This document shows, piece by piece, positions 1-37,163 of a DNA stretch of 37,163 nt (the first letter of the stretch is position 1; each line of letters starts with the position of its first letter). Origin of the DNA: Bdellovibrionales bacterium (GTDB lineage: Bacteria > Bdellovibrionota > Bdellovibrionia > Bdellovibrionales > UBA1609); the NCBI GenBank assembly GCA_020435005.1, contig JAGRAE010000007.1:1-37163 (forward strand). Direction: 5' to 3'. The translations under genes were made by a program, and so were the position numbers. Under the pieces are notes generated by a model. The model saw only the letters and a program-made list of their open reading frames with translations. It was not told where the DNA came from and made no database searches.

Positions 1-35
1 ATTTAAGACTTTTATGTCAGCCTTGTAATCAAAGA

Positions 36-59
36 CAGGCCATAAGAATATTTGGCCTG
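36..59. other. Short perfect hairpin
   Basis: The 7-base arms CAGGCCA (36-42) and TGGCCTG (53-59) pair perfectly around a 10-base loop. There is no T-run after either arm, so it is not a standard intrinsic terminator. It could end transcription of a gene lying to the left of the window, or be chance. Confidence 0.3.
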
Positions 60-80
60 AATCACGTTGAGAGCCAAATA

Positions 81-292
81 AAAAAGAAAGAATAAAAGAA
101 TGAAAGAATAAAGGAATGAATGAAGGAATGAATGAAGGAATGAATGAAAGAAAGAATGAATGAAAGAAAGAATGAATGAAGGAATAAAAGAATAAACGAA
201 GAAATAAAAGAATGAATTAAAGAAAGAATGAATGAAGGAATGAAGGAATGAAGGAATGAAGGAATGAAGGAATGAAGGAATGAAGGAATGAG
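81..292. repeat. GAAT/GAAG tetranucleotide microsatellite
   Basis: About 210 bases are built almost only from GAAT, GAAG and GAAA tetramers. The left part is irregular, with mixed 4- and 8-base units and some substitutions. The right end is regular: the octamer GGAATGAA recurs at exact 8-base steps with GGAA starting at 237, 245, 253, 261, 269, 277 and 285. The plus strand reads stop codons throughout (TGA), so it is non-coding on that strand. The degenerate left and clean right ends suggest expansion by slippage with older units decaying. It is not CRISPR, since there are no spacers. Confidence 0.9.
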
Positions 293-565
293 AGTGGCAC
301 CAATTAGTCAGTCAGATTTGGCGATAGTATTGAGAGGAGCGAATTAAGGCCTATATGAAATATGTTGTGTGAGAACTGAACTAAATTAGATTCAAAGAGG
401 ACTGTTTGGCGATACTCTCTGACGTTGAGAAGATAAGTCGTGGATGAAATAAACCTATAGCTAGGTACAAACCACTTATTAGAATCAAACCACTGCACAA
501 AAAGAACACAATGGATAGACCTTACAGCAAAAGTTTCTACAATTTGATGGAGAACCATTGTGTGA

Positions 566-1741
566 TTACAATTTTCTTGAAAGAAGCCCTTCACATTTTT
601 TGATTTGTGCCCGTTTCCACTTTTCGACATTTTGATGGTTCATCTTTTTGACAAAAATCGCATTGGGACGATAATTAATAGTGACTTGATCCAGAATTTG
701 CTGGACCTCTCTAACATAAAAACGACGCACATAATTGTGATTGCCGCGTTGGAGCATCTGAATTCCTTCTTTTACTGCTGAGTGAACATTCTTTCCATAT
801 ATGGCCGCTAGTGAGCGAGCTAATTTCACAAATTGAGGATCCGATAAATAAATTGGATCAATCACAAGCTTTTCTAAATAAGCTTCTACCTCATATCCTA
901 GAGGACTTTCAAACTCTTCTACATGAAAATTCAATTCTAGCAATGAAGTCGGGTCCGAATTGGCGATCTTTATCTTTACCTGAAAAAGCCCCTGTGAAGC
1001 ATGGACTAACACTTGAAATCGATCTCCTGGAGAAAGACTACTAATGATGGATTCTGACATTGCTAGTGGTGAGTACTCAGTGAGTTGAGTGCCGGTAAAA
1101 AAACTGTAGGTCGAATAGGTTAAATTATAAGCCGAATTGACAGTCCAACTCATTCCACGTTGAAGTTTAGGACTTAAAAAATAACAAGCCATGAGTAGAC
1201 CGCAAACGGGTTCAACACCTGGTATAGCGGTTAAATAGGAGAAACCTCCAACCACAGACCGAATCAATGGAGAGCTATCTGATTCAAAAGCAAATGTTGT
1301 TCCTAAAGCGGGGACAACCAAAACCTCAATAACTTCGCCCATTCCATATAGCAGAAAGATATTTTTTGCATGTTGGGCATATAATTCCATGTTGTTTTCT
1401 TCGTGCGCTGACAAATTGATAGCTCTTTGATAATTAACAGGGGCACTTGGTAGACTTTGTAGCCCTCTTAACCATAGAGCCCAAGTCTGTCTTTCTGTAA
1501 GTGATATTAAAAAGTCCTTGAAAGTATGGGTGTGAATGTGTTCTCCGGTGATGGATTCATGGATCAGATGGGCTAGAGTTTTGAGTTTAGAGTCGCTGCC
1601 CGTGGAGGAGCAGTGACCGTTGCACTCAGATGTATCGTGATGATGATGGTGGTCATGTGCGCCGTGTGCGAAGACCCTTAGTGGAAAAATACTTAAAGCG
1701 GTAACAAATGAAAGAGAAATGAGAATGGCTTTTAGTTTCAT
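566..1741 (-). CDS. Exported His-rich protein of unknown function
   Basis: A 391-residue protein I do not recognise. It begins with a clear signal peptide (about residues 1-25, ending VFA) and is therefore periplasmic or outer-membrane. The mature N-terminus is a histidine-rich stretch (residues 26-44: HGAHDHHHHHD followed by ECNGHC), a composition typical of weak metal-binding tails such as those on zinc or nickel proteins. Moderately hydrophobic segments around residues 120-200 could be membrane-associated. The C-terminal third is basic and helical. The ATG at 1741 is preceded by AGAAGGG. The neighbouring small gene at 1863-2228 is on the same strand, with about 120 bases between them, so co-transcription is possible but not shown. 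Metal binding is an inference from composition only. Confidence 0.75.
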   Translation of the reverse strand: MKLKAILISLSFVTALSIFPLRVFAHGAHDHHHHHDTSECNGHCSSTGSDSKLKTLAHLIHESITGEHIHTHTFKDFLISLTERQTWALWLRGLQSLPSAPVNYQRAINLSAHEENNMELYAQHAKNIFLLYGMGEVIEVLVVPALGTTFAFESDSSPLIRSVVGGFSYLTAIPGVEPVCGLLMACYFLSPKLQRGMSWTVNSAYNLTYSTYSFFTGTQLTEYSPLAMSESIISSLSPGDRFQVLVHASQGLFQVKIKIANSDPTSLLELNFHVEEFESPLGYEVEAYLEKLVIDPIYLSDPQFVKLARSLAAIYGKNVHSAVKEGIQMLQRGNHNYVRRFYVREVQQILDQVTINYRPNAIFVKKMNHQNVEKWKRAQIKKCEGLLSRKL

Positions 1742-1862
1742 GCGCCCTTCTAGCAGGGCTTTTATGAGGAGTCCACTATAAAATTGCCTGCTAGTGGCTG
1801 ATTAAGCTTTCAGAATTAAAAGATCACGTGAAACAGGTGAGCACTCGAGAAGTGAGGCCAAT

Positions 1863-2228
1863 CTACTCTGAATCTATGACCTCACAAAATACTCTGGTGT
1901 CTCCAGTAGCAATCCCGTAGTCTCCTTCGATATCCATAACAGCGCTATTAAGAGCGTTTACTCCTTGAAAATTAAAGCTTGTCATGACTGCTGCTAGCCC
2001 GGGTTTATAAGGCAAGAAAGTTATAAAAATATGTCCTTCACCCTCAAAGTCTCCGGTGAAAATTAAAGCGCCGGCAACATCATCATTTTCTTTATCTGGA
2101 ATGGTTTTTTTGAGCAGTACAGGCTCATGGTCTTCAACTTGTGACTTGCAGATAACTTTATCCCACTCTGAAGCCAATGCGGTTAAGGGAATAACAAATA
2201 ATAAAAATGATAAAACAAACCTTAGCAT
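1863..2228 (-). CDS. Small exported protein, unknown function
   Basis: A protein of 121 residues starting MLRFVLSFLLFVIPLTALAS, a textbook signal peptide cleaved after ALA. The mature part is about 100 residues, acidic, with two cysteines (near the start, ICKS, and near the end, VFCEV) placed so that a disulfide could close the domain. I chose the ATG at 2228 over the upstream in-frame ATG at 2267. GGAGG lies 8 bases before 2228, and the upstream start would put 13 extra residues before the signal peptide. No family recognised. Confidence 0.75.
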   Translation of the reverse strand: MLRFVLSFLLFVIPLTALASEWDKVICKSQVEDHEPVLLKKTIPDKENDDVAGALIFTGDFEGEGHIFITFLPYKPGLAAVMTSFNFQGVNALNSAVMDIEGDYGIATGDTRVFCEVIDSE

Positions 2229-2326
2229 ATATACTACCTCCAAAATTACTGCCGTGAAACATAACATAATTTTCTAAAGAATCAAAATTTTTACATAGAT
2301 ATTCATTTTAAAGCCAATGAAGTCTA

Positions 2327-3034
2327 TTAGTACTTTGAGTTTAAGGAAAGACCCTTTTCATAGATGCGGTTCATGAGCTCATCAGAAAAATTTAAATGAT
2401 AACCGACTTTTAAAACTTGATTGAGTAAAGACTGATAAACAATACCATTTTTTTTAAAGCGAACACTTGAAGTCGTTGATTTAAAGGGTAAGCGTTTAGG
2501 CTTTTCATGTTTTAATAATTTTATACAAAACTCAGTATCTTCAAAAATGGAAACTTCTGGTACTGGCGTTTTATCGTTTTTACTAAGCAGAGACTTGTTA
2601 AAAAACAGGCAGTGATCTAAATAGAAAATGCCACTTCTGTCTCCCCTGATATGATTCGAATACCAAGATGTAAACTTTAAAAGAGGATGATCGTCATCAA
2701 ACGCATGAGTAAAAGCTCCCCATACAGGTAGTTCTTCGTTTTTTAAAAATTCCAAACCTTCAAGTTCTATAAAACTTCGGGGATGATGAAGAAGTATCCA
2801 GTCATTCTGAGCCTCACCAATGCCTTGGTTTAAGCGGCGTGAACGCAAATGTGAATTTGACGGAATAATTTTACAATTGAATTGTTGAAAATACTCAACA
2901 CTCCCATCCGTGCTGTTGTTATCAACAATAATAAGTTCGACAAAATTAAGTGAGCCTAAATGGGCGAGAGCGCGTTTAATAAACGGGTTGCCCATTTCAT
3001 TGCGAGCCGGAATAATTACTGAAAAGTGACGCAT
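2327..3034 (-). CDS. Family 2 glycosyltransferase, TIGR04283-like (arsenosugar type)
   Basis: About 235 residues with a GT-A fold start (FSVIIPARNE) and the nucleotide-binding segment ELIIVDNNSTDGSVEYF. Features seen in the TIGR04283 family follow: LRSRRLNQGIGEAQ (family GRARQLNxGA), ILLHHPRS (family FLHADT), RGDRSGIFY (family YGDQ) and IFEDTEF (family MEDVE). The C-terminal segment after the TTSSVRFKKNGI motif also fits. TIGR04283 members are annotated as arsenosugar-biosynthesis glycosyltransferases because they sit with ArsM and radical SAM genes. Here the gene is divergent from exactly such a pair, 88 bases away. I prefer the ATG at 3034 (AAGG five bases upstream) over the ATG at 3049, which has no ribosome site. 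Cytoplasmic, no signal peptide. The acceptor is unknown. Confidence 0.8.
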   Translation of the reverse strand: MRHFSVIIPARNEMGNPFIKRALAHLGSLNFVELIIVDNNSTDGSVEYFQQFNCKIIPSNSHLRSRRLNQGIGEAQNDWILLHHPRSFIELEGLEFLKNEELPVWGAFTHAFDDDHPLLKFTSWYSNHIRGDRSGIFYLDHCLFFNKSLLSKNDKTPVPEVSIFEDTEFCIKLLKHEKPKRLPFKSTTSSVRFKKNGIVYQSLLNQVLKVGYHLNFSDELMNRIYEKGLSLNSKY

Positions 3035-3122
3035 AGCCGCCTTTGCCATGATTTTGTTAAATAAATGTGGTTAAGATTACTACTAATATATAAAAAGTTT
3101 CAAGTCTGTAGGAGGAGCTTAT

Positions 3123-4181
3123 ATGGACAAAGAAAAAATCGCTGATCAGGTAAAAGATTACTACGGAAAAACTCTGCAAAACTCCAATGATTTACAAACA
3201 AATGCTTGTTGTACAAATGTTTTTTATCCAAATCACATTAAAACAGCGCTTCAAAATATTCACGATGATGTTTTAACTAAGTATTACGGCTGTGGTTTAA
3301 CTATTCCAACAAACTTAAAGGATTTAAAAGTTTTAGATCTTGGTAGTGGATCGGGACGTGATTGCTATATTTTATCCCAACTGGTTGGTGAAAATGGCTC
3401 TGTTGTCGGGGTTGACATGACTCCTGAACAATTAACCGTGGCTAGAAATCATTTAGAATATCATCGTGAAAAATTTAATTATAAAAAAAGCAATGTTGAA
3501 TTTATCGAAGCAGACATTCAAAAATTAAGGGCTGCGGGTTTAAAAGAAAACGATTTTGATCTCATAGTCTCTAATTGTGTGGTGAATTTAGTTCCTGATA
3601 AAAGAGCTGTTTTATCAGAGGCCTATAGTTTATTAAAAGAGGGTGGAGAGCTTTATTTTTCAGATGTCTATTGCAATCGTCGCCTACCCAGCGAGCTAAT
3701 GGCCGATAATGAACTTTGGGGGGAGTGTTTGAGTGGCGCTCTATATTGGAATGATTTTGAAAACTTAGCAAAAGAGGTGGGCTTTAAGGATCCAAGAGTT
3801 GTAGAAAGTAGTCCGATCACTATCAGTAATCCAAAACTGGAAGCGAAACTAGAAGGTTTCGAATTTTACTCAGTGACTTATAGATTGTTTAAACTGCCTC
3901 AACTAGAGCCTCACTGTGAAGACTATGGACAAGCCATTATTTATCGAGGTGGCATAACAGAGCAAGAAAAAATATTTAAACTTGATGATCACCATGTGTT
4001 TCACAAAGGTAAAGTGGCCACTGTTTGTGGCAACACCTACTATATGCTTTATAGTACACGCTTTAAAAATCACTTTGAATTTATTGGCAACTTTGAAACT
4101 CATTATGGGATCTTTGAAGGCTGTGGCGTGAGCTCTCCTTACGAAGGCAAATCTCAAACTGAAGATGTGGGCTGCTGTTAA
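3123..4181 (+). CDS. arsM: Arsenite S-adenosylmethionine methyltransferase (AS3MT-like)
   Basis: A 352-residue cytoplasmic enzyme that methylates As(III) using S-adenosylmethionine. The SAM site is VLDLGSGSGRDCY (70-82) with the acidic end of strand 2 at VGVDMT. All four cysteines that bind and shuttle arsenic in animal AS3MT have counterparts: C29 in TNACCT, C57 in YYGCGL, C152 in VSNCVVNLVPDK and C202 in LWGECLSGALYW. These segments resemble animal AS3MT strikingly. The C-terminal domain (about 250-352) ends with Cys-rich GCGVSSPYEG and GCC. AGGAGG lies seven bases before the ATG. The stop TAA shares one base with the start of the radical SAM gene, so the two are translated together. The divergent glycosyltransferase suggests that methylarsenic is processed further, not only volatilised. 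Confidence 0.93.
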   Translation: MDKEKIADQVKDYYGKTLQNSNDLQTNACCTNVFYPNHIKTALQNIHDDVLTKYYGCGLTIPTNLKDLKVLDLGSGSGRDCYILSQLVGENGSVVGVDMTPEQLTVARNHLEYHREKFNYKKSNVEFIEADIQKLRAAGLKENDFDLIVSNCVVNLVPDKRAVLSEAYSLLKEGGELYFSDVYCNRRLPSELMADNELWGECLSGALYWNDFENLAKEVGFKDPRVVESSPITISNPKLEAKLEGFEFYSVTYRLFKLPQLEPHCEDYGQAIIYRGGITEQEKIFKLDDHHVFHKGKVATVCGNTYYMLYSTRFKNHFEFIGNFETHYGIFEGCGVSSPYEGKSQTEDVGCC

Positions 4182-5119
4182 TGGAAAGAGAAATGACAAA
4201 TCCAAAACAAAAATTTAGTCACCCGGACATTACAGCCAAAGGAGAAGTGCGTGCTAGCGTTGCCCCAGTAAATTTAGAAACACTTTGGTTTAACACTGGG
4301 ACCTTGTGCAATTTAGCTTGTCACAATTGTTATATTGAATCGAGTCCAAAAAATGATCGATTGGTCTATTTAAGTTTAAATGATGTTGTTAGTTACCTTG
4401 ATGAAATTGCCAGTAAAGATTTTAAAACTACAGAAATAGGGTTCACCGGCGGTGAACCCTTTATGAACTTAGCGATGATTTCTATTCTTGAGGAAACTTT
4501 AAAACGAGGATACAAAGTTCTGGTCTTAACAAATGCTATGAAGCCTATGCACAAAAAGAAAGAAGCATTGTTAAGCTTAAAAGAAAGTTACGGCGACAAA
4601 CTTGTTCTACGAGTTTCACTTGATCACTATACCCAAGAACTTCATGAAAAAGAGCGAGGTCCAAAGTCATGGGAACCCGCTATCGAAGGATTGGTGTGGC
4701 TAAGTGAAAATAGTTTTAATATTGATGTTGCTGGACGCACATGTTGGCACGAAAGTGAAGACGAAATTAGAAAAGGTTTTGCTAAATTATTTAAAGAGAA
4801 AAATATAGACATAGACGCCTTTAATCCTTCGCAACTTGTTTTGTTTCCAGAAATGCAAGAAGGCGAAGATGTCCCTGAAATTACCATAGCTTGTTGGGAT
4901 ATTTTGAAAAAATCACCCGCTGATATTATGTGTGCATCTTCGCGCATGATAGTTAAAAGAAAGGGCCGTGAAAAAGCCGAAGTCGTTGCCTGTACTCTTT
5001 TGCCTAATGACGAAGAATTTAGCTTGGGACAAACATTGAGTGAAGCATGGCAGCCGGTAAAGTTGAATCATGAGTATTGTGCAAAGTTCTGCGTTCTCGG
5101 TGGCGGTAGCTGCTCCTAA
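4181..5119 (+). CDS. Radical SAM enzyme linked to ArsM
   Basis: A 312-residue radical SAM protein. The [4Fe-4S] motif is CNLACHNC in GTLCNLACHNCYIESSP (about 43-59, CxxxCxxC), and the SAM glycine motif is GFTGGEPF. The C-terminal third is cysteine-rich (ACWDIL, IMCASS, ACTLLP, YCAKFC and a final GGGSC), so it may hold an auxiliary cluster or a metal/arsenic site. It overlaps arsM by one base (TAATG). A second ATG at 4193, preceded by GGAAAGAGAA, is an alternative start. ArsS-type radical SAM enzymes make organoarsenicals from methylated arsenic. This protein belongs to a related widespread group, usually annotated only as radical SAM, whose spacing and ending differ from ArsS as I remember it. 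The substrate is therefore an inference from its neighbours. Confidence 0.8.
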   Translation: MEREMTNPKQKFSHPDITAKGEVRASVAPVNLETLWFNTGTLCNLACHNCYIESSPKNDRLVYLSLNDVVSYLDEIASKDFKTTEIGFTGGEPFMNLAMISILEETLKRGYKVLVLTNAMKPMHKKKEALLSLKESYGDKLVLRVSLDHYTQELHEKERGPKSWEPAIEGLVWLSENSFNIDVAGRTCWHESEDEIRKGFAKLFKEKNIDIDAFNPSQLVLFPEMQEGEDVPEITIACWDILKKSPADIMCASSRMIVKRKGREKAEVVACTLLPNDEEFSLGQTLSEAWQPVKLNHEYCAKFCVLGGGSCS

Positions 5120-5121
5120 GC

Positions 5122-5307
5122 TCTTATTTCTATGAAATTGTTAACGGCAAAAGAGGCATCTCTCCTAGTTTTGCCTTAGTTCTGGAAAAGGTCCTAAAAA
5201 CCACCGCAGAAATCTGGGTTCGCATGCAGGCTAAATATAAACATTCTTCTTTACTTTTTGGAATAAGACTTGCTGGGCTGTTCTTTAACAAACTAGAAGA
5301 AGATTAA
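5122..5307 (+). pseudogene. HigA-type antitoxin remnant (truncated)
   Basis: The stretch just after the radical SAM stop codon is open in one frame to the TAA at 5305-5307. It reads (from 5134) EIVNGKRGISPSFALVLEKV, then LKTTAEIWVRMQAKYK. This matches the second half of HigA/VapI-type XRE antitoxins, where the pattern is a NGxRGISPxxALRLxKALGTSxExW-LQxxYD run. The first half of the protein (the start codon and most of the helix-turn-helix) is absent, because the frame begins inside the upstream gene's end. The last 20 or so residues diverge from the family. There is no HigB toxin beside it. I call it a decayed toxin-antitoxin fragment. A functional short gene is unlikely because no start codon fits. 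Confidence 0.6.
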
Positions 5308-5366
5308 AGCTACATGAACTGAAAATAGTTCAATTGTGCTGTAAATTAAATCAAGGGCAGGTCAGA

Positions 5367-6263
5367 GTGAGTAAAGTTTTAATTAAAAATTTAATAGTGA
5401 GCCTTATTTTTCAGATTTTAATAGTTAACAATGGACAAACCGCGGTCGACATCGGTCCGATAGAAAACCCTATGGATAAAGTTTCTGATCATGTTAGATA
5501 TCATTTTGCAATGTACGAAAGCCTTTTCACAAAGTACACCTCGAGTACTTTTTACTTGGGTGATTATATACAAGCCACTTTAAATGTTAGAGAGAAGCTG
5601 TATATGGTTTTAACAAGAATTGAACATACTGACGAAGGCAAAGGGAATTTAAACGCAGCGACTAAAGTAGACGTTGAAGAGGCACTAAAAACCTGGACAG
5701 TAAAACTAGGAAAAATCAAAGAAGTAATTGATAGTCTGCCGTTTTCTACTAAAAGAAAAGAATTACTTTTTAATGATTTAATTAAAAAATCAGCAATCAT
5801 TTTAGACATTCCAGATACTCAAGAAGATCAAGAATTTGCTAGATCACTACTGCAGGAAAGACTTTATGAACTATTAATGTTTAGTTCAGAAAACTATGGT
5901 GTTTACGAAAGTTTATTTAATGCAGATGTGTTAGGTAGTTCAAAAGCTATTTCTAGAGCAACAACAATCTTTGGGGTTTCAGCAATTGTTTTTGCTCTTA
6001 GCTTATTGGGAGATCTGTCAGCTTACAAGGTAATATCTGCGTCTATAGCAGGAACGAGCGGAGGGTTTTTGTTTGGAAATTTTGCACTTTCAGAAAAATA
6101 CAAAAGCTTTAAAGAAGTTCAAACTGAGATCGCAAGATTGAATGAAATACTGGCCTGCGAAAGAAGTTTATTTCCAAAAGCAAAACCAATGGGTCCAAGC
6201 AACGAAAACATTAAGCCTTATGAGAAAACCACAACTAAGCTTGGCAAGTCTGCAGTTTTTTAA
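5367..6263 (+). CDS. Exported helical protein with C-terminal membrane pair, unknown
   Basis: About 298 residues. I place the start at a GTG (5367), with AGGT eight bases upstream, giving a signal-peptide-like N-terminus (LIKNLIVSLIFQILIVNNGQ). A TTG at 5334 has no ribosome site. After export the protein is mostly predicted helix (repeated charged residues with leucines). A hydrophobic pair follows at about residues 205-255 of the longer frame (TTIFGVSAIVFALSLLG, then IAGTSGGFLFGNFAL), and then a short amphipathic helix (FKEVQTEIARLNEIL). I recognise no family. It converges on the 6295-7146 gene, whose product has the same overall plan (signal peptide, helices, two adjacent membrane segments), so the two may be distant relatives or partners. 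Confidence 0.7.
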   Translation: MSKVLIKNLIVSLIFQILIVNNGQTAVDIGPIENPMDKVSDHVRYHFAMYESLFTKYTSSTFYLGDYIQATLNVREKLYMVLTRIEHTDEGKGNLNAATKVDVEEALKTWTVKLGKIKEVIDSLPFSTKRKELLFNDLIKKSAIILDIPDTQEDQEFARSLLQERLYELLMFSSENYGVYESLFNADVLGSSKAISRATTIFGVSAIVFALSLLGDLSAYKVISASIAGTSGGFLFGNFALSEKYKSFKEVQTEIARLNEILACERSLFPKAKPMGPSNENIKPYEKTTTKLGKSAVF

Positions 6264-6294
6264 AAAATAACACTCAAGTTTTGAGGTGAATAAA

Positions 6295-7146
6295 TTATTT
6301 CTCTGTTTTTGTTAGCCAATAATCGACTATTTCTGAGTAATCTTTGTCGGGATCAAAAACTTTAGCACTCTTTAAAATTTCTTCTCTGTATATCATAGGT
6401 TGGGGAAGAAAATCTGTGAATGCCGCTCGAAAGGCATTCGTTACCAAGGGGTTCTTGTGATCGACCTCTGCATACAGAGAAGTTAAGCTGGTCATGACCT
6501 CTGCGATTTGTGTCGCGATGTATTTGATTTGTGCTTTATCGTTGGGGTCAGGATTGAGGCTATTCACGTAGTAAAGAGTTTGTTTTAATAATTTATTGTA
6601 ATAAGTAATAATATTTCGAGACATTTGTTGGTTCAGTGAATAAGACTTATTTGTGCGGTAGTAGAGTTGTTCTAGCAAGTCATCAGATTCAGATTCGATT
6701 TGATGTTCACCGGTCATGCGATAAGATTTGGCACGGACTTTTGATTGTAGAGGTTCCCAAAAAGGTGCACCCACAACAAAGAAGCCAATGCTTGTAACTT
6801 GACTTAAAAAAGTAGCGACAAAGTATGTAAGGGCTGGACTTTTGTTGCTAACAAGTTCTGAGACAATAGCCGCTATGGTTGAAGTTCCCATCATAACTGA
6901 GACAATAGCCGCATAAGACAGAGTTTTTCTTGTAATTAAGGTGTTAAAAACAGATTTCTGAAGAGCCTCTTTATCACAAAAATTTTCTTGGCAGTTTTTA
7001 CTTAGCTCTTCTGCGAGAACAGGAATTGATAAATCAATTTGATTTTCAAACGTAAAATGATCTTTGAGTTCTTTGTCACAGCCGAAAACGGGGACCGCGG
7101 CCAATCCAACGAAAAATAAACAGTAAAATAAAATAGCCACCTTCAT
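6295..7146 (-). CDS. Exported protein with two membrane segments, unknown
   Basis: A 283-residue protein with signal peptide MKVAILFYCLFFVGLAAVPVFG followed by a Cys-containing region (GCDKELK, NCQENFCDKEAL). Two adjacent hydrophobic segments follow at roughly 75-95 (YAAIVSVMMGTSTIAAIVSEL) and 105-130 (LTYFVATFLSQVTSIGFFVV). The rest is soluble and helical. The segments suggest an inner-membrane protein with a large periplasmic or cytoplasmic tail. No family recognised. Its overall plan resembles the convergent gene 5367-6263. No strong ribosome site is seen before the ATG. Confidence 0.7.
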   Translation of the reverse strand: MKVAILFYCLFFVGLAAVPVFGCDKELKDHFTFENQIDLSIPVLAEELSKNCQENFCDKEALQKSVFNTLITRKTLSYAAIVSVMMGTSTIAAIVSELVSNKSPALTYFVATFLSQVTSIGFFVVGAPFWEPLQSKVRAKSYRMTGEHQIESESDDLLEQLYYRTNKSYSLNQQMSRNIITYYNKLLKQTLYYVNSLNPDPNDKAQIKYIATQIAEVMTSLTSLYAEVDHKNPLVTNAFRAAFTDFLPQPMIYREEILKSAKVFDPDKDYSEIVDYWLTKTEK

Positions 7147-7255
7147 GACGCGGTTTTAAAAGCAGAGATAGAAAAGGTCAATAAACTAAATTTGGCACTG
7201 GCAGTGCAATGAAAGTTAAACATGTTGAGTAAGTCACTATTATAAGGAAGAAAAA

Positions 7256-8074
7256 ATGAGTTATCAGACATTTATTGTCACTTTTATTGTAAGTATTATA
7301 GGATTTACAGCTTGTGATCGAAAAAAAGAGATTAAATATGTAGAGGTTGAAAAGCAAAAGCAATTAGCTTGTGAAAGACAAGATGACTATAGCATCGCAG
7401 ATAATCGAGTGGTGCAAACTAAAACAGTCACTTTTAAAAGAAAACCTAAGATTACAAAATATTTAGATTGCTCAGGAAAAGTAACCAGCGAAAAAAAAGA
7501 AACTGTCATTGAAAAAAAACAAGACATTAAAATCTTTGCAGATAAAAAAATTGAAGCCATTAGTGCGGACACAATACTTAGAGAATTGAATCAAATTCAA
7601 GGAACGGCTTTTAACCGTCAAACTTGCAGTTCAGCCAAAAGAGATCCTTTAAGTATTTTTGGTGAATTTATGGGACAAATGTTTAAAAAGATATTGTTTG
7701 TTGATATTTGGTCGGACTTAACTGAGGACCAAGAAAATGAACTACAACGTGGAAGACCAAGCATTACTTTTACCATAGACATGGCTCCAGCATTGCTAAC
7801 TACAGAAGTAGATAAGGGAGTACAGTTAATTGATTACGAATTTTCTTACTTTTGTGCTGACAACAAACTTCCAGAAGAAACAAAAAATATAGAAAATGTT
7901 GAGTTTAAAGGGAGAAGGTGGAGACAACATGAGCACAAAGATAGAGATAAGGGTATAAAAGATCCAAAACTGTGTAACAAAATTTATGAACAAGGAACAC
8001 TTGTTCTAAGTGTTCACTACATTGATTCTGATATACCTGAGATAGATTTTGTAAGGCCTGAAACATGTAAATAA
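7256..8074 (+). CDS. Putative lipoprotein, unknown function
   Basis: A 272-residue protein with a short hydrophobic leader (TFIVTFIVSIIGFTACDRKKE). The leader ends in a lipobox-like FTAC at C20 and is followed at once by charged residues, as in lipoproteins. The mature part is very lysine- and glutamate-rich for about 90 residues, then forms a globular C-terminal half with four or more cysteines (QTCSS, YFCAD, LCNK, ETCK). A good ribosome site (AAGGAAG) precedes the ATG. The lipobox has F at -3, which is tolerated but not ideal. I recognise no family. An AT-only hairpin follows the stop codon. Confidence 0.7.
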   Translation: MSYQTFIVTFIVSIIGFTACDRKKEIKYVEVEKQKQLACERQDDYSIADNRVVQTKTVTFKRKPKITKYLDCSGKVTSEKKETVIEKKQDIKIFADKKIEAISADTILRELNQIQGTAFNRQTCSSAKRDPLSIFGEFMGQMFKKILFVDIWSDLTEDQENELQRGRPSITFTIDMAPALLTTEVDKGVQLIDYEFSYFCADNKLPEETKNIENVEFKGRRWRQHEHKDRDKGIKDPKLCNKIYEQGTLVLSVHYIDSDIPEIDFVRPETCK

Positions 8075-8078
8075 AATT

Positions 8079-8103
8079 AATAATAAATTAACTATTTATT
8101 ATT
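8079..8103 (+). terminator. AT-only hairpin after the 272-residue lipoprotein
   Basis: Perfect 10-base arms AATAATAAAT (8079-8088) and ATTTATTATT (8094-8103) flank a TAACT loop, five bases after the TAA stop. The stem is entirely A-T, so it would be weak, and the following T-run is short (TTTAG). It is a possible terminator in an AT-rich genome, but chance cannot be excluded. Confidence 0.3.
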
Positions 8104-8200
8104 TTAGTTGGCAGACAAAAGGCTAGGTCACAATTTTCTACCAGACTATTATAATCTTTGAGTTACCCAGATATTAAAAATTACATATAATGTTTGAGTA

Positions 8201-9082
8201 ATGAAGGGTATTTTAGAAAAGTACAAAAATCAATTTTCACAAGTAAATCCTGAAACACTTTTGCCATTTGTTCAGGGCTTAGCTATATGGGATATTGACG
8301 ACGATCCAGAGCTTAAACAAAAAGACAAAGTGGATCCAAAAAAAACAATTGTTACTGGAACAGACATCAGTAATGAAATGGCTTTTCGCCTGCTTCAAGA
8401 ATGTAATATTGATCATGTTATTCAGTCTGGCCGTAGTGATTTCTTCTATGAAATCCTGGCCTCGTCTATGATGTTAAAAGCTCCGGATAAATTTATTAAA
8501 AATCCACTTCCATTTTTCTTAAAAACTGTTCAGGAAGGTTCTTTAGACGCTCTACTGCAAAGAAAAGTAAAATATGCTTTTACAAGTACAAAAAACAAGG
8601 GGCAAATCGTTGAAGCTATTGATAAATTTTTAACTGATGAAAAAAGAACTGCTGTGTTTACAGAGACAGTTTTAACTCTAGTAAATGAATTAATGCTGAA
8701 TGCTTTTTTTGATGCTCCTATTACGCCAAAAGGTGTGCATACAAATATTAATATGAACCGTGCTAATATAGTAAACTATCCCAAAGGTGTTACAGGTTAT
8801 ATTCATTTAGCCCATGATAATGATAGATTGTTTGTCGCCTGCGAAGACCCTTATGGCTCTATTTCATTCTCCAAATTGAAAAAGAGATTGTATGAAATTT
8901 ACGTTCAATTTGACACTTCACTGTCTGGGATGGGCGCTCGATTAATTATTGATAATTCTAGTGGTGTTTATTTTTTAAAACAAAATTTTGTAAAAACATT
9001 AGTGTGTTGTTCTTTTCCCCTGGGGATTGGTCTAAGAAAATCATTAAAAGTTCCAAAATCTTTTCATTTCTGTAATTATTAA
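8201..9082 (+). CDS. GHKL ATPase / serine-kinase-like protein (RsbW/SpoIIAB-like)
   Basis: A 293-residue protein. The second half carries the Bergerat (GHKL) ATP-binding motifs: N-box ETVLTLVNELMLNA (155-168, with E163 and N167), G1 box CEDPYGSISF (214-223) and G2 box LSGMGARLIIDNS (241-253). No histidine-kinase dimerisation domain is present, so this is the anti-sigma/serine-kinase type, not a sensor kinase. The N-terminal ~150 residues are not recognised and make it longer than RsbW (about 150). A STAS-domain gene begins nine bases after its stop, so the pair should act as a partner-switching module, with the ATPase phosphorylating the STAS serine. A TATAAT hexamer at 8150-8155 may be its -10 box. 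No sigma factor or PP2C phosphatase is nearby. Confidence 0.75.
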   Translation: MKGILEKYKNQFSQVNPETLLPFVQGLAIWDIDDDPELKQKDKVDPKKTIVTGTDISNEMAFRLLQECNIDHVIQSGRSDFFYEILASSMMLKAPDKFIKNPLPFFLKTVQEGSLDALLQRKVKYAFTSTKNKGQIVEAIDKFLTDEKRTAVFTETVLTLVNELMLNAFFDAPITPKGVHTNINMNRANIVNYPKGVTGYIHLAHDNDRLFVACEDPYGSISFSKLKKRLYEIYVQFDTSLSGMGARLIIDNSSGVYFLKQNFVKTLVCCSFPLGIGLRKSLKVPKSFHFCNY

Positions 9083-9091
9083 GAGGCAACT

Positions 9092-9583
9092 ATGAGTAAT
9101 TTTAAATATAAAACAGCAAAAGATGGCAATAAATATACTTTTCTATTCGAGGGTATGATTGATGAACACGTTAAGCTTCCTCCTATGCCTGAATTTGTAG
9201 TTGAAATTCTCATCATCGATCTCAATGATGTAAAGATGATAAATTCGGTGGGTATACGTCTGTGGATGGAATGGTTAAAATCGATTCCATCTGACACGAG
9301 CATAGTATTTCGCAATGTCGTTAAACCACTTGTTGAGCAAGCTTCGATGGTTAAAGGTTTTCTACCTAAAGGATCAAAGGTAGAATCATTTTATGTGCCT
9401 TATTATTATGAAGAACGCGATGAAGTGGAAATGGTTTTATACAAAGAACATGTTGACTATGAACAAGCCACGGCGAACAAGCCCGGAAGTTATAAAGTAA
9501 GAGAGCTAAAGCATTTAGACTCTGGCGAAGAGGCCGAATTAGACGTAATTGAGGAAAAATACTTTCGCCTAATTATGGGCTAA
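9092..9583 (+). CDS. STAS-domain anti-sigma-factor antagonist with degenerate C-terminal ribbon
   Basis: A 163-residue protein. Residues 1-95 form a STAS domain. The signature is VEILIIDLNDVKMINSVGIRLWMEWL, with S52 in the position that is phosphorylated in SpoIIAA/RsbV. The C-terminal 65 residues (from FYVPYYYEERDEVEMVL to EEKYFRLIMG) match in outline the zinc-ribbon tails I know from deltaproteobacterial STAS proteins (APYYCxxC...CPxCGxxMEFDDxEExYFxFL). Here all four cysteine positions appear to be replaced (Y106, R109 and the K-H-L-D-S-G region near 140). The gene follows the ATPase gene by nine bases, with AAGAGG as ribosome site. The predicted role is to bind the ATPase when unphosphorylated and so release its target. 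Confidence 0.75.
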   Translation: MSNFKYKTAKDGNKYTFLFEGMIDEHVKLPPMPEFVVEILIIDLNDVKMINSVGIRLWMEWLKSIPSDTSIVFRNVVKPLVEQASMVKGFLPKGSKVESFYVPYYYEERDEVEMVLYKEHVDYEQATANKPGSYKVRELKHLDSGEEAELDVIEEKYFRLIMG

Positions 9584-9588
9584 TAAAA

Positions 9589-9870
9589 TTATTTTCTTTT
9601 AATTAATTTTACTTGGATTTTGGGCAGCTTTTTAGTTTCTTTTATAGGTTCTGCGACGCTGGCAATACTTCGAGAACCATTTTTTATACCTACAACTGAA
9701 TATTCATTTTCTAGAGTAACCTCATCATCTAATACAGTTTTTTTATTGATCAGTTTAAGATTGGTGCTTGAAGTTTTATGGTCATCTATGACTTGTAAGT
9801 TGCTACATGCAGATGCGAAAACAATTGAAAGTATACTGAGTAAAATTTTAATTTTTAATGGACCCCACAT
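9589..9870 (-). CDS. Small putative lipoprotein
   Basis: A 93-residue protein with a leader IKILLSILSIVFASAC ending in a good lipobox (ASAC, C22) and a short, lysine-rich, probably unstructured mature part ending KIQVKLIKRK. The stop lies six bases from the convergent STAS gene. The ribosome site before the ATG at 9870 is poor (AGGGG is 11 bases away), so the exact start is uncertain. No family recognised. Confidence 0.6.
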   Translation of the reverse strand: MWGPLKIKILLSILSIVFASACSNLQVIDDHKTSSTNLKLINKKTVLDDEVTLENEYSVVGIKNGSRSIASVAEPIKETKKLPKIQVKLIKRK

Positions 9871-9960
9871 AATTTACCATACCCCTAATAATTATACGGA
9901 ATTATTACTAGTAATATTTAGCAATTAAAAGACCAACTTTAATTTAATGAAAACAGAAGT

Positions 9961-10036
9961 TTATGGGGACAGGGTTGAAAATCAACTTTTCATGCTATGT
10001 CTACAATTGACGGTTAAAAGTAAGATGTACAATTGA
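9961..10036. repeat. Short inverted and direct repeats (possible REP/RAYT-type relic)
   Basis: The gap between 9871 and 10052 contains GGGGACAGG followed by the perfect inverted repeat GTTGA-AAA-TCAAC (9974-9986). An imperfect direct repeat follows, ATGTCTACAATTGA (9997-10010) and ATGTACAATTGA (10025-10036). GGGGACAGG-type strings followed by an inverted repeat occur beside REP-associated tyrosine transposases, but no transposase is present here. It may be a relic of such an element or ordinary intergenic repeats. Confidence 0.25.
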
Positions 10037-10052
10037 ATAAAGTCTAATCACA

Positions 10053-10865
10053 TTATACGGTTTTAATATCATGAAAACCCACTTCTATAACTTTTCTATT
10101 TAGTAAATGGTCAGCTCTATAGATTAAGCATAATTTCCCTATAAAAAAAGGCTCAGATACAGAAGTGTGGAGTCCTTCTTTAAGAGCTACAGATTCTGGA
10201 AGAATAGCTGACCCTCTAAGCTTCTTTGCCAGTTGTCCGGCGAAACTATAATTTCTAACTGCTAAAAGTTGATTTGATGCTGTTGAAACACTTTTTAAGA
10301 TACTGGCGGAAGATATCAAATCGGGATTATATATAATGAAGGAGCTCGGATCTGCACATTCGGAATAAAGACCAACGTTTTCCTTTTTAAGTATCCTAAT
10401 AACTAAATCATCATAGGCAAAAGGGTTGGCAACTATGGCGATATCCAACTCGTGATTTAATATTTTTCGTGTGATTTGAGGTGAACGATCAAAGCTAAAA
10501 TCAAGTTCTAGCTTGGGAAAGGAGCTTGATATTCGTGCGAAGGATTCTACAAATTGTGAAAGGACGGAAGAATGTCCTCCAATTCTTAGAAGCCCAGTAA
10601 CGTCCTGGCTTTCTTTTTGCGATTGAATTTGAAAGTTGAGCCAGAGATTTTTTTGTTGGAGCACTTGTTGATAAAGCCTATGACCTTCGTCTGTGGGAAT
10701 GAGTCCTCTGTTGGTCCTTACAAATAGGGGAGTCATTAACTCTTCTTCCAACTTAGCTAGGACTTTAGACAAGGCCCCTTGGTGCTTATCCAAAATGTCA
10801 GAAGCTTTTGATAAACTTTTTTCCTCATAGACGACTAAAAAAATATCATACTCAGCACGGATCAT
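10053..10865 (-). CDS. LysR-family transcriptional regulator
   Basis: A 270-residue DNA-binding regulator. Residues 1-60 are the LysR winged helix: IFLVVYEEKSLSKASDILDK, then ALSKVLAKLEEELMTPLFVRTNRGLIPTDEG. The rest is a periplasmic-binding-like sensor domain (LLRIGGHSSVLSQFVESFARI, then LDIAIVANPF), on the short side for the family (about 300). AGGAAAG lies 8-9 bases before the ATG. The gene is divergent from a cytochrome lipoprotein gene, and a 25-base near-palindrome sits between them, the usual LysR arrangement in which the regulator controls the divergent gene and itself. The effector is unknown. Confidence 0.9.
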   Translation of the reverse strand: MIRAEYDIFLVVYEEKSLSKASDILDKHQGALSKVLAKLEEELMTPLFVRTNRGLIPTDEGHRLYQQVLQQKNLWLNFQIQSQKESQDVTGLLRIGGHSSVLSQFVESFARISSSFPKLELDFSFDRSPQITRKILNHELDIAIVANPFAYDDLVIRILKKENVGLYSECADPSSFIIYNPDLISSASILKSVSTASNQLLAVRNYSFAGQLAKKLRGSAILPESVALKEGLHTSVSEPFFIGKLCLIYRADHLLNRKVIEVGFHDIKTV

Positions 10866-10890
10866 AAGTGTCTCTTTCCTAGGTATGTAA

Positions 10891-10915
10891 ATTAATGATA
10901 CCCGGTATTATTAAT
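10891..10915. promoter_or_regulatory. Near-perfect palindrome, likely LysR operator
   Basis: The arms ATTAATGATACC (10891-10902) and GGTATTATTAAT (10904-10915) pair with a single mismatch around one central base. The palindrome lies between the divergent LysR and cytochrome genes, 26 bases from the LysR start and 59 bases before the cytochrome start. An outer, less perfect repeat surrounds it (GGTATG at 10882 and CATACC at about 10927). LysR regulators bind such dyads. The assignment rests on position. Confidence 0.6.
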
Positions 10916-10973
10916 ATGATATTTAAGCATACCAAAAATCAAGTTATTGTTGTTTCAAGAGGGAGGGGAACTC

Positions 10974-11366
10974 ATGAAAAAAATAATGTTACTTGCTTTA
11001 CTCGTACTTTCTACACAAATAGCTTGTTTATCCGAACATCAAGCAATACCACAAAATAAAAATCCTAATCAGGACACAGGACCAGCCGACATTTCCGATG
11101 ATGAAGATCAGGAAGATGAGAAGAATGAAATACTAAGCTATAACAAAGATATCCTGCCAATTATAAAAAACAGGTGCTCTCTTTGCCACAATGAGGGCTC
11201 AAATTTACCTTTTTGGGAAAATTATGAAACTGTTTTTAATAGTAAAGAGCTTGTAAAGAGAAGAGTGTTTATAGTCCAGGATATGCCGCGCTTTAATGCA
11301 ACAGAAATGACACTTGAGGAAAGAGACCTGGTGGCCACATGGATTGATCAAGGAGCACTAAAGTAA
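10974..11366 (+). CDS. Monoheme c-type cytochrome lipoprotein
   Basis: A 130-residue lipoprotein: leader MKKIMLLALLVLSTQIAC with lipid cysteine C18, an acidic, probably flexible linker (about 25-55), then a small cytochrome domain. The heme motif is CSLCH (68-72) in the context ILPIIKNRCSLCH, typical of planctomycete/Bdellovibrio-type single-heme modules. M104 in VQDMPRF is the likely axial ligand, and the module ends LVATWIDQGALK as usual. I chose the ATG at 10974, with GGGAGGGG five bases before it, over an ATG at 10947 that would add a non-signal extension. It is anchored in the envelope as an electron carrier. Its partner is unknown, and it is probably under control of the divergent LysR gene. 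Confidence 0.85.
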   Translation: MKKIMLLALLVLSTQIACLSEHQAIPQNKNPNQDTGPADISDDEDQEDEKNEILSYNKDILPIIKNRCSLCHNEGSNLPFWENYETVFNSKELVKRRVFIVQDMPRFNATEMTLEERDLVATWIDQGALK

Positions 11367-11456
11367 ACAAAGTTTGTACTTAATACTTATTCAACATCTT
11401 AAGTGGGTGCAGTATACGAGTAAAACATCTCTCAAATATCATGTGGCTTCTCCCGA

Positions 11457-12551
11457 CTAGGTACGAATGCGATACCGCATGCCTCGACCGACCCCTTCCT
11501 TTTCAAGATGACCGTCATTGACCAGATTTCTAAAATGCACTTTCATGGTGTTGCGATTGGCTCCCAGGACGGCAGCAGCTTCACCAAGTGAAGTTGACCC
11601 ACGGCTTTTGATAAGTTCGATAATCTGAGCCGACAATCGCGGCATCTTGGTTGCCGCCAGTTCGTCTTTCATTTTTGCTTCGAGGGAAACTTTCTGCTTC
11701 TGCATGGATTTCAGAAAGAAAGTGAGCCATTCATTGACACCACCGGGTTTAACTTTGGACTTCGTTGGCTTCTTGGCGTTGATTTTTTCGAGTTCGGCTT
11801 GTCCTCGACGCAGAGCCAAGTAGTAAGAATCTTTGTTCTCCTCAATGATTCGCTCGAAGGAACTGTAAGACACGTAGGTATACCCCATCTGCAAAAGCAG
11901 CAGCGTGGTCAGTGCGCGTGAAAGCCTGCCATTGCCGTCTTGAAATGGATGAATATGCAGAAACACCACCACAAAAACAGCGACAATCAGTAAGGGATGT
12001 AGTTCTTTGCGGATGATTTGCACATTCGTCCACTCAATAAGCTCCTTCATCAGGGCTGGCGTATCAAATGGTGTCGCCGTATGGAAAATCACACCTTTGC
12101 TTTTGCCATCGGGACCGAAGGCCTCCACGCTGTTAGCAAACTTTTTGTAGTCACCACGGTGGCGATCATCCTTGGTGCTGTACTTTAGAAGAACGCTATG
12201 CAGCTGCTTGATGTGGTTCTCAGTGAACGGAATATCTTTGAAAGACACGAAGATCATCTCCATGAGTTCCGCGTAACCAGCTACCTCCTGTTCATCACGA
12301 GATTTGAACGAGTAGGTTTTCACTCCGCGCAGAAGGGCCTCAACTTGAGAGTTGGTGAGCTTCACTCCTTCGATGCGAGTGCTGGACCCAACAGATTCGA
12401 TGGTGGCCACCTGGTGAAGGGCTGCCAGCCTGTCGGGCGTTAAAGCCTGAGTGGCGGCCCACCGGCCTTTGAACTCATCAATTTCGGCGATAAGGCTTGC
12501 GATCTCTTTCGGTATGAGGTCTATTTTGGGTGCTCTCACACCCACAAACAT
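11457..12551 (-). CDS. Fic-family protein (class II, self-inhibited) with C-terminal winged helix
   Basis: About 364 residues. The Fic catalytic motif HPFQDGNGRLSR is complete (about 201-212), with the catalytic histidine. The inhibitory helix motif SSTRIEG (about 56-62) precedes it, so this is a class II Fic, which normally transfers AMP to a target protein and is held inactive by its own glutamate. The C-terminal 55 residues form a winged helix (AQIIELIKSRGSTSLGEAAA, then NRNTMKVHFRNLVNDGHLEK), as in Fic proteins that bind DNA. I prefer the ATG at 12551 over an in-frame TTG at 12575; neither has a good ribosome site. The gene is visibly more GC-rich than its neighbours and lies at the 3' end of a tRNA-Ser, which suggests acquisition by transfer. 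Confidence 0.88.
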   Translation of the reverse strand: MFVGVRAPKIDLIPKEIASLIAEIDEFKGRWAATQALTPDRLAALHQVATIESVGSSTRIEGVKLTNSQVEALLRGVKTYSFKSRDEQEVAGYAELMEMIFVSFKDIPFTENHIKQLHSVLLKYSTKDDRHRGDYKKFANSVEAFGPDGKSKGVIFHTATPFDTPALMKELIEWTNVQIIRKELHPLLIVAVFVVVFLHIHPFQDGNGRLSRALTTLLLLQMGYTYVSYSSFERIIEENKDSYYLALRRGQAELEKINAKKPTKSKVKPGGVNEWLTFFLKSMQKQKVSLEAKMKDELAATKMPRLSAQIIELIKSRGSTSLGEAAAVLGANRNTMKVHFRNLVNDGHLEKEGVGRGMRYRIRT

Positions 12552-12620
12552 AGCCAAAAACACCCATAAAATCAAATAAAATGCATAATTGAGGGTATTT
12601 GTGGGTGAAAATATGGCTAT
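12539..12620. promoter_or_regulatory. Repeated elements around the Fic start (probable operator)
   Basis: CACCCACAAA (12539-12548) has its exact reverse complement TTTGTGGGTG at 12598-12607. ATAGCCA (12550-12556) has its reverse complement TGGCTAT at 12614-12620. The order of the two elements differs between the copies, so this is a pair of bipartite sites facing each other, not a simple palindrome. They flank the likely promoter and start of the Fic gene, whose product has its own winged helix. Autoregulation is the natural guess. Confidence 0.45.
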
Positions 12621-12742
12621 CTGCTAGACTAAGAACTATTTTTGCGCTGGCGGTATGTTCATCAGTTTTTCAGTGGTGCCCTCAAGGGTATTTCCCTCTA
12701 AAAACAGTTAAATGAGAAGCTTAAATTTTTCGTGAAGATATT

Positions 12743-12834
12743 TGGCGGAGAGAGCGGGATTCGAACCCGCGGTACGGTGTTACCCGTACGACAGTTTAGC
12801 AAACTGCTGGTTTCAGCCACTCACCCATCTCTCC
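12743..12834 (-). tRNA. tRNA-Ser (GCU)
   Basis: A 92-nucleotide tRNA on the minus strand with a perfect acceptor stem (GGAGAGA with TCTCTCC), encoded CCA, anticodon loop TTGCTAA (anticodon GCT, reading AGC/AGU), a long variable arm (TACGGGTAACACCGTA) and a T-arm GGGTTCGAATCCC. The long variable arm is diagnostic of type II tRNAs such as Ser. The 3' end faces the Fic gene, the side where integrating elements usually insert. Confidence 0.97.
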
Positions 12835-12903
12835 GCGGGCTGATGATTAAAGCTGAAGCAAAACATTGCCATAGCCATGCTCCGGAATCAAGAATCATAA
12901 AGG

Positions 12904-13503
12904 TCAATTTTGGTAATTTTCAGGAAAAAGTTCTCGTTCCACGGTTTCAATCACTGTATGTAACAATTTAATATGCATTTCCTGAATGCGGTCAGCTGTA
13001 TTCGCGGGAATTATTATGGGCAAATCGACGAGATCTTTTAACTTCCCACCATCTTTTCCCAGCAAGCCAATGGTTTTTATTTCCATCTCTTTTGCTAATT
13101 GCACTGCATTGATGACATTTTGTGAGTTTCCACTTGTGCTCAAGCCAATTAATAGATCGCCCTTGCGCGCCAATCCTTCCAACTGTCTTGAAAAAACATA
13201 TTCAAAACCATAATCATTACTCACACACGTCGTATGACTAGGATCACCCAAAGCAAGAGCTCCCAAAGCTTTGCGATTTTTGCGATATCTGCCTGTCATT
13301 TCCTCGGCAAAATGCATCGCATCACAGTGTGAGCCACCATTACCACAGGTAAAAACATTGCCATCATTTTTGTAAACCTCGATTACTAAATCACTGAATT
13401 TTTCACATTTTGCTATTTGTTCAGGGCTATTTACAAACTGGTTGAGAGTTTGTTGGGCTTCTTTAAGGCTATCTAACCAATATTCTTGTGTTTTCGAGGA
13501 CAT
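12904..13503 (-). CDS. gmhA: Phosphoheptose isomerase (sedoheptulose 7-phosphate isomerase)
   Basis: A 199-residue cytoplasmic SIS-domain enzyme that converts D-sedoheptulose 7-phosphate into heptose 7-phosphate, the first step of ADP-heptose synthesis for the lipopolysaccharide core. The phosphosugar site is GNVFTCGNGGSHCDAMHFAEE (49-68), with a second loop IGLSTSGNSQNV. The zinc ligands of E. coli GmhA have matches at H64, E68, Q174 and H182 with the same spacing. The length is normal. It stands alone between tRNA genes, without the rest of the heptose pathway nearby. The start is ATG at 13503. Confidence 0.93.
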   Translation of the reverse strand: MSSKTQEYWLDSLKEAQQTLNQFVNSPEQIAKCEKFSDLVIEVYKNDGNVFTCGNGGSHCDAMHFAEEMTGRYRKNRKALGALALGDPSHTTCVSNDYGFEYVFSRQLEGLARKGDLLIGLSTSGNSQNVINAVQLAKEMEIKTIGLLGKDGGKLKDLVDLPIIIPANTADRIQEMHIKLLHTVIETVERELFPENYQN

Positions 13504-13590
13504 AATTTATGTTTTTTTCACATTGTGAGCTTCATTTCAATGTATTCCTTGATTTATTTAAATAGAGCGTCTAAAAAATCAGACTCCAGT

Positions 13591-13667
13591 GCACCCGTAG
13601 CTCAGCTGGATAGAGTACCTGACTACGAATCAGGTGGTCGGTGGTTCGAATCCATCCGGGTGCGCCA
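13591..13667 (+). tRNA. tRNA-Arg (ACG)
   Basis: A 77-nucleotide cloverleaf with acceptor arms GCACCCG and CGGGTGC, discriminator G, encoded CCA, D-loop TAGCTCAGCTGGATAGAG, anticodon loop CTACGAA (anticodon ACG, read as ICG after deamination) and T-arm GGTTCGAATCC. It serves CGU/CGC/CGA codons. Confidence 0.97.
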
Positions 13668-13734
13668 ATTTTCTAATACATAGTTTTTCTTTTCTGAACT
13701 TCCCTGCACATTCAAAATATCGTAAAATTTTTTT

Positions 13735-13980
13735 ATGAAGCATCCTATAGCTATTGCTGTAAAGATAACGTTGTTAATAATTTCTTTCGTGATCGTGCTT
13801 TTTGGAATTTATTATGTAAAGACCAAAGGCATTGGTGAGAATGCTCAACGCATTTTAGGAATTTATCCAGAAGACAGGCAGATAAAGGCTAAAATAATTG
13901 ATTTTCACACTCCTAAAAATATCCCGGCCCCGAGTCAAAATAAACCCTCAAATAGAAATAAATTGAATGATAATTATTGA
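13735..13980 (+). CDS. Small single-pass membrane protein, unknown
   Basis: 81 residues: a short basic N-terminus, one hydrophobic segment (ITLLIISFVIVLFGIYYV, about 11-28) and a hydrophilic, proline- and asparagine-rich tail. There is no ribosome site before the ATG, so it is a probable but not certain gene. It sits between tRNA-Arg and tRNA-Asn. No family recognised. Confidence 0.5.
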   Translation: MKHPIAIAVKITLLIISFVIVLFGIYYVKTKGIGENAQRILGIYPEDRQIKAKIIDFHTPKNIPAPSQNKPSNRNKLNDNY

Positions 13981-14018
13981 CAAAGTGGGACGAAGTTTTA
14001 GTATAAGCGACTCTGTGT

Positions 14019-14094
<76 letters not shown>

Positions 14095-14126
14095 TTTTTT
14101 ACCTCACTCTGGCGGTTACAATTAAA

Positions 14127-14564
14127 ATGAAAAATTTAGTTTTAATTACATTATTAATGCTTTTTACATCAAACACATTCGCCACTATTGATGCCCACGA
14201 CAGAGTCTTTCTTGTGGTAAAGGACATTCAATCTGGTGAATTTTTTGTCGAAGGTGCGCCTATTATAGGTTGTTATGGCTTGATTAAGGGCCCTCAGCTC
14301 ATTCAATTCACCATGGAGTACAAAGTTACTTCAAATATTGGCTGTGGTGGAGCAACCTTTCATGACAATATAAACTACCTTACTTGCGCCAGTATTAAGA
14401 GTTATAAAGAAACTGATGACTATTTAAGTTTTTCAGAAATAACATTAGATATTTCCAAGTGTGAAGACAAAGATGATCCCAAACTTGTTTCTACAATTGA
14501 AACAGCCGTAAAGTTAAACTTCCCCTTAAAAGAAGGCGAAGTTAAATTAAATCTATTGAAATAA
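14127..14564 (+). CDS. Small exported Cys-containing protein, unknown
   Basis: 145 residues with a signal peptide (MKNLVLITLLMLFTSNTFA). The mature domain contains four cysteines (IIGCYG, NIGCGG, LTCAS and SKCED) that could form two disulfides in the periplasm. No ribosome site is obvious before the ATG. The gene begins just after tRNA-Asn. I recognise no family. Confidence 0.65.
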   Translation: MKNLVLITLLMLFTSNTFATIDAHDRVFLVVKDIQSGEFFVEGAPIIGCYGLIKGPQLIQFTMEYKVTSNIGCGGATFHDNINYLTCASIKSYKETDDYLSFSEITLDISKCEDKDDPKLVSTIETAVKLNFPLKEGEVKLNLLK

Positions 14565-14620
14565 AAGATTAATGGATATTAATTTTTTTAATTTATATCA
14601 ATTTACATATTTTAGCTATT

Positions 14621-15298
14621 TCAAGCTAATTGCTTAAAATAGGCTTTCATGTTTTTGTTAGACTCGATACTTGCACAATGGCGAAATAGGCGACTGGCTT
14701 GAGCATCTAAGCCTAAATTTTTATAAAGAGCTGCTAAGCAGGCGGCAGCCCTTAAAAAATTGGGTCTTAACCGATGGCAGGCTTCTAAATATTTAAGCGA
14801 CCGTCCTGTATCTTTTTCTATCCAAAACAAATGACTTCCGAGTAGGAATAAAGCATGAACATTTTTGGGAGATCTCCGAATTAAATTTGTAAGCTCTAAT
14901 TCACCCAGGTCATTTACATCATGAGTAAGGTTTGATTTTGCATTTACGATTTCTAAATATTCAGTTAGCAGTGATTCATCGGGATTTTCTAACAAACACT
15001 GTGAGAGAAGGGATCTTATTTTACTTGAAGGACCGTCAGTTTCTAATAAGATTTTCGCATATAATATTACAAATTTTGGTTGATTCAAAATTTCTGGTTT
15101 TTTCTTCTCAGCTTGATTAGCCAATAAAAGAGCTTGATCCATTTTGCCTTCATTAAAAAGTTTATTGATTGCTGTCACAGCAACAGATTCTTTAATGTTT
15201 TTATTAAAATTTACAAAGGTCGACTTACAAAAAGGACAAATACCAACAGAAGGAGAAGAAGGTGCACCACAGTTCTCACAAATTAAATCAAAACTCAT
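14621..15298 (-). CDS. Zinc-ribbon plus TPR-like protein
   Basis: 225 residues. An N-terminal zinc ribbon (CENCGAPSSPSVGICPFC, C7/C10/C21/C24) is followed by helical repeats of TPR type (for example MDQALLLANQAEKKKPE and GRSLKYLEACHRLRPNFLRA). The start ATG at 15298 overlaps the stop of the upstream SPFH gene as ATGA and has GGGGAGA seven bases before it, so the two are translationally coupled. An ATG at 15325 lies inside the upstream gene and I rejected it. It is cytoplasmic, probably a scaffold that works with the SPFH protein, whose own C-terminus also ends in a zinc ribbon. Confidence 0.75.
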   Translation of the reverse strand: MSFDLICENCGAPSSPSVGICPFCKSTFVNFNKNIKESVAVTAINKLFNEGKMDQALLLANQAEKKKPEILNQPKFVILYAKILLETDGPSSKIRSLLSQCLLENPDESLLTEYLEIVNAKSNLTHDVNDLGELELTNLIRRSPKNVHALFLLGSHLFWIEKDTGRSLKYLEACHRLRPNFLRAAACLAALYKNLGLDAQASRLFRHCASIESNKNMKAYFKQLA

Positions 15299-16281
15299 TT
15301 TAATTTCTCCCCACAACTTGAACAAAAGTTATCATTGGTTCTTACACGACTACCACAATTAGAACAAAAACTCTTGCTATTTATTAATTGACTGGCTTGT
15401 CCTTTGATTGTTGTAGCTGTACGTTCCTTTTCTCTAAAGTCAGCCACCATTAAGTTTTTCCCAAGCATCATTCCCAACATCATTTGCATGGGGTCATTGC
15501 TCTTATTTTCAACACTACTTATTTCACCCAAACTATTAGCCGCTTTATACAGCAAGTATTCCTGTTTGTTGCCTATAATTTCCATAGCCTTTTTAGCATC
15601 GAGTGCTTCTATAATTTCTTTTGAAGGAATAATAGATAAAATCTGTAGATCTTTAATCTCAACCCCATAATTTAATAGAGTCCGATTAGCTTTGTCTTGT
15701 AAGATTTTTGAAATCTTATTTTGAGATTTATTTAATATTTCAATTTTATCTATATGGTTGAGAGCCTCCGGCAGTAATTCTAATAATTGTCCTTGAATAA
15801 AATCTTCTAGTTCTGAAACATCATAACCGGAACGACTTCCAATTATTTTAGAAAAAAATATTTTTGGATCTTTAACTTGGAAATTATAATTTCCATATGC
15901 ACGCAAGGGTACAGAGTTTAAGTTTTGAAATGAGTGAATTATAGGTTGAGCTGTGCCCCAACGCCTTGCTGTAAATAAATGATTGGCAAAAAACCAAATT
16001 TCACATCTTAGTGGACTTTTAAAGCCAAACCGCCAATTAGCCAGTCTTGTGATAATAGGTATATTTTCAGTTTTAATAAAATGTGTGCCTTGATTTAATA
16101 CATCACTAACTTGCCCTTTGTAAACAAGCATGGCCCACTGATTAGGCCTAACGAGAATTGCCGAATCTGAATACAAATCAGCAGATCCTTTATGTGGGAT
16201 TCTAGCAGCAATTAAGCAGCCACTTGGGTCTTCAAACTCATAAATTCCTCTAAATAACAAATTCTGTTGGATTTTACTCAT
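15295..16281 (-). CDS. SPFH-domain protein with C-terminal zinc ribbon (YdjI-like, COG4260)
   Basis: 328 residues. The N-terminal part resembles the SPFH/virion-core family of Bacillus YdjI (ILVRPNQWAMLVYKGQVSDVLNQGTHFIKTENIPI, then the long SPFH core). The C-terminus is a double-CxxC zinc ribbon (CSNCGSRVRTNDNFCSSC). There is no signal peptide or clear membrane segment; relatives attach to membranes or partner proteins. The start at 16281 has AAAGGCGAG before it; the ATG at 16329 lacks a ribosome site and would add an unsupported 16-residue leader. The TPR-type gene overlaps the end by four bases. In Bacillus the neighbours are PspA-like stress proteins. None is seen here. Confidence 0.75.
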   Translation of the reverse strand: MSKIQQNLLFRGIYEFEDPSGCLIAARIPHKGSADLYSDSAILVRPNQWAMLVYKGQVSDVLNQGTHFIKTENIPIITRLANWRFGFKSPLRCEIWFFANHLFTARRWGTAQPIIHSFQNLNSVPLRAYGNYNFQVKDPKIFFSKIIGSRSGYDVSELEDFIQGQLLELLPEALNHIDKIEILNKSQNKISKILQDKANRTLLNYGVEIKDLQILSIIPSKEIIEALDAKKAMEIIGNKQEYLLYKAANSLGEISSVENKSNDPMQMMLGMMLGKNLMVADFREKERTATTIKGQASQLINSKSFCSNCGSRVRTNDNFCSSCGEKLK

Positions 16282-16699
16282 ATAAATCTCGCCTTTAATT
16301 TGTTTAATTATAGAATCATTTTGAAACAAATTTAAACGTTATTGTTTCTTGAGCGTTGGAATTTGAATTAGAAATTCTATTTATTTTGACTAGCTATTGG
16401 AAAGATAAATTATTTATTCAGTTTTTCCATATTTATAACCACACTGCCTTTAATTGAATTATAATAGAATAAAATCAATTTCCAGACCTTAGTAGTGTTT
16501 CATAGTGGAACATATTTCGAGGCTACTGTTGATGAATAAATTCTCACTATCAACTCTTTATACGCTCAGTTACAAGTTAAACGGATGTCTGCTGGCACAA
16601 CACTTGAATATAAAACTTTAAGCCTGGATTAAAGATTTTCACTTTTTTGCCGATATTTTAGTTAACTATAACTTTAGTCCAGGGATATGGGGGAAAATA
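16282..16699. other. Divergent intergenic region, probable promoters
   Basis: A 418-base gap between the divergent SPFH gene and the cytochrome operon, with no open frame. It must contain promoters for both. I see an imperfect dyad GTTTCA-TAG-TGGAAC (about 16497-16511) that could be an operator. A TATAAC hexamer at 16667-16672 is close to the start of the operon, but its best -35 partner (TTGCCG at 16647) is only 14 bases away, so the promoter is not certain. Nothing else is recognisable. Confidence 0.4.
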
Positions 16700-17983
16700 A
16701 TGAACAAGGTGATATTGGTAGCCACACTTGCTGTCCTGTTTGTTGGCCAAGATGTTTGGTCTGCAGACATAAGAAAAAAGCCAAGTACTTGTGAAGAAAA
16801 TTTAAACCAAGAAATCACACCTCAGATGAAACGAGCCAGACAATTATATACGGCTCTAACAGGTACTCCAATTGCTTATTGTGATGAAAAAATTGAACGC
16901 ATGACAATTTATCTTGCTGCTGGTCGCGCAAGGGATGCCGTGCGAGTCGCAATTGCAGATCCTGACTTCTATAATATTAAAGTTAGAGAATTGGCTTCGA
17001 GAATTTGTACTTTTGAAAACACCACAAGAACCCCTGTCAACGATTGTATTGCATTGGTAGTAGGTGCTGTTCGCGATGGTCTCGATGCAAGAGAGTTACT
17101 AACAGGTAACTTCTTCTATATGATAGATCGAGCTAAAGCCACGGGCGCAACAAGAAGTAGTGTGATCAACGACGTTTTAAAATCCAACAATCATTATGCC
17201 CAAGTAGATGACCTAGAATTATCAATGTATCACGTACTAATGAAAGTCGATGGTCAAAAGATTGTCGATCCTAAAAATAATAATAATGTTATTTCTGCAC
17301 AAGATCCTGCAGGAGCGATTACTACAAGATCTTGGATGATGGCACATGCTTTTGCCGGTACAAACAGAAGATTAGTTGAAAAATCATTTGAACAATTTTT
17401 ATGCTCACCCATTCGCGAATGGGCTGACAACACTATGCCTGACACTTATGTGGGTCGTGATGTTACAAGAACTCCCGGGGATGAACCAGCTAAGTATTTA
17501 GTTACATGTAAAGGTTGTCATGCACCTATGGATTCCATGAGAAGCGTATTTGCACATGCTGATTGGAGTTCTGATAGTAATACAGGAAACAACACATTTT
17601 ATAGATACGATCCAACTCAAGTTACACCAAAAATGAATAGAAACACCAATGAAACACCCACTTTAACTTATTTAATTACTGATGATACTTTTGATAACTA
17701 TGCCACTAAAGGTGCTAATGCTGCTCGTTTTGGCTGGAGAGGTTCTACAACAGGTAAGAGTATGAATGAGTTTGCATCCATGTTAGCTAACTCTGAACAG
17801 TTTAATCGTTGTATGGCAACACATGTATTTAAAACTGTGTGTGGCCGATTACCAGAGCCAGAATTAAAAACATTAATAGATACTTATGCGAGAGATTTTG
17901 ACCAAAATGAAAAAAGAGATTTAAGAGTATTATTTGAAAGGATTGCCTTAAGACCAGAATGTACTGGTGATGGCAATCAATAA
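16700..17983 (+). CDS. Exported c-type cytochrome with DUF1588/DUF1592-like traits
   Basis: 427 residues with signal peptide MNKVILVATLAVLFVGQDVWSA. A heme motif CKGCH lies near 270-274 in TCKGCHAPMDSMRSV, similar to the CxxCH-x-x-hydrophobic-DP segment of planctomycete DUF1588/DUF1592 cytochromes. Upstream is the segment TNRRLVEKSFEQFLCSPIREW, also like those families (RxxLLExxLCxxI). The C-terminal part includes VCGRLPEPELKTLIDTYARDF and ends in conserved cysteines. It is the first gene of a five-gene operon whose other members are lipoproteins and a Tat-exported DUF1501-like protein. In planctomycetes, DUF1501 proteins travel with such cytochromes. It is probably a periplasmic redox component, substrate unknown. 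Confidence 0.75.
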   Translation: MNKVILVATLAVLFVGQDVWSADIRKKPSTCEENLNQEITPQMKRARQLYTALTGTPIAYCDEKIERMTIYLAAGRARDAVRVAIADPDFYNIKVRELASRICTFENTTRTPVNDCIALVVGAVRDGLDARELLTGNFFYMIDRAKATGATRSSVINDVLKSNNHYAQVDDLELSMYHVLMKVDGQKIVDPKNNNNVISAQDPAGAITTRSWMMAHAFAGTNRRLVEKSFEQFLCSPIREWADNTMPDTYVGRDVTRTPGDEPAKYLVTCKGCHAPMDSMRSVFAHADWSSDSNTGNNTFYRYDPTQVTPKMNRNTNETPTLTYLITDDTFDNYATKGANAARFGWRGSTTGKSMNEFASMLANSEQFNRCMATHVFKTVCGRLPEPELKTLIDTYARDFDQNEKRDLRVLFERIALRPECTGDGNQ

Positions 17984-18015
17984 GGTGAAGGTAAAATATG
18001 TTGGAGGCAAATAAA

Positions 18016-18729
18016 ATGAAAAAAGTATTTAATACAAAAAGAGCCCTCAAATTGTTCACAGCCGTAGTTGCAGCTAGTTTTACCATCACAGCTTTTCAAA
18101 ACTGTGGAAGCTCTGGAGAAAGTTCAAGTGCATCTTTAGATTATACAGAAGCGGGAGAAACAGCGGTCTCGCCAATAAAAGTAGAAAAGACAGATAGAAT
18201 TTTACACTCTCGAAACGTCGCAAATGCTCTGGTTCAAAGTTTGGGTGTAGAAAATTCTGGAAACACTAACAATTTAGATCCACTTTACAACGCGGCTATT
18301 AGCTCACAATTACTTTTGTCTGAAACAGGTGATTACGATTCTATTACAGGTGGGCAAATTACAATTCATGCAAACAACTTAGCTGAACTCGCTTGTGAAA
18401 GAATGGTATTTTATGGCGAAAGACCACTTTTAACCGTGGTAGATGGCCAAGTTGAAGACAAGAGAAGATTTTTTAAAGGCCTTTATATTGGAGATAATGC
18501 GGCTCAAGCTACTCCTCAGGTTCCACTAGAAGATGAAACAAGATATAGAGCAGCAATTAAAAGATTAGGTCGAACACTCTGGGGTAGAGATGTAGAGCAA
18601 GCTGAAGAAGATTTAATATTAAGCGCAGCCAGTCCAATTTTGTCTGATGCAAAAGCCAATCGAGGTTTTAGAGCTGCTGTAATGACTTGTACAATAATGG
18701 CTTCAACTTTTGACTTTATGAGACAATAA
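18016..18729 (+). CDS. Lipoprotein, partner of the cytochrome (DUF1592-like fragment)
   Basis: 237 residues. The leader MKKVFNTKRALKLFTAVVAA with TAFQNC gives lipid cysteine C30 in a FQNC context. The start at 18016 has GGAGG seven bases upstream and follows the previous stop by 32 bases; an ATG at 17998 would add six residues before a poorer ribosome site. The mature part includes AIKRLGRTLWGRDVEQAEEDLILS and ends VMTCTIMASTFDFMRQ, which echoes the C-terminal tail of DUF1592-type proteins (LARRLWGRxxxxxE.. and ASPxFLYR). It may be the counterpart of a region that is one protein in planctomycetes. No heme motif is present. It is an envelope lipoprotein in the cytochrome operon. Confidence 0.65.
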   Translation: MKKVFNTKRALKLFTAVVAASFTITAFQNCGSSGESSSASLDYTEAGETAVSPIKVEKTDRILHSRNVANALVQSLGVENSGNTNNLDPLYNAAISSQLLLSETGDYDSITGGQITIHANNLAELACERMVFYGERPLLTVVDGQVEDKRRFFKGLYIGDNAAQATPQVPLEDETRYRAAIKRLGRTLWGRDVEQAEEDLILSAASPILSDAKANRGFRAAVMTCTIMASTFDFMRQ

Positions 18730-18747
18730 GGGTTTTGGGGGATGAAA

Positions 18748-20367
18748 ATGAAAAAAATGAACAGACCACTTACTAAAAATGATATCATTGAGTTAGCGCG
18801 AAAAAAAGGTATCAAGTTACACGATGATCATCCAGTACCAACAACTCGAAGAGAATTTCTGGCTCAAGGTTTAATGGGATTCGCAGGATACATGATGGCA
18901 CCTTCATTAATTCATATGCTAAGCACACAAGCCCATGCACAATCTGTTGAAGAGTGTACGACCTTACTTACACCAGCTCGAACAATGCCAGGGTTTTTGC
19001 ACCTAAATTTAGGTGGTGGAGCTGGAATAACAGGACAATGGGCAGTAAGAAAATTAGCTGATCCCAATCGACCATTAGCCACGCGAAACAATGAAGACAA
19101 CTTAATTTATATTAACCGCTATAGGGCTCTTGGTTTAGGTGAAAACTCAGCCGCATTCACTGTTAACAAATCACAATTTGCCAACCCCTTTGAAGTTGTT
19201 AATAATGACGGAGATGTTGGTGCGCAAATGTTTCGCCGCATGCTTGAAGTAGCCGGAACAGCTTGTGCAAACACTTCGGCGACTGGCGTATGTGTGGCCA
19301 GTCAAGATGATACATCTTCAAATAATAAACTGGGACCACAAGGTTTAATTCATGCAGTACAAAAAGCAAAAGAAGTTAAATTTAGAATCGCTCAAAACTT
19401 ATCCAATCGCAGTGGTACAGCCTTAACTGGAGTTGACCAAGACGTAGCAGGAAGAAACCGCCCCTATGCTCCCATAGTCGCCAATCAACTCAATGACATT
19501 CTTAGAGTTATTGGCCAAGCTCCAACCTCTGAAACAGAAGCCGGCTCAAATGTGGTATTAACAGATGCAGAAAAGAAAAGAATGCTTGAAGTTATAAATA
19601 ACTTATCAGGCTCTCAAGCGAGAAAAGTGGCCAGTGTTGGGTCAGCAACTAGAGAAAATTTTGTAAAGCTTTATCAAGAAGCTTCTGGAAAAAGTTATTG
19701 TCAATTAATTGTTCCTCAAGATTCTGTAGATCCCTATGCTAACACAGATATAGCTAGTTTATGGCAAACTCAAATTCAAGGAAATTTTAGCGCATTAAGT
19801 AATGATGCTGAAAGAGTAAAAGGTATTGCTTCACTTGTTTTTGCGGCGGTAAACGGATGGGCCGGAACTGTCGGTATTGACCTTGGTGGTTACGACTATC
19901 ATGGCAACAATAGAAATAACACTGATCCACGAGATGGTGATGCAGGTTATATCCTGGCTGGAGCACTTAGAACAGCAGAGATTCTGCAAAAACCTCTTTT
20001 TATAGTTGTAACATCAGATGGTGCTACGGGTGCAGCGAGTTCTGCTAACCGATTTGCCAACTGGGCCAGTGACCGCGGTAATGGTGGTTGTATATTATCA
20101 TTTATGTACGACCCACGAAACGCCGCAGGTCAGTCTAAAGAAGGTTATTTAGCAAATATAGATACACAATTAGGTCACTATACTGATGGTCAATCGGCAG
20201 ATGACAATACATTAGTTGGTAACCCAGAAAGAGCTACCATCGCCGTGATTCATCGTTATTTAGCTTTTTCTGAGTTTAATGATTGGAAAACAATTACGCA
20301 GGCTATTGATGATAGGTCTGCATTTACTAATGAGGAATTGCAATACATTGCAAAGTTTGGAGGATAA
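18748..20367 (+). CDS. Tat-exported DUF1501-like protein
   Basis: About 539 residues. A Tat signal is present: TTRREFLAQGLMGFAGYMMA (twin arginines R34-R35) ending AHAQ. The body resembles DUF1501 proteins, with GFLHLNLGGGAGITGQWAVRK near the start and GTVGIDLGGYDYHGN followed by ILQKPLFIVVTSDGATG, where the DUF1501 family has an acidic metal-binding loop. I chose the ATG at 18748, six bases after GGGGG; the ATG at 18742 is directly abutted by it and 18757 is also in frame. Tat export suggests folding with a cofactor in the cytoplasm. It lies between two lipoproteins of the cytochrome operon. The reaction is unknown for the family (phosphatase-like/sulfatase-like folds have been suggested). 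Confidence 0.75.
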   Translation: MKKMNRPLTKNDIIELARKKGIKLHDDHPVPTTRREFLAQGLMGFAGYMMAPSLIHMLSTQAHAQSVEECTTLLTPARTMPGFLHLNLGGGAGITGQWAVRKLADPNRPLATRNNEDNLIYINRYRALGLGENSAAFTVNKSQFANPFEVVNNDGDVGAQMFRRMLEVAGTACANTSATGVCVASQDDTSSNNKLGPQGLIHAVQKAKEVKFRIAQNLSNRSGTALTGVDQDVAGRNRPYAPIVANQLNDILRVIGQAPTSETEAGSNVVLTDAEKKRMLEVINNLSGSQARKVASVGSATRENFVKLYQEASGKSYCQLIVPQDSVDPYANTDIASLWQTQIQGNFSALSNDAERVKGIASLVFAAVNGWAGTVGIDLGGYDYHGNNRNNTDPRDGDAGYILAGALRTAEILQKPLFIVVTSDGATGAASSANRFANWASDRGNGGCILSFMYDPRNAAGQSKEGYLANIDTQLGHYTDGQSADDNTLVGNPERATIAVIHRYLAFSEFNDWKTITQAIDDRSAFTNEELQYIAKFGG

Positions 20368-20414
20368 TTTAATCGTCCAAACTTCTAATTAATAATTTTT
20401 AGGGAGTTAGTTGT

Positions 20415-21299
20415 ATGTCAGCGGATAGGGTACGTAGTAACAACGCTAAAAAATTTAATTTCAAAGTAGTTTCTTTAACTGCTATTTCTGGCTTAATTCT
20501 ATTAAGCCTATTCCAGAACTGCGCCAAACATGATGGTTTGGGAGGGGAAGGTTTAGGCTCTGCAAGTTGCGAGCCCTATATGAAATCTGTATTCGACACA
20601 CACATATATGGTTATGCAGTGACTTACTGTTCAACCTGCCATGTGCCTAATGGTCAGGGCAAAGGAAAGTTTGCTACCAATGATCAAGCGGCCGCGTGGG
20701 GTGCTTTTAGTGTAATTAGTGATGTACAAACAAAATTCTATAACAATTCAATAAGCACTTCACACGCTCCAGGTGTTACAGGACCACAACTTGAAGGTCC
20801 GGCAGCTAATATCAAACAAGCTCTTAAAGATGCGGAAACTGCTTGTTTACAAAATGCAGGTGGCGGACTTCCAGGTATTTCTGTGCAAACAAGTTTAAAA
20901 GAAATAGGCCTCGAAGTTGGGGGTACTACTACTTTATCTTGGATACTGAGCTCAGAGTTATCACCAGAAATTGGTGATACTGGCGGTGCCGTACTGTTTG
21001 TTGATGTGCAAGCTGTTACAGCTAATTATTATTACATCAGTCGTCCTAGAATTCGCACTGTGACACAAGAAATTTATGTTAAAGGAATGGAAATCATTAT
21101 TAATGGAGAAGTTAAAGATACGGTCACATTATTTAATGATATAGATAAATTAATACCTCCTGGTACGAGCGAGAACACATTAACCGGTATATTAACCGAA
21201 CAAGGTTCAACAATTCCTGCTGTGGTAGATTCTTCAGATACATTAATTATTGGTTTTGAAGTTTTACAAATCGGTGCACCAGAAACCGAGGAAGAATAG
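20415..21299 (+). CDS. Monoheme cytochrome lipoprotein
   Basis: 294 residues. The leader ISGLILLSLFQNC gives lipid cysteine C36 in a FQNC context. One heme motif, CSTCH (72-76), lies in AVTYCSTCHVPNGQGKGKFA. The second half (about 160-290) is beta-rich (TTTLSWILSSELSPEIGDTGGAVLFVDV, YYYISRPRIRTVTQEIYVKG), possibly a sandwich domain that binds protein or sugar. AGGGAG lies eight bases before the ATG. The fourth gene of the unit. The stop is only 10 bases from the next gene's ATG, so they are co-translated. Confidence 0.75.
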   Translation: MSADRVRSNNAKKFNFKVVSLTAISGLILLSLFQNCAKHDGLGGEGLGSASCEPYMKSVFDTHIYGYAVTYCSTCHVPNGQGKGKFATNDQAAAWGAFSVISDVQTKFYNNSISTSHAPGVTGPQLEGPAANIKQALKDAETACLQNAGGGLPGISVQTSLKEIGLEVGGTTTLSWILSSELSPEIGDTGGAVLFVDVQAVTANYYYISRPRIRTVTQEIYVKGMEIIINGEVKDTVTLFNDIDKLIPPGTSENTLTGILTEQGSTIPAVVDSSDTLIIGFEVLQIGAPETEEE

Positions 21300-21309
21300 G
21301 GGACGTAAT

Positions 21310-22314
21310 ATGAAAATAAACACTTCACTTTTAAAAGCCGTACTTTTGGTATCTTTGATTGTACCTTTATACCAAAACTGTGGTCGCCTTAAATCTTCTG
21401 GTACGAACGGATCCTTTAGTTCAACGACTGCGCGCAATAGTGAATTTGATTATGTCGTATTTAATTCTGCCTTCGAAGAAATTGCGGAGACTACTCCAAC
21501 CTTTAATGTAGGCGAAAAGTATAACTTTAGGATTAATTTAGAAAAATTAGAAGGTGCATTAATCTCCTGGGATCTTTTATTCTTGGGTGCATCTTGTGAC
21601 TTAAAAGTTTTTGCAGACAAAGAATCAGCTGAAATGGAATGTTTTTCTAACGGTGAAATTGGCGTTTCTGTTACGGCACTTTATCCTAATGGCAGTGAAA
21701 AGTATGGCGAGATTAGAGGATTTGTATTTGATACGGCCAGCGGAGGCGGTGGCTCTAACATCACACCAATAACGGTAACTATTCGCGCAGCAGGTAATGC
21801 TGAAGATTGGTTAATTGAAAACCCTCCAGCCGATCACAATCAAGTGAACATAGTTACAGGTTCAGGAACCAATAGAAATGCTGTAGTTTACCTAGGGCAG
21901 CCCATTCGCATTGTGAACAAAGATGATGAAGAACACAGACCCGGTGGTGCTACGGATGGTATTCCCTGTAAAACGGCTCCATTTAATTTAAAAACGGATC
22001 AATCCTACGACTGTATTACTAATACCGCTTTAGCTGATACAGATAAATATATAATTGATAGAAGAGATGATATGTCCTTACTAGATGGCGGTCGTTTTGG
22101 TTTTAAAATTGTAGATAGTCGTGCTGAATGGGTAAATCAAAACTGTACACAATGTCATGCAAACGTAAGTAACATCACTGTAGTTAGTCCCAACGACCTA
22201 TTAACTAGATTGAATAATGCAATTACCAACGAGCCAGGAATGGCCGCCTATTCAACACTGACAGCTGAACAAAGAAGATCTCTGGCGTTCTTTATGATGT
22301 ATCAGCCTAAGTAA
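21310..22314 (+). CDS. Cytochrome lipoprotein with cupredoxin-like region
   Basis: 334 residues. The leader MKINTSLLKAVLLVSLIVPL runs into YQNC (lipid cysteine C24). The start at 21310 has AGGGGACG before it; an ATG-less upstream start at 21250 lies inside the previous gene. The middle part (about 130-260) carries ITVTIRAAGNAEDWLIENPP, then GQPIRIVNKDDEEHRPGG with a following PCKTAPF. This is the arrangement of a cupredoxin copper site (His in the first loop, then Cys...His/Met), though the second histidine is not certain. A single heme motif CTQCH (279-283) sits near the end, followed by LLTRLNNAITNEPGMAAYSTLTAEQRRSLA, with a Met as possible ligand. Last gene of the operon; it converges on a methyltransferase gene six bases away. 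Confidence 0.7.
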   Translation: MKINTSLLKAVLLVSLIVPLYQNCGRLKSSGTNGSFSSTTARNSEFDYVVFNSAFEEIAETTPTFNVGEKYNFRINLEKLEGALISWDLLFLGASCDLKVFADKESAEMECFSNGEIGVSVTALYPNGSEKYGEIRGFVFDTASGGGGSNITPITVTIRAAGNAEDWLIENPPADHNQVNIVTGSGTNRNAVVYLGQPIRIVNKDDEEHRPGGATDGIPCKTAPFNLKTDQSYDCITNTALADTDKYIIDRRDDMSLLDGGRFGFKIVDSRAEWVNQNCTQCHANVSNITVVSPNDLLTRLNNAITNEPGMAAYSTLTAEQRRSLAFFMMYQPK

Positions 22315-22320
22315 ATAGAA

Positions 22321-23670
22321 TCAGACCCTGCGTTCATAGTAGTTGATCAGAAAAGTAATCAGGGTCTCTTCTGCCAGCTCTTCTGACATTTTATAGTGAT
22401 TCACCATCAAAGGAATAATATCATTTCTACAGCGTTTACCATCCATTGTATTAAGTAACTCATAAGCTACCTGGCTTCTAATTTGTGCTTGATCCATCAT
22501 TTCATTGCGTGGGATGGGTTCCTGTGGATCCGTAATCCACTTGGGTAGGTAATGATAGTAAGGTGGCTCTTTTGCGTCTTTTACCTTTTTTGCGCGAAAG
22601 CCTAAGACCTTTTCTTTTCGCGACTGTGAACTGTGAGGAGAGACTAAATATTCCATTTCAAACAATTCAATAGTTTCTATATCGAAACCTGATTCAACAA
22701 GTAATTCTTCTAGTTCTTGTTTAGAATAACTTCTAGATTTGAAATTATCATATCCCAAAGGACCTAAATTTATCCAACATCCTTCTTTATCTAAACAATG
22801 ATTAATTTTTTTCGCGAGAAGAGAAAAATCCTGAGCAACAATATCTATAAACCACGGTGTGACAATTGCAGATAAACTTTTAGGTTTGAATGGTAAATTT
22901 ACGGCGTCGGCAAATAAAAACATGAAATTATCTGGTATCGTTTTATCATAACTTAGTTTTTGTTTTACTGCGCAATCTTTTAATTCTATAGGAGCGATGG
23001 GGACTTCATAAAACTCTAAGGGCTCTTTATTGAGAACTTTCTTAGCACTGAAGAAAAGAAGGGGATTTATATCAATAGCCACTGATAACTCGGGTGCAAT
23101 GGCCAGATGAACATCAACACACATTCGCGAAGCACCAGCTCCTAAAAATGCAATGTTATTCAATTTAGTCTTAGGAAATAGGTCTATAACTTTTTGTGAA
23201 AACTGTTTTTTTTCATTTGTGTTCCACGCCCAATCTCTAAACAATGTATGAAAATAACTATTAAGATGCTGAGTATGAGGGAGCTTTTCAAGTACCAACT
23301 TTTGACTTTTTGGTTTGCTAACTTCACCTGTCCCAATAAGTGGCTCAAGAACTTCAAAAATTTTTTCAGCATTATGATGAACGGCTTCTGCCAATTGGTT
23401 CAACCTTTGTTTAGTTTTTTCCATTAGATCGGGTTTAGACAACTGATGCTCAATCATCGACATTTGACCTTGTAAAAACATTACTAAACTTTTTAAGCTA
23501 TTTTGCCATTGGTAAAGCTGAATGTCAGGTTCTCGAAAAAGCCAAGGTATGCCCATGTAGGATTCAAAACTAAAGTTCTCTTTGGTTGAGTGGAGTAAAC
23601 CATCTTTGATTTCAATTGTCGATTTAGTTCGTGGACATTCAAGTAATAATGCTAGTTTCTCTAGTGACAA
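22321..23670 (-). CDS. Three-part methyltransferase (Trm112-like, N2227-like, PqqD-like)
   Basis: 449 residues. Residues 1-48 look like a Trm112/UPF0434 head that has lost most cysteines (LLECPRTKSTIEIKDGLLHS, then MGIPWLF). Residues about 175-330 form a SAM-dependent methyltransferase: LNNIAFLGAGASRMCVDVHLA, SVAIDINPLLF, FADAVNLPFKP, then VTPWFIDI and WINLGPLGYDN. The last phrase resembles N2227/carnosine N-methyltransferases. Residues 400-449 resemble PqqD/winged-helix tails (VAYELLNTMDGKRCRNDIIP). The start is a TTG at 23670 with GGAG seven bases upstream; that ribosome site lies over the end of the upstream gene's stop region, 11 bases after it. So it forms an operon with the cytochrome-barrel gene. 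The substrate is unknown. Confidence 0.7.
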   Translation of the reverse strand: MSLEKLALLLECPRTKSTIEIKDGLLHSTKENFSFESYMGIPWLFREPDIQLYQWQNSLKSLVMFLQGQMSMIEHQLSKPDLMEKTKQRLNQLAEAVHHNAEKIFEVLEPLIGTGEVSKPKSQKLVLEKLPHTQHLNSYFHTLFRDWAWNTNEKKQFSQKVIDLFPKTKLNNIAFLGAGASRMCVDVHLAIAPELSVAIDINPLLFFSAKKVLNKEPLEFYEVPIAPIELKDCAVKQKLSYDKTIPDNFMFLFADAVNLPFKPKSLSAIVTPWFIDIVAQDFSLLAKKINHCLDKEGCWINLGPLGYDNFKSRSYSKQELEELLVESGFDIETIELFEMEYLVSPHSSQSRKEKVLGFRAKKVKDAKEPPYYHYLPKWITDPQEPIPRNEMMDQAQIRSQVAYELLNTMDGKRCRNDIIPLMVNHYKMSEELAEETLITFLINYYERRV

Positions 23671-23681
23671 TCCCTGTCTCC

Positions 23682-25310
23682 TTAAAAATAGAGGTGTGCT
23701 TGAATAAGTCCCTCAGTTTCATCAAATTTCTCAGCTGTTTTATCTTTAGGTGTGTCTGTGGTTTGCCTATAATGCATAGATAAATCAACTCCAGCTACCG
23801 GGAAAAAACGAAAGCCGATAGTGGTTTGAGTCGCGTCACCTTTGCCCATTTGTTGAACACCCGGACCAAAACCAGCGGCAATATTTGAAAATTCAAAAAC
23901 ACTTTCAAGATAGAATTCTCGCCACAGTTTATATCTCACTTCAAAAGTTGTAATAGTACCGGCATTTTCAAGACCTTTTGTATATTCTTTTGCTATATTT
24001 AAGGCTTCTGCATTTAAAACAAAATTTTTATACATCATTCCCGCCGAAACAGAATGAGCTGTACGTTTTAATGCATTGTTATTTGCATCTTTTGCATTAT
24101 TATCGGTGACATCTCTATAAGAATAAACAAGAGAAGCACCAAGTGTCACCCATCGCGCACCAAGATTAACAATGTAACCTTCTTCTTGATTTAGACTCGT
24201 GTTTGTCATGGGTTGAATAAAATGTATATTGGCAAAAGGAACATTAGGTGCAAGACCAAAAGAAAAAGCTTTGTTTTGCACACTATAGGCTTTGTTATTA
24301 TAAAGAATTGATTGAGCAAGGGTTGTATGATCTGGAGTAAAATGTTCAAACATGGGTTTGTACATGCCATACATCATAAAGCTATTGTAAAACATATCGT
24401 CGACCATAACATAAGCAGATCGATTTATAACATTGCTAGAAGTTGTATAGTCTAGGTCAGTATTTGTCGGGGTATTAAAGTAGCGAGACTCTACAACAAT
24501 GCTGAAATTATCAACCTTTCTGACGAAAGGTTTCATCTGCAAACCTATATCTAAAGCCATGGGCCAAAATGTACTCTTGTTATCTGAATCTATGGGTTGG
24601 CGACCCATATAACGAAAATCTAAGCCAGCGAGAATAGCTTCTCGTTTTTTTAATCGATATGGATCATCATAAGGCACAGTTGTACCAAACATTTTCCAAG
24701 AGTTTGCCATTTCATTCCAATTGTTGTCGCCATTGGACCTCTCATTATAAAACTCAGAAAAATCTGCCTCAGGAAAGTCACTTTCTGTATTGGTGAAAGC
24801 GTGTCGTCCTGACTTTTTATCCCTATACTTTTTTGTGGCATTGATAGCTTTAATAAGTGCACGTCTTTGATTTCTTGCACTAGGGATTACTTTGGGGTGG
24901 TAATCTTTTGGACTGATAGGCTTTTTGCTGACTTTGTGAGTCTCTCCATCTACGGCCATTAATGTGGCAAGGGCTTCTTGAGCCTGCTTGTCTTGAATAT
25001 AATCTTGAGCAAACCAGGGCAAAGGTTTTTCAGTATCTTTGCCCTTTATTTTCCAGGCAAAAGACCTCATCCATCTATCTGAGTTCCATTTTCCATAAAA
25101 GCTTCTTAAGCCGCCGCCATTAGGGTTAACATGACAACCTTGACAAGAAAGAGTACAGCGACGGTCTTTGGGAGGGACGTTATATCTTGAAGGGGCGTGG
25201 CAGCCGGCACAGTTTTGTGCAAACCTAGTAGCCATCCACGGCTCTGCAAAACCTTGAGAAGTTATTAAAACAAAAGCTGCAAAAACTAAAAATGCTAATA
25301 GTGATCTCAT
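23682..25310 (-). CDS. Diheme cytochrome fused to outer-membrane beta-barrel
   Basis: 542 residues. A signal peptide (MRSLLAFLVFAAFVLITSQG, ending GFA) is followed by two heme motifs: CAGCH (34-38) and CQGCH (56-60), the latter in the pattern CTLSCQGCHVNPNGGG. A linker of about 130 residues is lysine-rich. From about residue 230 to the end the sequence alternates as beta strands (for example MALDIGLQMKPFVRKVDNFSI, FEVRYKLWREFYLESVFEFS, IGFRFFPVAGVDLSMHYRQT) and ends in phenylalanine (AHLYF), the mark of an outer-membrane barrel. The overall plan recalls fused cytochrome-porins such as Cyc2 (which has one heme), so it may pass electrons across the outer membrane. It precedes a methyltransferase gene in the same operon. 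No clear ribosome site is present. Confidence 0.75.
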   Translation of the reverse strand: MRSLLAFLVFAAFVLITSQGFAEPWMATRFAQNCAGCHAPSRYNVPPKDRRCTLSCQGCHVNPNGGGLRSFYGKWNSDRWMRSFAWKIKGKDTEKPLPWFAQDYIQDKQAQEALATLMAVDGETHKVSKKPISPKDYHPKVIPSARNQRRALIKAINATKKYRDKKSGRHAFTNTESDFPEADFSEFYNERSNGDNNWNEMANSWKMFGTTVPYDDPYRLKKREAILAGLDFRYMGRQPIDSDNKSTFWPMALDIGLQMKPFVRKVDNFSIVVESRYFNTPTNTDLDYTTSSNVINRSAYVMVDDMFYNSFMMYGMYKPMFEHFTPDHTTLAQSILYNNKAYSVQNKAFSFGLAPNVPFANIHFIQPMTNTSLNQEEGYIVNLGARWVTLGASLVYSYRDVTDNNAKDANNNALKRTAHSVSAGMMYKNFVLNAEALNIAKEYTKGLENAGTITTFEVRYKLWREFYLESVFEFSNIAAGFGPGVQQMGKGDATQTTIGFRFFPVAGVDLSMHYRQTTDTPKDKTAEKFDETEGLIQAHLYF

Positions 25311-25360
25311 AAATTAATTATAGATATTAATTGAGAAAAATCTAGAAATTATAAGGGAAT

Positions 25361-25427
25361 ATGTGTCTATCGACACATTGTGATAGTTCAATATGTGGTT
25401 TCAGTTAATGGTGTATATGGCCATTAA
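25361..25427. promoter_or_regulatory. Two inverted repeats upstream of the cytochrome-barrel gene
   Basis: The perfect dyad ATGTGTC-TATC-GACACAT lies at 25361-25378. A second, TTAATGG (25405-25411) with CCATTAA (25421-25427), is 26 bases further upstream. Both are 50-120 bases from the start of the minus-strand cytochrome-barrel gene, where a regulator would bind. The gap (25311-25517) has no open frame. Function is inferred from position only. Confidence 0.4.
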
Positions 25428-25517
25428 AAAAATAAATAATATTATCGCAAAACTATCAATGTCTTTTACTTTTACGCTCATGATATAATTATACAAAAAT
25501 ATTTTATGAAACTCAAA

Positions 25518-26783
25518 TTAGATTCCGGTTATAACTTCTGTTTCACTTACTTCACTTGCTGGCAGCGCTTTGTTACTTTTTGCCCCAAGTTTTTCTAAAC
25601 GTTTTGCTTGAACAATTACACGGCTATTCAATCGCGACCATCCTGTTTGATACTCTTCTTGAGCTTTACTGAGATGTTTACCAACATTTTCATAAGCTCC
25701 GACAAAGTCGCAAAGTCTTTTGTGGAGCTCAATTCCTGCTTCGGATATTTTAGCGGCGTTTTCGGCTAATTTTTGTTCATTCCAACCATAACTGATGACT
25801 TTCAACAAGCCAATGAGCGTGGGGGGTGTAGCAATGAGAACTTTTTTCTCCAAGGCATACTCCATAAGATCTGGTTGTGCTTCTAATGCCGAATACAAAA
25901 AGGACTCATTGGGAAGGAACATTACCGTAAAATCAGCAGACCCTACAACCGCTTGTGTATACTCTTTCGCTGACAATTTTTTAACGTGATCTTTTACGTG
26001 TCGGCCATGTCTTGCAATTTCTGTAATTCTCTCAGAATCATCTTTTGCTTCGAGTGCGCTGATAAATGCGTCGAGGGGAGTTTTTGCATCAACTACGACG
26101 ATTCTGCCTCCGGGCATGCGAACCGTCATATCAGGTATTAATCGATTATTGTCTTCATCTGTCACTGAATTTTGAAAGCTCACATCACAATATTCAGACA
26201 TACCTGCGAGCTCGATACAATTTTTAAGTTGAACCTCTCCCCAGCGACCGCGGACATGGGGCTTTTTTAGAGCGTCTTTCAAAGCCATAGTCTCTTGTGC
26301 TAGCTGAGAGTTGGTTTCTACAACTCTTTTGATTTCTCCTTCGAGAGAGGCAAAAATAGAAGCGCGTTCTTTTTCCATGGCATGGGTTTTTTTATTTAAT
26401 TCAGTGAGTGCTTCGTTGATAGGTTTCACTAAATTTTCAATGTTACTTTCTTTTTGTGTTAATAAGTTTTCTGACTGCTGGCTATGTTTTTGGAAAATGG
26501 AATGAGCCAAATCGATGAACTGTTTGTTATTACCCTCTAAGGCTTGAGCTGCTAAGCCACGAAAATGCCCCTCCATATCAGTTTGCATAGCTTTAAATAA
26601 CTCTCTATCGCGAGTTACTCGTTCTTCGGCATTCTGTAGTTGTGACTCTAACCTTACTTTTTCAATTTCGAGAACCTTAAGTTGTGACTCCATTTCTGTT
26701 TTTTTCTTTTTATAATTATGATGTGCAATTAGGGAATAACCCAGAGAAATGCAAAAAAGAATTGAGATAATAATGAACTCCAT
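25518..26783 (-). CDS. rmuC: RmuC-family protein
   Basis: 421 residues. An N-terminal hydrophobic segment (MEFIIISILFCISLGYSLIA) anchors it, followed by a long coiled coil (about 25-160). The RmuC core follows, with RGRWGEVQLKNCIELAGM, PDMTVRMPGGRIVVVDAKTPLDA and VMFLPNESFLYSALE. The core resembles a restriction-nuclease-like fold, with the D-A-K of VVDAKTPLD as the likely active site. RmuC limits DNA inversions at short repeats and is thought to be a membrane-bound nuclease. The start is at 26783 with GGAGAGG before it; an upstream start at 26831 would place 16 extra residues before the membrane segment. Confidence 0.9.
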   Translation of the reverse strand: MEFIIISILFCISLGYSLIAHHNYKKKKTEMESQLKVLEIEKVRLESQLQNAEERVTRDRELFKAMQTDMEGHFRGLAAQALEGNNKQFIDLAHSIFQKHSQQSENLLTQKESNIENLVKPINEALTELNKKTHAMEKERASIFASLEGEIKRVVETNSQLAQETMALKDALKKPHVRGRWGEVQLKNCIELAGMSEYCDVSFQNSVTDEDNNRLIPDMTVRMPGGRIVVVDAKTPLDAFISALEAKDDSERITEIARHGRHVKDHVKKLSAKEYTQAVVGSADFTVMFLPNESFLYSALEAQPDLMEYALEKKVLIATPPTLIGLLKVISYGWNEQKLAENAAKISEAGIELHKRLCDFVGAYENVGKHLSKAQEEYQTGWSRLNSRVIVQAKRLEKLGAKSNKALPASEVSETEVITGI

Positions 26784-26995
26784 AACCTCTCCATGGAAGA
26801 GTTGTTCTACACAATAGACCTTAACAGACACCAGAGAATAGAGAAAAAGTTGGAAAGATAAAAGTTAAAAGTGACAAATTAAGTCACGTCACAGCCCGCA
26901 ATTGGCGTGTAATAATTACAAAAAACAAATGAAAATCAATGGGTTACAGCTCTGGCTTGGCATGGGCTTTGAAGATATTTTTTTAGGCGGTAACG

Positions 26996-27571
26996 ATGAA
27001 AATGGTAGTTAGTTGTTTTGTTTTTTTAAGTTTTATTTCTTTTAGTCTAGCAGAAGACTTGTCAAAAGGCACAGATGCGGAAGTAACGGTCAGCAAGGCC
27101 TTGTCCTTTAATAAATGGAAAAACATGCAAGTTATAGAAGCACAAAATAAAGTCGTAAGACTTTCCAATTTGTTGTTATTGTTAAAATCAGAAAAATATA
27201 CACCTGAAAACACATTGCCGCAGGTCGCCATAGAAAACAAACAAGAATTATCTATTCCAGAGTCGCAACAAATTGAGCTTATAAACCAAACTGAAGTCCA
27301 GTTAAACGCGGCCGTTGCCAGCTTAGAATTTGTTAAAGAGCTTACACTAAAAGACTATTTTTCCGTGTATTTACGCAAGTTTAAGAATGACAATCAAGCT
27401 CTTGAAAACTTCGCAATAGAAATAGAAAAAGCCGAGGTCGTAGAGTTACTCACAACTCTAATAAACCTCAATGCTAGTGATATAAAGCTGGAGAACCAGT
27501 CAGTAGATGTGGTTTCAACGACGTCAAAGTCTGAAAGTGAAGTACTAAAAAGAAGTCCTTCAAAATTATAA
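26996..27571 (+). CDS. Exported helical protein, unknown
   Basis: 191 residues with a signal peptide (VVSCFVFLSFISFSLA) and a mature part that is almost entirely predicted helix (KWKNMQVIEAQNKVVRLSNL, VQLNAAVASLEFVKELTLKD, FAIEIEKAEVVELLTTLINL), ending in a serine/lysine-rich tail. AGGCGG lies before the ATG. It could be a periplasmic chaperone-like or adaptor protein, but no family is recognised. It precedes groES by 150 bases, and the groE promoter lies between, so they are probably separate units. Confidence 0.65.
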   Translation: MKMVVSCFVFLSFISFSLAEDLSKGTDAEVTVSKALSFNKWKNMQVIEAQNKVVRLSNLLLLLKSEKYTPENTLPQVAIENKQELSIPESQQIELINQTEVQLNAAVASLEFVKELTLKDYFSVYLRKFKNDNQALENFAIEIEKAEVVELLTTLINLNASDIKLENQSVDVVSTTSKSESEVLKRSPSKL

Positions 27572-27625
27572 ATTCTTAATTTCACATAATATTTTATTAA
27601 AATTTAAAAAAAGAGAGTCTTTAGC

Positions 27626-27653
27626 TTGACGAAATTTATCCAAAATACATATT
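27626..27653 (+). promoter_or_regulatory. groESL promoter-like site
   Basis: TTGACG (27626-27631) and CATATT (27648-27653) are separated by 16 bases. They are about 70 bases before the groES start, which also has a strong AGGAGG site. The -35 region reads CTTGACG, compatible with either a housekeeping or a sigma-32-like (CTTGAAA) factor; the -10 does not match the CCCCAT of sigma-32. No CIRCE repeat (TTAGCACTC-N9-GAGTGCTAA) is present. Confidence 0.45.
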
Positions 27654-27720
27654 GGTGACGTTTCTTAATTTTATGTTTTCATCAATTTGAAGACTTTTAG
27701 TACTTTAAGGAGGTATTTAA

Positions 27721-29681
<1,961 letters not shown>

Positions 29682-29725
29682 TCTGAATGCTTAGATATTA
29701 AGCACTTAGAATTATTATTTAATTT

Positions 29726-29754
29726 AAAAAGGCCACGAAGTGTGGCCTTTTTTT
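29726..29754 (+). terminator. Intrinsic terminator of groESL
   Basis: AAAGGCCAC and GTGGCCTTT form a perfect 9-base stem around a GAAGT loop, followed by a run of seven T. It sits about 45 bases after the groL stop. The A-run before the stem also makes it able to act in reverse, but no gene converges here. Confidence 0.9.
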
Positions 29755-29840
29755 ATTAAAGTATGAATTTTTTTTCTAAATTTCGTTAAAAAAACATAAC
29801 AATTTGAATATTTATGTAAATTTAGTTAGAAGACCTTTTA

Positions 29841-30575
29841 ATGTTTAGGTTGCGGTCTTTATTACTTGTGCTGATAGTACTTGCTAGTCACACTCTAGCC
29901 CATGCACGCTTTTTTTATGAAAACCCGGCTCTTTTTCATGAACCCATTAAATTAGATTTAAATTATTGTGAAATAACACTGTCAAAACGATCAATTTTTG
30001 AAAGCTATTTAAGTTTATTAAAATGGAAAGTACGCCGCGGACTAACCTATAGAGGTGTACCCGTTGAAAAGGCCGAAACCATTTGGGAGCATATTGATAA
30101 ACTTAAAAAAGCGGCGCGAATACTCGGACGAAGACGAGGTTTAGATGTCAATAAAATGATTTTTATTGCTCTTGTTCACGATATTGCCGAGTCTATAGGC
30201 ATTGATTACATTCCGGCTGACAACAAACCCAAAGCAGAAAAACAAGCTGAAGAATTAGAGCACATGAATACTATTTATTTTAATATTCGTGTCGAAGATC
30301 CTGAACTTGCCGAAAGGGTGAAAGAAGCTTGGGAAGATTACGAATTCCAAAGATCTAAAGAGGCACGTTTGGTTAAACAATTAGACAAGATCGATGCCGC
30401 TATTGGTGCATCAGTTTATGAACGCAACGGCTTGGGTAATCACATCAAAGAATTCTATGAAACACCTTACAAACACCTAAAAGATCCAAAATTAAAAGCA
30501 CTCTTTGATAAATTTGTCTCTATTCGCTTTCATATAGATGACCCCTACACCTGGTACTTTGCGAATTTAGAATAG
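29841..30575 (+). CDS. Exported HD-domain phosphohydrolase (YfbR/HDDC2-like)
   Basis: 244 residues. A clear signal peptide (LRSLLLVLIVLASHTLAHA) comes before an HD domain with the metal ligands H84 (IWEHIDKL), H113-D114 (LVHDIAE) and a later D182 (KQLDKIDAA). The order and spacing match the YfbR/HDDC2 group of 5'-deoxynucleotidases, with E117 after HD as in that group. Those enzymes hydrolyse deoxynucleoside monophosphates in the cytoplasm; here the enzyme is predicted to be periplasmic or secreted, which is unusual. It may scavenge nucleotides, which would suit a predator degrading prey DNA, but that is speculation. Confidence 0.8.
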   Translation: MFRLRSLLLVLIVLASHTLAHARFFYENPALFHEPIKLDLNYCEITLSKRSIFESYLSLLKWKVRRGLTYRGVPVEKAETIWEHIDKLKKAARILGRRRGLDVNKMIFIALVHDIAESIGIDYIPADNKPKAEKQAEELEHMNTIYFNIRVEDPELAERVKEAWEDYEFQRSKEARLVKQLDKIDAAIGASVYERNGLGNHIKEFYETPYKHLKDPKLKALFDKFVSIRFHIDDPYTWYFANLE

Positions 30576-30584
30576 TAAAACAAC

Positions 30585-32174
30585 TTAAAACATGTAGGCT
30601 AAACCAAAGTTAAGTGATGTATACTTTTGACTGGAGCTTGTGGTTGTACTGCCACTACTAAAATTAGTTTTAAATAACTCAAAATCTAATCCAGCTTGCA
30701 TGCGAATGTTTAGGTCAATTTTTCTAAAAACAAATATTCCAAATTCATTAATTGAACTATCTGGCGAAGTCCCAGATGCTGCTGGGGCTTCATCAATTGA
30801 CGGGTTAAATATAAATGATAAATCAGCACCTAAACTCCAATCCTGTTTCTTGTCTAATGGAAAAGAGCCGCGCAAACCAAGTCTCAATCCAGAATATTTT
30901 GTAGAAGTTAAGGATCTTGGTGAAGTATCATCTACTTTCAAATCATAATTAGACATACCTCCAAGTAACTCTACTTGTGGTCCCCACACCGTGGGGGCTA
31001 ACCTAAACTTATAACCAATCATGAACTCATAAGTACTCATTGAGGCTGAAAGATCATCGGGCGTAGACCCTGAGACAGGATTTTCAATCGAAATAATTCC
31101 TTGGCGAATAGCCGCGTGTATAGTCCATGTTGGTGAGAGCCACAATTCTCCACCTATATTAATAAAGGGATTAAAAAAACTATCAGCGGTATGACCTTGT
31201 GTTTGTTGTACTGTATAAGAGTACAAACTGTTACCCAGCCCCGCATAGACCATACCAAAAGTAGGTGGACGCTTAGGCAACCAAGCGGTGGCTCCTTTTC
31301 CAAAAGTTACTAAACCATCTGGTCTATTAAGTAATTTGTCTTGTGTGGAGGTGTTGTCATTTAATGTTTCGGTGACATTGTATTTAATAAAATCAATACC
31401 AGCAATTTTAGAGCCTTTTTGTATTACACCTTTTTCCTTCTCAAGAATCACTTTTCCAAAAGCGAGTGTTTCATCAACTTTTATCAGCTTTACTTTGCCC
31501 AAGACTTCTTTTTCAGCATTAATTAGAAAATTAAATTTGGGATGTCTATTTAGTTTTACAATTTGGACAACAGAAAGAACTCGCCCTTCTTCGATGCCAT
31601 CATTTTTGCCTAGATTAATTGTAACTCTTTGTCCTTGACGACTTAAAATAATCCCATCGTAAGGTATTTTTTTAACTACCTGTGAAAATAGATCTTTAAT
31701 ATTTGCTTTGAGTTCTTGGACTTCAAAGCGCGTAAGATTTTTAGCTTCGGCAAAAGCAATAAGCTTAAAATCTTTTGTTGAAAATAAATTTAGTTTTATA
31801 GAAATTCCACTCGGTCCTTTTATTAATCGAGCAGCTATTAACCCATCTGACTGAGTCCCTGTGCTTAATTGTGATACTTTTTGTGGATCTGCTTCTAATT
31901 CTTCTGGTGAAATCAAAGGTCCAACAAGGTTTATTTCTGAATAATCCCAATGATGATCTTTTTCAATAATTTCAATTAAATGCTTCTCTAAAGGACGTGA
32001 ATAAATTCCCCCGACATTATCGAGCATGGGCAATACAGATATTTTTTGAATAGTAATAAGTTCATCTTCTGGACTGTGATAAAGAGTCTCGCCACTAACA
32101 AGATTTTGTTGAGCAAATGCGTAATTAACAAAAGTACAAAGTATGACTATAGTCTTAGCTAAAAAGAGCCTCAT
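30585..32174 (-). CDS. Outer-membrane protein with FlgT/CsgG-like N-terminal part and C-terminal barrel
   Basis: 529 residues with signal peptide (LFLAKTIVILCTFVNYAFA). Residues about 35-170 look like the fold shared by FlgT/CsgG/TolB-like N-terminal domains (KISVLPMLDNVGGIYSRPLEKHLIEII, then LIAARLIKGPSGISIKLNLFS). Residues about 180-215 read GIILSRQGQRVTINLGKNDG, then IEEGRVLSVV, the usual FlgT-type C-terminal motif. From about 290 the sequence is beta-stranded (FGMVYAGLGNSLYSYTV, LRLGLRGSFPLDKKQ, SLGADLSFIFNPS), ending LAYMF. It is most likely an outer-membrane barrel carrying a periplasmic assembly domain. It is divergent from another barrel protein gene at 32254. Confidence 0.65.
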   Translation of the reverse strand: MRLFLAKTIVILCTFVNYAFAQQNLVSGETLYHSPEDELITIQKISVLPMLDNVGGIYSRPLEKHLIEIIEKDHHWDYSEINLVGPLISPEELEADPQKVSQLSTGTQSDGLIAARLIKGPSGISIKLNLFSTKDFKLIAFAEAKNLTRFEVQELKANIKDLFSQVVKKIPYDGIILSRQGQRVTINLGKNDGIEEGRVLSVVQIVKLNRHPKFNFLINAEKEVLGKVKLIKVDETLAFGKVILEKEKGVIQKGSKIAGIDFIKYNVTETLNDNTSTQDKLLNRPDGLVTFGKGATAWLPKRPPTFGMVYAGLGNSLYSYTVQQTQGHTADSFFNPFINIGGELWLSPTWTIHAAIRQGIISIENPVSGSTPDDLSASMSTYEFMIGYKFRLAPTVWGPQVELLGGMSNYDLKVDDTSPRSLTSTKYSGLRLGLRGSFPLDKKQDWSLGADLSFIFNPSIDEAPAASGTSPDSSINEFGIFVFRKIDLNIRMQAGLDFELFKTNFSSGSTTTSSSQKYTSLNFGLAYMF

Positions 32175-32253
32175 GTTAATAGTGTCCTATTATTCACAAA
32201 AGAGGTCAAATTTCATAAAGAAGATAGGTCTTTTTTCCGATGAATTAGCTGTC

Positions 32254-33348
32254 ATGAAAGGTCTGCTTTATTCTTTAATTTTAATTGTATTGCTTTCCAC
32301 AATAGAGGCCTTTGCCCAGGTCAATCCCTCTGATATTTTATTGTTAAGAAGGTCATCTGGTGGTGGCAATGATTTAGATTTAGATCGATATAAAGTGAGG
32401 CCTAAAGAAAATCAAGTAACTAAAAAAGAAAACCCAATTGAAAACCAAAGAAAACCTCAAAAATTTATTGAATCTACAGACATAAGTCCAGATGCAAGCA
32501 CCAACGAAACAACTAAAATTCAAAAGTCAGAAGAAAACAACTCCGAACAGATCCAAGAGTCAGAAAAGTCTCATTCTCAAAAAATAGACTTAAAAAATTT
32601 GCAACAATATAAAAGTATTTTGAGCACGAACGATAAACGAAAAAATATTTTAGAGTTTTCTCTAGGACCAGGTTATATCTATCAAAATTCTAGTAGCCGT
32701 TATTGGTCGCGAAACTATTTTAGTTCAAGCCCTGCCATGGATGCGTCATTAGCTATGTGGTTAAGCCCATTTTTAGGTATTAGAGCATCTTATTTAACCA
32801 GTTTAAATGCTCAAATAATTTCTTCTCCCACGGGATTAGAGCAAATTGAAGTTGACCATAGTTGGTTTCAAGCAGGACTTCACTTCAGAAAATATTTTGG
32901 CATTAATAAAAAAGCTAAATCCTTAGACTTTGGTTTAGGGTTTTATGAATATCAATTTGAAGTTCCATCCGACTCCGTACAACGAATGGCATTGCAATCA
33001 AGAGGTTTACAGCTTTCGCTTGAAACAGAGTTGCCAAGTGCAAATACGGAAAGTTGGATTATAGGTTTAGAACTTATGCCTTCATTGAGTCATAAAGAAA
33101 ACACTAAAACTTCAAATATTGAGTCAGGTGATGATAACACATCTAGTGCCGTGGGTTTGTGGTTCGGGCAAAAAATCTATTTTGACAGAAAAAATCAAAT
33201 TTACTGGAAGCTCCATCACAGAATAGAAAAAAGTAATTTTACTGGTGATACAAGTGTTGCCGATCCATTGTTGAAAAATAATATTACAGGAAATGCAGTT
33301 ACAAATAGTACAACCTTCTTGAAGTTAGGTTTTACTTTTGGGCGATAA
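32254..33348 (+). CDS. Exported outer-membrane beta-barrel protein, unknown
   Basis: 364 residues. I use the ATG at 32254, which directly starts a signal peptide (MKGLLYSLILIVLLSTIEAF, then AQ). The frame is open upstream to 32143, but that region overlaps the divergent gene's start and lacks a ribosome site. Residues about 40-130 are low-complexity, lysine/glutamate/glutamine-rich linker (repeated KSEENNSEQIQESEKS). From about 140 the protein is beta-stranded (ILEFSLGPGYIYQNSSSR, WLSPFLGIRASYLTSL, FGLGFYEYQFEV) and ends FLKLGFTFGR, typical of an outer-membrane barrel. It shares a promoter region with the divergent barrel gene. Confidence 0.65.
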   Translation: MKGLLYSLILIVLLSTIEAFAQVNPSDILLLRRSSGGGNDLDLDRYKVRPKENQVTKKENPIENQRKPQKFIESTDISPDASTNETTKIQKSEENNSEQIQESEKSHSQKIDLKNLQQYKSILSTNDKRKNILEFSLGPGYIYQNSSSRYWSRNYFSSSPAMDASLAMWLSPFLGIRASYLTSLNAQIISSPTGLEQIEVDHSWFQAGLHFRKYFGINKKAKSLDFGLGFYEYQFEVPSDSVQRMALQSRGLQLSLETELPSANTESWIIGLELMPSLSHKENTKTSNIESGDDNTSSAVGLWFGQKIYFDRKNQIYWKLHHRIEKSNFTGDTSVADPLLKNNITGNAVTNSTTFLKLGFTFGR

Positions 33349-34794
33349 TTAATTTGTAGTCGGTAAATTAAATTCTCCAGATCTACCGAGCTCTTTCATG
33401 CCTAAGTCATTAGGTGCAATGCCATACACAAACAGTTTTTTCCCTTTGTGTGCTTCAAGCTCGCTCATCATTATTGGTACTTTAAATCTATGCCAAGTGC
33501 TGTTTGTAGAGCAGACATGGTTAATTGCAACCTCTGAAGGCTGGAGTGCGGGATGAGTTCTTAATAAGACCTTATTCCCTTTATCATCATTCACAAATAC
33601 TTTGACGGTTATTGATTCGTAATAATTTTTTAAACAAGACCAACCCAATAAATACACTTGATTATCAATTTTCTGTAGTCCTGCGACCATACCCAAAATA
33701 TCAATCGAATTAGGTACAGGTGAGTCGAGGCAGGCCTCATCTTTTTTCTTTAGAGGGTTTGTTTGTGGTCCTGCTAAAATATAATCGTAGGTTTTTGTTA
33801 AATCTACTTCATGGCCTAAACCTGGAACACAAGATAGAGTCATGTGTTTTGCCCAAGTATTTCTGAACCAAAAAATATTATTTCTTAAATAAGAAGTACC
33901 ATAAACATCATTAAGTCCAATAATTGTGTTAATTGTTAGTTTCGGAAATCTTCTTTGCGCCCCGGCACTAAAAAGAGAGGTTTTATCTAATAAATGTTGT
34001 GGAGGTAAAATATTTTTTTCACAATATCTTTGACTAGACCAACCATTCCATAAATCAATTAGCCTTCTTAAGCTGAGACCTATTTGCAAGCCACCTGAGT
34101 CAAAGCTGTATGATGAATCCTCGTTAAAACATGATTCTTCTATAAGTAATGGTTGAGGACCAGCGTTAAAAATAACTTGGTCTAAATACTCATCCGCTTT
34201 GTGATAAGCTAGGGCAAACATAGCAATTGTGCTACCATTACTACCACCGACATGAGTTAAATGTGTGCCATTTATTATGCCTTCTTTAATCATGTGACGA
34301 ACAACAAGGTCATAGGCTTTCGCTGCATTAACATAACCATCTAGTGCCTTAAAGTATCCACCTGTTCCAAGCCTTCCCGATAAATTTTCATCTGAAAAAT
34401 TAATTATAACAGATCTTATTTTATGATCCGTTAATTTATTTAGAGTAGGAGACAATTGTCGACTTATTTCTGATGACCACTGTCCGTCGGAACCAGCCAG
34501 CCAAATAGTTGTAGAATTAATATTATTATCATCTACTAAGTTCCAACTATAACGAACTTTATAGTCGATTTGATTTAAAGAGTTATGGATTAAAATCTCA
34601 TTACAAAGCCAGTTTTCTAAGGTCTCAGGGCAAAATTGGTCTAATGCTACAATAGAAATAGAATGGTCATTGTCATTTAAAATATCACGGGTACTGTTAT
34701 TATTTGTTGAGCTAGTTTTATTTGATGAATTATTGCATCCAACAAACACAAAAATGATAATAAATATAAAACCAATTAGTTGAGTTAATTTCAT
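33349..34794 (-). CDS. Lipoprotein alpha/beta hydrolase
   Basis: 481 residues. A leader ending FVGC gives lipid cysteine C20, followed by an asparagine/serine-rich linker (NNSSNKTSSTNNNS). The body carries a serine-hydrolase triad: nucleophile S185 in VGGSNGSTI (GxSxG), acid D296 in IGLNDVYG and H328 in PGLGHEVD, in the right order and spacing for the alpha/beta fold. The C-terminal ~130 residues (IDNQVYLLGWSCLKNYYESI, then VKVFVNDDKGNKVLL) look like a beta-sandwich add-on. GGAGGG lies three bases before the ATG. The gene's stop directly abuts the convergent barrel gene. The substrate (ester, lipid or peptide) is unknown. Confidence 0.75.
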   Translation of the reverse strand: MKLTQLIGFIFIIIFVFVGCNNSSNKTSSTNNNSTRDILNDNDHSISIVALDQFCPETLENWLCNEILIHNSLNQIDYKVRYSWNLVDDNNINSTTIWLAGSDGQWSSEISRQLSPTLNKLTDHKIRSVIINFSDENLSGRLGTGGYFKALDGYVNAAKAYDLVVRHMIKEGIINGTHLTHVGGSNGSTIAMFALAYHKADEYLDQVIFNAGPQPLLIEESCFNEDSSYSFDSGGLQIGLSLRRLIDLWNGWSSQRYCEKNILPPQHLLDKTSLFSAGAQRRFPKLTINTIIGLNDVYGTSYLRNNIFWFRNTWAKHMTLSCVPGLGHEVDLTKTYDYILAGPQTNPLKKKDEACLDSPVPNSIDILGMVAGLQKIDNQVYLLGWSCLKNYYESITVKVFVNDDKGNKVLLRTHPALQPSEVAINHVCSTNSTWHRFKVPIMMSELEAHKGKKLFVYGIAPNDLGMKELGRSGEFNLPTTN

Positions 34795-34973
34795 TGTCCC
34801 TCCACAATTTTCTTATTGCAAATATAAAACCAACTCAACAACTTCTAATTTTTAGGAGAGCGAGGAGCAATAGACAAATGTGGAGGATCTAAGCAAAAAA
34901 TTGAATAATTTAAATAGGTTGTTTACAACTTTATAAATCGTATCATAATGAGACAATTTTAAGAAAAAACATA

Positions 34974-35615
34974 CTAATTATTTATTTGAGCAGAGGTCGA
35001 TCGACTAGACTTTTTTTTCTTAAAAAGCACGTATCCAGTAATTAGAACAACTACACCAATTAAGATATAGACTTGAAACTCTTTAGCTACAGTTAAAGCC
35101 TGTTCCATATTTTTACTTAAGTAATAAGCCAATATGACCCAAAAAGGAACGCTTATTAGTGCTGCAATACCATCCAATAAGAAAAACACCCAGAACTTAA
35201 CGCCCATCATACCGGCACTTAAAAAAACGGGAGAGCGTAAGCCGGGTAAAAATCGTGCAATAAAACAAATAAATTTAGAATTATTAATTATCTTTTCCTC
35301 TGCCATGCGAATTCTTTCTTGAGTAAAGATCTTTCTGAACAAAGGCAATCGTATTACCTTGTGGCCATATTTTTTTCCCATGAAAAACATAAAGGTATCG
35401 CCAACCATAACCCCAATCATTCCAGCGATAATGGCTCCGGGGAGGCTAATGGTTCCTATTCCAGCAAGTATTCCTGCGCCAATGAGTGTGATGTCTTCGG
35501 GAATAGGAATGCCTAGACCACAGGCAAAAAGTACACCCAATATGACCGCATAAGCTTGCCAGCTAGAAAATGAAGTCAAAAAGGCTAGTAGTTTGTAGGA
35601 AAAGCTAGATTCCAT
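34974..35615 (-). CDS. DedA-family membrane protein
   Basis: 213 residues with several membrane segments (SWQAYAVILGVLFACGLG, LPGAIIAGMIGVMVGDTFMF, FWVFFLLDGIAALISVPFWVI, VYILIGVVVLITGYVLF). The DedA/VTT signatures are present: IPIPEDITLIGAG near the start and FIARFLPGLRSPVFLSAGMM, with the conserved Arg and Pro. DedA proteins act as lipid scramblases or carriers that recycle undecaprenyl phosphate and keep membrane potential. Nothing nearby suggests a special role. Confidence 0.9.
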   Translation of the reverse strand: MESSFSYKLLAFLTSFSSWQAYAVILGVLFACGLGIPIPEDITLIGAGILAGIGTISLPGAIIAGMIGVMVGDTFMFFMGKKYGHKVIRLPLFRKIFTQERIRMAEEKIINNSKFICFIARFLPGLRSPVFLSAGMMGVKFWVFFLLDGIAALISVPFWVILAYYLSKNMEQALTVAKEFQVYILIGVVVLITGYVLFKKKKSSRSTSAQINN

Positions 35616-35633
35616 AAGTATTCATCAAATATA

Positions 35634-36032
35634 ATGATACTAATGGAAAAGACAGATAAAATTAAACTAGTTGTTGCAGATGACGCTCCGTTCATTCGGG
35701 AGATTATACGTCAAATTGCAAAAGGCGATGAAAGTCTAGTTTTAGTAGGCGAAGCACAAGATGGTGAAGATGTGATTGAGGTTGTAAGTTGCACACGGCC
35801 AGATGTGATTTTAATGGATATTGTGATGCCCAAAAAAAATGGAATAGAAGCTACTAAAATCATTCTTGAAAAATATCCAAAAATAAAAGTCATTGCATTT
35901 TCTACATTAGACGATGAGTCTATGTTGCTCAAAGCACTAGATGCGGGCTGTTGCAATTACTTAAAAAAACCTTTTGATGCTCAGAGTGTTAAAAAAATTA
36001 TTTATAATTCTATTCTAGGAGAGTCAGCATGA
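35634..36032 (+). CDS. CheY-like response regulator (single receiver domain)
   Basis: 132 residues (ATG at 35634; a second in-frame ATG at 35643). The receiver fold is complete: acidic pair D16-D17 (VVADDAPF), phosphorylation site D62 in VILMDIVMPKKNG, S90 (IAFST) and K111/K112 (YLKKPF). There is no output domain, so it must work through another protein. It overlaps the next gene by four bases (ATGA), implying coupling with a small membrane protein. Its kinase is not in the window. Confidence 0.9.
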   Translation: MILMEKTDKIKLVVADDAPFIREIIRQIAKGDESLVLVGEAQDGEDVIEVVSCTRPDVILMDIVMPKKNGIEATKIILEKYPKIKVIAFSTLDDESMLLKALDAGCCNYLKKPFDAQSVKKIIYNSILGESA

Positions 36033-36448
36033 GTGAATTGTTATTTATAGTAAAATCATTTGTACTTACGATTTTGATTGTTATTTTTATGCAAGTTAAA
36101 GTGGGAGAAACAACAATTGAAGAAAAAACACTGATGTGGATTGAAAGTTCTCCAATTATTTTACCATTGCAAGAAGTAGTTCAAGGAGGAGTTAAATTTA
36201 TTAGAGAAGGCTGGCAAACAGTCTTTGGTAATTTAAATAGCAAATTTTTTAGCTCAGTTAATGAAAAAAACACTCCGGGAAAAAGAGATTTAAATTTAGT
36301 TTTGGAACGCAGTCAAAATTATTTAAGAGATAAGGCTGAAAAATTAAAAGAAAAAGCCACAGAAAAAATGGAATCTACCCGCGAGTCAATTAGAACTCAT
36401 CAATGGCAAACTGATGAGTCCGACTCTATTAAAACAGAAGATTTATAA
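36029..36448 (+). CDS. Single-pass membrane protein with coiled-coil tail
   Basis: 139 residues. One N-terminal membrane segment (FIVKSFVLTILIVIFMQVKV), a middle part of about 60 residues, then a strongly charged helical tail (YLRDKAEKLKEKATEKMEST, then RESIRTHQW) likely to form a coiled coil. AGGAGAG precedes the ATG, which overlaps the response regulator gene as ATGA. It may be an anchor or partner for that regulator, by inference from the overlap. No family recognised. Confidence 0.75.
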   Translation: MSELLFIVKSFVLTILIVIFMQVKVGETTIEEKTLMWIESSPIILPLQEVVQGGVKFIREGWQTVFGNLNSKFFSSVNEKNTPGKRDLNLVLERSQNYLRDKAEKLKEKATEKMESTRESIRTHQWQTDESDSIKTEDL

Positions 36449-36664
36449 TTAATGACCTTTTATTGCTTTCTGAGCTTTTGTTTTTAATCTGTTTATTCTC
36501 GCTCTTTTTTGCTGTTCTTTAGTACCAGCTAAACGCTGAGATAGTTTTACGTATTTAGCTTCATTTTTATCGGCATTTGCCTGATGGCTACACTCTGCCT
36601 GAGCCATTGTTGAACCAGTAACTAAAAATGCAGTTAGAATTAAAATCGTCTTTAAAGCCTTCAT
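36449..36664 (-). CDS. Small exported basic protein, unknown
   Basis: 71 residues: a signal peptide (LKTILILTAFLVTGSTMAQA) followed by a 49-residue, lysine- and arginine-rich mature peptide (KYVKLSQRLAGTKEQQKRAR, then INRLKTKAQKAIKGH) that looks helical. AAGGAGAG lies before the ATG. The stop directly abuts the convergent gene. Such small basic secreted proteins can bind nucleic acid or membranes, but no function is known. Confidence 0.7.
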   Translation of the reverse strand: MKALKTILILTAFLVTGSTMAQAECSHQANADKNEAKYVKLSQRLAGTKEQQKRARINRLKTKAQKAIKGH

Positions 36665-36691
36665 AGAGTCTCTCCTTTTAAATAGAAACTA

Positions 36692-36742
36692 TTGATTTGC
36701 ACCCAGTGCCTCGAGGGGGGCAAGGCTACGGAGTGCAATCAA
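36692..36742 (-). other. Stem-loop leader candidate upstream of the 71-residue gene
   Basis: TTGATTTGCAC (36692-36702) and GTGCAATCAA (36733-36742) pair as a long stem with one extra base, closing a loop that itself contains a TGCC/GGCA pair. It lies 28 bases upstream of the minus-strand start, so it would be in that gene's 5' leader. It does not match the c-di-GMP-I or other riboswitch consensus that I can recall. Confidence 0.35.
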
Positions 36743-36930
36743 CACTTATCATTTAGTAATTCAAGCTGTATGCCAGTTGGTCACTCTTATGGGCACTATA
36801 TTTAATAGTAATTACTGGTACTTACGAAATGCAATGAAAACCTCATGTCATAGCCTTTGACAAAATGGTGCCCTAAAAGGTCGCCTGACTTCCAAGTGTA
36901 CAAATATGAGACAGTGAATTGTATAGTTAT

Positions 36931-36959
36931 TTGACAGTGTATTAAACAGTACATTTATT
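36931..36959 (+). promoter_or_regulatory. Sigma-70-like promoter pointing right
   Basis: TTGACA (36931-36936) matches the -35 consensus perfectly, and TTTATT (36954-36959) matches four of six at -10, with an ideal 17-base spacer. Nothing codes downstream for at least 200 bases, so it may drive a gene beyond the window or a non-coding RNA. Confidence 0.45.
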
Positions 36960-37083
36960 TGCCTTGGCAGAATGGCCTTCGAATAAGATGAACTATACAT
37001 TTAAAAGCTTATTTTCGTAGGTAAATTACTACTCCCAGCAGATAGGATAAGTTATGTTAGCCTTTACATCCTGATAGGGTCTT

Positions 37084-37108
37084 TCTCAATGCCGTCGTGG
37101 CATTGAGA
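37084..37108. other. Perfect 10-bp hairpin
   Basis: TCTCAATGCC and GGCATTGAGA pair perfectly around a GTCGT loop. The T-run that an intrinsic terminator needs is not there (it reads GTTATTTGTTG), although a few T residues follow. It may be part of a structured RNA started by the promoter at 36931, or an attenuator. Confidence 0.45.
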
Positions 37109-37163
37109 GTTATTTGTTGTCGTGCATGGTAAGAGTGACGATGTCGGAGTGCGTTGAATCGTT

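Follow-up and report, generated by a model that had tools for sequence, protein, structure and literature searches.

A conserved four-gene envelope module of Bdellovibrionota resembling a split and re-ordered PSD/PSCyt system

The window analysed here is a stretch of 37,163 nucleotides from a Bdellovibrionales bacterium (contig JAGRAE010000007.1), a relative of predatory bacteria whose genome is a 3.39 Mb draft. As described in an earlier note on this DNA, it holds five co-directional genes with short gaps, here named A to E, all of them ORFs on the + strand. A convergent methyltransferase gene follows. The features are:

16700–17983, + strand: gene A, ORF of 427 aa; exported monoheme protein, DUF1592-DUF1588-DUF1585 half
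17507–17521, + strand: CxxCH heme motif of A, residues 270–274, invariant in 38/38
18016–18729 (alternative start 17998), + strand: gene B, ORF of 237 aa (243 aa); lipoprotein, putative DUF1587-DUF1595 half
18103–18105, + strand: lipobox Cys30 of B, invariant in 38/38
18742–20367, + strand: gene C, ORF of 541 aa; Tat-exported, DUF1501-like, predicted alkaline-phosphatase fold
18847–18852, + strand: twin-arginine pair of C, R36 R37 (TRREFL), invariant in 41/41
19885–19902, + strand: GGYDYH motif of C, residues 382–387, corresponding to the DUF1501 D-x-H motif
20415–21299, + strand: gene D, ORF of 294 aa; monoheme lipoprotein (two-heme in most relatives)
20628–20642, + strand: CxxCH heme motif of D, residues 72–76, invariant in 40/40
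21310–22314 (or start 21250), + strand: gene E, ORF of 334 aa (354 aa); accessory monoheme lipoprotein
22144–22158, + strand: CxxCH heme motif of E, residues 279–283, invariant in 11/11
22321–23670, − strand: SAM methyltransferase with a weak PqqD-like C-terminus, convergent with E; facultative partner

Counted from the likely starts, the gaps measure 32 bp between A and B (14 bp from the alternative B start), 12 bp between B and C, 47 bp between C and D, and 10 bp between D and E, and the starts of all five genes are preceded by purine-rich, ribosome-binding-like stretches. Promoter and terminator scans gave chance-level results only, and the end of E shows no fold of note. Proteins B, D and E have signal peptides ending in QNC, and A has a signal peptide without a lipobox. 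One CxxCH motif occurs in each of A, D and E in the window; its presence in exported proteins (38/38 for A, 40/40 for D and 11/11 for E) would class all three as c-type cytochromes. For D and E, the combination of a QNC signal and a CxxCH bears out their initial description as heme-motif lipoproteins.

Profile-profile alignments of A and B were made against intact DUF1592, DUF1501 and DUF1552 proteins from the same phylum. The intact protein of locus L077 comprises the Pfam domains DUF1587 (PF07626, residues 59–119), DUF1595 (PF07637, 137–197), DUF1592 (PF07631, 210–337), DUF1588 (PF07627, 354–449) and DUF1585 (PF07624, 462–533). Residues 41–422 of A align to residues 211–534 of this protein with a probability of 98 (E 2e-13; 98.2 with larger alignments). 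B aligns to residues 50–195 with a probability of 88 (E 3e-6; 89.9 with larger alignments), a match that is not conclusive by sequence alone. Reversed-sequence controls scored 0.4 for A and 0.2–0.3 for B, and for neither protein did these controls or alignments to the DUF1501 and DUF1552 sets exceed 0.6. A signal peptide alone can score about 60, as in the comparison of B with D (residues 13–40), and the L077 match of B lies outside it. The matches of A and B are complementary and non-overlapping, cover the whole intact protein and meet at the DUF1595/DUF1592 border. By this comparison A is the DUF1592-DUF1588-DUF1585 half and B would be the DUF1587-DUF1595 half, an assignment that gene order supports. 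A profile check of the 427- and 237-residue proteins, proposed in the earlier note, thus returned the first as matching the five-domain family and the second as probably matching it. B had been taken for the tail of the DUF1588/DUF1592 families; we rejected this, since B aligns with the head, the N-terminal half of the intact chain.

Among single sequences from the window, A matched DUF1585 alone in Pfam, at 19.1 bits against a curated cut-off of 25.8, B and C had no Pfam match, D and E gave sub-threshold matches to Cytochrom_C and Cytochrome_CBB3, respectively, and none of A–E matched NCBIfam. Pfam searches of homologues (E 0.1) found DUF1585 in 28/38 A proteins and DUF1588 in 5/38, and DUF1595 was matched in 3/38 B proteins, with a best E of 0.011. 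As A, B and C fall below the curated cut-offs of Pfam and NCBIfam, their DUF1588, DUF1592 and DUF1501 traits show by profile-profile comparison only. The description of A as an exported cytochrome with DUF1588/DUF1592 traits therefore holds by that comparison (98), without a curated Pfam cut-off being reached. Exactly one CxxCH is found in each of the 38 A proteins. A structure model of A is of very good quality (pLDDT 91, pTM 0.90) and mostly helical. It has no Foldseek match to solved chains at E 0.001 or better, and the best chain after re-alignment with VIA-align, a domain of a phycobilisome linker (Z 5.5; 121 residues at rmsd 3.3), is at the level of unrelated models and too weak to build on; a PDB sequence search with A returned chance-level matches only. 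With no related structure among solved chains, the fold of A offers no clue to function.

The intact system also occurs in Bdellovibrionota. Loci L077 and L204–L206 hold a PSD3-PSD5-PSD4-PSCyt3-PSD2 protein (DUF1587-1595-1592-1588-1585) with an adjacent DUF1552 (HXXSHH) gene; a search of the window's own genome gave no match to an intact DUF1592, DUF1552 or DUF1501 protein. With B assigned as above, both forms comprise the five domains, a single heme motif region and lipoprotein signals, and in both a Tat-exported partner gene comes after the DUF1592 part. They differ in that the domains lie on two chains here and on one in the intact form, in the inverted order on the DNA, the C-terminal half (A) being encoded first, and in the addition of D and E. 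The partner gene also differs, being DUF1552 in the intact system and the DUF1501-like C here. In three intact loci, L204–L206, the DUF1552 gene comes immediately after the DUF1592 gene; C therefore holds the same position after the split pair. In these three loci DUF1592 is paired with DUF1552, not with DUF1501. According to the available part of a study of planctomycetes and verrucomicrobia, PSCyt2 and PSCyt3 genes each adjoin an uncharacterised gene family, and related PSCyt proteins often have carbohydrate-binding domains in the same chain (PMC5615132). The families and the pairing habit are common to those systems and ours, but theirs are unsplit and often include such domains.

The inverted order bears on how the two forms are related. 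If the two-piece form were ancestral and the single chain a later fusion, nothing would have been split here, and finding the C-terminal half first, unlike the order expected from a simple fission, would fit that history. However, the intact form is the wider spread, being known from planctomycetes and verrucomicrobia (available part of PMC5615132); we regard an ancestral two-piece form as rather unlikely. We retain the main idea of the earlier note, that a DUF1501/DUF1592 set is split here, which is supported and can be made exact, with A as the DUF1592-1588-1585 part and B as the putative DUF1587-1595 part. The further suggestion that the set is split into smaller, lipid-anchored parts is right about the split and fails for A, which has no lipobox.

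C was matched best by DUF1501 proteins, with a probability of 73 to 82 around GGYDYH that sequence by itself leaves short of conclusive. Once the alignment is extended the two are collinear end to end, motifs included, with two motif residues replaced. The Pfam cut-off for DUF1501 (PF07394) was reached by none of the 41 C proteins, and alignment with DUF1552 (PF07586) was confident over residues 30–102 only, which is the signal region. C thus appears to resemble DUF1501 more than DUF1552. Its initial description as a Tat-exported, DUF1501-like protein is upheld for the twin-arginine pair (41/41) and, for the family, by the profile match but not by the Pfam cut-off. An AlphaFold2 model of C (pLDDT 79, pTM 0.77) matches the alkaline-phosphatase superfamily with Z about 10–11 and rmsd 4.0–5.0 over 206–249 residues. 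The top 50 rows all belong to this superfamily, with sulfatases, EptA/MCR-type transferases, NPPs and phosphoglycerate mutases (iPGM) among them. With Foldseek alone the best E was 5e-3, and PDB sequence searches with C gave chance-level matches only, so that no sequence relative is detectable there. C is accordingly modelled as having an alkaline-phosphatase-superfamily fold, a prediction from structure comparison.

Residues D385, H387, D426 and D444 are conserved in C, but two motif residues of DUF1501 proteins, the GG-x-D acid and the D-H His, are replaced. All of these would be metal-binding positions. Judged from the conserved columns, the metal site of C appears to be partly lost; C has the fold of the superfamily in common with its enzymes, but part of the metal-site residues replaced. 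The best folds and the four conserved residues would suit a C that works as a metal-dependent hydrolase or transferase on phosphate, sulfate or phosphoethanolamine groups and is what the operon serves, with the cytochromes as redox sensors or accessories. The two replacements argue against this, as do the heme motifs of A and D, which never vary and share one operon throughout, and we consider an enzymatic C with accessory cytochromes unlikely. We prefer a role for the whole module in electron transfer.

A C homologue is present in 148 of 368 Bdellovibrionota genomes, and in 100 of 234 among those of good quality. We studied 61 loci, namely the window and 60 others chosen from the C matches, mostly the best ones plus distant ones. 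Where the upstream flank reached at least 2.5 kb (53 loci), profile search placed A in 52, and where the downstream flank reached at least 2 kb (58 loci), it placed D in 54; the first 41 loci served to build the profiles and so match by construction. B is likewise present in 52 of the same 53 loci, a scripted count of 51 plus L164, whose B matches at 1e-48 and was missed through an overlapping upstream start. L183, the exception in the B count, holds a different 798-residue paralogue. Searches with the window proteins as single queries are free of the match-by-construction fault, and in 40 loci (L034–L073) they recovered C in all 40, A and D in 37 each, and B in 14. A was on the same strand and upstream of C in 37/40 of these loci, and 38/40 have a same-strand gene between A and C by position, which was counted as B where the single query had not recovered it. 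The B alignment has three invariant Cys in 38/38 rows, the window included and one contig-cut copy left out.

Nearly all fetched loci with sufficient flank repeat the order A-B-C-D, so the set is more than a chance arrangement. Many intergenic gaps in the relatives' loci are below 30 bp or are overlaps. Across 37 shared loci the pairwise distances of the four genes are correlated, with rho of 0.62 to 0.80 against permutation maxima of 0.22 to 0.38, and the genes have therefore travelled together. A-B-C-D is a conserved four-gene module in Bdellovibrionota whose members stay together and diverge together. A survey across the phylum, set beforehand as a possible refutation, thus found the operon conserved. 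Conservation as a five-gene operon holds for A-B-C-D and not for E, which is lineage-limited (9/357 genomes by single-sequence search); a five-gene core was rejected. In G204 and G205 a second cassette lies immediately downstream. Neither A nor C has a match in plasmids, and C has none in viral contigs.

Some relatives carry add-on parts: Laminin_G_3 occurs in 4/38 A proteins, Calx-beta in 6/40 D proteins and FG-GAP repeats in both upstream proteins tested. Were the module a surface display or adhesion device, these FG-GAP, LamG and Calx-beta parts would do the work and the heme and alkaline-phosphatase-like domains would be structural. We hold this to be quite improbable, given that the core stands without any add-on part in the window and many relatives and that the CxxCH motifs never vary; an electron-transfer role remains our preferred reading.

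The heme complement of D varies. Its lipobox Cys and the CxxCH at residues 72–76 are invariant in 40/40 proteins; two CxxCH are present in 30 of these and one in 10. The ten one-heme proteins come from the window, from family f6 (two genomes) and from family f8 (seven genomes); two more f8 genomes also have a one-heme D. The short D aligns to residues 16–304 of the two-heme D and is without the C-terminal heme domain. By profile search E occurs in 11 of 12 one-heme-D genomes versus 2 of 29 two-heme-D genomes, counts that exclude G216, G217 and G270, which have no usable D. Among the 11, G207 and G208 have E only as pieces at contig ends; the twelfth, G218, has divergent E pieces only. The two-heme-D genomes G165 and G248 have a full-length E, and the idea that E occurs exclusively where D has one heme, to which the single-sequence search had pointed, was dropped. 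The best non-E match of the E heme domain among 2546 ORFs was a large DUF1592 protein (7.5e-13), followed by the two-heme D proteins of L043 (1.7e-9) and L044 (1.1e-8), which matched through their C-terminal heme domain. Because E tracks the loss, it probably supplies the second heme missing from D in the window's lineage. E lies beside D only in the window and two related genomes; in f8 it is found elsewhere in the genome, beside other genes, and E is a wider family.

A type-1 copper site is made of two His, one Cys and usually a Met. In the cupredoxin-like part of E, H209 is the sole invariant candidate copper ligand in 11 proteins, with no second His, and C220 and C235 are also invariant in 11 proteins. 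Neither E nor any relative scanned had a cupredoxin match in Pfam, and a PDB sequence search with E returned chance-level matches only. The region had been put forward as cupredoxin-like; with H209 the one possible ligand kept, we rejected a blue-copper site in E.

We think it probable that A-B-C-D is an envelope module equivalent to the two-gene system of PSCyt3/PSD plus DUF1552/DUF1501 that was first described in planctomycetes, split and re-ordered, and that it forms an electron-transfer complex. A and B would re-associate into the PSD/PSCyt unit that is one chain elsewhere, and this unit would dock on C. B and D could provide the lipid anchoring of the complex. D might relay electrons between the A/B unit with C and a periplasmic carrier, E would join D as a relay in lineages with a one-heme D, and the complex would oxidise or reduce a substrate. 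Against this reading, D is found in 54/58 loci, not all, and E occurs in two genomes with a two-heme D. The anatomy of the module is well supported; the reaction is something we infer.

An electron-transfer role is suggested by the invariant heme motifs and by Cbp2D of Cellvibrio japonicus, described in the available part of its report (PMC8981238) as an exported, DUF1587-annotated protein with monoheme domains, whose cytochrome domain X183 donates electrons to LPMOs. Cbp2D differs in that its single large chain includes a carbohydrate-binding module as well as a quinone-binding-like domain, and that part of the report mentions no C-like partner (PMC8981238). The most likely guess for the substrate would be an envelope or extracellular glycan, as PSCyt relatives have carbohydrate-binding domains and the cytochrome domain of a DUF1587 protein reduces polysaccharide monooxygenases; the support for such a link is indirect and includes the Laminin_G_3 domains in 4/38 A proteins.

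A search of the openly readable literature found no description of the A-B-C-D module and no expression or mutant data on it, the available part of PMC12546842 making no mention of it, and none of the papers found on the DUF families names Bdellovibrionota in its title or the start of its abstract. What the module offers is a multi-domain protein laid out as separate small subunits, with a partner and an electron relay, in one operon, and this split form makes it easier to examine a putative, uncharacterised electron-transfer machine of the envelope one part at a time. A version of the module lies in a complete genome (locus L164). With separate subunits in one operon and this version at hand, the question is testable by deletion and co-purification.

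Homologues of the methyltransferase downstream of E were found in 42/357 genomes, and C is present in 38 of these 42 (lists compared by eye). Among the C places listed, the methyltransferase lies within 10 kb of C in 22/42 genomes and within 3.5 kb in 19/42, the latter in four families. The p-value of an accompanying Fisher test was set aside, because the test counts related genomes as independent and takes one C total for both draws. Twelve members have a common conserved core. The methyltransferase is a recurrent, facultative neighbour of the module. Our widest proposal, which we put forward tentatively and at less than even strength, is an undescribed envelope redox complex of four to five proteins, derived from a dismantled planctomycete PSD/PSCyt protein, in which heme domains may move between subunits (D to E in one lineage) and a dedicated SAM methyltransferase might in some lineages modify a part or the substrate.

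The window genome is classed in family f1, unlike the placement of its A and C with f6 and f8, a discrepancy that either horizontal transfer or an old duplication would account for. Both the A tree and the C tree join the window to f6 at a support of 100/100; the next group is f8, with a support of 98/94 in the A tree and 89/0 in the C tree.

The lipidation-site-like cysteines of B (the DUF1587-1595 half), the cytochrome lipoprotein D and the accessory monoheme lipoprotein E lie in closely similar contexts in the window:

18103-18105, plus strand, cysteine of B, within FQNC
20520-20522, plus strand, cysteine of D, within FQNC
21379-21381, plus strand, cysteine of E, within YQNC

QN precedes the cysteine in all three proteins, and in relatives of B and D the preceding residue is commonly N or Q. 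The residue just before a lipidation cysteine is usually small, a pattern from which B, D and E depart.

Downstream of the operon in the window are two further genes:

22321-23670, minus strand, SAM methyltransferase gene with a CARME match
23682-25310, minus strand, exported 542-residue protein with CxxCH motifs close to its N-terminus

The C-terminus of the methyltransferase is weakly PqqD-like. Such a gene lies beside the operon in the window and at Bdellovibrionota loci fetched for their homologue of the DUF1501-like protein C (L036-L042, L057, L061, L065 and L067); it is immediately 3′ of D at seven loci of family f8, and either after D or convergent at the others. Homologues of the 542-residue protein occur at two other loci of the same operon (L056:442-2061 and L065:13383-14864).

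Immediately before A, the DUF1592-1588-1585 half, 12 loci (L048, L053, L055-L057, L059-L061, L065, L067, L069 and L071) carry one more gene, roughly 470-740 codons long. Both products tested (L048 and L061) contain FG-GAP repeats, and at most of these 12 loci A and D are long forms as well.

Two related genomes (L035 and L034) carry a second, shorter A-B-C-D-like cassette immediately after the first:

L035:11043-15771, second cassette, encoding A-like (373 residues), B-position (145), C-like (445) and CxxCH (383) proteins

In family f22 (L171 and L172), the B match falls inside much larger proteins of 701 and 916 residues, and C is not followed by D.

Elsewhere in the window, positions 3123-5119 hold two ORFs (352 and 312 aa); judged by eye, the first may encode a protein of the arsenite-methyltransferase type and the second a radical-SAM protein.

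Follow-up and report, generated by a model that had tools for sequence, protein, structure and literature searches.

Architecture of the fusion protein

The window analyzed here, a 37,163-nucleotide stretch of contig JAGRAE010000007.1 from a Bdellovibrionales genome, encodes on its reverse strand (23682-25310) a protein of 542 amino acids that, as judged from the open reading frame and its homologues, is a fusion of a diheme cytochrome with a porin; all features of this protein lie on the same strand. The N-terminal signal peptide (residues 1-22, 25245-25310) reads by eye as a hydrophobic stretch extending to about A22, with cleavage expected around SQGFA/EPW, and is modeled by AlphaFold2 as a helix over residues 2-14, with low pLDDT at residues 13-22. 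It is followed by heme site 1, CAGCH (residues 34-38, 25197-25211), by Cys52 (25155-25157), a third cysteine in RRCTLSCQGCH and the only non-heme cysteine of the protein, and by heme site 2, CQGCH (residues 56-60, 25131-25145), which runs on into VNPNGGG. The conserved heme domain ends at about residue 85 (CQGCHVNPNGGGLRxxYGxWxxxRW) and is connected to the barrel by a linker (residues 86-215, 24666-25055) that is modeled partly at low confidence (pLDDT about 46-63 over residues 120-170). The linker contains 12% lysine compared with 5% in the barrel of the same protein (family medians, 14% and 4%, respectively), is also 14% acidic, and varies in length between 50 and 130 residues across the diheme family. 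Scans for promoters and terminators gave scores no better than those of shuffled sequences.

An earlier note on this DNA, made from the sequence alone, had assigned to this protein a signal peptide, the two CxxCH motifs and, at the C-terminus, a barrel with Phe as its last residue. The signal peptide is borne out, re-reading of the open reading frame returns the coordinates, strand and motif positions exactly, and the C-terminus reads ...IQAHLYF after 16 predicted strands, with Phe or Tyr as the terminal residue in 45 of the 46 homologues in which this position is aligned. The linker had been described as lysine-rich over about residues 60-230; the enrichment holds but these limits do not, residues 61-85 (NPNGGGLRxxYGxWxxxRW) being conserved heme-domain sequence outside the linker.

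A predicted 16-strand barrel

With the alignment of homologues as input, AlphaFold2 yields a model (pLDDT 82.6, pTM 0.81) in which 16 barrel strands lie between residues 226 and 541 of the porin-type domain (residues 226-542, 23685-24635). The block means of pLDDT are mostly above 88 in the barrel, low in the linker, and between 62 and 78 around residues 31-60. Foldseek comparison of the model with the PDB retrieves the general porins OmpT, OprP, OmpF, PorB and DcaP (best E-value 4.1e-11, TM-score normalized by target up to 0.70), that is, solved closed porins. The strand count proposed as a check in the earlier note thus comes to 16 in the prediction, and a closed barrel, the lack of which would have spoken against the note, is made probable by these matches. 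By strand number and likeness to solved porins, the predicted barrel would be assigned to the general porin fold. Sequence searches of the PDB produced only generic CxxCH matches.

The longest gap between barrel strands in the model, residues 318-345 (24276-24359), separates strands 5 and 6, where general porins have their constriction loop L3, and contains His328. In the AlphaFold2 model of a distant, Myxococcota-type relative, which is of low confidence (pLDDT 55), the strands again number about 16, and those numbered 5 and 6 are likewise joined by a long loop.

Conservation of the heme sites and the barrel histidines

Both CxxCH motifs, with invariant Cys and His, are present in all 47 aligned homologues, at a spacing of 22 residues in 43 of these and 24 residues in the 4 Myxococcota-type ones; given two motifs at a near-constant spacing throughout, a chance CxxCH pair can be rejected, and the lack of heme motif conservation that would have spoken against the earlier note was not found. 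The heme region is the best-conserved part of the protein, with mostly 50-73% identity compared with 31-42% for the barrel in a search of 59 relatives. Taken together, the conserved motifs, the signal peptide and the presence in the source genome of a member of the cytochrome c assembly family (PF01578) point to a putative c-type cytochrome. The heme domain contains no conserved His or Met beyond the proximal histidines; Cys52, which is present in 47 of 47 diheme proteins and in none of 19 monoheme relatives (see below), is the sole further conserved sulfur candidate within it.

In the barrel, only two histidines outside the heme sites are conserved across the diheme family (47-row alignment). 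His328 (24327-24329), located in the loop 3 motif G...[DNE]H, is present in 46 of 47 diheme proteins and in all 19 monoheme relatives (65 of 66 altogether). His539 (23694-23696), in the last strand, is present in all 45 diheme proteins in which that position is aligned and in 14 of the 19 monoheme relatives, and is predicted from the alternation of hydropathy along the strand to face the lumen. Met251, conserved in 46 of 47 homologues, was considered as an axial ligand and rejected because the same strand parity places it on the lipid side.

Comparison with Cyc2 and other outer-membrane cytochrome systems

In the papers found, fused cytochrome-porins are described as monoheme iron oxidases of the Cyc2 type. 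Cyc2 is defined by a signal peptide, one CXXCH motif with AXPXFAR[QK][TY] upstream and PXL downstream, and 16 predicted strands, and its heme domain is its most conserved part (PMC8406198). The window protein is similar to Cyc2/Cyt572 in combining a signal peptide, an N-terminal heme site and a predicted 16-strand barrel in one polypeptide, in having the heme domain as the best-conserved part, and in the distance of 12 residues between the Ala of A-x-P and the first heme Cys. All 47 diheme homologues have two heme sites instead of the single CXXCH of Cyc2; AXPXFAR[QK][TY] is absent, the window protein reading AEPWMATRFAQNCAGCH; and there is no PXL 4 residues after CXXCH, where CHAPSR and CHVNPNGGG are found instead. 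For direct comparison, 5 Cyc2-like plasmid-encoded proteins were collected with a query based on the motif; three of these contain the exact published motif, one has AIPLFNRQT and one AVPSFAAQT. His328 and His539 have no counterpart among the invariant residues of these five proteins, and the barrel of the diheme family is not alignable with theirs. An hhalign comparison of the diheme family with the same five sequences covers 46 columns, comprising the signal peptide and the first heme site (probability 91, E-value 9.6e-7), a match that could reflect shared ancestry or merely the succession of a signal peptide and a CxxCH motif. Thus, the layout that had been likened to Cyc2 is indeed the same, yet membership of the Cyc2 family is not supported, as the protein has two hemes, lacks the motif and aligns over those 46 columns only.

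MtrAB, MtoAB and PioAB also hold heme in or at an outer-membrane barrel, but that barrel has 26 strands and accommodates a separate decaheme protein; a search of the source genome for the MtrB/PioB-type barrel (PF11854) found none. The one pertinent paper found for Bdellovibrionota describes MtrA and MtrB homologues in magnetotactic species of the phylum (PMC13200544), a different system from the diheme porin. The NCBIfam model NF041762 (diheme_GEGP) matches weakly over the two heme motifs (E-value 0.014), with 14.6 bits against a curated cut-off of 300, and the source genome contains no members of that family.

Monoheme relatives, origin and spread of the family

A second, shorter cytochrome-barrel family, with proteins of about 350-417 amino acids, is widespread in Bdellovibrionota. 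In each of the 19 members read, a single CxxCH precedes a glycine-rich, GGG-type motif, and a predicted barrel region comes after. An hhalign comparison of the diheme family with 16 of the monoheme proteins extends over 358 columns (probability 99.5, E-value 4.5e-22). The two families share CHVxPxGGG, Met251 and His328, whereas the monoheme proteins have one heme, a short linker and no Cys52. Heme site 1 is absent from the aligned monoheme relatives, and their single CxxCH, depending on the alignment, matches site 2 of the diheme form (in all 19 of 19 rows of one alignment) or straddles both sites; because of this, the diheme protein looks like a monoheme one with an inserted heme-bearing segment of 22-24 residues. 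In a tree of the barrel only, the 42 main diheme rows form one branch (SH-aLRT 99), and a single diheme clade that includes the Myxococcota-type pair has a p-AU of 0.915, which is compatible with a single origin but does not prove it. A tentative scenario, in which we place less than even confidence, is that His328 and the lumen-facing His539 serve as distal ligands of the plug hemes, with the iron held jointly by the plug and the barrel wall, and that the diheme form arose once, when a monoheme ancestor acquired a second heme segment by insertion.

The source genome also encodes one of these 19, a monoheme cytochrome-barrel protein of 402 amino acids (L094:22-1227, reverse strand, contig C112), which reads CTACHFSPAGGG and belongs to a subfamily apart from most monoheme relatives.

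Diheme homologues are detected at E<1e-20 in 25 of 59 relative genomes, including that of the window itself; the 26th match (E-value 3e-4) is a monoheme relative. A search of public genome contigs with the alignment as the query identified 53 loci, nearly all of which encode a recognizable member or fragment, whereas a single-sequence query retrieved no relatives from the same contigs, so that the alignment query was needed. Of 291 Bdellovibrionota genomes sampled, 100 have a match at E<=0.001; by hand count, this is a strong match to the diheme family in 26 of the 100 and a weak one in all others. A search for the diheme family in plasmids found no match, and no Pfam or NCBIfam model covers either the diheme or the monoheme family above its cut-off. 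Two contig titles, if taken literally, would extend the family to Zetaproteobacteria (L059) and Streptomyces griseus (L058). Both cases of spread were rejected: the L059 genome falls in the same class as that of L064, and the tree places L058 within the diheme clade of Bdellovibrionota. These contigs appear to belong to Bdellovibrionota-type genomes, and their titles look wrong.

Gene neighborhood and genome context

Immediately downstream of the barrel gene, at a distance of 11 bp, starts a gene on the same strand (22321-23670) for a carnosine-N-methyltransferase-like protein (Pfam CARME, 2.9e-10), the C-terminus of which shows a weak PqqD-like match. The methyltransferase neighbor pointed out in the earlier note is therefore real but carries no apparent meaning: one partial relative occurs near one other barrel gene, and a functional link was rejected for lack of a conserved neighbor across about 50 loci.

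A run of genes lies on the forward strand at 16700-22314. It starts with a DUF1585-like protein (16700-17983) that contains one CxxCH (CKGCH) and matches Pfam PSD2 at 0.001, below the curated cut-off, with relatives near the barrel gene in 5 other loci; then come a small lipoprotein, assigned by sequence and position (17998-18729), a secreted protein of 541 amino acids that bears a Tat-type signal and matches no Pfam or NCBIfam model (18742-20367), a heme lipoprotein with one CxxCH (20415-21299), relatives of which adjoin the barrel gene or lie near it, the cluster being represented in 9 other loci, and a second lipoprotein with one CxxCH, recognized by sequence (21250-22314). The same run is again close to the barrel gene in L039, L046, L048, L053 and L075, where it includes the DUF1585-like and Tat-type proteins and, in most of the five loci, also the heme lipoproteins and the small lipoprotein. 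Overall, CxxCH is found in 12 of 89 immediate neighbors of the barrel gene compared with 13 of 328 genes at a distance of at least four genes (Fisher p = 0.002, an approximate value given that the roughly 50 loci are related), and the CxxCH-bearing neighbors mostly have lipoprotein-type starts. Most homologues across these loci have no obvious redox neighbor.

This context raises the possibility of a redox enzyme module, in which the porin would admit a small organic or inorganic substrate and the hemes would take up electrons during its oxidation or detoxification, with the DUF1585-like protein, the Tat protein and the heme lipoproteins as partners and the barrel as a substrate gate rather than a respiratory wire. 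The recurrence of the run beside the barrel gene in the five other loci is consistent with such a module, as is co-occurrence across whole genomes: the DUF1585-like protein (E<1e-10) is found, by hand count, in 20 of 25 genomes with the diheme porin compared with 11 of 34 without it (p = 5e-4, in a test that ignores phylogeny and genome size, several of the porin-less genomes being small). In most genomes that contain both, however, the DUF1585-like gene and the diheme porin are not adjacent, and the presence of the module protein in the 11 porin-less genomes also argues against this reading. The module is considered unlikely, although it is the most serious of the alternatives.

Elsewhere in the window, a small protein with one CxxCH (CSLCH), a lipoprotein-like start and a weak Haem_bd match is encoded at 10947-11366 on the forward strand. 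Also on the forward strand, at 3123-5119, an arsenite-methyltransferase-like gene is followed, with a 1-base overlap, by a radical SAM gene with weak similarity to ArsS, a pair possibly involved in arsenic methylation or arsenosugar chemistry.

Possible role in electron transfer

The computation supports the fused domains, the two conserved heme motifs, the predicted barrel, the conserved barrel histidines and the heme-protein neighbors; passage of electrons across the outer membrane, as the earlier note had suggested, is plausible. The evidence tips slightly toward an outer-membrane protein in which a diheme c-type cytochrome is fused to a 16-strand porin and the hemes carry electrons between the lumen and the heme lipoproteins or cytochromes of the envelope, in a Cyc2-like manner. 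The genome-level co-occurrence of the DUF1585-like gene and the search that found no MtrB/PioB-type barrel count in favor of this reading as well, and the many homologues with no obvious redox neighbor count against it. The N-terminal domain (residues 23-85), on its flexible linker, would occupy or adjoin the periplasmic opening of the barrel; small redox compounds from outside would reach the hemes via the barrel lumen, and heme lipoproteins or other envelope cytochromes would relay the electrons, so that the mechanism would be that of Cyc2 extended by one heme. Because the plan resembles that of Cyc2 and the source genome encodes heme-copper oxidases (two subunit I genes), electron uptake appears the likelier direction, probably with a small soluble compound such as Fe2+ being oxidized to feed these oxidases; electron export would be the alternative. 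Both hemes lie close to the mature N-terminus and may not by themselves reach across the membrane.

A secreted protein may contain heme and still play no part in electron transfer. The c-type cytochrome TfcP of Myxococcus, which has His/Cys ligation and whose potential is close to -310 mV, is unlikely to function in electron transport (PMC8833165). By analogy, the two hemes could have a structural or regulatory role, stabilizing a gating plug in the porin with no net transfer of electrons, and Cys52 could be a Cys ligand of the TfcP type; as this cysteine is invariant and unpaired, the TfcP precedent is the main warning against the electron-transfer reading. The enrichment of heme-protein neighbors speaks against a purely structural heme, and two hemes 22 residues apart would better suit electron passage, so that such a role seems rather improbable. 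Least credible is a porin for the uptake of iron or siderophores in which the hemes would reduce Fe(III) at the pore, given that the weak match to the LbtU siderophore porin model (E-value 0.00093) comes from only 1 of 21 family members and that the inspected locus maps, in which most neighbors lack a family annotation, contain no recurrent iron-transport neighbor.

A second branch of fused cytochrome-porins

The mono- and diheme forms described here are an uncatalogued second branch of fused cytochrome-porins, spread through Bdellovibrionota. Searches of the open-licence literature on diheme cytochrome-porins, Bdellovibrio outer-membrane cytochromes and DUF1501 cytochrome modules returned nothing on the diheme porin family, nor was any paper found there on cytochrome-porin fusions in Bdellovibrionota; coverage of open-licence papers only makes this weak evidence. 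Surveys with Cyc2 models would probably miss this branch. The diheme porin presents a testable way of building an electron path through a small porin. Bdellovibrionota are a phylum known for predators, and if the diheme porin conducts electrons, its host may use extracellular compounds as a source of energy or as a sink for electrons.
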